Shown piece by piece: positions 1-64,000 of a stretch of 64,000 nucleotides of DNA. Position 1 is the stretch's first letter; each line of letters opens with the position of its first letter. Where the stretch lies: positions 3,162,001 through 3,226,000 of the forward strand of contig NZ_CP132294.1 in NCBI RefSeq assembly GCF_030734285.1, read 5' to 3'. The stretch comes from Natronococcus sp. AD-5 (lineage in GTDB: Archaea > Halobacteriota > Halobacteria > Halobacteriales > Natrialbaceae). A program made the position numbers and the translations under genes. The notes below the pieces were generated by a model. The model was given only the letters and a program-made list of their open reading frames with translations. It searched no databases and was not told the DNA's origin.

Positions 1-196
1 GTCGCTTGAAGTTCGGCCAGCCGCCGACCGCCACGAGCGCCAGGAACGACGCCGCGAGCGGGACGAACACCCACAGCGGGTCTCCGAAGACGTAGGCCGT
101 CACGAAGACGCCCGTCAGCAGCCCCATCTTCGAGCGCGCGTTCAGCCGGTGGAGGAACGTGTCGCGATCGACGTACAGCGACGGCGACGAACTCAC
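1..196 (-). CDS. ECF transporter transmembrane component EcfT (partial, N-terminus only)
   Basis: This is the first 65 residues of a minus-strand protein that runs off the left edge of the window. It starts at a GTG (position 196) that overlaps the TGA stop of the upstream ATPase gene by four bases (GTGA), a sign of translational coupling. The visible part reads VSSSPSLYVDRDTFLHRLN, then ARSKMGLL and a hydrophobic segment. The L-x-R-L-N-x-R-S-K pattern near the N-terminus is typical of EcfT/CbiQ subunits. Known for the family: EcfT is the membrane scaffold that couples the ATPases to the substrate-binding S protein. Gene order S, A-A, T supports the call. Confidence 0.8.
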   Translation of the reverse strand, partial: MSSSPSLYVDRDTFLHRLNARSKMGLLTGVFVTAYVFGDPLWVFVPLAASFLALVAVGGWPNFKR

Positions 197-2175
197 GCGT
201 CCTCACCCCCGGTCCCGTCGTCGGCGCGTCCGCCGTCGGTGCGGCTGTTGGTGCTCGACACGTCTCCGCCCGCCACGGATTCGTCGGACCGGTCTGCGTC
301 GCCTTTCGCCGCTCGCGAGCCGTCGAGCCCCGCGACGACCTCGTCGACCGAGAGCGCGGGCAGCGCGTCGTCCGGCCCGAACTCGGCCGCCAGCCGGTTC
401 GAGAGCGCGACCGGCTGCGGGGGTTCGAGTTCCCACCGCTCGAGCAGCGACTCGTCGGCGAACAGTTCCCGCGTCGGGCGGTCGAAGACCTTCTCCCCGT
501 CGGCCATCACGACCGTCCGCGGCGCGTAGCGGGCGACGGTGTGCATGCTGTGCGTGACCATCGCCACGGTCACGCCCGTCTCCCGGTTGAGGCGGGCGAC
601 GAGATCCATGAACCGGTCGCGCTGGGTCGCGTCGAGCCCGGTCGTCGGCTCGTCGAAGACGATCGCGTCGGGGTCGGTCGCGAGGATCGACGCCAGGGCG
701 ACCCGCTGGCGCTGTCCTTTCGAGAGGGCGAACGGATCGGCGTCCTCCAGCCCGTCGAGTTCGACCGTTTCGATCGCATCGGCGACCGCCCGCTCGAGTT
801 CGTCGCCCGCCATCCCGAAGTTCCCGGGGCCGAACGCGACCTCTTCGCGGACGGTGTCGGCGAAGATCTGGTGATCGGGGTTCTGGAAGACGTAGCCGAC
901 CGAGCGGCCGACCTCGCTCATCGAGCGTTCCGCGACCTCCCGTCCGCGCCAGCGCGCGCTCCCCGCGTCGGGTTCGAGCAGCCCGTTCAGGTGCTTCGCG
1001 AGGGTCGTCTTTCCGCTGCCGTTGTGGCCGACGACCGCGACGACTTCCCCCTCGCCGATCGCGAGGTCGACGCCGTCGACCGCGCGGACCGTCTCCCGGT
1101 CGGTCTCGTACTCGTGGACGACCCCCTCGAGTTCGAACACCGGATCGCCGGTGTCCCGCCCGGTGTCGGCGGGAGCGCCGGGGAGCGCCTCGCCGCGGCG
1201 GGCGGGCGGCGTCCAGGTGAGGCCGCGATCGGCGACGGCGTCGACGGCCTCGTCGGGAAAGAGCGGCAGTTCCTCGCGCGACCAGCCGAGTCGGTCGAAT
1301 GTCTCGACCACCGGCGGCACGGCGACCCGCGCGCTCCGAAGCGCCTCGACGTCGGTGAACACCTCTCGAGCCGAGCCCTGACGGTACACTCGCCCGGCGC
1401 GAAGCAAGACGGCGTGATCGGCCAGCAGCGCCTCCTCGATCTCGTGAGTGACCAGCACGATCGTCTCCGGCCCGGCCCACCCCTCGGGGGCGCTCGAGCC
1501 GTCGGCGTCCGCGAGCGAGCGAACGACCGACAGCGTGTCGTGGCTCCCCGCGGGGTCGAGGTCGCTGGTCGGTTCGTCGAGCAACAGCACGTCGGGCTGG
1601 TTCGCGACGACGCCCGCGAAGACGAGTCGCTGCTTCTGACCGCCCGAGAGGGCGTCCGGCGGGCGTCTCCGCTCGAGGTCGCCGAGTCCCACGACCTCGA
1701 GCGCGTGGTCGATTCGGGGATCGATGTCGGCCGGCGGGACGGCGAGGTTCTCGGGGCCGAACGCGACCTCGCTCTGGACGCTCGTCCCGAACAGCTGCGC
1801 CTCGTAATCCTGTAGCACCATCCCGACGTCGGCGGCCATCTCCGGGACGCGCGCCGTCGTCGCGTCCCGGCCGAGAACCTCGACGCTGCCCGCGAAGGAA
1901 CCGGTGATGAAGTCCGGGATGATCGCGTTGAACGTCCGCAACAGCGTCGACTTGCCGCCGCCGCTGGCGCCCATCACTACGGTAAAAGATCCGGCGGCGA
2001 CGTCGAGGTCGAGACCCCGAAGGACGGCACCGCCGCGGGCGTCCGGGTCGTAATCCTCGACGTCGGCGAACGAGTCCGCCGGCGGCAGGTCGAGACCCCG
2101 CTCGTAGGCGAAGACGACGTCCCGCAGCGTCGCCGCGTCGTCGCCGACTGCGCCTGTGTCTTTGTCTGTGTCCAT
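193..2175 (-). CDS. Fused double ATPase of an ECF-type ABC importer (EcfA-EcfA')
   Basis: A 660-residue cytoplasmic protein holding two complete ABC ATPase domains. The first has Walker A GASGGGKST at about residues 69-77, signature LSGGQKQRL and Walker B VLLLDEPTSDLD. The second has Walker A GHNGSGKTT, signature LSKGQRQRV and Walker B AIVFDEPTTGLD. In most organisms the two ECF ATPases (EcfA and EcfA') are separate proteins; here they form one chain, leaving an acidic, low-complexity tail of about 80 residues at the C-terminus. It lies 18 bases downstream of the S-component gene and overlaps the EcfT gene, so the three form one operon. It should energise uptake by the S component. The substrate cannot be read from the ATPase. 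Confidence 0.9.
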   Translation of the reverse strand: MDTDKDTGAVGDDAATLRDVVFAYERGLDLPPADSFADVEDYDPDARGGAVLRGLDLDVAAGSFTVVMGASGGGKSTLLRTFNAIIPDFITGSFAGSVEVLGRDATTARVPEMAADVGMVLQDYEAQLFGTSVQSEVAFGPENLAVPPADIDPRIDHALEVVGLGDLERRRPPDALSGGQKQRLVFAGVVANQPDVLLLDEPTSDLDPAGSHDTLSVVRSLADADGSSAPEGWAGPETIVLVTHEIEEALLADHAVLLRAGRVYRQGSAREVFTDVEALRSARVAVPPVVETFDRLGWSREELPLFPDEAVDAVADRGLTWTPPARRGEALPGAPADTGRDTGDPVFELEGVVHEYETDRETVRAVDGVDLAIGEGEVVAVVGHNGSGKTTLAKHLNGLLEPDAGSARWRGREVAERSMSEVGRSVGYVFQNPDHQIFADTVREEVAFGPGNFGMAGDELERAVADAIETVELDGLEDADPFALSKGQRQRVALASILATDPDAIVFDEPTTGLDATQRDRFMDLVARLNRETGVTVAMVTHSMHTVARYAPRTVVMADGEKVFDRPTRELFADESLLERWELEPPQPVALSNRLAAEFGPDDALPALSVDEVVAGLDGSRAAKGDADRSDESVAGGDVSSTNSRTDGGRADDGTGGEDA

Positions 2176-2193
2176 GATAGCTGATGCAGGTAG

Positions 2194-3036
2194 TTAGTCG
2201 AGCAGCGCGGAAAGACGCTCCCCGGAGATCGCGGTCAGTCCGAGAACGATCAGGAAGGCGATCGCGCCGAGAACGATCTGGACCGTCGCCCCGCCCTGAC
2301 CGAAGACCTCGTTCTGTTCGACGGCGAAGGGAACGTCCTGAATCCCGAGCGAGATGGCGATACCGACGATGACCCAGACGATCGCGATCGTCAGCAGTCC
2401 GAACGCGGCCGTTTGCGCCCGCCCCGGTCCGGCGTCCGGCATATCGTCGTCGTGGAGCAGATCGGGATAGAGCAGCCCCATCCGCTTGATTCGCGGGTAC
2501 GTCAGGTACAGCAGCGGCGGACCGAGCACCACCGTGGCGATCACGTTGTTCAGGAGGATCACCGTTCCGAGCACCGAGAAGGGGAACAGTCCGAGCACCT
2601 CGAGCCCCCAGGCGATGATCGCGGCGCACGCCGCCGAGGCCGCGACGGCGACCGCGACGAACTCGAGGAACTGCCGGCCGACGTTCTCGCGGAAGTCGGG
2701 TTCGACGCCGCTCGAGAGCGGGCCGAGGTTCCCCCAGAGCTTGTAGCCGAGCATCCCGAAGAAGAAGTTTCCGACGAAGCCGAACGCGCTCCCCGGGCCG
2801 AAGGTGCCGCCGAAGATGTCGTTGATCAGGTTCCCGATCGCGGATCCCCAGGCCGCCGCCGGGCCGAACGTGAGCCCGAAGATCACCGGGATGACGTTCC
2901 CCGGACGAACCGCCGTGATACCCGGAATGATCACGAACCCTGCGAACGGAATCAGCAGCGCGGCGTACACCGCCGCCACGACTGCGACTAGCATGATCAT
3001 CCGCGTGTCCCGCCACATCGTGACAAGCTCTCTCAT
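2194..3036 (-). CDS. ECF transporter S component, substrate unknown
   Basis: A 280-residue membrane protein with about six hydrophobic segments. The N-terminal third carries VRPGNVIPVIFGLTFGPAAA and, shortly after, the glycine-rich GNLINDIFGG and FGFVGNFFFGMLGY, a pattern seen in ECF S components that bind vitamins, metals or queuosine-type precursors. It is the first gene of the operon with the fused ATPase and EcfT. The start at 3036 is supported by a TATA-like CGTTTAAG on the minus strand about 28 bases upstream, which suggests a leaderless transcript. I see no recognisable riboswitch in the upstream 230 bases, so the ligand stays open. Confidence 0.75.
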   Translation of the reverse strand: MRELVTMWRDTRMIMLVAVVAAVYAALLIPFAGFVIIPGITAVRPGNVIPVIFGLTFGPAAAWGSAIGNLINDIFGGTFGPGSAFGFVGNFFFGMLGYKLWGNLGPLSSGVEPDFRENVGRQFLEFVAVAVAASAACAAIIAWGLEVLGLFPFSVLGTVILLNNVIATVVLGPPLLYLTYPRIKRMGLLYPDLLHDDDMPDAGPGRAQTAAFGLLTIAIVWVIVGIAISLGIQDVPFAVEQNEVFGQGGATVQIVLGAIAFLIVLGLTAISGERLSALLD

Positions 3037-3061
3037 CGTTTTACAAGGCTCAGAACTACCA

Positions 3062-3069
3062 CTTAAACG
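3062..3069 (-). promoter_or_regulatory. TATA element of the ECF importer operon
   Basis: Minus-strand CGTTTAAG centred about 28-30 bases upstream of the ATG at 3036. This is the usual distance between a haloarchaeal TATA box and a leaderless start. The rest of the 3037-3263 intergenic stretch shows no conserved RNA element that I can recognise. Confidence 0.5.
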
Positions 3070-3263
3070 TACCTGCTAAATAGACGTCCGGTCAGTCGAA
3101 GCGGTGCCGACACACCGGCGGGGAGCGGTCGAACGGCTCCGCCGCGTTCGGGTGCTCGGTCTCGCGACGCCCGAAGAAGCGCCGTCGAAGTACGAGAACC
3201 GAACGAACGTGCGAGTCCACCGTCGGCTCACCCCGCCAGTATCGACGACGGAGACGCGGTCCG

Positions 3264-4439
3264 CTACGGGGCGGGGTCGCCGTCGACCTCGAGTACCGTC
3301 GCCGCCGCCTCGCGAACCGGCTCGAGGTGGCTCGGCGGGGCGTAGACGCCGAGTCGCCAGATCTCGCGCGCGCAGGCGTCGAGGCCGGCGACCAGCGGCG
3401 AGCGGTCGGCGAGTCGCTGCGGTTCGCCGTCGACGACGACTCGAGCTCTGGACTCGGGCGAGGACGGATCGTCGGGGCTGTCGAGGATCACGGCCGCCGG
3501 ATCGACGTCGGCTACGGCCGCGATTTCGCGCTCGAGGTCGCGCGTCCGGCCGTAGTCGATCGCGACGAACTCCTCGGGGACGGCGTCGCGTCTGGCCCAG
3601 AGGGCGCGCTTGTAGAGGCGGCGTTCCCGGAGGCGGGCCGCCAGGTCGGCCGTCGGCTCGTGGTCGGAAAGCGTCGCGAGCAGTTCCTCGTCGGTCAGCC
3701 GGGCGAACCGGTCGGGCGCGACGACGTCGTCGACGAGGAGCCGTTCGCTCGCCCGGTCGAGCATCGCGCCCGCGATCCGGGAGACGTGGTGGCGGTAGAC
3801 GGTCGCGTTCATGAGCGTCCGGGCGATCAGCGCGCTCTCGGCGGTCGCGACGTTGCCGTCTGCGAGCGCGAGGTCGCCGTCGACGACCCGGAAGGCCCGG
3901 ATCAGCCGTCCGTGATCGATCGTCCCGTAGGGGACGCCGGTGTGGTGGGCGTCCCGCACCAGGTAGTCCATCCGGTCGACGTCGAGCCCGCCGGAGACGA
4001 GTTCCCCGAGCGGACCGCGCCCGTCGACGGTCGCCGCGACCGCGTCGGGGTCGACGCCCCGCTCCTCGAGGACGGATCCCAGTTCGGTCTCGGCGAGCAG
4101 CCACTCGATCTCGTCGTGGTGGCGACCGAGGTGGCGCTCGATGGCGCGCTCGGTCTGATGGCCGAAGGGCCCGTGGCCGGCGTCGTGGACCAGCGCCGCC
4201 GCGCGAAGGCGGTCGGCGAGGTCGTCCTCGAGGTCGAGGTGCTCGACGGCTCGCGAAGCGAGGTGGTAGACGCCGAGACTGTGTTCGAACCGGGTGTGGT
4301 TCGCGGAGGGATAGACGAGCTGGACGGTGCTCAACTGTCGGACGTACCGGAGCCGCTGCATGGGCTCGGTGTCGAGCAGCGCCTCCGCCATCGGCCGGAG
4401 TTCGATGTAGTCGTGGACGCTATCCTTGATCGTCGTCAT
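3264..4439 (-). CDS. HD-domain phosphohydrolase (dNTPase-like)
   Basis: A 391-residue soluble protein of the HD superfamily, close to the COG1078/YdhJ group. Metal-binding residues are visible: His53 in RFEHSLGVYHL, the HD pair at 85-86 in LVHDAGHGPFGH with further His at 89 and 94, and an Asp in DVDRMDYLVRDAHHTG. The N-terminal KDSVHDYIEL is typical of the group. Relatives hydrolyse nucleotides or phosphodiesters, and some are dGTP triphosphohydrolases; the exact substrate here is not known. The C-terminal 150 residues are less conserved. It starts 90 bases downstream of the kinase gene stop at 4530 on the same strand, so co-transcription is possible. Confidence 0.85.
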   Translation of the reverse strand: MTTIKDSVHDYIELRPMAEALLDTEPMQRLRYVRQLSTVQLVYPSANHTRFEHSLGVYHLASRAVEHLDLEDDLADRLRAAALVHDAGHGPFGHQTERAIERHLGRHHDEIEWLLAETELGSVLEERGVDPDAVAATVDGRGPLGELVSGGLDVDRMDYLVRDAHHTGVPYGTIDHGRLIRAFRVVDGDLALADGNVATAESALIARTLMNATVYRHHVSRIAGAMLDRASERLLVDDVVAPDRFARLTDEELLATLSDHEPTADLAARLRERRLYKRALWARRDAVPEEFVAIDYGRTRDLEREIAAVADVDPAAVILDSPDDPSSPESRARVVVDGEPQRLADRSPLVAGLDACAREIWRLGVYAPPSHLEPVREAAATVLEVDGDPAP

Positions 4440-4529
4440 ACTCGATCACTCGGCGGACCGGGTCTTAGACGCGGTGGTCTCCGGAGGAGGGGACGAGACG
4501 GCTCGGCGACCGGCGTCGCACGACGAGGG

Positions 4530-5057
4530 TTATCGTCCCTGGCCCTGGACGGCCGGTTCGAGAAGCTTCCGATCGATCTGCTCGTAGGTCTCCTCGAGCG
4601 ATCCCGAGTTGTCGACGACGACGTGGTCGCGCTCGAGCGGATCGAACGTCTCGCGTAGCTGCAGGTGCTGTTCGAACCGGGCGTCGCTGACGGCGTTCGT
4701 CCGGTTCTCGATGCGCACCTCGACGACCTCGAGATCGCAGTCGACGTGCACGAACGTGATTCGAGCGTCGGCCGCCCGCGCGATCTCGACGGCCCGGTCG
4801 CGGTACGGTTTCGACTGGAACGTCGCGTCGAGGACGACGTTCGCGCCGGACTCGAGGGAGCTGCGTGCGCGAGAAAGCAATTCCTCGTAGGTTGCGTCGG
4901 TCTCCTCCGAGGAGTACGTCGGCTCGGGGAAGAAACGCTTTCGAACCCGGTCGCTCCGATACCGTTTCGCCTCGAGGTGCTCGGCCGTGTAGGCGGACGC
5001 GACGGATTTGCCCACGCCCGGCAATCCACAGTAGACGATCAGCGTTGGACGGGCCAC
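4530..5057 (-). CDS. P-loop kinase (AAA family, zeta-toxin/CPT-like small kinase)
   Basis: A 175-residue protein with Walker A GLPGVGKS at residues 11-18, preceded by a hydrophobic beta strand (TLIVYC). A second conserved element, VVLDATFQSKPYRDRA, resembles the Asp/Thr substrate-binding region of small-molecule and tRNA kinases. The start is GTG at 5057; the reading frame has no earlier start, and a TATA-like GGATTTAGTA lies about 30 bases upstream on the minus strand. The family phosphorylates small metabolites or nucleotides, but the substrate cannot be deduced. It is divergent from the phn operon and upstream of the HD phosphohydrolase. Confidence 0.75.
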   Translation of the reverse strand: MARPTLIVYCGLPGVGKSVASAYTAEHLEAKRYRSDRVRKRFFPEPTYSSEETDATYEELLSRARSSLESGANVVLDATFQSKPYRDRAVEIARAADARITFVHVDCDLEVVEVRIENRTNAVSDARFEQHLQLRETFDPLERDHVVVDNSGSLEETYEQIDRKLLEPAVQGQGR

Positions 5058-5187
5058 GAGTGCGTATTGAGAGTACGTGTACTAAATCCGAACGGATTTC
5101 CGCGACGCATCGAACCTCTCACGACCGGATTTTATTCTATCGCGATCACTAAATATGAAATTGTAATAGGTAATATATAAATTATCA

Positions 5188-5198
5188 TTGATTTTATG
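5188..5198 (+). promoter_or_regulatory. Likely promoter of phnDCE
   Basis: The 5140-5200 stretch is very AT-rich compared with its surroundings. TTTTATGTC at about 5191-5199 sits roughly 27 bases before the ATG at 5222. A longer TATA-like AATATATAAATTA lies at 5170-5183. Either could serve as the TATA box. The AT-rich block could also bind a phosphate-responsive regulator, but I see no known operator. Confidence 0.4.
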
Positions 5199-5221
5199 TC
5201 GGTTCGGTTTCGGTACTACGT

Positions 5222-6220
5222 ATGGCGCAGACACCACGCTGTGGCGATAGCACCCGACGAACGTTTCTGAAGGCCTCCGGGGGGGTCGTGCTCACGAGCG
5301 CAGTCGCGGGCTGTATCGGTTCGCTCGACGACGACGCGATCACGTTCATCCTCAACCCGGCCGAGGAGCAGACCGATATCGTCGAGGAGTACACGCCGAT
5401 GAAGGAGTACCTCGAGTCCGAAACCGACGCGGAGATCGACCTGGATCCGGCCGGCAGCTACGTCGAGACGCTCGAGGCGCTCGAAAGCGAGCACGGGGAG
5501 CTCGCGGACACGTCGCCGACGGGCGTCCCCGGCGGCGAGGGGTTCGCCGACGTCGTCGGGATGCGGACGGCCTACGGCGGGAACCTCTACTTCTCGACGA
5601 TCGTCACCACGCCGGACAGCGGCATCGAGGAGCTCGCCGACCTCGAGGGCGAGCAGGTGGCCGTCGGGTCGCAGCTGTCGATGAGCGGCACGCTGGTGCC
5701 GACGGTGATGCTCAAGGAGGCGGGCCTCGACGTCGGCGACTTCCCGAACTCGCCGGACGCCACCGACCTCGACATCAACACCGCGGGCGACCACGACACG
5801 GCGCGCGAACAGCTGGAGGACGACCCCGACGTGGTGGCCGCGGCGGCCGGCGCGTTCGCCACCGCGCCGCAGGTCCCCCAGGAGCAGTTCGACGAGTACG
5901 ACGAGTTCGTCGAACACTCCGCGGAGTACGACAGGGCGGGCAGCGGACTCGACGACGGTCAGGAACTGCAGTTGATCGACGTCTCCCGACCGCTCCCCCG
6001 GGCGCCGATCATGGCCCGAAGCAACTGGGACGACCCGGTTCGCGAGGACATCGAGCAGGCGCTGCTCGACGCCGAGGAAGAGGACCTCATCCCCGAAGAC
6101 GTCGACGAGGACTACCAGCTCTGGTTCACCGGCATCGAGGAAGCCGACGAAGACGATTACGACGTCGTCTACGAAGTGATGGACGAACTCGACCTCGAGT
6201 TCGAAGACTTCGGCGAATAA
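5222..6220 (+). CDS. phnD: Phosphonate/phosphite-type ABC transporter substrate-binding lipoprotein
   Basis: A 332-residue exported protein. The N-terminus has a Tat motif (TRRTFLKASGG), a hydrophobic stretch and a lipobox VAGC at about residues 28-31, so it is a Tat-exported lipoprotein. The mature part has the PhnD signature: TFILNPAEEQTDIVEEYTPM near the start, a periplasmic-binding core with GEQVAVGSQLSMSGTLVPT, and SGIEELADLEG before it. PhnD relatives bind phosphonates, phosphite, hypophosphite or phosphate-like anions. It is followed by phnC (31 bases later) and phnE. No C-P lyase or phosphonatase genes are nearby, so the true ligand is uncertain. Confidence 0.87.
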   Translation: MAQTPRCGDSTRRTFLKASGGVVLTSAVAGCIGSLDDDAITFILNPAEEQTDIVEEYTPMKEYLESETDAEIDLDPAGSYVETLEALESEHGELADTSPTGVPGGEGFADVVGMRTAYGGNLYFSTIVTTPDSGIEELADLEGEQVAVGSQLSMSGTLVPTVMLKEAGLDVGDFPNSPDATDLDINTAGDHDTAREQLEDDPDVVAAAAGAFATAPQVPQEQFDEYDEFVEHSAEYDRAGSGLDDGQELQLIDVSRPLPRAPIMARSNWDDPVREDIEQALLDAEEEDLIPEDVDEDYQLWFTGIEEADEDDYDVVYEVMDELDLEFEDFGE

Positions 6221-6251
6221 CCACGCGACCAGTAACGAGAAAGCTACAACG

Positions 6252-7031
6252 ATGGCTGGCATTCGCGTCGAGAACCTTACAAAGCGGTTCGGCGAGACCG
6301 TCGCGCTCGACGACGTCTCGTTCGAAATCCACGAGGGAGAGTTCACCGTCGTCCTCGGAACCTCGGGTTCAGGTAAGTCGACGCTACTCAGATGCGTCAA
6401 CGGGCTCACCGAGCCGACGAGCGGAACGGTCACGATCCAGGGAGATGTCGTCACCTCGCCGCGGCGCGACGTCGCGATGGTCTTCCAGCAACACAACATC
6501 ATCGGCGGGATGAGCGCCTACGCGAACGCGCTCACCGGGGCGCTCGGTCGAACGAAGTTCACGACGAGCCTCCTGCGTACGCATGACCGCGAGGAGAAAC
6601 TCCAGGCGCTCGACGCGCTCGAGACGGTCGGGCTGCTGGAGGAGGCCGAACAGCGCGCCGGCCGGATGAGCGGCGGGCAGCAGCAGCGCGTGGGCATCGC
6701 TCGCGCACTCGTCCAGAACCCCGACATCATCCTGGCCGACGAACCGGTCGCGAGCCTCGACCCGGGGAGCGCACAGACCGTGATGCGATACCTCCGCGAA
6801 GCCGCCGAGGAACGCGGCCTGACGGCGATGATCAGCCTCCACCAGGTCAACCTCGCCCGCCAGTTCGGCGAGCGGTTCATCGGCCTCTCTGACGGACGAG
6901 TCGTATTTGACGGCTACCGCGACGAACTCACCTTCGACGTGATCGACGACATCTACGGCGGCATCGACATGGAACAGTTCCTCTCCGGCGACGATGGCGA
7001 TGGCGAAGAGACGAACGAGGCGGTACGATGA
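6252..7031 (+). CDS. phnC: Phosphonate-type ABC transporter ATPase
   Basis: A 259-residue ABC ATPase. Walker A GTSGSGKST is at residues 36-44, the signature is MSGGQQQRV, and Walker B is IILADEPVASLDP. The stretch VAMVFQQHNIIGGMSAYANA and the closing RFIGLSDGRVVFDG are characteristic of PhnC. It is the second gene of phnDCE and overlaps the permease start by four bases (ATGA). It should power uptake of the anion delivered by the upstream lipoprotein. Confidence 0.9.
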   Translation: MAGIRVENLTKRFGETVALDDVSFEIHEGEFTVVLGTSGSGKSTLLRCVNGLTEPTSGTVTIQGDVVTSPRRDVAMVFQQHNIIGGMSAYANALTGALGRTKFTTSLLRTHDREEKLQALDALETVGLLEEAEQRAGRMSGGQQQRVGIARALVQNPDIILADEPVASLDPGSAQTVMRYLREAAEERGLTAMISLHQVNLARQFGERFIGLSDGRVVFDGYRDELTFDVIDDIYGGIDMEQFLSGDDGDGEETNEAVR

Positions 7032-7915
7032 GCGCGGAGACTCCCCTCGAGCGGCAACTCGAGAGGCTCCGACTGACCCGGCGCGTCAAATGGGTACTGT
7101 ACGCGTTGTTCTCGGTCGGCTTCGTCGCGGCGTTCTACTGGTCGATGGTACTGATCGAGTTCTCGCTCGTCGACGTGCTCCGTCAGGTGCCCGTGTTCGC
7201 CGATCGACTCGCGCGGTACGGACCGAACTGGGAGTACATCGTGGAGGCGAACCTATTCCACCAGTCGATGATCACGCTCGCGATGGGATTCGCGGGTACC
7301 GTCATCGGGATCCCGCTGGCGCTGCTGCTGGGCGTCCTCGGGAGCGGGCGGGTAACGCCGTTCCCGCTCAACTTCCTCTTCCGAACCGTCATGGGGATCT
7401 CCCGCGCGATCCCGGCGCTGGTCTGGTTCCTGATCTTCGTCCCGCTCGCCGGGCTGTCGGCGGTGACCGCCACGATCGCCATCGGGGTCAGCACGATCGG
7501 TAACCTCGGTCGGCTGTTCACCGACGAGCTCGAGGAGGTCAAGACGGGGCCGATCGAAGCGATGCAGACGACCGGGGCGTCGAAGTCCCAGACCGTCACG
7601 TTCGGGATGCTGAGCCAGGTCAAGACGTCGTTCATTGCGTGGACATTGTACATCTTCGAGGTGAACGTCCGCCAAGCCGTCACGCTCGGGCTGCTGGGCG
7701 GCGGCGGCATCGGTTACATCATCGAGTCCCAACAGGGCCAGCGAGCCTACGGAAATATGATGGCTGGCATCGTCGTCGTCCTGGTCCTGATCGTCCTCGT
7801 CGAGATGGTCAGTCAGCAGCTCCGCTCGCTCCTCCGGGACGACGAGGAAGCCGACGGACTGGTCGCGCTCGTCGCCGGACTCCCGCATCGAATGGTCGAG
7901 TCGGCGCTCAAGTAA
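7028..7915 (+). CDS. phnE: Phosphonate-type ABC transporter permease
   Basis: A 295-residue inner-membrane protein with about six hydrophobic segments. The cytoplasmic EAA-type loop is visible as LEEVKTGPIEAMQTTGAS, where it contacts the ATPase. The segment after it (GLLGGGGIGYIIESQQGQRA) matches PhnE proteins. The start overlaps the phnC stop (ATGA), so the two are coupled. The gene ends 36 bases before the end of the convergent small gene at 7952. Confidence 0.9.
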   Translation: MSAETPLERQLERLRLTRRVKWVLYALFSVGFVAAFYWSMVLIEFSLVDVLRQVPVFADRLARYGPNWEYIVEANLFHQSMITLAMGFAGTVIGIPLALLLGVLGSGRVTPFPLNFLFRTVMGISRAIPALVWFLIFVPLAGLSAVTATIAIGVSTIGNLGRLFTDELEEVKTGPIEAMQTTGASKSQTVTFGMLSQVKTSFIAWTLYIFEVNVRQAVTLGLLGGGGIGYIIESQQGQRAYGNMMAGIVVVLVLIVLVEMVSQQLRSLLRDDEEADGLVALVAGLPHRMVESALK

Positions 7916-7951
7916 GCGACCCGCTCTTTTCTCGAGAGGACTACTCGAGCC

Positions 7952-8206
7952 CTACTCCCGCGCACGCTCGAGAAACAGCGCCTTCGCATCGGTTTCGGGG
8001 TCGATGTCGTCCGGCGCGCGCTCGAGGTCGGGTTTCTCCCGCTCGCCGTTCGGAAAGTGAACCGCCGGCTCGCACCGACTGACCTCGGCGTCGACCAGTC
8101 GTTCGTCATCGGCCGTCCGGAGCGCCTGCGCCAGCGCCGCGACCTCGTCCTCGAAGCGCCGTCGCTTTCCCGACACCTCATCGGAAGCATCGTCTAGATT
8201 CGCCAT
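7952..8206 (-). CDS. Small acidic conserved-type protein, function unknown
   Basis: An 84-residue soluble, charged protein beginning MANLDDASDEVSGKRRRFED. The first half is predicted helical (EDEVAALAQALRTADDERLV). The second half holds an AVHFPNGEREKPDLE element and ends KALFLERARE. I do not recognise a named family. The reading frame continues upstream in the same phase, but the composition becomes random-looking before the ATG at 8206, so I place the start there. It is divergent from the zinc protein at 8340. Confidence 0.55.
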   Translation of the reverse strand: MANLDDASDEVSGKRRRFEDEVAALAQALRTADDERLVDAEVSRCEPAVHFPNGEREKPDLERAPDDIDPETDAKALFLERARE

Positions 8207-8309
8207 ACCGTCGTCGATTCGAGACGGCCGGTAACCGTGTGGCGCCGTCACCTCGTCGGGGTGCGGCCGCCGAGTCGTCCGACGCGAGTCCGTCAGCACC
8301 ACCCTCGAG

Positions 8310-8317
8310 TTTAAATA
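8310..8317 (+). promoter_or_regulatory. TATA box of the NucS-like zinc protein gene
   Basis: TTTAAATA centred about 27 bases before the ATG at 8340. It is an almost ideal haloarchaeal TATA element at leaderless spacing and fixes the start of the downstream gene. Confidence 0.6.
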
Positions 8318-8339
8318 CCAAACCGCGGCCAACGGGCGT

Positions 8340-9104
8340 ATGATCGACGACGCCATCCGCGTGCTCGCGGGCGACTGTACCGTCATCACGGAGGGAACCG
8401 ACCGATCGGAGTACCGCGGCCGCGTGACGACCATCGTCAAACCCGACAACACGGTGCTCGTCCACGACGTCGACGGCTACCAGCCCGTCGCCTGGCTCAC
8501 CCGCGCCGACAGCGTCTCGAGCGACCGTACCGACGACTTCACGCTCCTCGCGAAGAAGGACGCCCAGACGCTGCGCATCGCCGCCCACGAGCAGGACGGG
8601 TTCGCCCACTACCCTGCCTCCGCGGCCGGAACGCCGGTCGGAACGTGTCCCGACTGCGATAGCGCGCTCGTGCGTTCGTCGAGCGTCCACTGCGTCGGCT
8701 GCGGCCACCGGTACGGCGTTCCGACCGACGCCACGGTCCGCGACGACCGATGCGAGTGTGGACTCCCGCGAATGCGCGTCGAGCGCGGCCTCGCGTTCGA
8801 CGTCTGTCTCGACCGGAACTGCGAATCGCTCGACGAAGCGGTCCGGGAGGCGTTCGACCGCGAGTGGGACTGTCCCGAACCGAACTGCGACGGCGACCTC
8901 CGGATCCTCCGCCGGGGCGGCCTGATCGCCGACTGCGAGCGCTACCCCGACTGCGACACCGGCTTCGCGATGCCCGCCGGCGTCGTCGACGGCGAGTGCG
9001 GCTGCGGACTCCCGACGTTCGAGACGTCGAGCGGAACTCGGTGTCTCGACGCGACCTGCGAACAAGTGCTGGAACAGCCTCTCGAGGTCGGCGTCGAGGA
9101 CTGA
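8340..9104 (+). CDS. NucS N-terminal-like domain joined to four zinc ribbons, no nuclease domain
   Basis: A 254-residue protein. Residues about 1-60 (IRVLAGDCTVITEG, then VKPDNTVLVHDVDGYQPVAW) resemble the N-terminal DNA-binding domain of the NucS/EndoMS mismatch endonuclease. The C-terminal nuclease domain is missing. In its place residues 103-240 hold sixteen cysteines in four groups of four: C103/C106/C118/C121, C138/C140/C156/C161, C178/C183/C199/C205 and C220/C222/C235/C240. The last groups look like topoisomerase I C-terminal zinc ribbons (for example LIADCERYPDCDTGF). The likely role is binding DNA, perhaps single-stranded or branched, but this is inference. It is a single gene with its own promoter. 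Confidence 0.7.
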   Translation: MIDDAIRVLAGDCTVITEGTDRSEYRGRVTTIVKPDNTVLVHDVDGYQPVAWLTRADSVSSDRTDDFTLLAKKDAQTLRIAAHEQDGFAHYPASAAGTPVGTCPDCDSALVRSSSVHCVGCGHRYGVPTDATVRDDRCECGLPRMRVERGLAFDVCLDRNCESLDEAVREAFDREWDCPEPNCDGDLRILRRGGLIADCERYPDCDTGFAMPAGVVDGECGCGLPTFETSSGTRCLDATCEQVLEQPLEVGVED

Positions 9105-9166
9105 CCGCCGCCGAACCGAACTCGAGAGCGGTTCGTCCATCCACCGAACGTTAGCCGCCCGACCAT

Positions 9167-9213
9167 CCCACCGCTGCGGTGGGCGGAACTGAAAGGGCCA
9201 GGGCTTTCGAGGT
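9167..9213. repeat. Intergenic hairpin with TGAAAGGG / AGGGCTTTC framework (copy A)
   Basis: CCCACCG-CTG-CGGTGGG forms a perfect 7-bp hairpin. It is followed by CTGAAAGGG and then AGGGCTTTCGAGGTGT. The same ordered pieces (an ACCGCTG..GTGGG hairpin, TGAAAGGG, AGGGCTTTC..GGTGT) occur between trpS and pheS near 12605-12735. Two copies of the same framework in intergenic DNA suggest a dispersed repeat or small non-autonomous element. Confidence 0.45.
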
Positions 9214-9300
9214 GTTCGAGTCGGTAACCGACGCACTCACAGCGACGACGAAGCGGAATCGATCCACAGCCACTTAGTAGCGGCCGGCCAAGCCCCAGGT

Positions 9301-10338
9301 ATGTCACTCGAGGGGCGGTTCGAGGACGGCGTCGTTCGCGTCGGCGGCGACGCCCGCCAGCGCTATCACGACTCGCGGGGGTACGGCTATCCGCTCGAGG
9401 GCAACGAGATCGCCCTCGCACCCGTCGAGGCGGCCCACCTGCTCTACCGGGGCGACCTCGGGGCGGTCGTCGACGGCGACGATCGGCTCGAGTTCCGCGA
9501 GTTCGTGGCTCGCGAACCCGGGCCCGACTTCGGCGTCCGCTTCCTGGTCTACGCCGATCTCCGCTCGCGGGGATTCTACCTCTCGCCCGCGGCGGAGCCG
9601 TGGCTCGACGAGCCGCCGAGAACGGACTTCGCCGTCTTTCCGCGGGGAAAGGGACCCGGCGACGGCGAAGTCGCCTACGCGTTGCAGGTGATCGGCGAGC
9701 GGACCGACGTACCGGCGCGCGACCTCGAGGCGGCCGTCCTCGCGGTCGTCGACGAGGAGAGCGAGATCACCTACTTCGAAGTCGCACGGCGGGATCCGAC
9801 GGGCTCCTCGCCGTCGGCGCTACCCGAGGGCTGCGAGGCGGACCTGCTCGCGGACCGCGTCGTCGTCTGGGATCCGCCGCTCGAACTGTACGAGGAGACG
9901 TTCTACGGGCAGCCGCTCGAGGGCCGGGAGTACGACCGACCGACCCTGCAGTGTTCGCTGCTCGAGGCCGCCTACCTCGCCGAGCGGGGCGCGATCGACC
10001 TCGAGCCGGCGTCGGTCCGCGAACGCGGCCGCGAGGTCGAGGGCGAGCGATTCGACCGCCGGTTTCTGGTGTACGCGGAACTGCGCGAGCGCGGCGTCGT
10101 CCCCAAGACCGGCTACAAGTTCGGGGCGGATTTCCGGACCTACGCCGACGTCGACTCCGTCGAGGACCTCGGCCACTCGGAGCTGCTGGTGCGCGTCCAC
10201 CCGGCGAACTACGTCTTCGAGCCGCGCGACCTCGCGCTCGACGTGCGGTTAGCCCACGGCGTCCGGAAGACGATGGTGTTCGCGCTCGTGGGCGAGGAGG
10301 GTATCGAGTGGCGATCGCTCGAGCGGCTGACGCCCTGA
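9301..10338 (+). CDS. endA: tRNA-intron splicing endonuclease
   Basis: A 345-residue soluble enzyme that cuts pre-tRNA and pre-rRNA at bulge-helix-bulge motifs. It is the long form, with two related halves: an N-terminal copy (VRFLVYADLRSRGFYLSP) and a catalytic C-terminal copy (FLVYAELRERGVVPKTGYKF). The catalytic elements are in the second half: Tyr in GADFRTYADV, His in LGHSELLVR, and Lys in AHGVRKTMVF. Length and duplicated architecture match the homodimeric haloarchaeal type. The start ATG is preceded by a 200-base intergenic region with the hairpin repeat. The neighbour at 10422 is convergent. Confidence 0.9.
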   Translation: MSLEGRFEDGVVRVGGDARQRYHDSRGYGYPLEGNEIALAPVEAAHLLYRGDLGAVVDGDDRLEFREFVAREPGPDFGVRFLVYADLRSRGFYLSPAAEPWLDEPPRTDFAVFPRGKGPGDGEVAYALQVIGERTDVPARDLEAAVLAVVDEESEITYFEVARRDPTGSSPSALPEGCEADLLADRVVVWDPPLELYEETFYGQPLEGREYDRPTLQCSLLEAAYLAERGAIDLEPASVRERGREVEGERFDRRFLVYAELRERGVVPKTGYKFGADFRTYADVDSVEDLGHSELLVRVHPANYVFEPRDLALDVRLAHGVRKTMVFALVGEEGIEWRSLERLTP

Positions 10339-10421
10339 GCGATCGACGCAAGGCGGTTACGGGACCGATCGGCGACGCTCGCAACGCCCGCTCGAGAACC
10401 CGGTAGAGCGACCGCGCTTCG

Positions 10422-10817
10422 CTACCGGGAAGTCAGAATCGAGGCGCCTTCGTGCTCGAGCAGGGCTCGCTTCAGGTCCAGCCCGCCGGCGTATCCGGTG
10501 AGCGAATCGGCGCCGACGACGCGATGGCAGGGGACGAGGACGGGAACCGGATTGCGGCCGCAGGCCTGTCCGACGGCGACCGGCGCCGTCTCGAGGTCGG
10601 CCGCGAGTTCGCCGTACGTGCGGGTTTCACCGTACGGGATCCGCTCCATCGCGCGCATCACCGTTCCCGTGAAGGTGCCGGGATAGTCGATCTCGAGATC
10701 GAACCTGTCTCTCCTTCCGGTTTCGTACTCCCGCAGTTGCTCGCGAACGGACGCCGAATCCGCGCCGATTCGCGCGTCGTCGAGTTCGAGGTCGCTCCCG
10801 AAGAGTCGGATCTGCAT
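10422..10817 (-). CDS. ogt: Methylated-DNA--protein-cysteine methyltransferase family (Ogt/MGMT or ATL)
   Basis: A 131-residue protein with the family active site VPCHRVVG near residue 96; the Cys accepts the alkyl group from O6-alkylguanine. Upstream of it are MERIPYGETRTYGELA (the helix-turn-helix part) and VGQACGRNPVPV, both standard for the C-terminal catalytic domain. The N-terminal domain is short. Because PCHR is intact this is likely a true transferase rather than an alkyltransferase-like protein. It is divergent from trpS, with about 105 bases between the start codons. Confidence 0.88.
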   Translation of the reverse strand: MQIRLFGSDLELDDARIGADSASVREQLREYETGRRDRFDLEIDYPGTFTGTVMRAMERIPYGETRTYGELAADLETAPVAVGQACGRNPVPVLVPCHRVVGADSLTGYAGGLDLKRALLEHEGASILTSR

Positions 10818-10922
10818 CGACTGCCGTTCGTCGTCGGAGCGCTTAATCCGTACGGTGACTCGAAATCGACGGCGAAACCGAAGGCGAAGGCTTTTGCGCT
10901 CCGGCGCGCCAAAACGGTGGTA

Positions 10923-12554
10923 ATGACCGGAGACGACCCACTCGAGGAGTCCGAGTCAGGGGAACCGCGAGCCGGGGAATCAGCGACGGACGACGGTGAG
11001 CGGTCCTCGTCGGCACTCCGTTCGGACGGCGGAGCAGCAGGCGCAGATGACGTCGCACTGGACCCGTGGGGCTCCTCGAGCGTCTCCGACTACCGGAAGC
11101 TGTTCGAGGAGTTCGGCATCGAGGAGTTCGACGAGGTGCTCGAGGAGGTGCCGAACCCCCACTACCTGATGCGCCGGGGCGTCATCTTCGGCCACCGCGA
11201 CTATCGCCCGGTCGCGGAGGCGATGCGGGAAGGCGAGGACGCGGCCGTCCTCTCGGGGTTCATGCCCACGGGCGACCCGCACATCGGTCACAAGCTCGTC
11301 TTCGATGAGATCATCTGGCACCAGCAGCAGGGCGCCGACGCCTACGCGCTGATCGCCGACCTCGAGGCCAACTCCGCCCGCGGGATGGGCTGGGACGAGA
11401 TCGACGAGCACGCGCGTAACTATCTCCTCTCGCTGCTCGCGCTCGGCTTCGATCCCGAGGAGGGGGAACTCTACCGCCAGTCGACCAACCGCGAGGTCCA
11501 GGACCTGGCGTTCGAACTCGGGGCCGACGCGAACTTCTCGGAGTTCCAGGCGATCTACGGCTTCGACGGCGAGACCGACATCTCGCACATGCAGTCGGTC
11601 GTCACGCAGATGGCCGACATCCTCTACCCGCAACTCGAGGAGTCCAAACCCACCGTCATCCCCGTCGGACCGGACCAGGATCCCCACGTCCGGCTGGCGC
11701 GGGACCTCGCCGAGCGGACCCGCTTCTTCAAGGTCTCGGAGGCGTACGCGAGCTTCGAACTCGAGCCCGCGGAGCGCGACCTCGTCGCCGAGTTCTACGA
11801 CCGTCTCGATCCCGCGGTCTTCGACGACGACACGCTCCGCTGCGTTCACGTCGCCGACGCGCTCGAGGAGACGCCGCTCGAGGAACTCGACGTGGCCGCC
11901 GACGCGCTCGGATCGGTCCTGACGAAGCTGAACGAGGCCGGGATGGAGCCGGTTCGTCCGCGAACGCGCTTCTTCGACCGCCGGGCGACCGAGGCGGCGT
12001 TCGACGCGCTCGTCGACTCGATCGACGGCGAGAAGCGCGTCTACGAGAGCCACGTCGACGCGTTCGACCTCGAGGCCGGCGAGGCCGAAGAGCTCGCCCG
12101 CGAGGTCGAGGTCGACAACGGCGGCTACGGCTTTCGCCCGCCGTCGTCGATCTACCACCGGTTCATGACCGGCCTCACGGGCGGCAAGATGTCCTCGTCG
12201 GTGCCGGCGAGCCACATCTCGCTGCTCGACGACCCCGAAGACGGCTACAGCAAGGTCAAGGCGGCGTCGACCGGCGGCCGCGAGACGGCCGAAGAACACC
12301 GCGAACTCGGCGGCCGCGCCGACGAGTGCCCCGTCTACGAGCTGTACGCCTACCTGCTCTCGGGTGACGACGACGAGTTCGCCAAGCGCGTCTACGACGA
12401 GTGTACCGACGGCGAGCGCCTCTGCGGCGACTGCAAGGAACAGGCCGCCCAGCTCATGAAGGAGTTCCTCGAGGAACACCAGGAGAAACGCGAGGAGGTC
12501 GCGGAGCTACTCGAGGGGGCGGACATCGAACTCGAATCGCCGCGAAAGGTCTAG
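10923..12554 (+). CDS. trpS: Tryptophanyl-tRNA synthetase, long archaeal form
   Basis: A 543-residue class I synthetase that charges tRNA-Trp. The class I HIGH motif is exact at residues 120-123 (GDPHIGHK). KMSSS lies near residue 422 (GGKMSSSVPASH). A cysteine pair CGDCK precedes a C-terminal helical segment. The first 45 residues are a low-complexity acidic extension common in halophile enzymes. The frame is open for another 470 bases upstream, but that stretch overlaps the ogt gene, so I use the ATG at 10923. A second, shorter TrpRS gene lies at 46346-47557. Confidence 0.9.
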   Translation: MTGDDPLEESESGEPRAGESATDDGERSSSALRSDGGAAGADDVALDPWGSSSVSDYRKLFEEFGIEEFDEVLEEVPNPHYLMRRGVIFGHRDYRPVAEAMREGEDAAVLSGFMPTGDPHIGHKLVFDEIIWHQQQGADAYALIADLEANSARGMGWDEIDEHARNYLLSLLALGFDPEEGELYRQSTNREVQDLAFELGADANFSEFQAIYGFDGETDISHMQSVVTQMADILYPQLEESKPTVIPVGPDQDPHVRLARDLAERTRFFKVSEAYASFELEPAERDLVAEFYDRLDPAVFDDDTLRCVHVADALEETPLEELDVAADALGSVLTKLNEAGMEPVRPRTRFFDRRATEAAFDALVDSIDGEKRVYESHVDAFDLEAGEAEELAREVEVDNGGYGFRPPSSIYHRFMTGLTGGKMSSSVPASHISLLDDPEDGYSKVKAASTGGRETAEEHRELGGRADECPVYELYAYLLSGDDDEFAKRVYDECTDGERLCGDCKEQAAQLMKEFLEEHQEKREEVAELLEGADIELESPRKV

Positions 12555-12573
12555 TTGAGTTCCACGACCCGTG

Positions 12574-12624
12574 TTTCACTCCCTGGCGGCCGCTTCACCG
12601 GCCACCGCTGGGGTGGGAGTGAAA
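12574..12624 (+). terminator. Stem-loop after trpS, part of dispersed repeat (copy B)
   Basis: The arms TTTCACTCCC (12574-12583) and GGGAGTGAAA (12615-12624) are a perfect 10-bp inverted repeat enclosing a GC-rich loop that can itself fold. The structure begins 20 bases after the trpS stop, so it could end transcription. The right arm and what follows (about 12605-12735: CACCGCTGGGGTGGG, TGAAAGGGG, AGGGCTTTCAGGGTGT) share the framework of the element at 9167-9213. There is no run of T after the stem. Confidence 0.45.
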
Positions 12625-13068
12625 GGGGCGACGGCGCCGGAGGAAGGCAGGCGACCGTCGGACCGCAGCCGTCAGGCGAGGACCGCACGGAGCCTCCCGA
12701 CTCGAGCGCCGTCAGGGCTTTCAGGGTGTCTCTATCGGGAGAGTCGAACCGGAGAGACGAACCGCGACTAGCGAGCGTCGCGTAACGTTTTTGCACCCCT
12801 GTTGCAATCGTTCGCACATGGCATCCGAACCCTACCGCCGGTGTGTCGTTCGCCAGTTAGCGCCGCGTCCGGGGTTCGGCTTCTTTTTCGCCCGGTGAAC
12901 GCGGGCCGGTGGACTCGGAGGCGATCACACCGATCGCCCTCGGCGAAACCGTCCGCGATCCGTCGCGCCCTCGAGCGTCGCTCGAGTCGCCGTATTCGAG
13001 CCGACAACGGTGCGCCGGACCGAGTCGGAACCGCTAACTGACCGACCGACAGCAATTCAGGTAAGCGA
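12625..13068. other. Intergenic region between trpS and pheS, no gene seen
   Basis: About 440 bases without a convincing coding frame. The first 110 bases continue the repeat framework (AGGGCTTTC near 12714). AACGTTTTTGCACCC near 12784 and the run CTTCTTTTTCGCCC near 12880 are the only T-rich parts. No tRNA-like fold was found. The pheS promoter should lie near the end, but no clear TATA box stands out. Confidence 0.4.
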
Positions 13069-14580
13069 ATGCAACTTCCAGAATCACAGGTCGCGGTCCT
13101 CGAGGCCGCGAGCGCAGACGAGGCAACGTCCGTCGACGCCCTCGCTGCGGCGACCGACCTCCCGCCGGAGACCGTCACCGGGGCGGCCTTCGAACTCGAG
13201 GAGGACGGACTGGTCGCCGTCGCCGAGCGCGTCGACGAAACGGTCGCCCTCACGGAGGAGGGCCGCGAGTACGCCGCGGACGGATTGCCGGAGGTCCGCC
13301 TCTACGAGGCCGCGCTCGAAGCCGGCGCCGACGCCGACCCCGTCTCGATGGGGCGGGTCATCGGCGCCTCCGGGCTCGAGGGGGCCCAGATCGACATCGC
13401 GCTCTCGAACTACGCCCGGAAGGGGTACGGCACGATCGACGGCGGCGAGATCACGGCCGATCCGGACGCCGATCCCGCCGCGGACGCGGAGGCGAACGCG
13501 CTCGAGTCGCTGGTCGCCGACGGCGCGCTCGAGGGGAGCGACGACGTCCTCGACCGGCTCGAGCGCCGCGACCTCGTCGAGATCGCCGAGTCGACCGTCC
13601 GCGAGGTAACGCTGACCGAGCAGGGCGTCACGGAGCTCATGGCCGGCGTCGAGACCGCCGAGACGGTCGGGCAGGTGACGCCCGAACTCCTGACCAGCGG
13701 CGAGTGGGAGGACGTCGAGTTCGCCGAGTACAACGTCGAGGCCGACGCGGAGTCCGTCGAGGGCGGCCGGATCCATGTCCTGCGCGAGATGTCCGAGCGG
13801 GTCAAGGACGTCCTCGTCGGGATGGGCTTCCGGGAGATGGACGGCCCCCACGCCGACGCGGACTTCTGGATCAACGACTGTCTGTTCATGCCCCAGGATC
13901 ACCCGGCGCGAACGCACTGGGACCGGTTCGCCTTAGAGCAGCCCACCCACATCGACGACCTCCCCGAAGACCTCGTCGAGCGCGTCGAGCGCGCCCATCG
14001 CGAGGGCGTCGGCGAGGACGGCGAGGGCTACCACTCCCCCTGGGACGAGGACTTCGCGCGAGCCCTCGCGCTGCGCGGGCACACGACCTCGCTGTCGACT
14101 CGCTACCTCTCCGGCGCCGAGATCGGCGAGATCGAACCGCCCGCCCGGTTCTTCAGCGTCGAGAAGGCCTACCGCAACGACACGCTGGACGCGACGCACC
14201 TGCTCGAGTTCTACCAGATCGAGGGGTGGGTGATGGCCGAGGATCTCTCCGTGCGCGACCTGATGGGTACCTTCGAGGAGTTCTACGCCCAGTTCGGCAT
14301 CGAGGACATCCAGTTCAAACCGCACTACAACCCCTACACCGAGCCGAGCTTCGAGCTGTTCGGGACCCACCCGACGACGGGCGAACTGATCGAGATCGGC
14401 AACTCCGGCATCTTCCGCGAGGAGATGCTCGAGCCCCTCGGAGTAGAGTGCGACGTCATGGCCTGGGGGCTCGCCCTCGAGCGACTCGCCATGCTGACCA
14501 CCGGCGCGGAGGACATCCGAGACCTCCACGGCACGCTCGCCGACCTCGAGTTCCTGCGGAACGCGGAGGTGACCTACTGA
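13069..14580 (+). CDS. pheS: Phenylalanyl-tRNA synthetase alpha subunit
   Basis: A 503-residue class II synthetase subunit that carries the catalytic core of the alpha2-beta2 enzyme. The N-terminal 200 residues are winged-helix-like tRNA-binding repeats (for example LPESQVAVLEAASADEATS). The catalytic part holds motif 2 (EKAYRNDTLDATHLLEFYQI) and motif 3 (AWGLALERLAML near the C-terminus). GNSGIFREEML, also conserved, lies between. The gene overlaps pheT by one base (TGATG), so the subunits are made together in equal amounts. Confidence 0.95.
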   Translation: MQLPESQVAVLEAASADEATSVDALAAATDLPPETVTGAAFELEEDGLVAVAERVDETVALTEEGREYAADGLPEVRLYEAALEAGADADPVSMGRVIGASGLEGAQIDIALSNYARKGYGTIDGGEITADPDADPAADAEANALESLVADGALEGSDDVLDRLERRDLVEIAESTVREVTLTEQGVTELMAGVETAETVGQVTPELLTSGEWEDVEFAEYNVEADAESVEGGRIHVLREMSERVKDVLVGMGFREMDGPHADADFWINDCLFMPQDHPARTHWDRFALEQPTHIDDLPEDLVERVERAHREGVGEDGEGYHSPWDEDFARALALRGHTTSLSTRYLSGAEIGEIEPPARFFSVEKAYRNDTLDATHLLEFYQIEGWVMAEDLSVRDLMGTFEEFYAQFGIEDIQFKPHYNPYTEPSFELFGTHPTTGELIEIGNSGIFREEMLEPLGVECDVMAWGLALERLAMLTTGAEDIRDLHGTLADLEFLRNAEVTY

Positions 14581-16292
14581 TGCCAACCGTCGACATCGAC
14601 CCCGACGAACTGCGAACGCTGACCGGCCGCGAGGAGAAGAGCGACGACGAGCTCATCGACGACCTGTTCGGGCTCGGCCTCGAGTTCGAAGGCCGTACCG
14701 AGGACGACGAGTTCGAACTCGAGTTCGCGCCCGACCGCCTCGATCGGCTCTCGGTCGAAGGCGTCGCGCGATCGATGCGCTACCACTACGGCGATTCTCG
14801 AGGGGTGCACGTCCCCTCGACCAATTCGGCCGACTGGACGATCGAGGTCGACGAGTCGGTTCCCGACGAGCGACCGTACGTCACCGGCGCGGTGATCCGC
14901 GGCGTCGAGCTGGACGAGGAGAGTCTGGACTCGCTCATCCAACTGCAGGAGAAACTCCACGCGACGATGGGCCGCAAGCGCGCGAAGGGCGCGATCGGGA
15001 TCCACGATCTGACGATGCTCAAGGGAAGTCCGGCGACGGAGGGGAACCCGACGATCGAGTACGTCGGCGTCGAACCCGACGAGGACCGGTTCGTTCCGCT
15101 CGATTCCGACGCCGAGATGACGCCGGCGGAGGTGCTCGAGGAGCACCAGACCGGTCGGACGTACGCCGACCTCGTCAGCGAGTACGAGCGCTACCCCGCC
15201 ATCTACGACGATCTCGGGCTGTTCTCGTTCCCGCCCGTCATCAACGGCCGCCGTACCGAGGTCTCGACCGATTCGCGGGACCTGTTCGTCGAGATGACCG
15301 GCGCCGACCAGTGGACGATCGACAAGATGCTGAACATCGTCTGCTACGCGCTCGCGGCCCGCGGCGCGACGCTCGAGGACGTGACGGTCGAATACCCCAC
15401 CCACGAAATCGTCCGCCCGGACCTCTCGACGAAGACGAAGACCGTCGCCCACGAACGCATCGAGACGCTCCTCGGAATCGACCTCGACCCTGACGAAGTG
15501 ATCGATCTGGGCGAGCGGTCGGGGCTCGAGGCCGAGAAGGCCGAATCCGAGTCGGGAGATCTCGTCTACGACGTCACTATCCCACCGTACCGCGTCGACG
15601 TCCTCCACCCGCTGGACGTCATCGACGACCTCGGGCGGGCCTACGGCTTCAACGACCTCGAGCCGCGCTACCCCGAGGTCGGAACCGTCGGCGGCCGCCA
15701 CGAGCGCTCCCGGCTCGAGCGCGCCGTCCGCACGCAGCTCGTCGGGCTCGGCTTCGAGGACCTGCTGAACTTCCACATGACCAACGAGGAAGAGAACTAC
15801 GAGCGGGTCGACGTCTCGCCCGGTGACGCGGTCTACGGCGCCGGCGAGCCGGCGACGATCAAGGAGCCCTACAGCGAGGACTACACCATCCTCCGGACGT
15901 GGACCCTCCCCTCCCTGCTGCAGGTGCTCGAGAACAACACCCACCGTGCCTACCCGCAGCACCTCTCGGAGGTCGGCTTCGCGGCCGAACTCGACGAGAC
16001 GGAGAACACGGGCGTCGCGGAGGGACGCCGCGTCGGGGCCGTCCTCGCGAGCCACGACGCCGGCTACGAGGACGCCAAGGCCCGGCTCCAGGCGCTCGCC
16101 CGGGACTTCGACGTCGACCTCGAGACGCCCGCGACCGACCACCCGACGTTCATCCCGGGACGCGCGGCGGACGTGGTCATCGACGGCGAGACCGTCGGCG
16201 TCGTCGGCGAGATCCACCCGAAGGTGCTCGTCGAGCACGACCTCGAAGTGCCGGTCGCGGCGTTCGAGTTCGACCTCGGAGCGCTTCGATAG
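14580..16292 (+). CDS. pheT: Phenylalanyl-tRNA synthetase beta subunit
   Basis: A 570-residue subunit of the archaeal/eukaryotic type, shorter than the bacterial beta subunit because the N-terminal EMAP-like and C-terminal anticodon-binding parts are absent. B3/B4 and B5 domains are visible: GRKRAKGAIGIHDL in the editing region, PVINGRRTEVSTDSRDLFVE, and VTIPPYRVDVLHPLDVIDDL. The catalytic-like core carries EPYSEDYTILRTWTLPSLLQ. The ATG uses the last base of the pheS stop codon. The 160 bases that follow contain no gene. Confidence 0.95.
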   Translation: MPTVDIDPDELRTLTGREEKSDDELIDDLFGLGLEFEGRTEDDEFELEFAPDRLDRLSVEGVARSMRYHYGDSRGVHVPSTNSADWTIEVDESVPDERPYVTGAVIRGVELDEESLDSLIQLQEKLHATMGRKRAKGAIGIHDLTMLKGSPATEGNPTIEYVGVEPDEDRFVPLDSDAEMTPAEVLEEHQTGRTYADLVSEYERYPAIYDDLGLFSFPPVINGRRTEVSTDSRDLFVEMTGADQWTIDKMLNIVCYALAARGATLEDVTVEYPTHEIVRPDLSTKTKTVAHERIETLLGIDLDPDEVIDLGERSGLEAEKAESESGDLVYDVTIPPYRVDVLHPLDVIDDLGRAYGFNDLEPRYPEVGTVGGRHERSRLERAVRTQLVGLGFEDLLNFHMTNEEENYERVDVSPGDAVYGAGEPATIKEPYSEDYTILRTWTLPSLLQVLENNTHRAYPQHLSEVGFAAELDETENTGVAEGRRVGAVLASHDAGYEDAKARLQALARDFDVDLETPATDHPTFIPGRAADVVIDGETVGVVGEIHPKVLVEHDLEVPVAAFEFDLGALR

Positions 16293-16454
16293 GGTCGTTC
16301 GCGTCCGCGAGCGAAGCATCGAAGCCGCTTCGGGAATGCGAACGAACGCTCGCATCCGTGACCGAAGCGAGCGGCTTCTTTTCGTGCAGGAAAAGCGGAA
16401 AGCGCGTCGCTCAGAGCCCAGTACGTTAGAATCGAGAACGAGTCAGGCGACCTG

Positions 16455-16652
16455 CTAGAATTCGTGCTCTACATCATCTTCGTTGGCCTTCTGAATGATG
16501 ATCTTGCCGTCTCGGACGCGGACGAACACTTCGTCACCGATATCCATGCCCGCGACTGCGAGTTCGTCCTCGTGGAGATTCAGATGAACGTTGTGATAAT
16601 TGCCGTCTTCGTCTTTCGCACCGCTTGGACTCAACTTCTTTTTCCGTACCAT
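16455..16652 (-). CDS. Small AbrB/SpoVT-like swapped-hairpin protein
   Basis: A 65-residue basic-then-acidic protein. It begins MVRKKKLSPSGAKDEDGNYH and continues VHLNLHEDELAVAGMDIGDE, then VFVRVRDGKIIIQKA. The pattern of a short strand, a loop, GM-x-IGD-E-VFV and a closing strand is that of AbrB-like DNA-binding domains. It probably acts as a dimeric transcription factor or a chromatin-associated protein. A minus-strand TATA element (CTTAAGTATA, near 16682-16691) lies about 33 bases upstream, supporting the start at 16652. It is divergent from the MC1 gene, an interesting pairing of two small DNA-binding proteins. Confidence 0.75.
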   Translation of the reverse strand: MVRKKKLSPSGAKDEDGNYHNVHLNLHEDELAVAGMDIGDEVFVRVRDGKIIIQKANEDDVEHEF

Positions 16653-16876
16653 CGCGGGATTCTAGGTCGAACTTCGCCGTAGGATATACTTAAGTGTTTT
16701 CTACGTCCCATCGAACAAACGCGTTTCAACGTCGAATCCCACGCAAATACGCGGTATCGGGCCCATCTCGTGCGGGGAGCATCACGGACAGAAGCGCGAC
16801 GGCGTTACTTAAAGATGACGGCGCAGTCGGTCGGTTTTGGGGGATATCTTTATGTCGGATCGTGTGCTGAACTGAC

Positions 16877-17200
16877 ATGGAGGCGAAAACTATGGTACGT
16901 GACGACGGCAAGCGGAACTTCGCACTGCGCGAATCGAGCGGCGACGAGACGAGCGTGTTCTCGGGGAACACCCCCCGTCAGGCCGCCCTCAAGGCGGCTC
17001 GGCGACTCGATCCCGGCTCGAGCGAGGACGACGCCGATCGCGTCGAGCTCCGACTCCGAGAGAAGGGGACCGACAAGGTTCACATCTACGACGGCTGGGC
17101 CTGGGAGGAGACGGCTCCCGACGACAAACCCGACTGGATGCCAAACGAAATCACGGAGGCAAACGTCTCGAAGAAAGGAATCGAACACCTAGAGGAGTGA
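16877..17200 (+). CDS. Non-histone chromosomal protein MC1
   Basis: A 107-residue chromatin protein. The diagnostic MC1 pieces are all present: KRNFALRESSGDETSVFSGN, PRQAALKAARRLDPG, DKVHIYDGWAWEE, and DKPDWMPNEITEANVSK. MC1 monomers bind and sharply bend DNA. I use the ATG at 16877, which a TATA-like ATCTTTATG about 26 bases upstream (16848-16856) supports as leaderless. A second in-frame ATG at 16892 gives a form five residues shorter that matches the usual MC1 start better. Confidence 0.92.
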   Translation: MEAKTMVRDDGKRNFALRESSGDETSVFSGNTPRQAALKAARRLDPGSSEDDADRVELRLREKGTDKVHIYDGWAWEETAPDDKPDWMPNEITEANVSKKGIEHLEE

Positions 17201-17415
17201 ACAGCCATCCGGCAGATGAATTTTCACGGGAGTCGAGTCGCCGCGGACAGCGGTATCGTCGGCATCTCGAGAGATGATGCCCGCAACCGGTCCGCGCGGG
17301 TCTTCTCGTCCGAAGTCGGGAGGACCGGATCGGAACGACGATTCGACAGCGTAAACCCTCGCCAGTTCTGCACCCAGCGACGGTCTTTTGCTGTGGAACC
17401 AGCAAGGGATGGACA

Positions 17416-18234
17416 ATGAGCGCAGTTACCCTCGGCCCCGAAGGGACCTACTCGCACCGGGCAGCGAGCGCGATCGCCGCGGACGACGAGATCGACTTCC
17501 GACAGTCGGTGACGGCGATCGTCGAGGCCGTCGCGACCGGCGAGTACGACCGCGGGATCGTTCCCATCGAGAACAGCATCGAGGGGAGCGTCAGCGAGAG
17601 TCTCGACGCCGTCGCCGAGTACGACGTCGCCATCGTCCGCGAGATCGTCACCCCGATCAGACACGCCCTGCTCGCCCGGGGGTCGGAGTTCGAGACGATC
17701 GCTAGCCACTCCCAGGCGCTGGCCCAGTGTCGCACCTACCTCGAGCGCGAGCACCCTGACGCGACCCTCGAGGCCGTCGCGAGTACGGCCCAGGGCGTCG
17801 AATTCGCCCGCGAAGATCCCTCCATCGCGGGGATCGGCCACCCGGCGAACGCCGACCTGGAGAACGGACTCGAGGTGCTCGCCGAGGACATCCAGGATCA
17901 GGACTCGAACGCGACCCGGTTCTTCGCGCTCGCGCCCGCCGAGGAGCGCTCGAAGGGCGGCGGAAAGACCTCGCTCGTGGTGTACCCGAACGCGAACTAT
18001 CCCGGACTGCTACTCGAGTTGCTCGAGCCGTTCGCGGAACGGGACATCAACCTCTCTCGCGTCGAGTCGCGGCCGAGCGGCCAGCGACTGGGCGACTACG
18101 TCTTCCACGTCGACGTCGACGCGGGGCTGTACGAGTCCCGGACGACCGAAGCGATCGAAGACATCGAGGAGTTAGCGGCGAACGGGTGGGTTCGACGGCT
18201 CGGGTCGTACGATACCGAGCACGTAGTGGAGTAA
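17416..18234 (+). CDS. pheA: Prephenate dehydratase
   Basis: A 272-residue monofunctional enzyme that turns prephenate into phenylpyruvate in phenylalanine synthesis. The N-terminus AVTLGPEGTYSHRAA and PIENSIEGSVSESLDAVAEY are standard. The catalytic Thr-Arg-Phe motif is visible as DSNATRFFALAP near residue 173. A C-terminal ACT domain follows (KTSLVVYPNANYPGLLLELL, then the ESRPSG feedback-binding motif), so phenylalanine inhibition is likely. No chorismate mutase domain is attached. CGGTCTTTTGC lies about 30 bases upstream and may serve as the TATA region. Its end faces the minus-strand permease at 18345. Confidence 0.93.
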   Translation: MSAVTLGPEGTYSHRAASAIAADDEIDFRQSVTAIVEAVATGEYDRGIVPIENSIEGSVSESLDAVAEYDVAIVREIVTPIRHALLARGSEFETIASHSQALAQCRTYLEREHPDATLEAVASTAQGVEFAREDPSIAGIGHPANADLENGLEVLAEDIQDQDSNATRFFALAPAEERSKGGGKTSLVVYPNANYPGLLLELLEPFAERDINLSRVESRPSGQRLGDYVFHVDVDAGLYESRTTEAIEDIEELAANGWVRRLGSYDTEHVVE

Positions 18235-18344
18235 TCGTCTCCTCCGACGATGTCCGGAGCGGAACGAAGAGCGACGACTTCGTCCAGGTTTGCACGCAGA
18301 GACGGACTCGATGGCGGCGACATCGGACGCGGTCCGGACGTCGA

Positions 18345-19148
18345 TCAATAGTGTCCCATAACCCCGGTCTCGCGCGCTCGCTCCGTGAAATACCAGAACA
18401 GAACGCACCCCGTGATGAAGTACGCCGCTCCGACGAAAGCCAGTACGAACAATTCGAAGACCTCGAGGTCCCAGAGACGGACTCCTTCGTTCATCACGCG
18501 TTGAAGCAGGTAGCTTCCCTGAACGAGCGGGAGGAGTTTGAGCGCGAACGCATCCTCCGAAGTCGGACCCGCGGCGATGAGCGCGACGAGCGCGAACTTG
18601 ACGAGTCCAAAAATCGAACTAATGTTCTTGTATCGAACCGTCGCGCCGCCGAACAAAAGCCCGAGACCCATCGTAGACAGGAGCGTGAATGTGACGATCG
18701 GAACGATACTGAGTAGATCGAGGGAGAGCGATTCTCCAGTCGTAAGGAGCATCAGCGTGAGCATCGTGAAACCGACGAAAAACGTCGTGAAGAGCGAACC
18801 TAGCGACAGCAACACCGCGATACGACGGAAACCGAGCGGAGACAGGTACAATCGTTCTAACGTGCCCCACTTCGCCTCCGTAGCGAAGAGCCCCGCGAGT
18901 GCCTTGTAGGAGGCGTTTCCCATGATGAACAGGAAGAAGCCGACGATGAGTGCACCGAGCGTACCACCGAACCCCGGACCGACGAGCGAACGACCTCCGA
19001 AGTAGACGACGAGAAACAGCGCGTACAATCCGATTATTGCACCGGCCGTATTCACCGGATAGCGCTTCAGTAGTAATATATCACGCCTCACCATCGCACA
19101 CAGCATCAGAGCGGAGTCGGACAGTTTCGTCGAATCGGCCGGTATCAT
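18345..19148 (-). CDS. ABC-2 type exporter permease (AT-rich block)
   Basis: A 267-residue membrane protein with about six hydrophobic segments (such as GAIIGLYALFLVVYFGG and GALIVGFFLFIMG). The stretch FATEAKWGTLERLYLSPLGF is the ABC-2 cytoplasmic loop that touches the ATPase. It overlaps the ATPase gene by four bases (ATGA). Base composition is clearly more AT-rich than the neighbouring housekeeping genes. With the ATPase at 19145 it forms an export pump whose cargo is unknown; drug, peptide or lipid export are all possible for the family. Confidence 0.82.
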   Translation of the reverse strand: MIPADSTKLSDSALMLCAMVRRDILLLKRYPVNTAGAIIGLYALFLVVYFGGRSLVGPGFGGTLGALIVGFFLFIMGNASYKALAGLFATEAKWGTLERLYLSPLGFRRIAVLLSLGSLFTTFFVGFTMLTLMLLTTGESLSLDLLSIVPIVTFTLLSTMGLGLLFGGATVRYKNISSIFGLVKFALVALIAAGPTSEDAFALKLLPLVQGSYLLQRVMNEGVRLWDLEVFELFVLAFVGAAYFITGCVLFWYFTERARETGVMGHY

Positions 19149-20170
19149 CGGCCACCCTGCTCCGTGCGAGCATCGTCAACGCGCGACCGATCGTACACGA
19201 GGGACGTGAAAACGGCTTCAACGCCCGTGTCGGCCATCTGGATCGATTTGATTTGTAGATCGTTCTCTACGAGTACGCCCGTTAGATCGTGAACTCGGTT
19301 CGCGTTCGAAACAGCGACTTCCAGTTTCGTATGGTCCTGAAACGTCGCACGGGAGACGACGTCGTGGCTTCGTTCGATCTCGTTCCGAGTGGAGCCGGAA
19401 ACGCACCCCTCGACGATCAGTTCGTACGTTCTCGTCTGGAGTGCTTCGAGTAGATTGTCGATAGAATCGTCGGCGATGATCTCGCCGTCGTCGAGTACTA
19501 CCGCCCGGTCACAGATGGTCTCGATCACAGCCATATCGTGACTGGGGACGAGAATCGTTACGCCCCGCCGATCCGTCAGTTCAGCGAGAATCTTCTGTAG
19601 TTCAAATGAACTCTCGACGTCAAGTCCGCGCATCGGTTCGTCCAGGAAGAGAACGTCGACGTCCTGTGCCAGAGTCGTGGCCAACGATACTTTCTGTTTC
19701 TCGCCACGAGACAGGCCGTTCACCACGTCGTCCATCTTTTCGGTCAAACGTAATCGATCGAGGAACTGCAGCAACCACTCGCGATTCTCGATACTATCCT
19801 CGCCATTCAGACGGCTGAAGAACTCGAGATTCTCGCGGACCGTCAATCGCCAATACGTGCTCCGCGCCCCTCCCAGCAGCGCAGCCACCTTCGCGTGAAC
19901 GCGGTGCGGATTTTCAATAACGTCGATACCATCGATCGAAACGGTGCCGTCTGTAGGGGTAATCAGCCCGAGTAGTAGTTTGATCAACGTCGTCTTGCCC
20001 GCGCCGTTCGGTCCGAGCAGGCCGACGATACTCTCGGCTTCGACGGTTAGACTCACGCCGTCGATCGCGCGAACCGTACTTTTTCCCGCGTCGTACGACT
20101 TGACGAGATTCTCGCTAGAGACGATCGAACGAGGGGTCGTATCCCGCTCTCTTTCTCTGCTTCCGATCAT
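19145..20170 (-). CDS. ABC exporter ATPase with LSRGE signature
   Basis: A 341-residue ABC ATPase. Walker A is GPNGAGKTT, Walker B is VLFLDEPMRGLD, and the H-loop is PSHDMA. The signature motif is LSRGEKQKV, a change from the usual LSGGQ but one found in ABC-2 exporters. About 110 residues follow the ATPase core, typical of the DrrA/CcmA-like group. A minus-strand TATA-like GTATATGTATTATAG sits upstream near 20195-20210. The gene is divergent from the small ORFs and CPBP protease, so the 20171-20380 region probably holds promoters in both directions. Confidence 0.85.
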   Translation of the reverse strand: MIGSRERERDTTPRSIVSSENLVKSYDAGKSTVRAIDGVSLTVEAESIVGLLGPNGAGKTTLIKLLLGLITPTDGTVSIDGIDVIENPHRVHAKVAALLGGARSTYWRLTVRENLEFFSRLNGEDSIENREWLLQFLDRLRLTEKMDDVVNGLSRGEKQKVSLATTLAQDVDVLFLDEPMRGLDVESSFELQKILAELTDRRGVTILVPSHDMAVIETICDRAVVLDDGEIIADDSIDNLLEALQTRTYELIVEGCVSGSTRNEIERSHDVVSRATFQDHTKLEVAVSNANRVHDLTGVLVENDLQIKSIQMADTGVEAVFTSLVYDRSRVDDARTEQGGR

Positions 20171-20298
20171 ACACCGGAGCCTGTGCCTCGCTATAATACA
20201 TATACTTCCGCGCCGGCGGGGCGTTCAAGCGGGTAGTAATCAACTCGATCGACATTACGGATCGAGATTAACTGAAGGGGGTCGTACGCCACCTCATA

Positions 20299-20320
20299 TA
20301 TATTAATTTATATTAATTAG
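20299..20320 (+). promoter_or_regulatory. AT-rich promoter region of the small-ORF/CPBP unit
   Basis: The stretch from 20295 to 20320 is almost pure A and T (ATATATATTAATTTATATTAATTA, broken here into its TATATTAATT units, which occur twice). It is the most AT-rich spot in the window. It fits a TATA region for a transcript starting near 20330-20345 and running into the two tiny ORFs and the protease. Confidence 0.45.
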
Positions 20321-20380
20321 GAGATAAGTCTCAAGTTCATATACGAATCCGAGCAATCCCCGGTTGGGTGCTACCAACCC

Positions 20381-20458
20381 ATGCTACAGTATATCGAAGC
20401 CAAATACGATGGCGACACCGTAAGCGGAAGCATCAGTATCGAAATCGGTTCGCTCTAA
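20381..20458 (+). CDS. Tiny ORF 1 (25 residues) before CPBP protease, possible peptide
   Basis: A 25-codon frame reading MLQYIEAKYDGDTVSG, ending SISIEIGSL. A perfect 6-bp hairpin, GGTTGG-GTGCTA-CCAACC (20362-20379), sits directly before its ATG and could control translation. The frame stays open 60 bases further upstream but offers no ATG, GTG or TTG. It may encode a short peptide linked to the flanking ABC exporters and protease, be a fragment of a lost gene, or be non-coding. There is no similarity I recognise. Confidence 0.25.
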   Translation: MLQYIEAKYDGDTVSGSISIEIGSL

Positions 20459-20485
20459 AAAGGCGGTCAGCGGGGGTATAGCTCT

Positions 20486-20569
20486 ATGAACAATCCGTTT
20501 TCGGACGCGATGATGATCCTGATCGGAGAGATCCGTTCGGAAGGATCAGTTCGAACATATCGAGAGTAA
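20486..20569 (+). CDS. Tiny ORF 2 (27 residues) before CPBP protease, possible peptide
   Basis: A 27-codon frame, MNNPFSDAMMILIGEIRSEG then SVRTYRE, ending 10 bases before the ATG of the CPBP protease gene. A weak GGGGG run lies about 12 bases before its ATG. The spacing is that of a leader or precursor gene translated with the protease. It may equally be chance: at this length an open frame is not evidence alone. Confidence 0.25.
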   Translation: MNNPFSDAMMILIGEIRSEGSVRTYRE

Positions 20570-20579
20570 TATACGGGAA

Positions 20580-21467
20580 ATGCGTATGGACTACGAGAAC
20601 AGAGAAGCGGTGCGATCGGTAGAAGAGTGGAAGGCCGGAATCATCCTACTAACGCTTCTCGGTGCTGCATTCCTCATACTGGTCGGTTCACATATCGTAT
20701 CGGATCGGTACCTGTCGGTACCGTGGCTGCTGCCGGAGGCGGAAGGAGCGCTTCTCGGTATCCCGGCCGCACTCCTGATCTATCTGTCTCTTCCGAAGGT
20801 TCTCGGTATACCGCACAGCGCAATGTTCATCGAGAGGCCCGATAGCTCGACTCTTCGATGGGTGTGCTGTGGAATCGTCCTTACGGCGAGTGTAGCGATC
20901 GGGGCCGTTGTATTTCTATCCGGAACGCTGACGATACACTACGACGGCCTTCGAATCCTCTCGACGATCCTGCTCAGTGCGATCTTGCTGGGACTGCTCG
21001 CGGCGATAACGGAGGAACTGGTCTTTCGAGGATACGCGCTGTCGCTCATACGGTATCGGTGGGGATGGCCAAAGGCGATCGTATTAACTTCGATGCTGTT
21101 CGGGTTGTTACACAATGCGAAGGTCGAAGGAACGGTCGCCTCGGAACTCTACATACTAATCGCGGCGTCCGCAGGTTTGTTGTACGCTCTCGTCACGTAT
21201 TATACGAGGGACGTCTGGAACGCCGTGGTCCTTCACGCGGTTTGGAACACGGCTTTTCACGCCGACGTTCTCTCGATCAGACCGGCCACGAAACGAGCGG
21301 ATGATGCAGTAGTAACCTACGAGTACACTGACGCGAGCTATCTGTTCGGCGGCGACTGGACTGCCGTTACCGCATCGCCGTTCGTTCTCCTTACGCTGGT
21401 GACCGCATCAGCCGTCGTCTACGTCGCGTACGATGAGACCGATCCCGAGACGATATGTATCGAATAA
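20580..21467 (+). CDS. CPBP family intramembrane glutamic metalloprotease (CAAX/Abi-type)
   Basis: A 295-residue membrane protein with about eight hydrophobic segments. The CPBP catalytic motifs are complete: EELVFR at residues 145-150 (EExxxR), FGLLH at 174-178, and HAVWN at 219-223. Family members process prenylated proteins, mature bacteriocins or give immunity to peptides. The gene lies between two ABC exporter modules and right after two tiny ORFs, a layout often found in peptide production or immunity loci. A second in-frame ATG two codons later (20586) is possible. Base use is AT-richer than in the window's core genes. Confidence 0.85.
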   Translation: MRMDYENREAVRSVEEWKAGIILLTLLGAAFLILVGSHIVSDRYLSVPWLLPEAEGALLGIPAALLIYLSLPKVLGIPHSAMFIERPDSSTLRWVCCGIVLTASVAIGAVVFLSGTLTIHYDGLRILSTILLSAILLGLLAAITEELVFRGYALSLIRYRWGWPKAIVLTSMLFGLLHNAKVEGTVASELYILIAASAGLLYALVTYYTRDVWNAVVLHAVWNTAFHADVLSIRPATKRADDAVVTYEYTDASYLFGGDWTAVTASPFVLLTLVTASAVVYVAYDETDPETICIE

Positions 21468-21480
21468 TTTCCATCCCATG

Positions 21481-21488
21481 TTTATATA
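21481..21488 (+). promoter_or_regulatory. TATA box for the second exporter of the AT-rich block
   Basis: TTTATATA lies about 30 bases before the ATG at 21514. This supports a leaderless start there rather than at the earlier in-frame ATGs (21433, 21478). It also shows that the ATPase-permease pair can be transcribed apart from the protease gene. Confidence 0.55.
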
Positions 21489-21513
21489 CGATAAATCAGG
21501 TAGTGATCGGGAG

Positions 21514-22449
21514 ATGTCCGCAATACGAACGATCGACCTGACGAAGCGGTACGGATCTCACACAGCGGTTTCGGAGGTAAACCTCACGGTGGACGCCGGA
21601 GAAGTGTACGGATTTCTGGGCCCGAACGGGGCCGGCAAATCGACGACGATCGGGATGCTGCTGTCGTACGTCCATCCGACCGAGGGAACCGCTCGAGTCT
21701 TCGGGAAAGACGTTCGCGAGGAATCGGTCGCGATCAAACGTCGCGTCGGCGTGCTGCCGGAGTCGTGTCGACTGTATGACCGGCTGACCGGGCGAAAGCA
21801 CCTCCAGTTCGCTATCGATGCGATGGACGCGGATGACGATCCGGATACACTGGTTGACCGGGTCGGACTCGAACCGGACGCGGCCCGGCGGCCGGTGAGC
21901 GAGTATTCGACTGGTATGAAACAGCGGTTGAAGATAGCGGTAGCGCTAATCGACGAACCCGATCTGCTCGTTCTCGACGAACCGTCGGGCGGGCTCGATC
22001 CGGCCGGAATTCAGTTGCTCAGGGAACTCGTCCTCGAGGAGCGCGACCGCGGCGCTGCGGTCTTCTTTTCGAGCCACATTCTCGAGCAGGTCGAGGCGGT
22101 ATGCGACCGTATCGGCATTCTCGTCGACGGATGCCTTCGAACGAGCGGCGACATCGAGGTGCTCAAATCGGATACCGGTCCCGCGGTCGAACTCGACATC
22201 GAAGTCGATGTCCTCTCGTCGGAACTCGTGACAGCCCTCGAGTCGATCGACGCCGTCACCGCGTGCACCGCCACTGAGGGCGGTGTAGCGAAAGCTAATC
22301 CCGCCGTCACGGTGGCAGTGTCGACCGGTTCTGCGAAGGCTAAAATCTTGCGGACGGTCGAGGAGTACGCGACCGTCGAGGACTTTGCGGCCGAAGAACC
22401 GTCGCTCGAGTCACTGTTCGACGAACAGGTCGCGGAGGCCAAACGATGA
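21514..22449 (+). CDS. ABC exporter ATPase (AT-rich block, paralogue of 59648-60568)
   Basis: A 311-residue ABC ATPase starting MSAIRTIDLTKRYGSHTAVS. Walker A is GPNGAGKSTT, the signature region is YSTGMKQRLKIA, Walker B is LLVLDEPSGGLDP, and the H-loop is FFSSHILEQVEAVCDRIGIL. It is closely similar to the ATPase at 59648-60568, including the last motif. I choose the ATG at 21514 because of the TATA box at 21481; starts at 21478 or 21433 are possible but would overlap the protease end or promoter. It overlaps the permease gene by four bases. Confidence 0.88.
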   Translation: MSAIRTIDLTKRYGSHTAVSEVNLTVDAGEVYGFLGPNGAGKSTTIGMLLSYVHPTEGTARVFGKDVREESVAIKRRVGVLPESCRLYDRLTGRKHLQFAIDAMDADDDPDTLVDRVGLEPDAARRPVSEYSTGMKQRLKIAVALIDEPDLLVLDEPSGGLDPAGIQLLRELVLEERDRGAAVFFSSHILEQVEAVCDRIGILVDGCLRTSGDIEVLKSDTGPAVELDIEVDVLSSELVTALESIDAVTACTATEGGVAKANPAVTVAVSTGSAKAKILRTVEEYATVEDFAAEEPSLESLFDEQVAEAKR

Positions 22450-23315
22450 CGACGTTCGACATCGCTCTCAAAGACTTTGCCGACGCCGTTCGGTCGAGAG
22501 CACTGTGGGTCGCAATCGCGATTTTTCTGGCGTTCATGGCCCTCACACAGTTCATCGTGATTTCGATCGTCGAAAATCCGAATCCCGAACTCGCTACGCG
22601 TTTTCTCGAAGGACCGGCAACCGAGGTCGTGCTTCCGATCGTCGGGTTAGTCGTCGGGTATCAAGCGATCGTCGGTGAACGTGAGACGGGGAGTATCAGG
22701 TTTCTGCTCGGGCTTCCTCATTCCCGGCTCGACGTCGTGATCGGGAAGTTTCTCGGACGGTTCGCCGTGCTTTCGGTCGCGGTCCTGAGCGGGTTCCTGG
22801 TCGCCGTCGGTATCATCGTTGCTATGCTCGGCGTTCCGCCGGTCGTTCCGATCGTCACGTACGTTCTGATCGTCCTCCTTTCGACGGCGGCCATCGTATC
22901 GATCGCGATTGGGATTTCGGCCGTTGTCGACACCAGGGGCCGTGCCATCAGTGTCGTCGTCGGAGGGTATATTTTTGCAACGATGCTCTGGTCGTACGTC
23001 GTTGACGGGGTCTATTATGCCGTCAACGGGGACTTCCCTGGAGCGGATCCACCGACGTGGATCGGGGTACTCGATCATCTAAACCCCCTCACCGCGATGA
23101 GCACGAGCGCGAACGTGTTGCTCCCCGAAGCGAGCCAGATCTCGATTACCGTAACAGACGATGGGGTCACTGCGGCGCAGACGGGACAGGCACCGACCGG
23201 GACGGCGGACGCCCCCGTTTACGAGCCACTGTTCTTAGCGATCGTACTCGTGCTGTGGACCGTCCTGCCGCTTGCGGTCGGGTACATTCGATTCCGCGAC
23301 TCCGACCTCTCGTAG
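22446..23315 (+). CDS. ABC exporter permease (NosY-like, paralogue of 58686-59651)
   Basis: A 289-residue membrane protein with about six hydrophobic segments. The motif VGERETGSIRFLLGLPHSR after the second segment is the hallmark of NosY/ABC-2 permeases and recurs in the permease at 58686-59651 (AGERESGSIKILLSLPHSR). The start overlaps the ATPase stop (ATGA). A loop of about 90 residues before the last segment holds LNPLTAMSTSANVLLPEASQ and probably faces outward. Together with the ATPase it should export a substrate that is not known. Confidence 0.87.
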   Translation: MTTFDIALKDFADAVRSRALWVAIAIFLAFMALTQFIVISIVENPNPELATRFLEGPATEVVLPIVGLVVGYQAIVGERETGSIRFLLGLPHSRLDVVIGKFLGRFAVLSVAVLSGFLVAVGIIVAMLGVPPVVPIVTYVLIVLLSTAAIVSIAIGISAVVDTRGRAISVVVGGYIFATMLWSYVVDGVYYAVNGDFPGADPPTWIGVLDHLNPLTAMSTSANVLLPEASQISITVTDDGVTAAQTGQAPTGTADAPVYEPLFLAIVLVLWTVLPLAVGYIRFRDSDLS

Positions 23316-23454
23316 GATCTCGCTGGAGTTCGACGCTGGTTCCGCTGCGTCCCCGATCGCGCGCTGGCGTTCCCGACGCCTTCGAGTACCGTTCGACCGA
23401 GGGTCAGACGATAGCTTGCAAACTGTTTTTTCGCATCGCTGCGCTACCACGGGT

Positions 23455-23910
23455 ATGGCACTCACCGCAGGCGACGACGCGCCGACCGTGACCGCACGCA
23501 ACCAGGACGGCGAGGAGGTGATCCTCGAGTTCGAGGAGCCGACGGTCCTCTACTTCTACCCGCGGGACGACACCCCCGGCTGTACGACCGAGGCGACCCA
23601 GTTCCAGCGCGAACTCGAGACCTACCACGACGCCGGCGTCTCCGTCTACGGCGTCTCGACCGACGACGTCGCTTCCCACGAGTCGTTCTGCGAATCGGAG
23701 GGCCTCGAGTTCGACCTGCTCGCGGACCCCGGCGGCGAGATCGCGGCGGCGTTCGACGTCGACGTCCGGAGCGGGGCGGCCGCTCGAACGACGTTCTTCC
23801 TCGGCAACGGCGAGGTCGCGGCGGCGTACGAGAACGTCGACCCCGACGGTCACGCGCGCCAGGTGTTGCTCGACGCCCTCGAGGACGGCCGCGTGACGCT
23901 CCCGGAGTAG
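23455..23910 (+). CDS. Peroxiredoxin (BCP/PrxQ type)
   Basis: A 151-residue thiol peroxidase that reduces peroxides. The active site is FYPRDDTPGCTTEATQF, with the peroxidatic Cys in PGCTTE near residue 43. A second Cys in ESFCESEG could act as the resolving residue. ARTTFFLGNGEVAAAYENV closes the fold. The ATG at 23455 is preceded at about 28 bases by ACTGTTTTTTCGC, a possible promoter. An open frame runs upstream of this start, but its composition does not look coding. Confidence 0.9.
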   Translation: MALTAGDDAPTVTARNQDGEEVILEFEEPTVLYFYPRDDTPGCTTEATQFQRELETYHDAGVSVYGVSTDDVASHESFCESEGLEFDLLADPGGEIAAAFDVDVRSGAAARTTFFLGNGEVAAAYENVDPDGHARQVLLDALEDGRVTLPE

Positions 23911-23960
23911 CCGAACGACTGCGATGAGCGTAACGGGCGGTTGAGTATAACAAGCACACT

Positions 23961-24011
23961 ATTTATACTAAGAGAAAGACAACTTGCGTCCGTCGCTGGA
24001 CGATAGCAAGT
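23961..24011 (+). other. TATA element followed by a hairpin: candidate small RNA or leader
   Basis: ATTTATAC (23961-23968) is a good TATA element with no gene at the expected distance. From 23982 to 24011 the sequence folds as ACTTGC-GTCC, loop GTCGCT, GGAC, bulge GATA, GCAAGT. The region 23911-24215 (305 bases) holds no other gene I can support. The hairpin starts slightly closer to the TATA than a normal transcription start, which weakens the idea of a dedicated RNA. Confidence 0.25.
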
Positions 24012-24215
24012 CCGGTGATCGGCAGCGAGCGTATCGCGTGTTAACCGGCTCGACACGACGATACGGGCCACGCCTCCTCGGGGAACGGAGAGGAGAACGC
24101 GAACGAGGAGTTGAGTCGCCGTGTTCGCGTGGCCCTTTTGCGCGCGGACGGCGGCGAGCGTTCTGTCGTTTCGACTCGAGCAGAATTTATCCCGGTCGAC
24201 GTCCTACGACGAGGT

Positions 24216-24641
24216 ATGCGACGAAACCCGTTCGACGAAATCGAGGAGGTGCTCGACCGCGTCAGCCGACAGGTCGAGGAGGGCATGACCGGCGGCGGGC
24301 TCCAGGTTCCGGGATCCGTACCGGTCGACGTCGCCGATACGGGCGAGGAGTACGTCGTCACGGCCGACCTTCCCGGGTACGACACCGACGACATCGACCT
24401 GACGCTCGCGGAAGGTACCCTGCGCCTCGAGGCGCACCGCGCCGGGGAGACGGAGACGACCGACGAATCGGGACGATATCTCCGCCGCGAGCGGACCCGG
24501 CAGTCGGTGAACCGACGGGTTCGGCTGCCCGATCCGGTCGACGAAGAGTCGGTGTCGGCGGGCTACGAGAACGGCGTGCTGACGGTCCGACTGCCGAAGG
24601 TCTCGGGCGGCGAGAGTTCGAGAGAGATCGACATCGAGTAA
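24216..24641 (+). CDS. Hsp20-family small heat shock protein
   Basis: A 141-residue chaperone of the alpha-crystallin family. The N-terminal MRRNPFDEIEEVLDRVSRQV is typical of haloarchaeal members. The crystallin core begins PVDVADTGEEYVVTADLPGY and ends YENGVLTVRLPK, where the [A/G]-x-L motif is GVLTV. It holds unfolding proteins in large oligomers. AGAATTTATCCC (24181-24192) lies about 28 bases upstream, supporting a leaderless start at 24216. Confidence 0.88.
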   Translation: MRRNPFDEIEEVLDRVSRQVEEGMTGGGLQVPGSVPVDVADTGEEYVVTADLPGYDTDDIDLTLAEGTLRLEAHRAGETETTDESGRYLRRERTRQSVNRRVRLPDPVDEESVSAGYENGVLTVRLPKVSGGESSREIDIE

Positions 24642-24824
24642 CGGATCCGTCAAAAGCTAACGCAGAGTCACGCGCGACCGTTTCCTCGAGGTGAGGGCCA
24701 TCGGTTCGCCGTAGAGACGGTCGTTTCTCGAGCGTTCGCCTTCACGAACCGGTCCCGACGGACACTTACCAGTCGTTGTATAGAAAGCTATAGGACGGCC
24801 TCGGCGCCAAGCGTATATAAGCAA

Positions 24825-27521
24825 ATGAGCGACGCCGGATACGACCACGCGGCGGTCGAACGACGCTGGCAAGAGGCGTGGGACGAGGCGGACGTCTATC
24901 GAACGCCCGACGACGTCGACGACCCGACGTACGTCCTCGGGATGTACCCGTACCCGTCGGGCAAGCTCCACATGGGCCACGTCCGGAACTACACGATCAC
25001 GGACGCGTACGCGCGCTACCGGCGGCTGCGCGGCGACGACGTCCTCCACCCGATGGGGTGGGACGCCTTCGGTCTTCCCGCCGAAAACGCGGCCAAAGAG
25101 CGCGACACCAATCCGCGCGACTGGACGTTCGACTGCATCGAGACGATGCGCGACCAGATGGAGTCGATGGGTTTCGGCTACGACTGGGACCGCGAGATCG
25201 CCACCTGCACCCCCGAATACTACCGGTGGAACCAGTGGCTGTTCGCGCGGTTCCACGAGGAGGGGCTGGTCGAGCGCCGCGACGCCGAGGTCAACTGGTG
25301 TCCTCACTGCGAGACCGTCCTGGCCGACGAGCAGGTCGAGGGCGAGGCCGAACTCTGCTGGCGCTGTGACACCCCCGTCGAGCAGCGCGAACTCGAGCAG
25401 TGGTTCCTGCGGATCACCGAGTACGCCGACGAGCTGCTCGAGGCGATCGACGACCTCGAAGGGTGGCCCAATTCCGTGCGCCAGATGCAGCGCAACTGGA
25501 TCGGTCGCCAGTACGGGGCGGAACTCGAGTTCCCGGTCGGCGAGGCCCAGGGGGGCTCGAACGGACGCGGCGAGGGGACCGAGCCGCGGGAGTACGGCTC
25601 GGTCGAGGCCTTCACGACCCGCGTCGACACCGTCTACGGGGCGACCTTCTTCGCGCTCGCGCCGGATCACTCGATCAGCGAGGAACTGGCCGAGGAGGAC
25701 GAGGAGATCCGTCACTTCATCGAGCACGAGGCGGATCCGGAGGGCGACGAGCCCAACGGCGTCTCGACGGGACTGACGGCCACGAACCCCGTCACCGGCG
25801 GCGAAATTCCGGTGTACGTCGCCGACTTCGTCCTCTCGGACGTCGGGACGGGCGCGCTGATGGCCGTCCCGGGCCACGACGAGCGCGACCACGCGTTCGC
25901 CGAGAAGCACGACCTGGACGTCGTCCCCGTCATCGCTCCCGAACCCGAGGAAGACGAGGAGCCGACCGTCCCGGACGTCGGCGAGGAGGCCTACACCGAA
26001 GACGGCGTGCTCGTGAACTCGGGAGAGTACTCCGGCCTCGACAGCGAGAGCGCCCGCGAGCGCCTGACCGAGGACGTCGAGAGCGCCGAGGAGGCGACGC
26101 AGTACCAGCTGCGCGACTGGGGGATCTCTCGCCAGCGCTACTGGGGGACGCCGATCCCGGTCGTCCACTGCGACGACTGCGGTCCCGTGGTCGTCCCGGC
26201 GGAGGACCTGCCCGTCGAACTGCCGGAGTTCATCAACACCACCGGCAACCCGCTGGACGCCGCCGAGGAGTGGAAGCGGACCGCGTGTCCGGACTGCGGC
26301 GGAGAAGCCGAGCGGGAGACCGACACGATGGACACCTTCGTCGACTCCTCGTGGTACTTCCTGCGGTACGTCTCGCCCGACCTCGAGGACGCCCCCTTCG
26401 ACCTCGAGCGAGCGAACGACTGGATGCCGGTCGACCAGTACGTCGGCGGCATCGAGCACGCCGTGATGCACCTGCTCTACTCGCGGTTCTTCACGAAGGT
26501 GCTGGCCGACAACGAGGGACTGGAACACCGCGAGCCGTTCACGAACCTGCTCGCCCAGGGGATGGTCCAACTCGAGGGCGAGAAGATGTCCAAGTCCAAG
26601 GGCAACGTCGTCTCGCCCCAACGGATCGTCGAGGAGTACGGCGCCGACACCGCCCGCCTGTTCATGATGCAGGCCGCCCAGCCCGAGCGGGACTTCGACT
26701 GGAGCGAGGAGGGCGTCCGCTCGACCTACGCCTTCCTGAACCGGCTGAAGGAGATGATCGAAGCGTTCGTCGAGGGTGAACCCGACGGCACGGACGACGC
26801 GATCGCGAGCTACGTCGACGGCGAGATCGACGCGACGATCGCCATCGCGAGCGAGAAGTACGACGACCTGACGTTCAACCGGGCGTTGCGACAGACGCAG
26901 GATCTGGTTCGAACGCTCCGTCAGTATGCAGACTACACCGATCCCCACGCCGAAACTTACGAGCGCGGGCTGTCGGCCGTCGTTCGACTGCTGGCCCCCG
27001 TCACCCCCCACCTGGCCGAGGAACTCCACGACGAACTGGGTAACGACGGGTTCGTCGTCGACGCCGACTGGCCGACCGCCGAGGTCGACCGAGACCGCGT
27101 CGAGAAGCGCCGTCGGCTCGTCGAGAACACGCGCGAAGACGTCCGCGACATCGTCGAGGTCGCCGGAATCGAGGATCCGCAGGCGATCGACGTCGTCGTC
27201 GCGCCCGACTGGAAGTACGACGCTCTCGAGATCGCCGTCGAGAGCGACGCCGACAACCTGATCGGAGAGCTCATGCAGGAGTCGCACATCCGCGAGCAGG
27301 GCGACGCCGCCGCGAACTACGGCCAGGACCTGCAGGCCGAGCGCGAGGCGCTGTCGACGACGCTGGCCCCCGACGAGGAGTACGACGCGCTCGAGTCGGC
27401 CGCCTGGTTGATCGAGCGCGAGTTCGACGCGCCGGTCCGGGTCGTCCGCGCCGACGAGGTCGACGAGCGCGTCCTCGAGAACGCCGCGCCCGGTCGACCG
27501 GCGATCGAGATCGACGACTGA
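24825..27521 (+). CDS. leuS: Leucyl-tRNA synthetase, bacterial type
   Basis: An 898-residue class I synthetase. The motif PYPSGKLHMGHVRNYT (HMGH at residues 49-52) and MGWDAFGLPAENAA are bacterial-type features rather than archaeal/eukaryotic ones. KMSKS lies near residue 587 (GEKMSKSKGNVVSP). A zinc ribbon (NWCPHCETVLADEQ with CWRC) and the CP1 editing domain with TGALMAVPGHDERD are present. The C-terminal anticodon and tail domains are complete. GTATATAA occurs only 12 bases before the ATG, too close to be the TATA box of this start; GTATAGAAAGCTATAG near 24778 may serve instead. Confidence 0.95.
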   Translation: MSDAGYDHAAVERRWQEAWDEADVYRTPDDVDDPTYVLGMYPYPSGKLHMGHVRNYTITDAYARYRRLRGDDVLHPMGWDAFGLPAENAAKERDTNPRDWTFDCIETMRDQMESMGFGYDWDREIATCTPEYYRWNQWLFARFHEEGLVERRDAEVNWCPHCETVLADEQVEGEAELCWRCDTPVEQRELEQWFLRITEYADELLEAIDDLEGWPNSVRQMQRNWIGRQYGAELEFPVGEAQGGSNGRGEGTEPREYGSVEAFTTRVDTVYGATFFALAPDHSISEELAEEDEEIRHFIEHEADPEGDEPNGVSTGLTATNPVTGGEIPVYVADFVLSDVGTGALMAVPGHDERDHAFAEKHDLDVVPVIAPEPEEDEEPTVPDVGEEAYTEDGVLVNSGEYSGLDSESARERLTEDVESAEEATQYQLRDWGISRQRYWGTPIPVVHCDDCGPVVVPAEDLPVELPEFINTTGNPLDAAEEWKRTACPDCGGEAERETDTMDTFVDSSWYFLRYVSPDLEDAPFDLERANDWMPVDQYVGGIEHAVMHLLYSRFFTKVLADNEGLEHREPFTNLLAQGMVQLEGEKMSKSKGNVVSPQRIVEEYGADTARLFMMQAAQPERDFDWSEEGVRSTYAFLNRLKEMIEAFVEGEPDGTDDAIASYVDGEIDATIAIASEKYDDLTFNRALRQTQDLVRTLRQYADYTDPHAETYERGLSAVVRLLAPVTPHLAEELHDELGNDGFVVDADWPTAEVDRDRVEKRRRLVENTREDVRDIVEVAGIEDPQAIDVVVAPDWKYDALEIAVESDADNLIGELMQESHIREQGDAAANYGQDLQAEREALSTTLAPDEEYDALESAAWLIEREFDAPVRVVRADEVDERVLENAAPGRPAIEIDD

Positions 27522-27636
27522 TCCCCGAATCGACAGCCACGACCGGAAATCGCCGTCCGCAGTATCGGTCAGGGATCCGTTTTATGCGTCTACCCGCGTA
27601 AACGTGACGTAGCGGCTTCACTCCGCGAGGACGACG

Positions 27637-28398
27637 ATGAACGCACGATCGCGTACGGATCCCCGTCGATGGCCGGTGTCGGGAGTCCCGAGCCCGAAAG
27701 CACCGCACATCGCCGCGATGACCTGGCGCGACGGGCTGTTCGTCCACTGGCCCGTCGACCCCGACGACGTTCGGCCCCGCGTCCCCGACCAGTTGACGCT
27801 CGAGACGCGAGACGGTCACGCCTGGCTCAGCGTCCTGCCGTTCGTGCTCGCGAACGCCGGCTTCCGCGGCACGCCGCCGATCGCGAGGACGGCCTTCGCC
27901 GAACTCAACGTCCGGACCTACGTCCGGCACCGGGGAGACCCCGGCCTCTTTTTCTTCAGCATCGACGTCGGGAATCCGATGATCGCCGAAACGGTCGGCC
28001 GGGCGACCCGCCTCACGGTCTATTCCGCGCGAATGAACGTCAGTAGCGACGAGCAGCGAGTCGTCTTCTCGAGCGAGCGCCGGTGGTCCGAAGCGAGCGA
28101 CCCCGCCCGATTCATCGCGAGGTACCGTCCGGACGGCGACGTCTTCACCGCCGAGCCGGACACGCTCGCGTACTGGCTCACCGAGCGACGGCGGTTCTAC
28201 GCTCCGTCGGGCAGCGGCGTCCTGGCCGGCGAGATCGCCCACGATCCGTGGCCGCTCCAGCCGGCGGACGTGACGATCCACGAGAACACGATGCTCGCGG
28301 CCAACGGGCTGCCGTCGCCGACGGACGAACCGGTCGTCCACTACTGCGACGACCTCTCGATGACGGGCTCGATCCTTCGCCGACTGCCGGACGGCTGA
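27637..28398 (+). CDS. YqjF/DUF2071 family protein
   Basis: A 253-residue protein of the COG3361/DUF2071 group. Matches to the family are MTWRDGLFVHWPVDPDDVRP near the N-terminus, HAWLSVLPFVLANAGFRGTP, and FAELNVRTYVRHRGDPGLFF. The function of the family is unproven; the fold resembles acetoacetate decarboxylase. An alternative start at 27718 (MTWRDG) would remove 27 residues. A TATA-like CGTTTTATGC lies at 27577-27586. It stands between leuS and the sugar transporter with no clear link to either. Confidence 0.8.
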   Translation: MNARSRTDPRRWPVSGVPSPKAPHIAAMTWRDGLFVHWPVDPDDVRPRVPDQLTLETRDGHAWLSVLPFVLANAGFRGTPPIARTAFAELNVRTYVRHRGDPGLFFFSIDVGNPMIAETVGRATRLTVYSARMNVSSDEQRVVFSSERRWSEASDPARFIARYRPDGDVFTAEPDTLAYWLTERRRFYAPSGSGVLAGEIAHDPWPLQPADVTIHENTMLAANGLPSPTDEPVVHYCDDLSMTGSILRRLPDG

Positions 28399-28611
28399 AC
28401 TCCGGTCAGTACCGGTCGTCGAATCGCGTTCCGTTCGTCCAAACTGGAATTGCAAAATCAGCCGGATGAAGAACTAGTGGTTGGATATCGGAAGTGTGCG
28501 ATCCACGTACATAATGATCTTCTATCTTACACCCGTATTTTTAATTATATAGTAACAAAACCGGCAGATTTGTTTACTGAGATTCGAAATAGTTCTTCAT
28601 CGCTACTCTGT

Positions 28612-30048
28612 ATGTCAACAGAAAACACAAGCCACAAAGATAGTGAACGGAACTCGTTCATCTACGTGGTCGCAGCACTGGCCGCGCTCAACGGGTTACT
28701 GTTCGGGTTCGACACGGGAGTCATCTCGGGTGCGATGTTGTACATCCGGGAGACGTTTGAACTGGCGACGATCCTCGGCTACTCGATGAGCCCCTCGTAC
28801 GTCGAGGGCGTCATCGTCAGCGGCGCGATGATCGGCGCGATCATCGGCGCGGCGTTGGGCGGCCGCCTCGCCGATCGACTCGGTCGTCGTCGGCTCATTC
28901 TGGTCGGGGCCGTCATCTTCTTCGTGGGATCGCTCATCATGGCGATCGCGCCGACCGTCGAGGTGTTGATCGTCGGACGAATCGTCGACGGAATCGGGGT
29001 CGGATTCGCCTCGGTCGTCGGTCCGCTGTACATCTCCGAGATCTCGCCGCCGAAGATACGGGGATCGCTCGTGTCGTTGAACCAACTGACGATCACGAGC
29101 GGGATCCTCATCGCCTACCTCGTGAACTACGCGTTCTCGAGCGGCGGCGAGTGGCGCTGGATGCTCGGCCTGGGGATGATCCCCGCGGCCGTCCTGTTCG
29201 CCGGAATGCTGTTCATGCCCGAGAGCCCCAGATGGCTTTACGAACAGGGCCGCGAGGCGGACGCCCGCGAGGTGCTGTCCCGAACCCGCGCGGAGAGCCA
29301 GGTCGCCGCAGAGCTACGCGAGATCAAAGAGACCATTCGGACCGAGTCCGGAACGCTCCGCGATCTGCTCCAGCCGTGGGTGCGCCCGATGCTCATCGTC
29401 GGGATCGGCCTGGCGGTGTTCCAGCAGGTCACCGGCATCAACACGGTCATGTACTACGCCCCGACGATCCTCGAGTCGACCGGCTTCGAGGACACCGCCT
29501 CGATCCTCGCGACCGTCGGCATCGGCGTCGTCAACGTCGTGATGACCGTCGTCGCGGTGCTGCTGATCGACCGCACCGGCCGACGGCCGCTGTTGCTCAC
29601 CGGGCTGGGCGGGATGACCGTCATGCTCGCCGTTCTCGGCGCCGTGTTCTACCTGCCCGGACTCTCCGGCGGACTCGGCTGGCTCGCGACCGGGAGCCTG
29701 ATGCTGTACGTCGCCTTCTTCGCGATCGGTCTCGGGCCGGTGTTCTGGCTGCTGATCGCCGAGATATATCCGATGGAGGTGCGCGGCACCGCGATGGGAA
29801 CCGTCACGGTTCTCAACTGGGCCGCGAACCTGCTCGTCTCGCTGACGTTCCTCCGACTCGTCGAGGTCTTCGGCCAGTCCGGGACGTTCTGGCTGTACGG
29901 CGCGCTGACCCTGCTCGCGCTCGTCTTCTGTTACCAGCTCGTCCCCGAGACGAAAGGGCGGTCGCTCGAGGAGATCGAGGCCGACCTGCGCGAGACGACG
30001 CTCGGAACCGGCGCCGAACGTCCCGACGCCGTCCAGAGCGACGACTAG
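28612..30048 (+). CDS. MFS sugar transporter (sugar porter family)
   Basis: A 478-residue membrane protein with twelve predicted segments. Sugar-porter signatures are clear: GLLFGFDTGVISGAML in segment 1, GGRLADRLGRRRLILVG in loop 2-3, MPESPRWLYEQGREADARE after segment 6, FQQVTGINTVMYYAPTIL in segment 7, and VPETKGRSLEEIE at the C-terminus. It most likely co-transports a monosaccharide or polyol with a cation. The frame is open upstream to 28450, but that DNA is AT-rich promoter-like sequence, so I start at 28612. Confidence 0.93.
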   Translation: MSTENTSHKDSERNSFIYVVAALAALNGLLFGFDTGVISGAMLYIRETFELATILGYSMSPSYVEGVIVSGAMIGAIIGAALGGRLADRLGRRRLILVGAVIFFVGSLIMAIAPTVEVLIVGRIVDGIGVGFASVVGPLYISEISPPKIRGSLVSLNQLTITSGILIAYLVNYAFSSGGEWRWMLGLGMIPAAVLFAGMLFMPESPRWLYEQGREADAREVLSRTRAESQVAAELREIKETIRTESGTLRDLLQPWVRPMLIVGIGLAVFQQVTGINTVMYYAPTILESTGFEDTASILATVGIGVVNVVMTVVAVLLIDRTGRRPLLLTGLGGMTVMLAVLGAVFYLPGLSGGLGWLATGSLMLYVAFFAIGLGPVFWLLIAEIYPMEVRGTAMGTVTVLNWAANLLVSLTFLRLVEVFGQSGTFWLYGALTLLALVFCYQLVPETKGRSLEEIEADLRETTLGTGAERPDAVQSDD

Positions 30049-30120
30049 TCGGTCCTCGAGGTTTCGAAAGTCCGAGTTCGAATCGCAGTTCTCGAACGAC
30101 GACGGGCCTATCGGTCGATG

Positions 30121-31113
30121 TTATCGGTCGGTGTCGATCAATCCGAAGTCGTAGCCGGAGCCGTCAGCTCGAGCGTTCTCGTAGACGACGTGCGCCGCCG
30201 CGACGTCCTGGATCGCGAGGCCGGTCGAGTCGAAGACCGTGACGCCGGTGTCTCCGGTGCGGGCGGATTTCGCGCCGACGACGAGTTCGCCGATCTCCCC
30301 GTGGATGTCGTCGTCCGAAAGCGTTCCCTCGTGGTACGGGACGTTAACCTCGCCCGAGTGGGTGCACTGCTTGTGGTCGTCGATGACGATGGTCGCCTCG
30401 AGCAGCAGGTCGTCGCTCAGTTCGTGTTTCCCCTCGGCGTCGGCGCCGATCGCGTTGACGTGCGTGCGCTCGCCGACGTCGTCGGGGCCGACGACCGGAT
30501 CTCTGACCGGCGTCACCGTCGAGAGGACGTCGCAGTGGCCGGCCTCGGAGATCGAGCCGGCGCGAACGTCGAACTCGTCGTCGTAGGCGTCGACGAATCG
30601 CTCGATGCGCTCGTCGTCCAGATCGCTCACGACGACCTCCTCGATCGGTCGCACTTCGCTGATCGCGTCGAGTTGGGTGTAGGACTGGGCGCCGGCCCCG
30701 ACGACGCCGAAGGTCGTGGCGTCTTCGACCGCGAGGTAGTCCGTGGCGACGGCCGCTGCAGCGCCGGTGCGCTTCATCGTCAGCGCCGTCCCGTCCATGA
30801 TGGCGAGCGGGAACGCCGTCTCGGGATCGGAGTAGATCATCGTCCCCAGGACGGTCGGCAGGTCGTGGTCCGCGGGATTGTCGGGGTGGACGTTGACCCA
30901 CTTGACGCCCGCCGCGTCCCACTCGCCCGCGTCGAGGTAGGCGGGCATCGACCGGAAGTCGCCGTTGTACTGCGGGAGGTCGATGTAGGACTTGGCCGGC
31001 ATCTGGGCGTCGCCGCGCTCGTAAGCGCCGAACGCGTCTTCGACCGCGCCGATGACGTCCGCCGTCCGCGCGTGCTCGTCGACGTCGTCGCTATCCAGGA
31101 GAAGCGTGTTCAT
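30121..31113 (-). CDS. Ornithine cyclodeaminase / archaeal alanine dehydrogenase family
   Basis: A 330-residue NAD(P)-dependent enzyme of the OCD/mu-crystallin family. The Rossmann glycine motif FGVVGAGAQSYTQLDAI lies in the middle. Substrate-site pieces are GVKWVNVHPDNPADHDLPTV and MDGTALTMKRTGAAAAVATD. GDHxQ-type residues appear as VIDDHKQCTHSGEV. Members act on ornithine, alanine, lysine or ketimines, so the substrate is not settled; the archaeal branch often works as alanine dehydrogenase. A minus-strand AACTAAGTACC about 28 bases upstream fits a leaderless start. Confidence 0.85.
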   Translation of the reverse strand: MNTLLLDSDDVDEHARTADVIGAVEDAFGAYERGDAQMPAKSYIDLPQYNGDFRSMPAYLDAGEWDAAGVKWVNVHPDNPADHDLPTVLGTMIYSDPETAFPLAIMDGTALTMKRTGAAAAVATDYLAVEDATTFGVVGAGAQSYTQLDAISEVRPIEEVVVSDLDDERIERFVDAYDDEFDVRAGSISEAGHCDVLSTVTPVRDPVVGPDDVGERTHVNAIGADAEGKHELSDDLLLEATIVIDDHKQCTHSGEVNVPYHEGTLSDDDIHGEIGELVVGAKSARTGDTGVTVFDSTGLAIQDVAAAHVVYENARADGSGYDFGLIDTDR

Positions 31114-31461
31114 AGTGGCGAATTTTGCGAGGGGGTACTTAGTTGAATCGGATGGCAGAACCGATCAGCGCGTTCGCGGCGTGTTCCGGGTTCGATCCGA
31201 GATGCGACGCACCCCTGACGGATAGCGACGATCCTCGAGTCCGTACGTATCGAGGAGAGACAGGCGGCTAAGAGCGTATTCAGCGTAAAGCTGCAGGAAT
31301 AAGAGATGGGCCGACTCGAGGCGGTGAACGACGGCTCGAGCGGAGCGAACTAGCCTCGCTCCCACGAAAGACGCGGGTCAGCAGCCGAACGGCCGGTGAA
31401 CCGTCCCACGAGCGTTCTATCGGCGAGCGAGCGGTTTGGAGAACCCGAGCGCTGCCGTTCG
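31114..31461. other. Intergenic region with no gene, between dehydrogenase promoter and thermosome 3' end
   Basis: About 350 bases. The right part of the promoter of the gene at 31113 is here. The rest has no frame with coding character. CGGGTTCGATCCGAG (near 31187) recalls a tRNA T-arm, but the stem does not pair and no acceptor stem or anticodon arm exists around it. Confidence 0.4.
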
Positions 31462-31480
31462 CCGAGCGCTTCGCGCTCGG
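31462..31480. repeat. Perfect 8-bp hairpin
   Basis: CCGAGCGC-TTC-GCGCTCGG is a perfect inverted repeat with a three-base loop. It lies 92 bases downstream of the thermosome stop. It may act with the hairpin at 31533 in transcript ending or 3' end protection. Confidence 0.4.
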
Positions 31481-31532
31481 GCCGACGAGCGACCGGAGGG
31501 AGCGAGGAGGCTTTTCATCGACGTTTTGCCGG

Positions 31533-31553
31533 GGGTGCGCCTTCGGCGCACCC
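31533..31553 (-). terminator. Hairpin after the thermosome gene
   Basis: GGGTGCGCC-TTC-GGCGCACCC is a perfect 9-bp stem with a three-base loop, 18 bases past the thermosome stop on the minus strand. A run of T (CCTTTTGC) lies on the minus strand just before the stem rather than after it. It may be a terminator or a 3' stabiliser. Confidence 0.5.
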
Positions 31554-31571
31554 GCAGAGCAAAAGGTCGGC

Positions 31572-33245
31572 CTACATCATGCCGCCCATACCGCCGCCCA
31601 TGCCGCCCATGCCGCCGCCCATACCACCGCCGCCCGGCGGCATCTCCTCGCCCTCGTCGTCGTCGGCGACGGCGAGGTCGCCGGCGGCGATGACGTCGTC
31701 GATGCGCAGCAGCATGACGGCGGCTTCGGTTGCAGACTCGATGGCCTGGGTCTTCACGCGCAGGGGCTCGTAGACGCCCTCGCCGGCCATGTCGATCGTG
31801 TCGCCGGTGAAGGCGTCCAGTCCGGACGCCGCGTCGCCGGCGTCGTGGTCGGCGCGCAGCTCGACCAGCGAGTCGATGGGGTCCAGCCCGGCGTTCTCGG
31901 CGAGGGTGCGCGGGATGATCTCGAGCGCGTCCGCGAAGGCCTCGACGGCCAGCTGTTCGCGGCCGCCGACCGAGTCGGCGTAGTCGCGCAGCGCCAGCGA
32001 GAGCTCGATTTCGGGTGCGCCGCCGCCGGCGACGACCTTGCCGTCCTCGAGCGTCGTGCGGACGACGCCCAGCGAGTCCTCGACGGCGCGGTCGACCTCG
32101 TCGATGACGTGCTCGGTGCCGCCGCGGAGGATCAGGGTGACGGCCTTGGCGTCCTCGACGTCCTCGACGAAGATGCGCTGGTCGCCGGCGATCTCCTTCT
32201 GGGCGACGCTGCCGGCGAAGCCGAGGTCGTCCTCGCTCAGGTCGTCGACGCTCGTGACGGGACGAGCGCCGGTCGCGCGGGCCAGCTGGGCCTGGTCGCT
32301 GGACTTGACGCGACGGACGGCGATGATGCCCTCCTGGGCGAGGTAGTGCTGGGCCATGTCGTCGATGCCGCCGTCGACGAAGACGACGTCGGCGCCGACG
32401 TCGGCGACCTGCTCGGCCATCTCGCGCAGCTGGGCCTCCTCCTGCTCGAGGAACTGCTCGAGCTGGTCGGGGTCGGTGACGTTGACCTCGGCGTCGATCT
32501 CGGTTTCCTTGATCTCGAGGTCGCCGTCGATGATCGCGACGTTGGCGTCCTCGGCGAAGTAGGGCATGTTCTCGGAGACGCGCTCCTTGTCGACGATGAC
32601 GCCCTCGACGAGTTCGGAGTTCTCGATCGAGCCGCCGATGACCTTCTCGACTTTGATGTTGTCCGTGTCGACGTCGTTGTCGTCCGCGACGGACTGGACG
32701 GCGTCGACGACGAGCCCCGCGAGCAGGTCGCGGGCGCTCTCCGCACCCTTGCCGGTCATCGCCGTGGCGGCGATCTGCTGGAGGATCTCCTCGTCGTCCT
32801 CGTCGACGTCGATCGCGACCTCCTCTAGGGCCTCCGTGGCCTCCTCGGCGGCTTCGCGGTACCCCTGAGCGAGGGTCGTCGCGTGGATGTCCTGGTCGAG
32901 GAGGTCCTCGGCCTGACTCAGGAGTTCGCCGGCGATGACGACGGCGCTGGTGGTACCGTCACCGACTTCGTCCTCCTGGGTCTCGGCGACTTCGACGATC
33001 ATGTCCGCCGCCGGGTGGTCGATTTCCATCTCCGAGAGGAGGGTGACGCCGTCGTTGGTGACGATGACGTTGCCCGACGAGTCGACGAGCATCTTGTCCA
33101 TCCCCTTCGGGCCGAGCGTGGTGCGCACCGACTCGGCGACAGCCTTTCCGGCCTGGACGTTCATCGACTGCGCGTCTTTCCCGGAGGTTCGCTGGCTGTC
33201 CTCCGAAAGTACGATAAGCGGCTGGTTGCCCATCTGTTGAGCCAT
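31572..33245 (-). CDS. Thermosome (group II chaperonin) subunit
   Basis: A 557-residue ATP-driven folding chaperone subunit. Family motifs are present: [20 protein letters not shown] near residue 45, [32 protein letters not shown] with the catalytic Asp, [20 protein letters not shown], and [17 protein letters not shown]. The C-terminus is an acidic stretch followed by a glycine-methionine tail of repeated GGM units, typical of haloarchaeal CCT proteins and facing the cavity. The minus-strand TATA CTATATAA about 30 bases upstream marks a strong leaderless promoter. Other subunit genes are not in this window. Confidence 0.95.
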
Positions 33246-33271
33246 AGTCAGCCGAAGGATTGATTGTTATT

Positions 33272-33280
33272 CTATATAAC
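33272..33280 (-). promoter_or_regulatory. TATA box of the thermosome gene
   Basis: GTTATATAG on the minus strand centred about 30 bases before the ATG at 33245. It is the clearest TATA element on this strand in the window and fits a highly expressed, heat-responsive gene. Confidence 0.6.
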
Positions 33281-33359
33281 TCTTTTGTTTCTCGACGCTC
33301 GAGATCGCCAGACGTGAACGGGAAGGACTGCGGCGGGAGCGACGGCGTCGACTCGTATC

Positions 33360-34628
33360 TCAGCCGGTGTGCGAGTCGGGTTCCGAACCGCGACGACGGT
33401 CGGTGTCCGCCCGGCGTCGCCCGGCGGCGAGCACCGCTGCCGCGCCGACGAGCGCCGCCGTACCGGTCGCGACGAACGTCGGCTCGTACGTGCCGAGGAC
33501 GTCGTAGCCGACCCCGGCGAGGTACGGCGACAGTAACCCGGAGACCGCGAAGGCTCCCGAGATCAGTCCGAAGACGGCGTTGATGTTGGCCCTGCCGAAC
33601 AGGTCGCTCGTCAGCGGGGCGAGCAGCGCTCCGTTGCCGCCGTAGGCGAGGCCGAACACGAGTGCGAAGGCGACGAACCCGCCCAGCGTCTCGAGCGCCG
33701 GCAGCGCGAGCGTCGCGACGCCCATCACCGCCGAGCAGCCGGCGAACACGCGAACTCGACCGAGCCGATCGGCGAGGTGTCCGATACCGATCCGTCCGAC
33801 GGCGTTCGCGCCGCCGATGACGGCGATCGCGGTCGCGCCGACCGCCCGCGATAGCCCGATGTCGGTGGCGTAGACGACGAGGTGGACGAACACGACGTAC
33901 ATCGTCGTGTAGATCGACACCCAGCCGACGAAGAGCAGGCCGAACGACGGCGAACGCGCGACCGCGAGGACGTCGCCGAACTGTTCGCGAAGCGTGGGCG
34001 ATCCGCCGTCCTCGAGCGCCGGATCGCCGGCGGCGAACTCCGCGTCGGGGACCGGTTCGGTGGTCGGTTCGTCGCGGATCAGGGCGGCCGCGACGAGCAC
34101 GAGGACGGCGACGGCGGCGGCGAGCACGAGAAACGACGACCGCCAGCCGACGCGATCGACGAGCGCGGTCGCCGCGGGTGCGACGACGAGCATGCCGATC
34201 CCGAGGCCGGCCGAGGCGACGCCGCCGGCGAGCCCCGCCCGCCGGTCGAACCACCGCGGAACCGTCGCGTACGCGACGACGTAGACGGCGCTCAGTCCGA
34301 TCCCGGTGACGACGCCGAACGCGAGCACGACGGTCGCGAACGACGTCGCCCGGCTGGTCAGCACGAGGCCGGTGCAGACGAGCGCGCCGCCCGCGAGGAG
34401 GGTGCGCCGCGTTCCGTATCGATCGACGGCGACGCCGACCGCGACGGCGCCGACGTACAGCAGGAACGTCTGGACGCCGAACGCGATCGTCGTCACGCCC
34501 CGCGAGCGGTCGAACTCGGCGAGCATCGCCTCCAGGAAGACCCCGAACGAGTACGAGAGGCCGAAGACGACGAACGTGGCCAGAAAGCACGCGACGACGA
34601 CGACCCAGCCGTAGTACGGTCGATTCAT
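33360..34628 (-). CDS. MFS transporter, monocarboxylate/oxalate-formate (OFA-like) type
   Basis: A 422-residue membrane protein with about twelve segments. The N-terminus MNRPYYGWVVVVACFLATFV followed by FGLSYSFGVFLEAML is typical of the OFA and monocarboxylate-porter branch of the MFS. Loop 2-3 carries GVAVDRYGTRRTLLAGG, and the matching second-half loop is GHLADRLGRVRVFAGC. It begins 16 bases after the stop of the short-chain fatty acid permease gene, on the same strand, so both probably move small organic acids from one operon. Confidence 0.85.
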   Translation of the reverse strand: MNRPYYGWVVVVACFLATFVVFGLSYSFGVFLEAMLAEFDRSRGVTTIAFGVQTFLLYVGAVAVGVAVDRYGTRRTLLAGGALVCTGLVLTSRATSFATVVLAFGVVTGIGLSAVYVVAYATVPRWFDRRAGLAGGVASAGLGIGMLVVAPAATALVDRVGWRSSFLVLAAAVAVLVLVAAALIRDEPTTEPVPDAEFAAGDPALEDGGSPTLREQFGDVLAVARSPSFGLLFVGWVSIYTTMYVVFVHLVVYATDIGLSRAVGATAIAVIGGANAVGRIGIGHLADRLGRVRVFAGCSAVMGVATLALPALETLGGFVAFALVFGLAYGGNGALLAPLTSDLFGRANINAVFGLISGAFAVSGLLSPYLAGVGYDVLGTYEPTFVATGTAALVGAAAVLAAGRRRADTDRRRGSEPDSHTG

Positions 34629-34644
34629 GGAGAGCGGTCGACGA

Positions 34645-36075
34645 TCAGTACGGAACGAGGTACAGTGCGACCGCCAGGAACGGGAACAGCGCTAGGAGCA
34701 CGGCGATGCCGTAGCCGAACATCTCGCGGGCCTTGATCTTCGTTATCGCCAGCAGCGGGATCGCCCAGAACGGGTTCAGCAAGTTCGTGTGCGCGTCGCC
34801 GACGGCGTAGGCCATCGTCGCGTGACCGAACGGGACCCCGTGGACTTCGGCCGCCTCGAGCACCGACGGCCCGAGGACGATCCACTCGCCGCCGCCGGAG
34901 GGAACGAACGCGTTGACGATCCCCGCCGCGAGCCACGCGATGACCGGGAACGTCTCCGGCGTCGAGATCGCGAGCAACTCCTCCGCGACGAGCGTCGCGA
35001 GCCCGGAGTCGGCCATCATTCCCTGGATGCCCGCGAAGAACGGGAACAGCAGGATGATGCCGGCGGCGGCGGTCGCTGCCTCGCCGAACCGCTCGCGGTA
35101 GCGCGCGGGCCGCTGGTACACGAGCAGGCCGACGAAGAGCACCGCGAAGTTGACGAAGTTGATGTCGAGAACGTCGAGTCCCGCGAAGACGAGGTTGTAG
35201 CCGACGACGGCAACGCCCGTCAGGGCGATGACGCCGCCGAGGACGCGGCTGTTGTCGATTCGCTCGGCCGGCACCGGCCCGTCGGCGGCGGACCCGGTAG
35301 CGGTTTCGGCGGCGGTATCGTCGGTCGCGCCGCCGTCGGTCGCGGACTCGAGGAGTTCGTCCTCGGAGACGTACTCCTCGATCCCCTTCGAGCGCTCCGG
35401 CGAGGGCGCGAGCAGGTAGAGTACGAGCGACGCGTAGATAATCGAGAGCGCCGCCAGCGTGAGCGCGAAGGGGTGGAGCACGGTCGTCGTGATCGGGACC
35501 GGATCCGCGACGATCCCCGCCTGGATGAACTCGTTTTCGGGGGTGGCGAGCAACAGCGGGGCGGAGCCGGACAGGCCCCAGTGCCAGGTTAACCCGAGAC
35601 CCATGTACGCGGCGACGCAAACCAGCGGGTAGTGGACCGCGATGCCGTTCTCGCGGGCCGTCTTCCCCATCTCGCGGGCGAGCACGGCCCCGAGGATCAG
35701 GCTCAGTCCCCAGTGAATCCAGCCGAGCACCATCGCGAAGACGCCGACCAGCACGACCGCCTGCTTGCCGTTCGACGGCAGCTCCGTCAGCCGCGTCAGA
35801 AACGCGTTCACGCGCGGATGGTACGCGACGACGAAGCCCGTCATCAGGATCAGCGTCATCTGCATGGCGAACTCGAGGAAGCTCCAGAAGCCCCCGTACC
35901 AGTGCTCGACCAGGTCGACCGGGCCCGACGGCGTCGCGACGAGACCGACGAGGTAGACGATGTACGTCAGCAGGATCGCGAAGAGGAACGGACTGGGCAT
36001 CCACCGTTCGACCCAATCGGCGAGCCGTTCGCCGACTCGTTCGAGCAGCGGCACGTTCGTGTCAGCAGTTGCCAT
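34645..36075 (-). CDS. Short-chain fatty acid transporter (AtoE family)
   Basis: A 476-residue membrane protein of about eleven segments. Characteristic AtoE pieces: ERWMPSPFLFAILLTYIVYL near the N-terminus, GWIHWGLSLILGAVLAREM, GLTWHWGLSGSAPLLLATP, and VNAFVPSGGGEWIVLGPSVL with DAHTNLLNPFWAIPLLAI in the C-terminal half. Bacterial AtoE moves acetoacetate and butyrate-like acids. A 45-residue acidic cytoplasmic insert follows APSPERSKGIEEYVSEDELL. TATA-like CATTTATTTTA lies about 28 bases upstream on the minus strand. Confidence 0.92.
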   Translation of the reverse strand: MATADTNVPLLERVGERLADWVERWMPSPFLFAILLTYIVYLVGLVATPSGPVDLVEHWYGGFWSFLEFAMQMTLILMTGFVVAYHPRVNAFLTRLTELPSNGKQAVVLVGVFAMVLGWIHWGLSLILGAVLAREMGKTARENGIAVHYPLVCVAAYMGLGLTWHWGLSGSAPLLLATPENEFIQAGIVADPVPITTTVLHPFALTLAALSIIYASLVLYLLAPSPERSKGIEEYVSEDELLESATDGGATDDTAAETATGSAADGPVPAERIDNSRVLGGVIALTGVAVVGYNLVFAGLDVLDINFVNFAVLFVGLLVYQRPARYRERFGEAATAAAGIILLFPFFAGIQGMMADSGLATLVAEELLAISTPETFPVIAWLAAGIVNAFVPSGGGEWIVLGPSVLEAAEVHGVPFGHATMAYAVGDAHTNLLNPFWAIPLLAITKIKAREMFGYGIAVLLALFPFLAVALYLVPY

Positions 36076-36097
36076 GGACGACGATCGCAGCGACGTG

Positions 36098-36108
36098 TAA
36101 AATAAATG
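36098..36108 (-). promoter_or_regulatory. TATA box of the fatty acid permease/MFS operon
   Basis: Minus-strand CATTTATTTTA about 27 bases before the ATG at 36075. The rest of 36109-36340 shows nothing I can name. Confidence 0.5.
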
Positions 36109-36340
36109 GTGGTAAACGGATCGGCGATTGTGGCGAACGGGAACCCGTCGGCCGATCGGCTTCTCGAATCGATACGTCGAGCCGTCTCCGGTTTCGGACC
36201 GCCACCGAGATTATCGGTCGTAATCCGGCACGTCGAAGGTGAGTGACGCACGGCAGACGGTACAATCGTCAGAACGAGACGGGGTACGCCCGCGATCGAC
36301 CGCGAGATCGAGCGAGATATCGAGCGAGAGCGGCGTCAGT

Positions 36341-36898
36341 TCAGGACTCGCCGCCGGGGAACCGGTGGTACTGCATCCCCTGGTGTTTCATCTCGTTGTG
36401 CTTCTCCTCGAGGAACGAGTACACCGCCCCGTGCGGCGCTCCGTCCAGGAGCATCTCGGCGGCGCTGCGGACGGCCTCCACCTGCGGCGGCGTACCGATA
36501 ATCCCCAGCGTCGAACCGTAGATGACGACGTTGGCGCCCGAGAGTTCCTCCATGAGCTCTCGGGTGCGGCCGCCTTCCCCGATGAGGCGACCCTTCTTTC
36601 GCTTCATGTCGTTCGTGTTGCGCGCGGCGGCGTCGATGTCGACCAGGTCGAACAGCATCATGTCGTCCTCGAGCAGCTGCAGCGCCTCCTCGGGCGGGAA
36701 GCCGCGACCGATCGCACGGACGATCTCGGGGCCCTTGAGACCGCGAACGGGGTCGCCGACGGTTTCGACGGCGACGGACCCGTTCTCCGAGTCGATGTCC
36801 AGTCGGACCTCGGCTTCCGCCTCGATCTCGCGCATCGTCTCGCCGCCCTCGCCGATGAGGACGCCGATGCGGTCCTGCGGAATCTTCACGTGCTTCAT
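36341..36898 (-). CDS. KH-domain RNA-binding protein (Dim2/Pno1-like)
   Basis: A 185-residue protein with two KH domains. The first starts MKHVKIPQDRIGVLIGEGGE, with the GxxG loop GEGG; the second has RKKGRLIGEGGRTRELMEEL with the same loop. It is the archaeal relative of eukaryotic Pno1/Dim2, which binds the 3' end of small-subunit rRNA during ribosome assembly together with Rio1-type kinases; a Rio1 gene lies 11 kb away at 47764. I use the ATG at 36898; the frame continues upstream but overlaps the divergent PAC2 gene. Confidence 0.9.
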   Translation of the reverse strand: MKHVKIPQDRIGVLIGEGGETMREIEAEAEVRLDIDSENGSVAVETVGDPVRGLKGPEIVRAIGRGFPPEEALQLLEDDMMLFDLVDIDAAARNTNDMKRKKGRLIGEGGRTRELMEELSGANVVIYGSTLGIIGTPPQVEAVRSAAEMLLDGAPHGAVYSFLEEKHNEMKHQGMQYHRFPGGES

Positions 36899-36985
36899 GC
36901 CCCACAATATTCGCTCGGCGAGGTTAAGGCCTTGGTCCGCTATCGACGGTGGAACAACTATACCCTGTTTCGACGTACCGTCCCT

Positions 36986-37747
36986 ATGGCGAGCGAACCT
37001 CGGTACGAGGTCTCCGTCTCGAGCGACGACTCCCTCGAGGGAACGCTCGTGGTCGGCCTCTCGAACGTCGGACTCGCGGGCCTCACCGCCGTCGACCACC
37101 TGATCCACCAACTCGAGTTCGAGCGGATCGGCCACGTCCGGGCTCGAAACTTCCCGACGATCACGCCGTTCGCGAACGGAACCCCGCGGCAGGCGGTCCG
37201 GCTCTACGCGGCCCCCGAACACGACTGCTGCGTTCTCGCCAGCGAGTTCGTCGTCCCGGTGTGGGCCGCGCCCACGTTCGCGGACGCCGTCCAGAACCTC
37301 GTCGCCTCGAGCGATATCGAGGAGATCACGATCTTTCACGGCGTGCCGGTTCCGCACGGTCCCGACGAGCACGCGCTCTTCTACGTCGCGACGCCCGAGT
37401 ATCGAGAGCGGCGACTCGACGACGCGGGGATCGCACCGCTCCGCGGGGGCGTCCTCGACGGCGTTCCCGGCGAGTTCGCGAACCGGAGTCTGATCGGCGA
37501 ACTCCCGCCGCTGGGGGCGCTCATTACGCCGATCCACCCGCCGGGACCGGACTTCGAGGCGGCGCTCCGGTTCCTGGCGTTTCTCCGCGAGGGCTACGGG
37601 CTCGCGGTCGAGGACGAACAGCTTCGCGAGCGCTCCGAGGCGATGAACAGGTACTACAGCGAACTCGCGGATCGGATCGAGACCCTCGAGTCGGAAGGAA
37701 TCGCGCCGGAGGACCGAAATCGCCCCGTCGATCGAATGTTCATGTAA
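36986..37747 (+). CDS. PAC2-family protein (proteasome assembly chaperone-like)
   Basis: A 253-residue soluble protein. The PAC2 signature is visible: LVVGLSNVGLAGLTAVDHLI near residues 20-40, IGHVRARNFPTITPF, EITIFHGVPVPHGPDEH, and FANRSLIGELPPLGALITPI. In eukaryotes the family helps assemble the 20S proteasome; its archaeal role is not firmly known. A C-terminal helix (YYSELADRIETLESEGIAPE) may form a coiled coil. The promoter region is shared with the KH protein gene; CTATACCCTG lies about 27 bases before the ATG. Confidence 0.88.
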   Translation: MASEPRYEVSVSSDDSLEGTLVVGLSNVGLAGLTAVDHLIHQLEFERIGHVRARNFPTITPFANGTPRQAVRLYAAPEHDCCVLASEFVVPVWAAPTFADAVQNLVASSDIEEITIFHGVPVPHGPDEHALFYVATPEYRERRLDDAGIAPLRGGVLDGVPGEFANRSLIGELPPLGALITPIHPPGPDFEAALRFLAFLREGYGLAVEDEQLRERSEAMNRYYSELADRIETLESEGIAPEDRNRPVDRMFM

Positions 37748-37777
37748 GCCGACGGCGGGTGTGAGACGAGGGCGGCG

Positions 37778-38305
37778 TTACGGTTGCCGCGAGCGAGCGA
37801 CCGTCTCGCCGAGTTTCGGAAACGAGAGCATCGAGAGGGTCGCGACGAGCGCCGCGGCGACGAGCGAGAGCGGCGGCGCTCCGACCGCGGCCGCGACCAG
37901 CACGCCGCCGTAAGTCGCCGCGAGAAAGACGCCGTTGTAGTAGACGATTCGCAGGGCGATCAACGCGAGGGAGAACGTCACCCAGCCGAGCGTCTCCGTT
38001 CTCACCGGCCGGATCGACCCGCCGCGAACGAGAGCTCCGACGAAGACCATCGTCGCCCACGCGACCAGCGCGGCCGACGTCACGCCGAAACTTCCGCCCC
38101 CGCCCGCCGTCGCGATGTACATCAACGCCGGCAGTCCCAGAATCGAAACCTCCGCGAAGATGGACGTCACGTCGTGGAGAAAACAGCCGAACCGGCTCTT
38201 CTCCATGCTCGTTATCGTCCCGTAGCCGTACCAGGACTGGCGTCTCCGGGTGTAGGCGGGACGCGTCCGCCTGCCGGGCGGACGAGCGCGGCGATCTCGG
38301 TCCAT
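37778..38305 (-). CDS. Small membrane protein, function unknown
   Basis: A protein of about 175 residues with four predicted membrane segments (for example VSILGLPALMYIATAGGGG, SAALVAWATMVFVGALV, WVTFSLALIALRIVYYNGV, and AAALVATLSMLSFPKLG). I do not recognise a family. Three starts are possible: 38314, 38305 and 38206. A minus-strand TATA (CTATTTATC near 38326-38334) lies about 26 bases before 38305, favouring that one. It would give an arginine-rich N-terminus of about 33 residues, while 38206 gives a compact 142-residue protein starting MEKSRFGCF. It ends 30 bases from the convergent PAC2 gene. Confidence 0.6.
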   Translation of the reverse strand: MDRDRRARPPGRRTRPAYTRRRQSWYGYGTITSMEKSRFGCFLHDVTSIFAEVSILGLPALMYIATAGGGGSFGVTSAALVAWATMVFVGALVRGGSIRPVRTETLGWVTFSLALIALRIVYYNGVFLAATYGGVLVAAAVGAPPLSLVAAALVATLSMLSFPKLGETVARSRQP

Positions 38306-38369
38306 GTCGATCACAACGGCTACGGCCGATAAATAGCCGGTGACTCGTCGAGCGTCGGACGTCGGCGGA

Positions 38370-38612
38370 CTACTCAGGAACCGACCGGAACCGGACCGAC
38401 TCCGGGAGCGCCTCGACGATCGCGACCGTCCGGTGGTCGTCGTCGGCGGTCGGGAAGTGGGCGCCGGGCCCTCGCCGCGGAGAACCGCGAAGGAGAAACC
38501 GCGAACTCGAGAGTAGGATCCGACCGTGGAGCGCGCCCCCGCCCCCGCCGAGGGCGTCGAACGCTGCCTCGAGGCGCGATATCTCGCCGAGGTCGTTCTC
38601 GATGAGGCTGGA
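38370..38612 (-). pseudogene. Truncated, decayed copy of the YfcE/MJ0936-type phosphodiesterase gene
   Basis: The minus strand reads LGEISRLEAAFDALGG, then a degenerate middle part, then GAHFPTADDDHRTVAIVE and ESVRFRSVPE before a stop. This matches the intact gene at 45781-46281 (DGEISGLEAAFDSLGGE, GAHFPTVDDDHRTVAIVD, ESVRFHALE). DNA identity is high over the last 95 bases of the gene. About 100 bases holding the GHHHQ metal-binding part are deleted, and the N-terminal part with the first metal ligands and the start codon is lost. The remnant cannot be active. It suggests an old duplication, or a xenologue that decayed. Confidence 0.8.
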
Positions 38613-39084
38613 ACCTAACCAGTAGTCGGTCTCTTTTGCGATGTCAGGACCTCCGTAAAACAGTTCGCTCGTGATCGGGCTCCGTGACGCTACAGAAAAG
38701 CGAGAGCGAAAGGAGGCGGTCGAACGCTCCCGCGAGGCGTACGATGCGCCGGGAGATCGTCTTGTCTTTTACGTCGATCTCTCCGGGGGAGCCGAAGGCG
38801 CGCGTAAAACCGGAGAAGTCCGAAATCGAAAACGACCGCGGTCAGAACGGTAGCGAGGGCGAGAAACGCCGTTACGTCAGCGAACTAGTACAGCGGGGTC
38901 GCTGCGACCGCTTCCGACGGACGGACTTACCGATTCGGCCTGGCGTCGTCTTACCGTTCAACGGAACATTCGACGAGAGCAACGGTACTCGGGTAGCGCC
39001 GGAACGAATCGTTCTCGAGCTGGCGACGGCGTTACGGGATTTACAGAAGCATCCGCGTCCCCTCAGACACTCGTTATCGGTCCC
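38613..39084. other. Region without a supported gene
   Basis: About 470 bases next to the phosphodiesterase remnant. Open frames exist on the plus strand but have arginine/serine-rich, shadow-like translations. The DNA is AT-richer than nearby genes. It may be further debris of the event that left the pseudogene. Confidence 0.4.
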
Positions 39085-39678
39085 TTATCCGCCGTTTTCG
39101 TCCTCAGCGTCGCCGTCTTCTCCGTTACGCGAATCGACGCATCGAGCCGTCACCCTGAACAGGTTCAATCGTGTGCTAAACACTTGCGTATCGGTACCGA
39201 ACTCGTAGGATGCGTCAGTCTCGAGCGCCCCGCGGGTGAACACGAGCATCGTCGAGTGAACCTGCTCGTCCCCGAACTCGGAGCGAACGACGTATCCGGT
39301 GTACTCGTCGGGCTGCGTCAGAACGGGGACCGTTTCGTCGTTCGGCAAACGGAGAATCTGGACCACGATCGGTGCGGGAAGTCGATCGATGACCCGGATC
39401 GCGAGTCCCGGACGGTAGTCGGTCAGCGACACGAGCACTAACTGGTCGGGTTGTGGACACTCGGCGTCCGCCGTAGACGGATCCCCAGTCTCGCCCGCGT
39501 CCGGAGATTCCTCGGTAGTCTCGGCGCTCTCGTTGCCCAGCGCGGAGGATCCGACGACCGATGCGCCGGCGGCTACCGTTCCGCGTTTTATCGCCCCGTT
39601 CGCGGAACCGGCCGCTGGGGTCTCCGATCCGTCCTCCCTGTTCGTTTTCCGATCGCCTGTCGGGTTCCACTCCGTCAT
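39085..39678 (-). CDS. Secreted-type protein, tandem paralogue 1 of 3
   Basis: A 197-residue acidic protein starting MTEWNPTGDRKTNREDG. After about 30 polar residues comes AIKRGTVAAGASVVGSSALG, which looks like a weak Tat-type signal with KR in place of RR. The C-terminal 110 residues are the family domain: VVQILRLPNDETVPVLTQPD, EYTGYVVR, then TQVFSTRLNLFRVT. The same order of motifs occurs in the next two genes upstream. An in-frame ATG at 39816 would add 46 residues but looks non-coding. No known domain recognised. Confidence 0.65.
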   Translation of the reverse strand: MTEWNPTGDRKTNREDGSETPAAGSANGAIKRGTVAAGASVVGSSALGNESAETTEESPDAGETGDPSTADAECPQPDQLVLVSLTDYRPGLAIRVIDRLPAPIVVQILRLPNDETVPVLTQPDEYTGYVVRSEFGDEQVHSTMLVFTRGALETDASYEFGTDTQVFSTRLNLFRVTARCVDSRNGEDGDAEDENGG

Positions 39679-39834
39679 TCGTGTCTCCCCTCGATGATTG
39701 ACTCCCGTACCGATGCGGCTCGTCTCGAGCGATCTCTTCTCGGTATCCGCGTCGGACCCGTCACGATATCCAGACCGAACGGATCTGACGGCGAACGTTC
39801 GATCAAAGTAACGCAAAATATGGTGTGGTAGTGC

Positions 39835-40164
39835 CTATTCTAACGTCGTCTCGAGGAGGTTCAGCTCCGAACTGAACATCGACGCGTCTTCGCCGAGCGT
39901 TCCGCTGTCGTCGTCGTCCAGGGTGTCGTCACGGAGGAACAGAAACGTCGTGGGAGACAATGGGGCCTCATCGCCGTTGTACCGGATGACGTAGCCGTTG
40001 TATTCGTCGGGCTGAGAGATCTCCGGAATGGTCTCATCTTCGGCGGTCTGTAGGATGTTCACCGTCGTACTCGTTTCGATGTCCGAGACGACGTCGAATT
40101 CCGATCCGGCCTGGTAGTCGTACGAGAACGTCAGTACTTGTCCGTCACCGTCATCTTGCACCAT
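39835..40164 (-). CDS. Tandem paralogue 2 of 3, domain only, no signal peptide
   Basis: A 109-residue acidic protein. It starts MVQDDGDGQVLTFSYDYQAG and carries the family motifs EDETIPEISQPDEYNGYVIR, TTFLFLRDD, and EDASMFSSELNLLETTL. It begins two bases after the stop of the Tat-exported paralogue at 40167, so the two are translated together. It has no signal peptide and no membrane segment: either it stays in the cell, is exported with its partner, or is the second half of a formerly single two-domain gene. Function unknown. Confidence 0.65.
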   Translation of the reverse strand: MVQDDGDGQVLTFSYDYQAGSEFDVVSDIETSTTVNILQTAEDETIPEISQPDEYNGYVIRYNGDEAPLSPTTFLFLRDDTLDDDDSGTLGEDASMFSSELNLLETTLE

Positions 40165-40166
40165 TA

Positions 40167-40673
40167 TTACTCACCTCCGCTTTCGTTACCTGCAGTTTCG
40201 TTATCTGCGGTTTCGTTATCTGCGGGCTCTTCACCGTCGCCGGCAGCCTCTACTGACGTGCTGAGGAGGTTCAGGTCGGAACTCAGCACCGACGCGTCTT
40301 CGGCGATCGTCCCGCTATCGCCATCGCTTAGTGACGCCCCGCGAATGTACAGGAACGTCGTGATTCCTCCCGACTCGCCGCCGATGTTGTAACGGATGAT
40401 GTGCCCGTTCCACTCGTCGGGCTGTGAAATCTCCGGGACAGTTTCGTCATCGACCTGTAGTGTGTCGACCGTCGTACTCGTTTCGAGCCGTGCGAGGACG
40501 TCGAAGTCCGCTCCGGGATAGTAGTTGTCCGCGAAGACCGCCACTTCTTCTCCGTCCTGTGCACCTGCTACGCTCGTGCCGATGGTGGCCGTTCCCAGCG
40601 TGAGCGCACCAGCCGCGAGGGCACTCTTCGCCATGAACGACCGTCTCGACTCGCCTGTCTGTTCTTGCTTCAT
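40167..40673 (-). CDS. Tat-exported tandem paralogue 3 of 3, with sequon-rich tail
   Basis: A 168-residue protein. The N-terminus holds a clear Tat signal, SRRSFMAKSALAAGALTLG, ending near the AGAQ cleavage region. The domain follows: TVDTLQVDDETVPEISQPDE, WNGHIIRYN, TTFLYIRGA, EDASVLSSDLNLLSTSV. The C-terminal tail is a repeat of NETAD units carrying N-glycosylation sequons; in DNA it is three 15-base copies at 40181-40225. It is the first gene of the three-gene set. No fold assigned; probably a small beta-rich exported protein. Confidence 0.7.
   Translation of the reverse strand: MKQEQTGESRRSFMAKSALAAGALTLGTATIGTSVAGAQDGEEVAVFADNYYPGADFDVLARLETSTTVDTLQVDDETVPEISQPDEWNGHIIRYNIGGESGGITTFLYIRGASLSDGDSGTIAEDASVLSSDLNLLSTSVEAAGDGEEPADNETADNETAGNESGGE
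40181..40225 (-). repeat. Three 15-bp in-frame repeats (NETAD units)
   Basis: TTTCGTTACCTGCAG, TTTCGTTATCTGCGG and TTTCGTTATCTGCGG lie head to tail. On the coding (minus) strand they give Asn-Glu-Thr sequons. A related sequon repeat occurs at 44405-44510 in another exported protein. Confidence 0.7.
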
Positions 40674-40769
40674 TCTCTCACGCCCCTATCGGGACGTAAG
40701 GGCCTTGGTGGGATGTTCGAATAAACGCCGCCGACCGTTTCATCCCGTATCGGTTAATTTGCTACGGCT

Positions 40770-40904
40770 GTGAGTATTCACGAGCTGTCAGTTACTGAAG
40801 AGATACTTTATGAAGCGCGTGCCGTTTTCGCGCTTGCAGCGATACTGATAGTTCTGTACGTAAACGAGCTAATTGGCACTGATTTATCGTGGAACTGTCG
40901 GTGA
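40770..40904 (+). CDS. Possible 44-residue single-span membrane peptide
   Basis: A GTG-started frame reading VSIHELSVTEEILYEARAVF and then ALAAILIVLYVNELIG, with one strong membrane segment and a short polar tail. It lies in an otherwise gene-poor kilobase. TTAATTT lies too close upstream to be its TATA box, so expression is doubtful. It may be a remnant of a larger membrane protein. Confidence 0.2.
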   Translation: MSIHELSVTEEILYEARAVFALAAILIVLYVNELIGTDLSWNCR

Positions 40905-41682
40905 TGAAACAGTACCGGCACAGTTCACCTTCGAAAACGACGAATTAAATCGCGCGTTCGCGAAATACTGCGCACCACGAGGTGACGCCGCTTATCCGCG
41001 ACGTGACGTCCTGTACGGCTGGTTCACGGCTATTACCGGGGGAAAAGGGGTTTTTCAGAGGCGTAATAGTTCGTGGTGGCGTCCGATCGGTCGGCGCAAT
41101 CTGTCTCGTCTTCGCCGATCGAGTCGTCGACCGGACCGGTCCCGATGACCGGCCGCCGTAGAGCCGGAAATTGCCACATTTCGGGCAAACGATTGGAAGG
41201 TGAAAGAGTCGGTACGTGCGGCAATCGGATGGACGGGTTCGACGACAGTCACGCTTTACGAGAGAAGCGAACGAGGATCGCGTACACCGTCACGACCGAT
41301 TCTATTCTCGAACCGCCGGACGGAGTGCGTATTCCAGTAGACCTCAGCCGTAACCGTCAGAAGCGAGGAATTTCCGTAATCAGGCGGCGCCGACCCCGTT
41401 TCGGAGTCGAATTGTCGACCCGCGTGAACGGCGACGATACCGCACCGTTTTGTCTCGAATCTGTCGCATCTCGCGCTCGAGGAGTTCCGTCGATCGGAGT
41501 CTATCGTCGAGACGGCCGCGTGCGAAGTATCGGCGCGTCCGCTGCAGCACGCACCAGCCAAAGAAAGTACGCGTTTGAAACTGCAATTAGCGAGCGGCGA
41601 AGTAGTCCTACGCGACAATAGCGAACTACGCCGCAAACGGTAGTGGACTTTATTATTTCCGTCGTGTAAACCGTTCCCGACC
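40905..41682. other. Gene-poor region before the cupredoxin protein
   Basis: About 780 bases with no frame of convincing coding character. A short stretch near 40900-41040 reads VPAQFTFENDELNRAFAKYC, which looks more protein-like than its surroundings and may be the remains of a gene. Near the right end, CTTTATTATTT (41648-41658) is a good TATA candidate for the gene at 41683. Confidence 0.4.
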
Positions 41683-43896
41683 ATGGTACCCGATGTCAAG
41701 GGCGGCCGGGCGCGCCGACGGGGATTACGCCGCCGCCGCTTCATCCAGGCGGCGGCCGGCAGCGCGCTCGTGGGCCTCGGTGGACGGTCGGTGGCCCAGG
41801 GGGTGAGGGAGATCCGTCTCGACGGCGACGCGAACGGCTGGGTGGGCCAGGCGCCGTCGGCTATCGACGGTGAAACGAATCCGACGCTCGCGCTCGAGGT
41901 GGGACGAGAGTACGAACTCACCTGGACGAATGTCGACGGGAATACTCACGACTTCGCCATCGAAGACGAGAACGGCGACGTCGTCGGACCGACGAACTCG
42001 GTGAGCGAGGACGGCGAGAGCCAAACCGTGGCGTTCACGGCCGTCGAGGAGATGACCGGCTACTACTGTACGACTCACCCGGGATCGATGCGCGGTGCGA
42101 TCGAATTCGTCGCCGCGGACGATTCCGAAGCGGTGTCGGTTGGAGACTCCGACGTCCGACTCGTTTCGTCCCGAGATTTGACCGACGAAAATCACGAGTA
42201 CTTCCACGCGTATCGCAAGCGGCGGGCGATCGAAGCGCTTCTCGCCGACCCGGAGGTGAACGAGATCGTCGACGACATGATCTCGAGTTACGAGGCGTAC
42301 GATCCGTACACGAACCGACTCGATGCGGTTAGCGTCCAAGGGAGCCCCGACATCGAGATCGAAGGAGGCATCGACGAGGGAGCGTTCGAGGTGACGGTCG
42401 GGGAGAGGCGGGTCGCGTACGGACTCGTCGATCGCGAGAGCGACGAACTCGTTGCGCTGACGATCACCGAACCGCGGGACGTCTCCTGGACGGTCAGCGA
42501 GGGAGAAGAGTTCGACGAAGCGCAACTCCGCCGGGTGATCGACGATCCGCGCGTACAGGAGTCCGTCGATATCGAAGGCGACGACTGGTATCCGCTTTTC
42601 ACGGTCGCCGCATCGATCACTTCCGCCAGGGGGATCGAACACGGTGGCGTGAATCCCGTGGTCCTATTCGTCGCGGCGGACGACGCGCTCACTGCCGTCG
42701 TCGTCTACCTGGACGTTCGGGAGGACGAAGCCGGCGAGGTAATCGACGTGGCGCAGGTGAATCGGTTCGTCGAGGATCCACCGCACGAACTGGCCGCCAC
42801 CATCGTGCCTGCGGACGACACCGTCCTCGAAGCCGTCCCGGAAGTACCGTTCGAACGGCGGCCGTGGGACACCGCGAACGACGGTATTCACCGGATCGAG
42901 GTGCCGAACGAGGCTTTCGATCGTTCCGGGTGGCGTATCGAGTGGGAACCGCCGGAACGACACGGCGTCGAGATCGCCGCCTCGTACCGGGGAACACCGG
43001 CGTTCGCGCGCCTCGATTCCCCGGTAACCTACACCGCGTACGGTCTTCCGGAGCGAGGTGACGAGAGTATACTCGAGTGGTTCTTCCCGGACGACGAACC
43101 CGTGTTCGACGGAGAGTTACTGCTTTGGGACGTCCACAGCACCGAGTTCGGCGGGCCCGGACCGCTCGGGGTGATCGAGTATCCGCAGACCACCCGACGG
43201 CCGGCGGGATTTCGGTTCAGATCTCACTACCAGACCGGGGCTCAAGACGCCGAGAGCCAAGACCACCAATCCGGGTACCGATTCGGTCAATCTAGTCACG
43301 AAATCTCTTACGACTTCTGGGCGGACGGGACGGTTGTGCCGGTCTGGCGTCGACAGGGCCCCGGGTTCGCGACCGAGTACGCGACGGCCAGAAACGGGGA
43401 CGAGGATACGAACAGTGACTCGGGTATCGGCGCTGACGTCGATGGCGTGACCGAGAGCGGCGTCTCCCACCACTCCGTCTCGGCGGTCACCATGGACGTC
43501 ACTCCGGGGACGACGGACGGTGTCGAGATCGAACGCTACGATGGGACCGCGTGGACGACGCCCGAAACGGAATTCTATCAGGTCGGCGAGCCGGGAATGG
43601 TCGTCCGGTTTACCAACCCGGAGGGGACGGAAACGATCGATCTGCCTCTCGACTACGGTACGGAAGTGGCCGTCGTCCGACGAAGTGCCGGAGAGATCCC
43701 CGAGCGACAGCGGATTGAAAGTTCAGCGGTGGAATCCGCGTTTTACCATCCGGCGCAGTACATCGGAAACGAACCCATCCAGGGTGAACGCGTTATCGTC
43801 TGGCTCCTGCTCGAGGCTGCGACGCGGGAACGTCCCCATCCCACCGGGAGCACGTCGTTCGTCACTCGCGCTTCGATCGAGCTGTCCGACTACTGA
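41683..43896 (+). CDS. Tat-exported cupredoxin-domain multidomain protein
   Basis: A 737-residue exported protein. The N-terminus has a Tat signal (LRRRRFIQAAAGSALVGLGG). A cupredoxin domain follows at about residues 40-145: WTNVDGNTHDFAIEDENGDV supplies the first His, and MTGYYCTTHPGSMRGAIEF supplies Cys, His and Met, a complete type 1 copper site. The remaining 590 residues have no clear name. Parts (AASYRGTPAFARLDSPVTYT; SSHEISYDFWADGTVVPVW) recall the catalytic fold of copper amine oxidases, but I do not see the Tyr-containing NYDY motif that makes the cofactor. It may be an electron-transfer or copper-binding surface protein. Confidence 0.65.
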   Translation: MVPDVKGGRARRRGLRRRRFIQAAAGSALVGLGGRSVAQGVREIRLDGDANGWVGQAPSAIDGETNPTLALEVGREYELTWTNVDGNTHDFAIEDENGDVVGPTNSVSEDGESQTVAFTAVEEMTGYYCTTHPGSMRGAIEFVAADDSEAVSVGDSDVRLVSSRDLTDENHEYFHAYRKRRAIEALLADPEVNEIVDDMISSYEAYDPYTNRLDAVSVQGSPDIEIEGGIDEGAFEVTVGERRVAYGLVDRESDELVALTITEPRDVSWTVSEGEEFDEAQLRRVIDDPRVQESVDIEGDDWYPLFTVAASITSARGIEHGGVNPVVLFVAADDALTAVVVYLDVREDEAGEVIDVAQVNRFVEDPPHELAATIVPADDTVLEAVPEVPFERRPWDTANDGIHRIEVPNEAFDRSGWRIEWEPPERHGVEIAASYRGTPAFARLDSPVTYTAYGLPERGDESILEWFFPDDEPVFDGELLLWDVHSTEFGGPGPLGVIEYPQTTRRPAGFRFRSHYQTGAQDAESQDHQSGYRFGQSSHEISYDFWADGTVVPVWRRQGPGFATEYATARNGDEDTNSDSGIGADVDGVTESGVSHHSVSAVTMDVTPGTTDGVEIERYDGTAWTTPETEFYQVGEPGMVVRFTNPEGTETIDLPLDYGTEVAVVRRSAGEIPERQRIESSAVESAFYHPAQYIGNEPIQGERVIVWLLLEAATRERPHPTGSTSFVTRASIELSDY

Positions 43897-43995
43897 ATTG
43901 TCCGAGAACGGGATTATCTCCGATTACGATCGGTGGATGTTCGATCCAACTGCGTGTCAAGAAAACGGAGACGGTTGAGGCCGTCAGTACTCGGG

Positions 43996-45189
43996 TTAAC
44001 CTTTGGTCTCGTTTTCAGCGTCGCCGGCGTCCGTCTCGTCGTCGGTTCCGGTATCCGTCTCGTTCATTTCGTCGCTCGCCGTCGCACCGTTACCTTCGAC
44101 AGCTTCGAGTTCGCTCGCGTCGCCGAACGTGAGCGTCTCGACGGTTGCGTTTTCGACGGTGATCGACGGTGCGGATGCCTGCGAGATGGTCTCGCCGGCC
44201 TCGTCGCCCGCGGCGGCACCGTTCTCGTCCGTCGCGTTGTCAGCAGTCGTCTCGTTGTCACCTTCCGTAACGTTGTCTTCTTCGACCGCGGCGCCATCAG
44301 CGCCGGTGTCGCCTTCCTCGACGGATTCCACGGTCATGGATTCGACCGTAATCTCGTCAACGTCGAACTGTTCGACGGTTAGTTCCTGGATCTCTTGTGG
44401 CGCGGTCTCGTTGTCTTCGGCGGCCGTCTCGTTGTCTTCAGCGGCCGTCTCGTTGTCTTCCTCAGCCACCGTCTCGTTATCTTCAGCGGCCGTCTCGTTG
44501 TCTTCAGCAGCGGGGACGTCCTCGGTATCACCATCCTCGCCGACGGTTAGGTCTTCGATGGTGAGCCGCTCGACGTTCATCGATTCGATCGTGACCTCCT
44601 GGATCGTCAGTTCGTCAGCACCTCCGTCGATCAGATTCTGCTCGGTATCCGTCTCGTTGGCCGGCGTATCAGCGCCGTTCTCGCCCGTCTCGTTGTCTTC
44701 CTCGGCGACGGGGTCGTCCTCTCCGTCCCCAGCCGTCTCGTTATCTTGCTCGAGTTCGCTTTGCTCCACCGAGACGTTCTCGAGCGACAGCGAGTCGACC
44801 TGAATGTCGGAGAGAGTCACTTGGTCGCCGGCGGTGGCGTTGTCCGCGGCGGTATCGTTGCCGACGTCTCCCTCGGCGTCGGTAGCGTTGTCTTCCGCAG
44901 CGGTGTCGTTTTCGGCGGCGGCACCGTCCTGCTCGAGTTCGTCCTGCAGCGCCTGCACGTCGGCATCGAGTTGTTCGACGTTCAGTTCTTCGATCGTCGC
45001 GTTCTCGACGGTGACGTTCTCGAGTTCAAGCGTATCAACCTGTACGTTTTCAAGCGTTGCGCTCGTTTCGCCCATGTCTCCGGCGTCGTCGCCTGCACCT
45101 GCTGTCGCACCGGCGAGGGCAGGACCCCCCGAAAGCGCGACCAGCAGTGCGACGAGCGCGACGCCGAGTTTCTGTGATCGTGAAACCAT
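43996..45189 (-). CDS. Secreted protein with period-5 repeat blocks and sequon-rich acidic linkers
   Basis: A 397-residue protein with a Sec signal peptide (KLGVALVALLVALSGGPALA). The mature part has about five blocks with a hydrophobic residue every five positions, such as LTIQE-VTIES-MNVER, VDTLE-LENVT-VENAT-IEELN and LTVEQ-FDVDE-ITVES. This pattern resembles pentapeptide-repeat beta-helices. The blocks are joined by very acidic linkers with about twenty Asn-x-Ser/Thr sequons, many in DNET units. No membrane anchor or PGF-CTERM signal is seen at the C-terminus. It is probably a heavily N-glycosylated cell-surface or matrix protein; no family recognised. Confidence 0.65.
   Translation of the reverse strand: MVSRSQKLGVALVALLVALSGGPALAGATAGAGDDAGDMGETSATLENVQVDTLELENVTVENATIEELNVEQLDADVQALQDELEQDGAAAENDTAAEDNATDAEGDVGNDTAADNATAGDQVTLSDIQVDSLSLENVSVEQSELEQDNETAGDGEDDPVAEEDNETGENGADTPANETDTEQNLIDGGADELTIQEVTIESMNVERLTIEDLTVGEDGDTEDVPAAEDNETAAEDNETVAEEDNETAAEDNETAAEDNETAPQEIQELTVEQFDVDEITVESMTVESVEEGDTGADGAAVEEDNVTEGDNETTADNATDENGAAAGDEAGETISQASAPSITVENATVETLTFGDASELEAVEGNGATASDEMNETDTGTDDETDAGDAENETKG
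44405..44510 (-). repeat. Five in-frame tandem repeats of about 21 bp (AEDNETA)
   Basis: GTCTCGTTGTCTTC followed by GGCGGCC or AGCGGCC recurs five times head to tail; the third copy is three bases longer. Each copy encodes one Asn-Glu-Thr sequon. Such near-identical copies can gain or lose units without shifting the frame, changing the number of glycosylation sites. Confidence 0.75.
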
Positions 45190-45780
45190 GCTCTCTTTCC
45201 TACCTCCGGAATTACGCTAAAACGAGACGACTGTTACAGGATTATCTCGGATAAAACTACGGTTAGAACCGGGTAACTATTTCTAATCGCCAGTTCCTCA
45301 TCGAGTCCGTGCTGACTACGATTGGCGAAAGGGAACGATCAATTGTCTACTGTAAGTCACTCATCTCCCGTGTAGAATAACACGTTACCGATTACCAACT
45401 TCATCGATAACCGAAAGCGGTCCGCGGCCTCGTGCAGATTTGTCCACAGTTCATCTCCGCCAGCGCCGTCTGTCGTGCTCTCTATTACACCTCGTCGGAA
45501 AAGTTCCGCGAACCCGAACGTCCGGTCCGAGATGACGACTGGATGCCGGACCGATACCCGAACGAAACGAGACGAAAACCGAGTTGTACGATCGGGAGCA
45601 GTTTCTCCGGGAGTAGAACGAGACCGTTTCGGTCCTCGATCGCTCGCTCTGAGCGCAATTACAGGCGCCGGTCGACCTCGACCGCGAGCGATTCGATCTC
45701 GAACCGGTCGAATCGACGCGCGCACTGTGTCGAGTTCGAGATCGAGTTCGTGGTGTGAACCGTAACAGAAACGCCTAATT
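45190..45780. other. 590-base region with no firmly supported gene
   Basis: A minus-strand frame at 45357-45725 reads LFRRGVIESTTDGAGGDELW and LHEAADRFRLSMKLVIGNVL at its C-terminal half, more protein-like than its arginine-rich N-terminal half, but I recognise nothing and see no promoter. The rest is AT-rich, with TAACTATTTCTAA near 45271. Confidence 0.35.
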
Positions 45781-46281
45781 CTACTCGAGTGCGTGGAATC
45801 GCACCGACTCCGAGAGCGTGTCGACGATCGCGACCGTCCGGTGGTCGTCGTCGACGGTCGGGAAGTGGGCGCCGGGGTTGAGCAGCGTCGTCCGCCCCTC
45901 CTCGGCGAGCTCGCGCTGGTGGTGGTGGCCGTAGCAGACGAAGTCGTACTCCTCGGCCGCGGCGAGCGCCCGGACCTCCGCCAGGCTCTCGCCGTGGAGG
46001 ACCGCGAAGGAGAGCCCGTCGAACTCGAGGCTCGCGAATCGGCCGTGGAGTTCGCTCTCCCCGCCCAGTGAGTCGAACGCCGCCTCGAGGCCGGAGATCT
46101 CGCCGTCGTTGTTCCCGAGGACGCCGTGGAGTTCGAACCCGTCGAAGTACGGAAGCACCGGCGGCGCGACGAAATCGCCGCAGTGGATGACGACCTCGAC
46201 GCCCTCCTCGTCGAAGATCTCGGTCGCTCGCTCGACCGCCGGAACGTTGTCGTGGCTGTCGGAGATGATACCGACGTTCAT
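45781..46281 (-). CDS. YfcE/MJ0936-type metallo-phosphodiesterase
   Basis: A 166-residue calcineurin-like phosphoesterase. Metal-site motifs are complete: ISDSHDN (residues 6-12), HCGDF, GVLGNNDGE, LHGE, and YGHHHQREL. Archaeal members such as MJ0936 hydrolyse phosphodiesters with Mn or Ni. The gene is the intact parent or paralogue of the decayed copy at 38370-38612. It lies 64 bases downstream of the second TrpRS gene on the same strand. Confidence 0.9.
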   Translation of the reverse strand: MNVGIISDSHDNVPAVERATEIFDEEGVEVVIHCGDFVAPPVLPYFDGFELHGVLGNNDGEISGLEAAFDSLGGESELHGRFASLEFDGLSFAVLHGESLAEVRALAAAEEYDFVCYGHHHQRELAEEGRTTLLNPGAHFPTVDDDHRTVAIVDTLSESVRFHALE

Positions 46282-46345
46282 ACGTGATCGCGCGCGGGCG
46301 AGCCACTAAGGCGTTCGGGAGGGAGCGAATACCGAATCGCGGCGG

Positions 46346-47557
46346 TCACCCCCGGAACGACGTCGGGACGGCGGCGGACTCGAGCGCGGCGGTCCGCTCC
46401 TCGCGGGTCAGCCGGTAGGGCTCGAGTGCGTCCGCGAGCGATCCGAGGGCGGCCCGCCGACGCTGGTGGTCGGCGAGGAAGTCGGTGATCCGCTCGATCG
46501 CTAGGTCCTTCAACTCGCCGCTGAGCAGGTCGCCGGAACGGTACTCGCGGGCGATGCGCTCGAGTTCGCCGTCGTCTTCCTCGAAGAAGAACCGGAGGTA
46601 CTGGAACGGGACGTCGACGGACGGATCGCCGCCCCTCTCGCGGTGTTCCTCGAGCGTCGCCCGGCCGCCAGTGTAGGCGTGCGTCCGGATCGTTTCGGCG
46701 ACGGTCTCGGGGTCGTCGGTGAGTTCGATCGACGCCGCCTCGCCCGAGGAACTCATCTTGCCGGGCCCCTCGAGGCTCGGCAGGAACCGGCCGAGCAGGG
46801 CGCCCGGCTTCTCGACGGGCAGTGCCTCCTTCGCCGCGACGTCGCGACAGACGCGGACGTGGGGGTCCTGATCGACGGCGATGGGAACCAGCGTCGGCTG
46901 GCGGCCGGCGACTAGCTGGGGTAAGAGGAGGTGCGTCGCCTGGACGGCCGGATAGAACTGTAGCCCGACGGTGTCCTGCTCGCCGTAGACGGCCTCGACG
47001 GTCGCGGGCGTGAGGTGCTTCGCGAGGCGGACGGCGATCGGATAGACGACGTCCGCGTCGGCGGTGTCGACGACGATCCGCGTTCGATCGGGATCGAGGC
47101 CGACGGCGAGGACGTCGCGCAGGTTCTCGCGGGTGTGCTCGCCGATCTCCGCGAACGATAGCTCTTTCGCGAGGAATTTCTCGTCGTCCGAGAGCGGGAC
47201 GTAGACGGTCGCGCCCGTCTCCCGCTGGAACCGCTTCGCGAGGTAGAGCGGCAGGACGTGGCCGAGGTGCATCGGTCCCGACGGTCCCCTGCCCGTGACG
47301 ACGGCGTGCGGGTCGCCGGATTCGGCGGCCTCGAGGGAGCGGTCGACGTCCCGGCCGGCGTAGAACGTCCGTCTGCGGATCGCCGGGTGATCGGGCAGGC
47401 GGTCGATCTGCTCGTCGGTGAGGGGATCGGCGCCGAAGCGCTCGAGCAGTTTCTCGTAGTCGATCTCCCCCTCGACGGCGTAGGGGGTGACGGTGAACTC
47501 GTCGGCGTCGGTGGTCGTCCGGTCGGTTCGGTCGGTCGAATCGGTCGTGTTCGGCAT
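46346..47557 (-). CDS. trpS: Tryptophanyl-tRNA synthetase, second (shorter) copy
   Basis: A 403-residue class I synthetase. The HIGH-type motif is HLGH at residues 97-100 (GPSGPMHLGHVLPL), and KMSSS follows GPG in the C-terminal half (EGPGKMSSSGEAAS). AVDQDPHVRVCRDVA is a TrpRS tRNA/Trp-site element also present in the copy at 10923. The N-terminal DEFTVTPYAVEGEIDYEKLL is typical of archaeal and eukaryotic TrpRS. It lacks the long C-terminal domain with CGDCK of the other copy. Which copy is the main charging enzyme cannot be told from sequence. Confidence 0.9.
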   Translation of the reverse strand: MPNTTDSTDRTDRTTTDADEFTVTPYAVEGEIDYEKLLERFGADPLTDEQIDRLPDHPAIRRRTFYAGRDVDRSLEAAESGDPHAVVTGRGPSGPMHLGHVLPLYLAKRFQRETGATVYVPLSDDEKFLAKELSFAEIGEHTRENLRDVLAVGLDPDRTRIVVDTADADVVYPIAVRLAKHLTPATVEAVYGEQDTVGLQFYPAVQATHLLLPQLVAGRQPTLVPIAVDQDPHVRVCRDVAAKEALPVEKPGALLGRFLPSLEGPGKMSSSGEAASIELTDDPETVAETIRTHAYTGGRATLEEHRERGGDPSVDVPFQYLRFFFEEDDGELERIAREYRSGDLLSGELKDLAIERITDFLADHQRRRAALGSLADALEPYRLTREERTAALESAAVPTSFRG

Positions 47558-47763
47558 GCTGTTTCGGATTCGATGGCGGCGGCTGGCTCGCGATACGCGA
47601 AGAAGAACGGAGGGAGCGCCCGCCGCGCGGCCGGCGGGTTAGGCCGCGTCGTCCGCGGTGGCGACACTGTCCGCTCTCGAGGGGGTCCGGCGCCAGCGCC
47701 ACGCGAGAGCGGACGACATCGACTGACTAGTGTGACGCGGCGATAACAAGCGTTTCGGCTGGC

Positions 47764-48633
47764 TCAGTCTCGAGAAGGGTCCGGCTCCGGATCCGTCACG
47801 AACTCGAGCAGTTCGTCGGGATCGGTCTCCAGTCCCTGCCGGGAGAAGAAGCTCGCCACGTTCTCGCAGTCGCGCTCGAGGAAGTCGCGGCTGTTGGGGT
47901 GGTGGACGGTGACGGCCTGGCCGAGGTCGATGACCACGAGCTGGCCCTCGTCGAAGACGACGTTGTACTCGCTCAGGTCGCCGTGAATCAGCCCTGCCGA
48001 GTAGAGCCGGCGCATGTACTCACGCATGACCTCGTAGGCGGTCTGGGGGTTCTCGATGTGAACCTCGCCGAGGCGCTTCGCGCGGCCGTCCTCGTTGCCG
48101 ATGTACTCCATCACGAGGACGTTGCGCTCGGTCGCGATCGGCTCCGGCACCCGAACGCCCGCGCGGCCCGCGCGGGCGAGGTTGGCGAACTCCTTTTTGG
48201 TCCAGGCGAGGACGACGTCCTTCTTCTTCCCGCCCAGCCCCTCGAAGCGCGGGTCGCCCTCGAGGTAGTCGCGCATGTGCCGGAAGTTCGAGGCGTTGAT
48301 TCGGTACACTTTGACGGCGACCTCGCGGTCGTCGCCCAGCGCGTGGTAGACGTTCGCCTCCTTGCCGGTCGAGAGGGGGCCGCCGAAGGCCTCGACGTAG
48401 CCGTCTTGGACGAGCTTGTAGAGCGCCGCGAACGTCGCGTCGTCGAACACCGACTGCTCGACCTTGAACTGGTCGGCGTCCGTGATCCGCTCCTGGAACT
48501 GGTTGAACTTGCGGTCGCGCTTGCGGGCGATCCGGTCGGCCTCGGTGTCCGAGACGTCGATCTCCTCCCATTCGTCCCCCGGCGTCTCCGCCTCCTCGAG
48601 GTCGACGAGTCCGTACTCGTTGCCCGTACCCAT
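47764..48633 (-). CDS. rio1: RIO1-type atypical serine protein kinase
   Basis: A 289-residue kinase needed for maturation of the small ribosomal subunit in archaea and eukaryotes. Kinase motifs: the nucleotide loop STGKEANVYHALG, catalytic Lys in REVAVKVYRI, hinge VLVMEYIGNE, catalytic loop LIHGDLSEYNVVFD, and metal-binding VVIDLGQAV (in place of DFG). The N-terminal RDRKFNQFQERITDADQFKV is typical of Rio1. The minus-strand CATTTTACC about 30 bases upstream fits a leaderless start. Confidence 0.93.
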   Translation of the reverse strand: MGTGNEYGLVDLEEAETPGDEWEEIDVSDTEADRIARKRDRKFNQFQERITDADQFKVEQSVFDDATFAALYKLVQDGYVEAFGGPLSTGKEANVYHALGDDREVAVKVYRINASNFRHMRDYLEGDPRFEGLGGKKKDVVLAWTKKEFANLARAGRAGVRVPEPIATERNVLVMEYIGNEDGRAKRLGEVHIENPQTAYEVMREYMRRLYSAGLIHGDLSEYNVVFDEGQLVVIDLGQAVTVHHPNSRDFLERDCENVASFFSRQGLETDPDELLEFVTDPEPDPSRD

Positions 48634-48770
48634 TTATCGTGTAATAGACGCCCAGACGGGTAAAATGGTCGGTTGTTCGGGCGACCGGATATCCGGCCGA
48701 ACGGTCGCAATAGAGACGTGTCCGTCCGCCGCCACACAGACTTATCCCTGCATTCCTCGTCGGACCACGT

Positions 48771-50171
48771 ATGAGCGACGCTAACACGAACCGCTCAGAA
48801 TCGGAGAGCGGCCACGACCACGCCGACCATCACCACGCGGGACCGGGGTACGCGACGCCGCAGGCGGCCATCGAGGAGAGCGAGCGCGAGACGCTCGCCT
48901 ACGTGATGGGGCTGTACGTCGGCACGGATATCGACGAACCGGACTTCGTCGCCGTCGTCGATCTCGATCCCGACTCCGAGACGTACTGCGAAATCGTCGA
49001 TCGGGTCGAGATGCCCGCTCGCGGCGACGAACTCCACCACTTCGGGTGGAACGCCTGCTCGTCGTCGTGTCACGTCGAGGGCCTCGAGCGCCGCCACCTG
49101 ATCGTCCCGGGCCAGCGCTCCTCGCGGATTCACGTGATCGATACGAAGGATCGCCGCGATCCCGAACTGGTCGAGGTGATCGAACCCGAGGAGGTCTTCG
49201 AGTACGACCTCTCGGCGCCGCACACGGTTCACTGCGTTCCGGACGGCAAGATCCTGCTCAGCATGCTCGGGGACGCCGACGGCGAACTGCCGGGCGGCTT
49301 CCTCGAGCTGAACGACGACTTCGAGATCGAGGGCCGGTGGGAGCCGCCGGGCGAGATCGAGATGAACTACGACTACTGGTACCAGCCCCGCCAGAACGTG
49401 ATGGTCTCGAGCGAGTGGGCCGCCCCCGCGACCTACCAACCGGGGTTCGACCTCGAGGACGTCGAGGACGGAAAGTACGGCCAGCAACTCCACGTCTGGG
49501 ACTGGGAGGAGGGGACCGTCGAACAGACGATCGATCTCGGCGAGGAGGGGCTGATCCCGCTCGAAGTTCGGTTCCTCCACACGCCGGAGTCGACCCACGG
49601 CTTCGTCGGCGCGGCGCTCTCGTCGAACGTCTTCCACTTCTGGGAGGAAGACGGCGAGTACCGCGCCGAGAAGGTGATCGACTTCGAGGCCCGCGAGCAC
49701 CCCGACTGGGACATGCCGGTTCCGGCCCTGCCGACCGACATCTTGATCTCGATGGACGACCGCTACCTGTTCGGCTCGAACTGGCTCCACGGCGAGGTCT
49801 GGATGTACGACGTCTCGGATCCAGCGAACCCGCAGCGGGCAGATTCGCTCTCCGTGGGCGGTCACTTCGGCGAGGTCCAGGAGGTCCAGGGCCGCGAACT
49901 GGCCGCCGGGCCCCAGATGGTGCAGCTCAGCCTCGACGGCGAACGGCTCTACTGGACCACCTCGCTGTTCTCCACGTGGGACGACCAGTTCTACCCCGAG
50001 GAGGCCGAGCGCGGCTCGGTGATGCTGAAAGCCGACGTCGATCCGCGCAAGGGGACCCTCGAACTCGACGAGGACTTTCTCGTGGACTTCGGCGAGTGTC
50101 CGGCCGGACCCGCCCGCGCTCACGAGATCCGGTGGCCCGACGGCGACTGTACGAGCGACGTCTGGCAGTGA
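48771..50171 (+). CDS. Selenium-binding protein 56 family / methanethiol oxidase
   Basis: A 466-residue protein of the SBP56 family, in humans and bacteria a methanethiol oxidase giving formaldehyde, H2S and H2O2. Family hallmarks: FGWNACSSSCHVEGLERRHL, SAPHTVHCVPDGKILLSMLG, YDYWYQPRQNVMVSSEWAAP, FLHTPESTHGFVGAALSSN, DILISMDDRYLFGSNWLHGE and ending PAGPARAHEIRWPDGDCTSD. The first 25 residues are a histidine/acid-rich stretch (HDHADHHHAG) that might bind copper. CAGACTTATCCC lies about 28 bases upstream. The ferredoxin gene follows after seven bases. Confidence 0.92.
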   Translation: MSDANTNRSESESGHDHADHHHAGPGYATPQAAIEESERETLAYVMGLYVGTDIDEPDFVAVVDLDPDSETYCEIVDRVEMPARGDELHHFGWNACSSSCHVEGLERRHLIVPGQRSSRIHVIDTKDRRDPELVEVIEPEEVFEYDLSAPHTVHCVPDGKILLSMLGDADGELPGGFLELNDDFEIEGRWEPPGEIEMNYDYWYQPRQNVMVSSEWAAPATYQPGFDLEDVEDGKYGQQLHVWDWEEGTVEQTIDLGEEGLIPLEVRFLHTPESTHGFVGAALSSNVFHFWEEDGEYRAEKVIDFEAREHPDWDMPVPALPTDILISMDDRYLFGSNWLHGEVWMYDVSDPANPQRADSLSVGGHFGEVQEVQGRELAAGPQMVQLSLDGERLYWTTSLFSTWDDQFYPEEAERGSVMLKADVDPRKGTLELDEDFLVDFGECPAGPARAHEIRWPDGDCTSDVWQ

Positions 50172-50178
50172 CGGCAGG

Positions 50179-50559
50179 ATGCCGTCCCACGACGTCACCC
50201 TCGAGTGGATAAACGGCCCCACCCGAACGGTGGCGGTCGACGCGGACGAGACGGTCCTCCAGGCGACGGAGCGCGCCGGCGGGACGTTGCCGTACGGCTG
50301 TCGGACCGGCGCGTGCGGGACCTGCGTGGGGCGATTGCTCGAGGTCGACGGGGTGACGAAGGCTGACGACCGCACCGGCGACGGGCGGGCGGTCGACGTC
50401 GACGACGCCTTTACGTACCGCCGAGCCCCGCGAGCACTGAAACCGCGACATCAGGACGACGGCTACGTACTACTTTGCATCGCGTCTCCGCGGGCGGACT
50501 GTCGCGTCGCCGTCGGCTCGCAGGTGCAGTCCGAACTCGTCGACAACCCGTGGAAGTAG
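50179..50559 (+). CDS. Plant-type 2Fe-2S ferredoxin
   Basis: A 126-residue electron carrier. The cluster motif is YGCRTGACGTCVGRLLE (C-x4-C-x2-C) with the fourth Cys in GYVLLCIASP. An insertion of about 25 residues (DDRTGDGRAVDVDDAFTYRR) precedes the fourth Cys. The gene begins seven bases after the SBP56 stop, so both are surely on one transcript. The pairing suggests that the ferredoxin serves the methanethiol oxidase or a linked sulfur reaction; this is inferred from position only. Confidence 0.9.
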   Translation: MPSHDVTLEWINGPTRTVAVDADETVLQATERAGGTLPYGCRTGACGTCVGRLLEVDGVTKADDRTGDGRAVDVDDAFTYRRAPRALKPRHQDDGYVLLCIASPRADCRVAVGSQVQSELVDNPWK

Positions 50560-50926
50560 CGACGGAAAGCCGTAGAACGAGCGGCGATCGGTTCGACCGG
50601 TTCGCCGGATGGGACGAATCGGATATCCATCGATCGGTACCGGGGCAGGTCCGGTCTATCGGTGACGAGGAAGTCGCAGAACGGCCCTCGAGGGTCGGTT
50701 TCGCCGGTAGTCGGCAGTATCGGCTGGTCAGTAAACGAGCGTGTTGATCGCCGCCGGACTCTTTCAGATATCGTAGAATGTTATGAAATATTACCGCAAG
50801 GAATTAGTACGGGGCTGTCGGGAATTAGAGAAGAGAATTACCGCACAACGGAGCGATTTTCGTGACGGTTACGAACGAGTGGAGTGAGAAACGGGGACTC
50901 GATGTCGAATGCACACGCGCGAATAA
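50560..50926. other. Region without a gene, promoter side of the AlkP-type protein
   Basis: About 370 bases that become AT-rich after 50740 (ATGTTATGAAATATTACCGC near 50779). Several TATA-like spots exist, but none at perfect leaderless spacing from 50927. No coding frame stands out. Confidence 0.4.
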
Positions 50927-51853
50927 ATGAATCTTCCAGAGAACGCGGTCCGAAAAGGGCTGAAAAACCCACGAAAGGCGTTGCGGTGCCTGTACGGAGA
51001 ACTAGTCGAAGAGAAGCGAATATACCTCACGTGCCGAGCGATCAACCAGAAGTATTATCGATACTTCCGCGGGCCGGGCGATCTCGATATCATGCGGGAG
51101 GATTGGGACACGTTACTTTTGATCGATGCTTGTCGTTACGATTACTTCGCCGAGGAATCGGATCTGCCGGGAACGCTCGACGATCGATCAGCCCCGGGGT
51201 CGATGAGCCTGGAATTTATCGATCGAACGTTCGCTGACCGACAGTTCCACGATACCGTGTACGTGACCGCGAACCCCTTCGCTGCAAGAATAGAACCGGA
51301 CACGTTTCACGATATTATTAGTCTACTGGACGAGTATTTCGATCAAGACATCCGGACGGTTCCCCCGGAAGAGTTGACCGCTGCCGTTCGCAAGGCTCAC
51401 GAGGAATATCCTCACAAGCGTATCATCGCGCACTATATGCAACCGCACGCGCCCTTTCTATCGGACTTCGGGCAAACCGTCTCCGCGGAACTCACGTGGA
51501 AAGGAAACCAATATCATCTTTCGGAAGACGTCGAATTATCCGATGTTAGAGGAGCGTACCGCGAAAACGTCGAAGTCGTCCTCGACGAACTCGAGGGAGT
51601 GATTCCCGACATCCCTGGTAAAATCGTCGTTACGTCAGATCACGGTGAATTACTCGGCGAGCGTCTATTTCCGATACCGATCCGCGGATTCGAACACCCG
51701 AAGTCGATCTACGAGGAAGAATCACTGCGAGTACCGTGGTTGGAGATCAATACCGACATGCGACGTCGCATCAAGACTGAACCGCCCAAAGAGCGGGAGC
51801 AAATCGCTTCGAGAACCGCCGAAAAACGGCTGGAACAATTAGGATACCTGTGA
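50927..51853 (+). CDS. Alkaline phosphatase superfamily (sulfatase-like) protein
   Basis: A 308-residue protein. AlkP-superfamily elements are TLLLIDACRYDYF near residue 65, IIAHYMQPHAPFL, VVTSDHGELLGE and EHPKSIYEEESLRVPWLEI, which together make the two-metal site. No signal peptide is present, so it probably works in the cytoplasm. Haloarchaeal relatives sit in surface-glycan gene clusters and may act on sulfated or phosphate-containing sugars; there is no such cluster here. Codon use is more AT-rich than in ligA next door, hinting at separate origin. The start is not certain because no clear promoter fits. Confidence 0.75.
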   Translation: MNLPENAVRKGLKNPRKALRCLYGELVEEKRIYLTCRAINQKYYRYFRGPGDLDIMREDWDTLLLIDACRYDYFAEESDLPGTLDDRSAPGSMSLEFIDRTFADRQFHDTVYVTANPFAARIEPDTFHDIISLLDEYFDQDIRTVPPEELTAAVRKAHEEYPHKRIIAHYMQPHAPFLSDFGQTVSAELTWKGNQYHLSEDVELSDVRGAYRENVEVVLDELEGVIPDIPGKIVVTSDHGELLGERLFPIPIRGFEHPKSIYEEESLRVPWLEINTDMRRRIKTEPPKEREQIASRTAEKRLEQLGYL

Positions 51854-52052
51854 ATCGTTCCTGAGGGACGGTTTCGAACGGTATCGCTACCGATCGGGCA
51901 ACTCTCCGATGATTAGCTCGAGACCCGGTGCCGGCGTCGATAGGCAACCTTTTGGACGGAGATTGGTTTACCGCGCTCGCGGAAACGGTCGGGCGGTTTG
52001 GACACCCATTCAGTAACGTTAACCGAAACGAGCGGCTATCTCCGGACGATCA

Positions 52053-54137
52053 ATGTCTGTCGCCGACGAGGACGCCACCGACGGCAACCCCTACCTTCGC
52101 GATCCGCCGACCGACTTCGAACCGGTCGAAGACCTCTCCGAGGAAGCGGCCCGCGAGCAGGTCGAACAGCTCCGCGAAGCCATCCGCGAGCACGACCGCC
52201 GGTACTACGTCGAGAACGATCCGATCATCGCCGACCGGACCTACGACGCGCTGTTCGTCCGACTGCGGGAACTCGAGGACGCCTTCGGCCTCTCGCACCC
52301 CGACAGCCCCACTCGGAGCGTCGGCGGCGAGCCGATCGAGGCGTTCGAGACGGTCGAACACGTCGCGCCGATGCTCTCGATCGACCAGAGCGGCGAGGTC
52401 GAAGACGTCCGGGACTTCGGCGACCGCGTCCGGCGAGAGGTCGGGGACGTCGACTACGTCTGCGAACCCAAGTTCGACGGCGTCTCGATGGAGTTCGTCT
52501 ACGAGGACGGGAGCTTAGAGCGCGCGGTCACCCGCGGCGACGGCCGCGAGGGCGACGACGTGACGCGAAACGCCCGCACCATCGGCTCCGTCCCGCAGCG
52601 GCTCCACGGCGACCACCCCGACTTCCTCGCCGTGCGGGGCGAGGTCTACATGCCGAAAAATGCTTTCCAGGAGCACAACCGCGAGCGGATCGAGCGCGGC
52701 GAGGAACCGTTCGCCAACCCCCGCAACGCGACCGCCGGGACGATCCGCCAGCTCGATCCCTCGGTCGTCGCCGAACGGCCCCTCGACGTGTTCTACTTCG
52801 ACGTGCTCGAGGCCAGCGAGCTCGAGGACAGCCACCGCGAGGAACTCGAGCGCTTCCCCGAGTACGGCCTCCGGACCAACGACCGCGTCGAGGTGGCGGA
52901 CGACATCGAGGGCGCGATCGGCTACCGCGACCGGATGCTCGAGGAACGGGACGACCTCCCCTACGAGATCGACGGCACCGTGATCAAGGTCGACGACCGC
53001 GAGGCTCGCGAGGAACTGGGGCGGACCGCCCGTCACGACCGCTACGCGTTTGCCTACAAGTTCCCCGCCCGCGCGGAGGTGACGCCGATCGTCGACGTGG
53101 CGGTCCAGATCGGCCGCACGGGCCGGGTGACGCCCGTCGCGCTGCTCGAGCCGGTCGACGTCGGCGGCGTGACGGTCTCGCGGGCGAGCCTCCACAACCC
53201 CGAGGAAATCGCGGAGAAGAACGTCAACGTGGGCGACACCGTCCGCGTTCAGCGCGCGGGCGACGTCATCCCGTACGTCGAGGAGGTCGTCGAGAAGGGG
53301 AGCGAGGGACACTACGAACTCCCCGATCACTGCCCCGTCTGCGGGAGCGCGATCGAGCGCGACGGGCCGATCGCCTACTGTACCGGCGGGCTGGCCTGCG
53401 ACGCCCAGCTCCGGCGGTCGATCGAGTACTACGCCAGCGAGAACGGCCTCGACCTCGAGGGCCTGGGCGAGAAGAGCGTCCGCCAGCTCGTGCGGACGGG
53501 CCTGCTCGAGTCGGTCGCCGACCTCTACGAACTCGAGCGCGAGGAGTTGACCGCCCTCGAGGGCTGGGGCGAGACGAGCGCCGAGAATCTGCTCGCGGAG
53601 ATCGAAGCGGGCAGGGAACCGCCGCTGTCGGACTTCCTCTCCGCGCTCGGCATCCCCCACGTCGGGCCGTCGACGGCCCGCGAACTCGCGGGCGAGTTCG
53701 GCACGTTCGCGGCGTTTCGCGAGGCCGCCGAGACGGAACCCGAATCGCTCGAGGGCGTCGACGACGTCGGCGAAACCGTCGCCGGGCAGATCCACGAGTT
53801 CTTCGCGAGCGAGGCCAACGCCGCGGCCGTCGACGACGTCCTCGAGCATGTCTCGCCGCAGGAAAGCGACCTCGAGACCGGCGGCAGCGAACTCGAGGGC
53901 CTGACGTTCGTCTTCACGGGGTCGCTCGAGGACGTCACCCGCGACGAGGCCCAGGAGACCGTCGAGGTCCACGGCGCGAACGCCACGGGCGGCGTCTCGG
54001 GGAACACGGACTACCTCGTCGTCGGGGAGAGTCCGGGCGCCGCGAAGCTCGAGGACGCCGAGGAGAACGACGTTTCGGTCCTCGACGAGGACGAGTTCCG
54101 CGAGCTACTCGCGGAGTACGGGATCGACCTCGAGTAA
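52053..54137 (+). CDS. ligA: NAD-dependent DNA ligase
   Basis: A 694-residue enzyme that seals nicks using NAD+. Domains in order: Ia (HDRRYYVENDPIIADRTYD), adenylation with the nucleophile Lys in CEPKFDGVSMEF (KxDG), GEVYMPKNAF, oligonucleotide-binding fold (VAVQIGRTGRVTPVALLEPV), a four-Cys zinc finger (CPVCGSAIE with CTGGLACDAQ), helix-hairpin-helix repeats, and a C-terminal BRCT domain (GLTFVFTGSLEDVTRDEAQE). NAD-type ligases are bacterial; haloarchaea are known to carry one, probably by transfer, beside their ATP-dependent ligase. Confidence 0.95.
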   Translation: MSVADEDATDGNPYLRDPPTDFEPVEDLSEEAAREQVEQLREAIREHDRRYYVENDPIIADRTYDALFVRLRELEDAFGLSHPDSPTRSVGGEPIEAFETVEHVAPMLSIDQSGEVEDVRDFGDRVRREVGDVDYVCEPKFDGVSMEFVYEDGSLERAVTRGDGREGDDVTRNARTIGSVPQRLHGDHPDFLAVRGEVYMPKNAFQEHNRERIERGEEPFANPRNATAGTIRQLDPSVVAERPLDVFYFDVLEASELEDSHREELERFPEYGLRTNDRVEVADDIEGAIGYRDRMLEERDDLPYEIDGTVIKVDDREAREELGRTARHDRYAFAYKFPARAEVTPIVDVAVQIGRTGRVTPVALLEPVDVGGVTVSRASLHNPEEIAEKNVNVGDTVRVQRAGDVIPYVEEVVEKGSEGHYELPDHCPVCGSAIERDGPIAYCTGGLACDAQLRRSIEYYASENGLDLEGLGEKSVRQLVRTGLLESVADLYELEREELTALEGWGETSAENLLAEIEAGREPPLSDFLSALGIPHVGPSTARELAGEFGTFAAFREAAETEPESLEGVDDVGETVAGQIHEFFASEANAAAVDDVLEHVSPQESDLETGGSELEGLTFVFTGSLEDVTRDEAQETVEVHGANATGGVSGNTDYLVVGESPGAAKLEDAEENDVSVLDEDEFRELLAEYGIDLE

Positions 54138-54300
54138 CAGAGCGTTGACAGACAGCCGACGAGCGCTAATTCGCCGACACGACCGGATCGGATATCGCGT
54201 AGGTCCGGACGTCTTCGGACCGGAACGGCGTTCTGTTCGTTTCTGATTCTGTTCGGTATGACGGTCTATATACGCGAATATATTAATAATATTATATTTT
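54138..54300. promoter_or_regulatory. AT-rich promoter region of the phosphatase operon
   Basis: The last 40 bases before 54301 are almost all A and T (TCTATATAC at 54266-54274, then ATATATTAATAATATT). They contain several possible TATA boxes. The first is about 28 bases from an ATG at 54301; the AT run may also be a regulator site, for example for phosphate control. Confidence 0.45.
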
Positions 54301-54411
54301 ATGCGCGATGCCGGCGAAGGAAGGAGTAACGAACCGGCGACGAGGTCCGACGACGGTCCTCCCGGCCGATTCGGTCGATCAGCGGGAAACGGCCTCACCA
54401 GAAAACTACGC

Positions 54412-56202
54412 ATGAGCGAACGCACATCGGAATTGGCGGACGCGACGCGGACGACCAGGCGCACAGTTCTCGAAGCGGCGGGCGCGACGTCGGCGGCGGC
54501 GCTGACGACCCTGTTCTCGCGGGGAGCGGCGGCGCGAGCGATCGACCCGGAGCGCGCGACGAACCCGACCGCTTTCGAGATCGATCGAGAAGCGGCGGAA
54601 ACCGTCTACCCGCAGTCGATCGCGAGCGGAGACCCGACGCCGAGCGGCGTCGTCGCGTGGACGCGTCTCTCCCCGGCGGCCTACGAGGGCGACGAACCGA
54701 TGGGAATCGAAGTCGCGCTCGACGAGGAGTTCGAAACGGTCGTCTATCGAGGGATCGTCCCCGGAGACCGGATCGATCCGGACCACGATTACGCGGTAAC
54801 CGTCGATCTCGACGGCAACCTCGAGAGCGACCAACGGTACTTCTACCGGTTCGTTTACGACGGCGACGCGAGCCGGATCGGACGGTGTCGAACCCTACCC
54901 GAACCGGACGCGAGTCCAGACTCGGTTCGTTTCGCAGTGTTGAGTTGCAACAACTACCTCCAGGGCTACTACGGCGGCCTCGCCCACGTCGCCGACGAGG
55001 ACGTCGACTTCATCGTTCACACCGGCGATTTCCTCTACGAGTACGCCGGCGACGGCCAGCAGCCGGGTCGCGATATCACGCTGCCAAGCGGGAAGGAGCT
55101 CGCTCACACGCTCGATGACTTCCGACACCTCCACCGGACGTATCGGTCCGACGAATTCATGCGGGCGGCCCTGGAGCAGCACACGCTTATTCACACGTGG
55201 GACGACCACGAGATCGTCAATAATCGGTGGTGGAATCACGAGGCCGACGCGCCCGAAACGGCGAGTCACCCCTACGGCGACGACCCGGAGAGGATGCGTC
55301 GCCTCTACGCCGAGGGCATCAAGGCCATGACCGAGTACGTCCCGCTGCGGATCCGGTACGAAGCCGGCGACGACGGGACTCTCGACGAAGACGCCATTCA
55401 CGAGCGGTTCCGGCTCTACCGGTCGTTCCGGTTCGGAGACCTCGTCGAACTCTTCATGACCGACGAGCGACTCTACCGGACGCATCCCCCCGATGACGAG
55501 GCCGGCCAGCGCGATACCGCGACGCCGCCGTCCGACGACCAGGACGACGCCGACCGGACGATGCTCGGCAGCGAGCAGCGCCGGTGGTTCGTCGACGGCG
55601 TGACCGAATCGGACGCGACTTGGAAGGTGTGGGGGAACGAGGTGCTCAACGCCGCTCTGAAAGCGGTGAACGCGGATACGGGAAGCGCCTACCTCAACTA
55701 CGACGCGTGGGACGGATACGAGTTCGAGCGACGGAACCTGATGGGAACGTTCGTCCGGAACGACGTCGAGAATTTCGTCACTCTCACCGGCGACATGCAC
55801 GCTTCCATCGCGGCGTATCTCAAGGAGGACTACAAAGACGCCACCGAGAGCGAGTACGCTCCCGACGGCGACGACCACCGCGTCGGCGTCGAGTTCATGA
55901 CGCCCGCGGTCTCGAGTAACAACCTGTCGTCGACGACGCCGACGCCCGAGGGGGTCGACGAAAAAACCGTCGAGGCCGCCGTCAAGAGCCAAAATCCGCA
56001 CATCGAGTGGTTCAACTGGAGTCGGTACGGGTACAGCGTCGTTGAGTTCGCCGACGATCACTGCACGTACGTCGTTTACGACGTCGACCGGACGGTCGAC
56101 GCGGCGGATGCTCCGAAACGACTGTTAAAGGCCTACCGCGTCCCCGAGGGGACGACCGAGCTCCAGGAGTACGACGGCGACCTGCTGGGTGAGTTGCTAT
56201 GA
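54412..56202 (+). CDS. phoD: PhoD-type alkaline phosphatase/phosphodiesterase, Tat-exported
   Basis: A 596-residue exported enzyme that releases phosphate from esters. A Tat signal is present (TTRRTVLEAAG). An N-terminal PhoD domain (YPQSIASGDPTPSGVVAWTR) precedes the metallophosphatase core: VLSCNNYLQGYYGG, VHTGDFLYEY, HTWDDHEIVNNRWW and FVTLTGDMHAS, all standard PhoD metal-site motifs. I start at 54412, which puts RR at residues 16-17; an ATG at 54301 is also in frame and has a TATA box at leaderless spacing but would give an unusually long leader. Overlaps the next phosphatase by four bases (ATGA). Confidence 0.9.
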   Translation: MSERTSELADATRTTRRTVLEAAGATSAAALTTLFSRGAAARAIDPERATNPTAFEIDREAAETVYPQSIASGDPTPSGVVAWTRLSPAAYEGDEPMGIEVALDEEFETVVYRGIVPGDRIDPDHDYAVTVDLDGNLESDQRYFYRFVYDGDASRIGRCRTLPEPDASPDSVRFAVLSCNNYLQGYYGGLAHVADEDVDFIVHTGDFLYEYAGDGQQPGRDITLPSGKELAHTLDDFRHLHRTYRSDEFMRAALEQHTLIHTWDDHEIVNNRWWNHEADAPETASHPYGDDPERMRRLYAEGIKAMTEYVPLRIRYEAGDDGTLDEDAIHERFRLYRSFRFGDLVELFMTDERLYRTHPPDDEAGQRDTATPPSDDQDDADRTMLGSEQRRWFVDGVTESDATWKVWGNEVLNAALKAVNADTGSAYLNYDAWDGYEFERRNLMGTFVRNDVENFVTLTGDMHASIAAYLKEDYKDATESEYAPDGDDHRVGVEFMTPAVSSNNLSSTTPTPEGVDEKTVEAAVKSQNPHIEWFNWSRYGYSVVEFADDHCTYVVYDVDRTVDAADAPKRLLKAYRVPEGTTELQEYDGDLLGELL

Positions 56203-57569
56203 CGGACCGAGGCCGCGAACCGTCGATACACAGGCGTCGGCTCGTGAAAGGATCCGCGATGACCGTCCTCGGAACGACCCCGGCACTCGTCTCGTCGACC
56301 AGGACGGCCCGCGGGGCGTCGCTCTCGGGACCGACGGGTATTCACATAGCGTACGGACCCTCCCCGACGAGTTCGATGACCGTCGGCTGGACCGGGCCGG
56401 TCGCGACCGACGCATACGTTCGGTACGGCCGATCGGGCGGCCTCGACACGACCGTCCGCGCGACGACCGACGTCGTTCCGGGGGCGGACCGGGCGGCCTA
56501 CCGCGCCGCCCTGTTCGGACTCGCGCCGGGGACGGAGTACGCGTACGAAGTCGTCGTCGACGGCGAGACCTCGTCGCGCTACTCGTTTACTACGGCGCCC
56601 GAGGCGGGCGAATCCTTCCGCATCACCGCGGTCGGCGATCACGGGATCGACGATCCGCGCAACGAGTTCCAGCGCGCCGAGACCGACGATCCGATCGCCG
56701 TCGCGGATTCCGCCGACGAGATGGACCCGGCGTTCCACCTCGGAGTCGGCGATATCTCCTACGCGAACGGGTATCCGGGAACCTGGGACCACTACTTCGA
56801 GACGTTCGAGGAGTTCTACGCGACGACCCCGTTCATGACGGTTCCCGGCAATCACGAGAAGGAGCCGGGAACCGGCTTCAAGAGCTACGACGGTCACCTG
56901 AACGCACTGATGCCGATTCCCGACGCGTCGTCGCCCGAACTCGAGTCGAAACGGCGGTGGTACGACTTCGAGTACGGGAACGCGCTGTTCGTCGGATTGA
57001 ACACCTCCGCCGACGCCTGCGGCGACTACCTCCGAGGTGAGGAGCTCGTCCCGCTCCAAGATACGCGCTGTCGAACCGAAGAGTCGCGGACGTACGACGA
57101 GTACCAAGGCAGCTACGTCGAAGAAACGCTGCGGGCGGCCGAGAACGATCCGGAGATCGACTGGAAGATCGTCTACCTCCACTCGAGTCTCTGGACCGAC
57201 GGAGAGCACGACGCTCGCGAAGACCTCCGCGAGCGGTGGGGCGCACACTTCGACGAGTACGACGTTGATCTCGTCCTCTCGGGACACAACCACGTTTACG
57301 AACGGTCGAAGCCGCTCCGACTCGACGGCGTAGGCGAGACGGGAACGACGTACCTGGTCAACGGCACCGGCGGGACGAGCCGCTACGAGTTCCAGCATCG
57401 GGAGGCCCCCGATTGGACGGCGTTTCGCGACGGGGATCACTTCGGCGTCACCCGACTCGATATCGACGGCCGACGGCTCGCGGTCCGATACGTCGCGGCC
57501 GACGGCACCGTCGTCGACGAGTTTGAGATCGTCAAACGGGACGGAGAACCAACCCAACGCGAGTGGTAG
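56199..57569 (+). CDS. Purple acid phosphatase-like metallophosphoesterase, Tat-exported
   Basis: A 456-residue exported phosphatase. The Tat-type N-terminus is IHRRRLVKGSAMTVLG. A fibronectin-like N-terminal domain (YGPSPTSSMTVGWTGP; GLAPGTEYAYEVV) is followed by the metal site: TAVGDHG, HLGVGDISYANG, MTVPGNHEKEP, VYLHSSLW and LSGHNHVYERS. These are the motifs of purple acid phosphatases; the first one, GDHG, is shorter than usual (GDxG). The start overlaps the PhoD stop. With PhoD it forms a two-enzyme exported phosphatase operon. Confidence 0.9.
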   Translation: MTDRGREPSIHRRRLVKGSAMTVLGTTPALVSSTRTARGASLSGPTGIHIAYGPSPTSSMTVGWTGPVATDAYVRYGRSGGLDTTVRATTDVVPGADRAAYRAALFGLAPGTEYAYEVVVDGETSSRYSFTTAPEAGESFRITAVGDHGIDDPRNEFQRAETDDPIAVADSADEMDPAFHLGVGDISYANGYPGTWDHYFETFEEFYATTPFMTVPGNHEKEPGTGFKSYDGHLNALMPIPDASSPELESKRRWYDFEYGNALFVGLNTSADACGDYLRGEELVPLQDTRCRTEESRTYDEYQGSYVEETLRAAENDPEIDWKIVYLHSSLWTDGEHDAREDLRERWGAHFDEYDVDLVLSGHNHVYERSKPLRLDGVGETGTTYLVNGTGGTSRYEFQHREAPDWTAFRDGDHFGVTRLDIDGRRLAVRYVAADGTVVDEFEIVKRDGEPTQREW

Positions 57570-57598
57570 CGACGCGCCGCCGAAACCGGAAAGCGACG

Positions 57599-58573
57599 TT
57601 AGCCGGACAGTCGCTCGGCGACCGTCGCCACCGCCTCGAGTCCCTGCACCTCGCCCTCGAGTTCGGGCAGCGTCACGACCTCGAGGTCGGGAAACGTGTC
57701 GCGAATCTCGGCGACCCGCTTTTCGTGGCGCTCCCGGCGCGACCGACACCGCGAGCAGTCGTCGTTCGGATTCTCGAAGACTTGGTTCACCACGAGCCGT
57801 TGCACCGACACGTCGGCTTCGCGGAGTCGGTCGACGAGCCGTTCCGACTCGGCGATGGCCATCCCCTCGGGGAGTGAGACCACGCGGAACTCGGTCCGCT
57901 CGGGATCGACGAGCAGGTCGCGAGCGCGCTCGAGGCGCGCCTGGAACGCGGCGAGGTCGTCTTCGTCGTTCCTGTTCCCGGTCATCATCGACATCGGGCC
58001 GAGCATCGCGCTTCGGGCCGCGTTCCCGATCCGGCGGACCTGCCCGCGAAGCGAGCGCGCCGTCTCGAGCGCCAGGCCCATCACCTCGGGCGTGTCGAAC
58101 AGTCTGAGGGTGTGGCCCGTCGGCGCGGTGTCGAAGACGACGACGTCCCAGCCGCCGGAGTCGACGTGCTCCACGAGCAGATCGAGGGCGGCGATCTCGT
58201 CGCTGCCGGCCGGCGCTCCCGAGGCGAAGAGGCGCTCGACCTCCGCGTCCTCGAGCCGGATCCCGGCGCTGCGGAGGTCCCCGGCCAGCGCCCGCGCCAG
58301 GCGCTCGTAGCGCTCCTTGCGCGTCTCGGGGTCGATCTCGGCGGCCCAGAGTCCGCCCGAGCTCGGGACCGAGGTAGCGGTCGTCTCCTCGACGTCGATC
58401 GCCGTCGGCTCCGGGCCGAGCGCCGTCCCGAACGAGTCGGCCAGCGAGTGCGCCGGGTCGGTCGAGACGACGAGCGTCTCCCGGCCCTGCGCCGCGAGAC
58501 GGAGGCCGGTCGCCGCCGCGCAGGTCGTCTTGCCGACGCCGCCCTTGCCGCCGTAGAAGATGCAGTCGGTCAC
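57599..58573 (-). CDS. ArsA/Get3-family ATPase
   Basis: A 324-residue P-loop ATPase. The deviant Walker A GGKGGVGKTT is at residues 8-17, switch I includes STDPAHSLADSFG, and switch II is VVFDTAPTGHTLRL. Near the C-terminus CSRCRSRRERHEKR supplies the CxxC pair that in Get3 binds zinc at the dimer interface. No arsenic genes are near. Get3-type proteins chaperone tail-anchored membrane proteins; that role is likelier than arsenite export. A 145-residue middle helical part is present. Confidence 0.88.
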   Translation of the reverse strand: MTDCIFYGGKGGVGKTTCAAATGLRLAAQGRETLVVSTDPAHSLADSFGTALGPEPTAIDVEETTATSVPSSGGLWAAEIDPETRKERYERLARALAGDLRSAGIRLEDAEVERLFASGAPAGSDEIAALDLLVEHVDSGGWDVVVFDTAPTGHTLRLFDTPEVMGLALETARSLRGQVRRIGNAARSAMLGPMSMMTGNRNDEDDLAAFQARLERARDLLVDPERTEFRVVSLPEGMAIAESERLVDRLREADVSVQRLVVNQVFENPNDDCSRCRSRRERHEKRVAEIRDTFPDLEVVTLPELEGEVQGLEAVATVAERLSG

Positions 58574-58685
58574 GCGCTCGAGTACCGCACGCGAACACCT
58601 AATTGAATCGGCAGGTTCGCTCGAGTGTCTCGGCAGCCGACGGGAACGCGAAGGGGTGAATAAAAGCGACGAACGAAGTGCGGCG

Positions 58686-59651
58686 TCAGAGATCGACGCG
58701 GTCGAACCGGTAGAGCGCGACGGCGATCGGGGCGACGATCCAGAACAGGAGGATCAGGAACGCGAACCAGTCCTGGAGGTAGAAGGGAATGTCGCCGTTG
58801 AACATGATCTCCTCGAGCTGGACGTTCAGATCGGACTCCGCGGCCCCGGTCACGATCGACAGCGCGTTGTTGTAGGCGTACCCGGGATCGATCGATTCGG
58901 CGAAGAACGCCCAGTCTGGTAGCCGCTGAAGTTCGATGGACCCCTCGTTGGTCGGCACGGTGTAGCTCTCGCCCGAGATGTACCCGCGATTCATCAGGAG
59001 CCGAAGGGCCGAGGTGATGGCGTTCCAGACGATGTAGAAGAGGACGAAGACGCCGAACATCGCCGCCCCGGCGATCGTCGTCGAGCGGGTCAGCGAGGAG
59101 AGCGAGACGGCGATGCTCGTGTAGGCGACCCCGTAGAGGATCGACATCGCGAGCAGCCCGACGTAGTCGGTAACGTCGAACCCGCCGAGCAGCGCGGCGA
59201 CGATGATCGCCGCGAGAACGAACCCGACGACCAGCGAGAGCGACAGGACGGCCGACCGGCCGATCAGCTTCCCGAGGAGGACGTCCTTCCGGGAGTGGGG
59301 AAGCGACAGCAGGATCTTGATGCTGCCGGACTCGCGCTCGCCGGCGATGGCTTTCCAGCCCAGGATCAGCGCGATCAGCGGGAGGATGAGCCGCGTGATC
59401 TCGCTGACGAAGACGACGAGCACTTCCGTCGTCACGCCCTGCCCCGCGAGGTCTTCGCCGAAGTACGAGACGACGCCGGTCAGCGCGACCAGGAGCGTAA
59501 AGAAGAAGATGCTCAGTCCCCAGAACATCCACGAACGGACCGAGTCCTGGAAATCCTTCTTCGCGACGGCGCGGACGCTCTCGAGGTGGATCGAACTCCC
59601 CGAGATCGACCGATCGCGTCCGGACGTCCCGGTTCCGGTTTCCGAACTCAT
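58686..59651 (-). CDS. ABC exporter permease (NosY-like)
   Basis: A 321-residue membrane protein with about six segments. AGERESGSIKILLSLPHSRK follows the second one and is nearly the same as the motif in the permease at 22446. A long external loop (TVPTNEGSIELQRLPDWAFF) precedes the last segment. The N-terminus is a 25-residue polar leader. Its start overlaps the ATPase stop by four bases. Cargo unknown. Confidence 0.88.
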   Translation of the reverse strand: MSSETGTGTSGRDRSISGSSIHLESVRAVAKKDFQDSVRSWMFWGLSIFFFTLLVALTGVVSYFGEDLAGQGVTTEVLVVFVSEITRLILPLIALILGWKAIAGERESGSIKILLSLPHSRKDVLLGKLIGRSAVLSLSLVVGFVLAAIIVAALLGGFDVTDYVGLLAMSILYGVAYTSIAVSLSSLTRSTTIAGAAMFGVFVLFYIVWNAITSALRLLMNRGYISGESYTVPTNEGSIELQRLPDWAFFAESIDPGYAYNNALSIVTGAAESDLNVQLEEIMFNGDIPFYLQDWFAFLILLFWIVAPIAVALYRFDRVDL

Positions 59652-60568
59652 CGAGCTTTCACCTCCGTCGTGTACGAGCGGAAGACGTCGTCGAGCGACG
59701 CCTTGGCCGTCGAGAAGTCCTGCACTTCGACGCCGCGGTCCTCGAGCTCGCCGAGGACGGCCGTCTTCGATCCCTCGACCTGGACGACCAGCGTCGGCGG
59801 CCGCTCGTCTTCGACCGCCGCGTTCGAGACGTCGGGCAGCGACCGAACGGCCTGGAGCGCGTCGTCGTCGATTCGGTCGACTGTGACCCGGAGGGTCGTC
59901 CCCTCGCTGACGGAGTCTCGCAGCCCCTCGACGGAGTCGACGGCGACCATCTCGCCGTCGCGGAGGATGCCGACGCGGTCGCAGACGGCTTCGACCTGCT
60001 CCATGATGTGACTCGAGAAGAACACCGTCGCGCCGCGTTCGTTCTCCTCGCGGACGATCTCTCGCATCTCGCGAGCGCCGTTGGGGTCGAGACCGGTGGA
60101 GGGTTCGTCTAAGATCAGCAGTTCGGGTTCGCCGACGAGCGCCATGGCGAGCATGAGTCGCTGGGCCATCCCCTTCGAGTAGCCGCCGGCCTTCTTGTCG
60201 ATCGCGTCGACCAGGTCGACCCGCTCGAGCAGCCGTTCGGCGTCGTCGTCGACGCCTTTCGACTCCATGGCGAACTCAAGGTGCTGGCGAGCGGTGAGCC
60301 GTTCGTAGGTCTGGTATCCCTCGGGGAGGACGCCGGTCCGCGAGCGGATTTCCCGGCTGCGCGTCTGCGCGTCGAGCCCGAGCACTTCGACCTGACCGGC
60401 GGTCGGACGGACGAAATCGAGAAGGACGTTGATCGTCGTCGACTTTCCGGCCCCGTTCGGACCGAGGAAGCCGAACACCTCGCCCTCCTCGACCTGAAAC
60501 GAGAGGTCGTCGAGCGCGAGCGTCTGACCGTACGACTTGGTCAGGCCGTCGACTGCGATAGCGGGCAT
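59648..60568 (-). CDS. ABC exporter ATPase
   Basis: A 306-residue ABC ATPase: Walker A GPNGAGKSTT, signature region YSKGMAQRLMLA, Walker B LLILDEPSTGLDP, H-loop FFSSHIMEQVEAVCDRVGIL. I start at the ATG at 60568 (MPAIAVDGLTKSYG) rather than the GTG at 60586, because the minus-strand TATA-like CCTTATCGG near 60598-60606 would place the transcript start between them. The C-terminal 80 residues are typical of NosF/CcmA-like pumps. It is a paralogue of the ATPase at 21514. Confidence 0.88.
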   Translation of the reverse strand: MPAIAVDGLTKSYGQTLALDDLSFQVEEGEVFGFLGPNGAGKSTTINVLLDFVRPTAGQVEVLGLDAQTRSREIRSRTGVLPEGYQTYERLTARQHLEFAMESKGVDDDAERLLERVDLVDAIDKKAGGYSKGMAQRLMLAMALVGEPELLILDEPSTGLDPNGAREMREIVREENERGATVFFSSHIMEQVEAVCDRVGILRDGEMVAVDSVEGLRDSVSEGTTLRVTVDRIDDDALQAVRSLPDVSNAAVEDERPPTLVVQVEGSKTAVLGELEDRGVEVQDFSTAKASLDDVFRSYTTEVKAR

Positions 60569-60655
60569 GTCTAGCCGTGTGGTCACACCGTTTGCCGATA
60601 AGGTTTGTTACTCGGCCGGGAACCTGACATGTAACGCGCTCGGGATCGTCGACCG

Positions 60656-60925
60656 CTAGATCGTCTCGTCGGGGTCGTGCCGCTCGGCGGTTCGCTCGGC
60701 CTCCTCGGCGTACCGTTCGCGCGTCTCCTCGTCGGGAACCGGCTCGAGTTCCGACTCGGGGATCTCGGTCGCCGCGGTCACGGCCGAACCGCTCTGGAGC
60801 GCGGTCGCGGACCGCTCTCGCTGCTGATACTGCGAACCGTCGCGGGTCGCGTAGACGGTGGTCACGAGGTTGCGGTCGTCGAAGGTTCGTTCCACGAGCC
60901 AGCACCGGACCGTCGAGTCGCTCAT
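60656..60925 (-). CDS. Small acidic haloarchaeal-type protein, function unknown
   Basis: An 89-residue protein starting [20 protein letters not shown], followed by [19 protein letters not shown] and a charged tail ([20 protein letters not shown]). The first 60 residues look like a compact alpha-beta fold; the tail is helical. I choose the ATG at 60925 because upstream codons look random. It is divergent from uvrC, 100 bases away. No function proposed. Confidence 0.6.
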
Positions 60926-61025
60926 GGCCGGGGGTTGGAGGGCGACCGCCGAGAATGTACCGCGTCTCGTTGCAGGTCGCGACGAGGACGTCAGGCTCAA
61001 ATTCGCCGCTTCCCTAGGGCCGCCG

Positions 61026-62789
61026 ATGAACGCCGACGGGGTTCGCGACCGCGCGCAGTCGTTGCCGCGAGAGCCGGGCGTCTACCAGTTCCGGGCGGCG
61101 AGGACGACCCTCTACGTCGGGAAGGCGGTCGACCTCCGCGACCGGGTTCGGTCGTACGCCGACCCGCGCAGCGCGCGCATCCGCCGGATGGTCGACCGCG
61201 CCGACGAGATCGAGATCGCCGTCACCGACACCGAGACGCAGGCGCTGTTGCTCGAGGCGAACCTCATCAAGCGCCACCAGCCCCGGTACAACGTCCGGCT
61301 CAAGGACGACAAGTCCTACCCGATGGTTCAGTTGACCGACCACGAAGCGCCGCAGATCGAGATCACCCGCGACCCGAACGAGTCCGCGACCGTCTTCGGC
61401 CCCTACACGAACAAGCGCCAGGTCGAGACCGTCGTGAAGGCCCTGCGGGAAACCTACGGCGTCCGCGGCTGTTCGGACCACAAGTACGCCGGCCGGGACC
61501 GGCCCTGTCTCGACTACGAGATGGGACTGTGCACCGCGCCGTGCACCCGCGAGATCGACCTCGGGAGCTACGGCGAGGACGTCACCGCCGTCGAGCGCTT
61601 CCTCGAGGGCGAGACCGGCATCCTCGCCGATCCGCTGCGCCGCGAGATGGAAGCCGCCGCGCGGGACCAGAACTTCGAGCGCGCGGCGAACCTCCGCGAC
61701 CGCCTCGAGACCGTCGAGGCCTTCCACGGCGAGGGCGGCGAAGCGGTCCAGTCGGTCGGCGACGAGCGGGCCGTCGACGTCCTCGGCGTCGCCATCGAGG
61801 GCGAAGACGCCACCGTCGCCAGGCTGCGCGCCGAGGACGGGAAGCTGGTCGACCGGGACCGGCACACGCTCGAGGCGCCCGACGCCGGGACGGCGGATGG
61901 GACGCGGGATCCCGAAGCGGAGGGCGTCCCCGCCGTCCTCGCCGCTTTCATCGTGCAGTACTACGCCGAGCGCGACCTCCCCGACGCCCTGTTGCTGCCC
62001 GAACGTCACGGGGACGACGAGGTCGCGGCCTGGCTCGAGGCCGAAGGCGTCTCCGTTCGCGTTCCCGGCGCGGGCCGGGAGGCCAAGCTCGTCGACCTCG
62101 CGCTGAAGAACGCCCGGCGCAACGTCGGCGGCCGCGACGAGTGCGGCATGCTCGCGGACGCGCTCGAGCTCGATTCGGCCCGCCGGATCGAGGGGTTCGA
62201 CGTGAGCCACGCCCACGGGAAGTCGGCCGTCGGCAGCGACGTGACCTTCGTCGACGGCAGCGCCGAGAAGGCAGACTACCGCCGGAAGAAGCTCTCCGAC
62301 GAGAACGACGACTACGCGAACATGCGCGCGCTGCTCGAGTGGCGCGCCCGCCGCGCCGTCGAGGGACGAGACGACCGGCCCGATCCGGACGTGCTGCTGA
62401 TCGACGGCGGCGAGGGACAGCTCGAGGCAGCCCGCGGCGCGCTCGATAAGGTTGGCTGGGACGTGCCCGCCATCGCGCTCGCGAAGGCCGAGGAGCGCGT
62501 GATTACCCCCCGCCGCGAGTTCTCGTGGCCGGACGACGCGCCGCACCTGCACCTCTTGCAGCGGGTTCGCGACGAGGCCCACCGCTTCGCGGTCCAGTAC
62601 CACCAGACGGTCCGCGACGAGGTGAAGACGGTCTTGGACGACGTACCCGGAATCGGCCCCGAGACGCGCAAGCGACTGCTCGGCCGGTTCGGCAGCGTCG
62701 AGAACGTCCGCGAGGCGAGCCTCGCGGACCTCCGGAGCGTCGCCGGGGTGGGCGAGAAGACGGCCCGGACGGTCAAAGAGCGACTGTAA
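61026..62789 (+). CDS. uvrC: Excinuclease ABC subunit C
   Basis: A 587-residue nuclease that cuts on both sides of bulky DNA lesions with UvrA and UvrB. The GIY-YIG domain is at the N-terminus ([20 protein letters not shown]). A cysteine cluster follows ([21 protein letters not shown]). The UVR motif is at [20 protein letters not shown]. The RNase H-like nuclease has [20 protein letters not shown] and [15 protein letters not shown], and the HhH pair closes the protein ([19 protein letters not shown]). I start at 61026; an upstream open frame overlaps the divergent small gene. Confidence 0.95.
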
Positions 62790-62983
62790 CGTAGCGTCGA
62801 CCGATACCTCCGCCGTGCGTTCTCTCGGTAGGCGAACCGCCGGAGGGAGGGTGTGGATCGCGCGATCTGACCGGACCCCGGTCGCGGATGTCCGCGCCGG
62901 AGTACCAAAGACGATCGGAGACGAGCGTCCGCGAGCGGCCGGTGACGGCCGCGACCGTGACCGACTCGAGCGATCGATTTCGG

Positions 62984-63023
62984 ACTACGCGTAGTATGAA
63001 TGTTTCACCCGGGTGAAAAATTC
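62984..63023. promoter_or_regulatory. Two adjacent palindromes upstream of the NhaC-type gene
   Basis: ACTACGCGTAGT (62984-62995) is a perfect 12-base palindrome. Right after it, TTTCACCCGGGTGAAA (63003-63018) is a perfect 16-base palindrome, extended by GAAT/ATTC on the two sides with one mismatch to 26 bases (62998-63023). They lie about 50-90 bases before the TATA box of the antiporter gene. They could be operator sites for a dimeric regulator, or a hairpin. The rest of 62790-63102 (313 bases) shows no gene. Confidence 0.5.
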
Positions 63024-63071
63024 GTAGCGCACGGCGTTCGAATCGACGACAAGCGGAATATCACAATATTT

Positions 63072-63079
63072 TTTAAATA
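63072..63079 (+). promoter_or_regulatory. TATA box of the NhaC-type antiporter gene
   Basis: TTTAAATA centred 28 bases before the ATG at 63103. It supports that start over the in-frame ATG at 63082, which would lie upstream of the transcript start. Confidence 0.6.
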
Positions 63080-63102
63080 CGATGACTGTGAACTGCGTTA
63101 GC

Positions 63103-64000
63103 ATGACGTCAGAATTCGGTGCGCTATCGCTGGTGCCGCCGCTGCTGGCGATCGCGCTCGCCATAGTCACCCGCCGGGCGCTGCTGTCGTTGTTCATCGG
63201 CATCTGGGCGGGTGGCGTAATCATCGCAGCGGACGGCGCGGAGACCGCGCTCGAGATCGCGGCCGTCCCGCTCGTGGCCGTCGTCGAGGCGTTCGGGTGG
63301 ATCGTCGCCTCCTTCGGTGACGACACGTTCCACGCCGAGATCATCACGTTCACGTTCCTGCTGGGGGCCGGTATCGCGCTCGTCTGGCGGATGGGCGGAT
63401 CGATCGCCATCGCCCGGGTCGCCACGACCAAGGTCGACTCCCACCGCCGGGTCGGGCTGGCCGCCTGGTTGCTCGGACTGCTGTGGTTCTTCGACGACTA
63501 CGCCAACACCGCCATCGTCGGCTCCGCCGTCAAAGACGTCGCCGACGAGGTGCGGATGTCCCGCGAGAAGCTGGCGTACATCCTCGACTCGACCGCCGCC
63601 CCGGTCGCGACGTTCGGGATCTCGAGCTGGGTCGCGTTTCAGATCGGGCTCATCCAGGACGTCTACGCCTCCGATGCGATCGAGGGGGAGACCCCCTCGG
63701 CCGTCGCGACGTTCCTCTGGTCGATCCCGTTCAACGTCTACTGCCTGCTGGCGCTGTTGATGGTGCTCATCGTCGTCCTGACGCGGCGAGACTTCGGCGA
63801 GATGCTCGACGCCGAAACCCGCGCGCGGAGGACGGGGAACGTGACCCGGGAAGACGCCAACCCGCTCCAGAGCATGAAAGAGGATCTCGGCGATCCCGTC
63901 GTCGACGCGCCGTTGCTGCGGACCTTCCTCGTCCCGGTGGCCGTCCTCGTGATCGTCGTCATGGGCGGGGCGGCGATCACCGGCTTCCAGGCCGCGGGCG
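63103..64000 (+). CDS. NhaC-family Na+/H+ antiporter (partial, cut by window end)
   Basis: The first 299 residues of a membrane protein, open to the window end. Family features: SLVPPLLAIALAIVTRRALL and SLFIGIWAGGVIIA near the N-terminus, LLGLLWFFDDYANTAIVGSA with the conserved acidic pair, and LAYILDSTAAPVATFGISSW. Such carriers exchange sodium for protons, or sometimes move organic acids together with cations. At least seven membrane segments are visible so far. A promoter and two palindromes precede the gene, so regulated expression is likely. Confidence 0.88.
   Translation, partial: MTSEFGALSLVPPLLAIALAIVTRRALLSLFIGIWAGGVIIAADGAETALEIAAVPLVAVVEAFGWIVASFGDDTFHAEIITFTFLLGAGIALVWRMGGSIAIARVATTKVDSHRRVGLAAWLLGLLWFFDDYANTAIVGSAVKDVADEVRMSREKLAYILDSTAAPVATFGISSWVAFQIGLIQDVYASDAIEGETPSAVATFLWSIPFNVYCLLALLMVLIVVLTRRDFGEMLDAETRARRTGNVTREDANPLQSMKEDLGDPVVDAPLLRTFLVPVAVLVIVVMGGAAITGFQAAG

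Follow-up and report, generated by a model that had tools for sequence, protein, structure and literature searches.

In the haloarchaeon Natronococcus sp. AD-5, a gene on the minus strand of the window (the whole 64,000-nucleotide stretch of DNA that was analysed) encodes a protein in which short blocks with regularly spaced hydrophobic residues alternate with acidic linkers dense in N-glycosylation sequons. We asked what kind of protein this is, how its blocks might fold and what its linkers might contribute. The gene occupies positions 43996-45189 with exact open reading frame bounds, starts with ATG and encodes 397 amino acids; no other copy of the family is present in this genome. Residues 1-27 (45109-45189, minus strand; MVSRSQKLGVALVALLVALSGGPALAG) read as a Sec-type signal peptide, in agreement with a preliminary description in which the protein was taken to be exported, and no other segment of the family is as well conserved (mean majority fraction 0.84). 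The cleavage site, ALA-GA, was judged by eye.

Five blocks and four linkers follow, all encoded on the minus strand. Block 1 (residues 42-78, 44956-45066) comprises the seven pentads ATLEN VQVDT LELEN VTVEN ATIEE LNVEQ LDADV and carries the sequons N58 and N63. Linker 1 (residues 79-121, 44827-44955) is acidic, holds four sequons and is predicted to begin with a short helix (78-90), while block 2 (residues 122-146, 44752-44826), with the pentads VTLSD IQVDS LSLEN VSVEQ, carries sequon N138. Next come linker 2 (residues 147-187, 44629-44751; acidic, three sequons), block 3 (residues 188-218, 44536-44628; LTIQE VTIES MNVER LTIED LTVGE), linker 3 (residues 219-263, 44401-44535; acidic, five sequons), block 4 (residues 264-294, 44308-44400; LTVEQ FDVDE ITVES MTVES) and linker 4 (residues 295-331, 44197-44307; acidic, three sequons). 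Block 5 (residues 332-366, 44092-44196; ETISQ ASAPS ITVEN ATVET LTFGD ASELE; sequon N347) is the least regular and leads into an acidic C-terminal tail with two sequons (residues 367-397, 43999-44091), where sequence inspection revealed no membrane anchor, hydrophobic segment or sorting motif.

A total of 26 gapless pentads could be fitted in the blocks, with L, V, A, I or M at position a, T or S at b, V, I or L at c, E or D at d, and N, E, S, Q or D at e. Because each pentad holds two hydrophobic residues, at positions a and c and spaced by two and then by three residues, the periodic signal is strongest at 2.5 residues, which is the second harmonic of 5. This periodicity was matched by 0 of 2000 shuffles in blocks 1-4 and is weaker in block 5 (p ~0.05, shuffles), and the period-five blocks initially described are therefore real. 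N-x-S/T sites number 21, whereas 5000 shuffles averaged 4.3 and never exceeded 13. About twenty had been reported in the acidic linkers, and 15 of the 21 do lie in linkers 1-4, with two in the tail and the four block sites named above. The excess is partly a product of copying, since five sites sit in linker 3, and a 21-bp tandem repeat of 4.8 copies (44405-44508, minus strand) that encodes AEDNETA units makes up most of that linker.

Searches with the window protein against Pfam, NCBIfam and PDB sequences were all empty, as had been anticipated when no family could be assigned to it; it belongs to a secreted haloarchaeal family that is in no curated library. Relatives are present in eight of the nine genomes of the genus and in 89 of 293 genomes of an order-wide sample, where most sampled Natrialbaceae were positive. 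A scan of ten loci in named genomes located the family in Halopiger, Natrinema, Haloterrigena, Natronococcus, Natronorubrum and Halobiforma, with no plasmid-borne copies among these loci. Diverged relatives occur in other families of the Halobacteriales, some with a C-terminal Ig-like domain and some with E-T-T-T linkers. Another family of the order has compact paralogues (L112-L125), 220-300 residues long, that consist of long unbroken pentad runs with almost no linkers. Among 83 family proteins, 46 (e.g. L057, L061 and L016) end in a short hydrophobic tail that often reads [QLP]SIAxLS, namely 35 of 41 proteins that are virtually free of sequons and 11 of 42 that are rich in them; this tail is missing from the window protein and could be a terminal strand or a sorting signal. 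One paralogue type (e.g. L052:7602-8771, L005, L021) carries an amphipathic stretch similar to GGILDQIGDFFEGIFGG, inserted behind block 3; this insert is missing from the window copy.

The genomic setting contributed little to functional assignment, as no conserved partner gene pointing to a function was seen. Many genomes carry at least two tandem copies, with arcTGT on one side and a NUDIX gene on the other. The window's genome has no copy at this locus and its single one sits elsewhere, so that the arcTGT/NUDIX setting supports no conserved operon partner. The window copy is instead flanked by yfcE and trpS, which encode a YfcE phosphodiesterase and TrpRS, and by an unclassified exported protein of 737 amino acids (41683-43896, plus strand) that has a cupredoxin-like N-terminal region by eye and no Pfam or NCBIfam match. 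Further away, a small protein at 40167-40673 (minus strand), with a weak Tat-signal match and no Pfam match, has a tail, EPADNETADNETAGNESGGE, that repeats the DNETA sequon motif; the genes at 39835-40164 and 39085-39816 resemble, by eye, paralogues of its main domain. An ordinary pair at 48771-50559 (plus strand) consists of an SBP56/methanethiol-oxidase-like gene and then a small ferredoxin-like gene (by eye). In Natronorubrum bangense, a gene next to the family locus encodes an exported protein that has DDNGRGH repeats and a pair of similar domains (L057:8342-9898, minus strand). No homology link was found to HFX_0892, a protease-activated antagonism precursor (PMC12893001) that a shared literature hit had brought up.

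Across the family, the blocks are conserved and the linkers turn over. Majority fractions are 0.59-0.78 in the blocks, which align almost without gaps, and 0.35-0.40 in the linkers, with 18-25% gaps. All five blocks occur in order in 83 of 85 unique family proteins, while the shortest linker has 16 residues and the longest 228. Blocks 1 and 2 of several distant relatives form a single unbroken run of about 12 pentads (in L067, VVLQD VTVEE LQLQN VTVHN ATIEE LHVEQ LRTSD RAFTD ATFEN VTFER LSLEN VTLEQ), and for this reason we regard linker 1 as an insertion into a continuous repeat. AlphaFold2 modelled the blocks of the window protein as strands, in keeping with the β type first proposed for them, with pLDDT values to ~90, linkers below 50 and a pTM of 0.51; a compact homologue fragment covering blocks 1-4 gave a pTM of 0.65 with blocks at ~90. 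These predictions rest on shallow alignments of 51 rows (window) and 53 rows (compact homologue). By the definition of pTM, such values would need blocks placed relative to each other, as one confident block alone would score far lower. β-structure and joint packing of the blocks are predictions of the models, which could be wrong: Foldseek and VIA-align returned a PDB match for neither, and Foldseek against the viral models of BFVD also returned none. The fold is predicted to be β and is probably one stack. An exact rule of four pentads per block, giving one quadrilateral coil each, was dropped because the blocks have four to seven pentads; lengths that are not clean multiples of four also count against the single-stack or solenoid reading that we favour.

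These observations bear on the proposal, made at the outset, that the protein is a string of beads, in which independent small β-modules would be joined by mucin-like glycosylated linkers. The linkers are indeed sequon-dense and predicted by AlphaFold2 to be disordered. However, the blocks behave as one conserved unit: relatives have block 1 fused to block 2, AlphaFold2 places the blocks jointly, and block number and order are fixed at five in nearly all family proteins, whereas bead strings usually vary. In addition, a single block, with its 20-35 residues, is not large enough to be a stable solenoid on its own. We therefore consider independent beads improbable.

A pentad repeat with two inward-type positions and polar residues between them recalls the pentapeptide repeat proteins (PF00805/PF13599 clan; MfpA, QnrB, Rfr32). 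Membership of that superfamily has been described as requiring at least eight contiguous pentapeptides and L or F at the central position (PMC8145042). The longest run in the window protein is seven (block 1), compared with about 12 in L067 and other distant relatives, and position c of the 26 pentads is V in 13, I in five, L in four, A in two, F in one and E in one. The blocks are, moreover, split by linkers of 37-45 residues, and there is no structural match to solved members: β-structure is predicted, as a right-handed quadrilateral β-helix would have it, and neither model matches the PDB. Of 22 members, nine gave sub-threshold hits to the Pentapeptide_4 profile, with a best E of 1.9e-4 and scores of 19-22 bits where the curated cut-off is 38, and the window protein matched no pentapeptide profile. 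Since two defining features fail, membership was set aside; kinship is possible, and on the sequence the family is best called pentapeptide-repeat-like rather than a proven member.

A second way to stack such blocks would be between molecules. In FapC of Pseudomonas, imperfect repeats form one cross-β layer each and linkers, one of which spans 35-259 residues, tune the fibre periphery (PMC12392863). The family shares with FapC a layout in which a few conserved β-repeats alternate with disordered linkers that are hypervariable and differ greatly in length, although an individual layer per block is here only probable. By analogy, the blocks of many molecules might stack into functional amyloid fibrils of a biofilm or matrix, with the linkers as a soft shell, and the equal predicted strand length of the five blocks (23-28 residues, AlphaFold2) would suit such an arrangement. 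Several features speak against this. The blocks have another repeat chemistry and no FapC-type Asn/Gln ladders, and Asp or Glu at position d in most pentads would place like charges on top of one another unless these were screened by high salt or cations. The protein is archaeal, its PDB sequence search disclosed no relation to FapC, and the neighbouring genes include no fap operon and no fap- or csg-type secretion, nucleator or chaperone genes. Finally, the continuous pentads of relatives resemble a solenoid that has no need of a partner. Polymerisation is putative, and we regard an amyloid as unlikely.

The linkers exist in two discrete states. Among 93 rows, some of them duplicate entries, the fraction of Asn residues lying in N-x-S/T was bimodal, with 47 rows at or below 0.3, 43 at or above 0.7 and three between. 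The preliminary description had treated dense sequons as a feature of the protein's design, and as a family constant this does not hold, because in roughly half of the relatives the linkers are all but devoid of them. For comparison we labelled proteins as rich or free by applying a threshold of 0.4 to the whole-protein fraction, which the linkers dominate (22 of ~27 sequons per rich protein). Linkers of rich proteins average 22 sequons, 33% D+E and 19% S+T, and those of free proteins 0.2 sequons, 60% D+E and 2% S+T, with linker Asn equal in both (23.5 rich vs 24.3 free). Linker acidity thus rises as sequon density falls (Spearman -0.88; D+E 0.33 vs 0.60). Copies within a genome, which belong to two old paralogue clades, agree in state in all multi-copy genomes (30 entries, or 27 of 27 distinct). 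Parsimony on the block tree required nine state changes vs 28 with shuffled labels, and strongly supported branches make at least three of the nine unavoidable. Phylogenetically independent pairs on such branches number three, too few for a formal test of Asn loss.

We considered whether the free state is mere general protein acidification in haloalkaliphiles rather than selection on glycosylation. The five named free loci (Natronococcus, Natronorubrum and Halobiforma) are in genera that we take to be haloalkaliphiles and the five named rich loci in presumed neutrophiles; in this small, phylogenetically clumped sample an alkaline habit is only a lead. Block Asp is also higher throughout the free class (398 in rich, 737 in free). 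Nevertheless, the exchange is specific to N-x-S/T. At six aligned block sites a sequon is present in 31-100% of rich and 0-37% of free proteins; in the free class Asn gives way to Asp or Glu (Fisher 1e-4 to 1e-13), and Thr or Ser at +2 is about equally frequent in both classes. N63 is a sequon in 42 of 42 rich vs 15 of 41 free proteins, with Thr in all. At N48, a non-sequon Asn at the same pentad position with V-Q next, Asn persists in 38 of 42 rich and 33 of 41 free proteins, and Asp replaces it in 8 of the 41. Overall, block Asn within sequons numbers 220 in the rich and 31 in the free class, while other block Asn stays level (111 vs 119), as does linker Asn. General acidification exists, yet it does not explain why only sequon Asn disappears, and as the whole account it seems unlikely to us. 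The bimodal, genome-wide and N-x-S/T-specific state is an indirect evolutionary sign that the cell may read these sites.

Loss of the oligosaccharyltransferase was ruled out as the cause of the free state, as STT3/AglB was detected in 54 of 55 genomes of either state, including those of sequon-free relatives. The window protein accordingly combines an export signal and sequons above chance with an organism that has an oligosaccharyltransferase; glycan attachment itself is putative. In several free genomes (among them G003, G006, G007, G130 and G249), surface-glycoprotein-type proteins hold sequons at about twice the shuffled level in the parts read, which also argues against acidification. The switch therefore appears to belong to the family or to a class of exported proteins and not to the whole envelope. 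The surface-glycoprotein-type protein of the window's own genome (L177; G000, C1:3881954) has the reverse pattern of the sequon-rich pentad protein, with 0 sequons among 27 Asn where 5.2 were expected (~510 residues read). The family itself resembles haloarchaeal S-layer glycoproteins (TIGR04207 signal type) in being exported and acidic, with N-x-S/T sites and a very conserved signal peptide, and TIGR04207 matched weakly in 2 of 22 relatives. It differs from them in its unrelated repeats, in the apparent lack of a PGF-CTERM or membrane-helix anchor (the window protein has an acidic tail and no NCBIfam match) and in lacking sequons in genomes where S-layer-type proteins retain theirs.

The mature chain of 371 residues contains only two K/R, its net charge being -117, and D+E reaches 45-56% in many relatives. 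This acidity would fit a surface polyanion that buffers cations or binds minerals or metals, its glycans being incidental. However, no known Ca2+ motif was identified, and selection acts on N-x-S/T specifically and not on Asn in general, so glycosylation probably matters; we hold this explanation to be improbable. The likeness to mucins that had been suggested extends to the disordered low-complexity linkers. Those of the window protein are N-sequon-bearing and acidic, not S/T-P rich, and alternate with structured blocks, and the comparison fits better the relatives of another taxonomic family with E-T-T-T repeats. In L068, L069, L075 and L078 such linkers represent a third linker chemistry on the same blocks and are candidates for O-glycosylation.

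The reading we favour, at about even chances, is a secreted surface or matrix protein whose blocks fold into one β-stack and whose linkers form an anionic brush. The five pentad blocks would fold together, with approximately one layer or coil each, into a single elongated and rigid stack, either a pentapeptide-repeat-type β-solenoid or a cross-β-like stack. The linkers would be insertions between layers that protrude as a disordered, strongly anionic and hydrated brush, and what is conserved in it would be its disorder and negative charge rather than any one sequence. In half of the lineages, including the window's genome, the brush would be loaded with N-glycan sequons, and in the other half with Asp and Glu instead; provided that the sequons are occupied, acidic N-glycans or carboxylates may do the same job. 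Such a charge-for-charge exchange is plausible because Haloferax N-glycans contain uronic acids (PMC8241124), and the linker data suggest that sugar and carboxylate are interchangeable on the same brush. More tentatively, and at somewhat less than even chances, we propose that each genome chooses N-glycans or carboxylates as the source of brush charge, with several switches, perhaps accompanying alkaline living, and with the oligosaccharyltransferase kept. Judging from the architecture, the brush, on the cell surface or within the extracellular matrix, may provide protection as a hydrated coat or act as a spacer.

Natrialbaceae commonly carry the family, which matched neither Pfam nor NCBIfam here, so that a widespread exported haloarchaeal protein has still to be named. 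It also lends itself to testing why an archaeon that retains its N-glycosylation machinery, and sequons on S-layer-type proteins, would strip a particular surface protein of glycan sites. If the exchange of sugar for carboxylate is as we propose, the family would be a natural experiment that separates the role of glycans from the role of charge on a surface protein.
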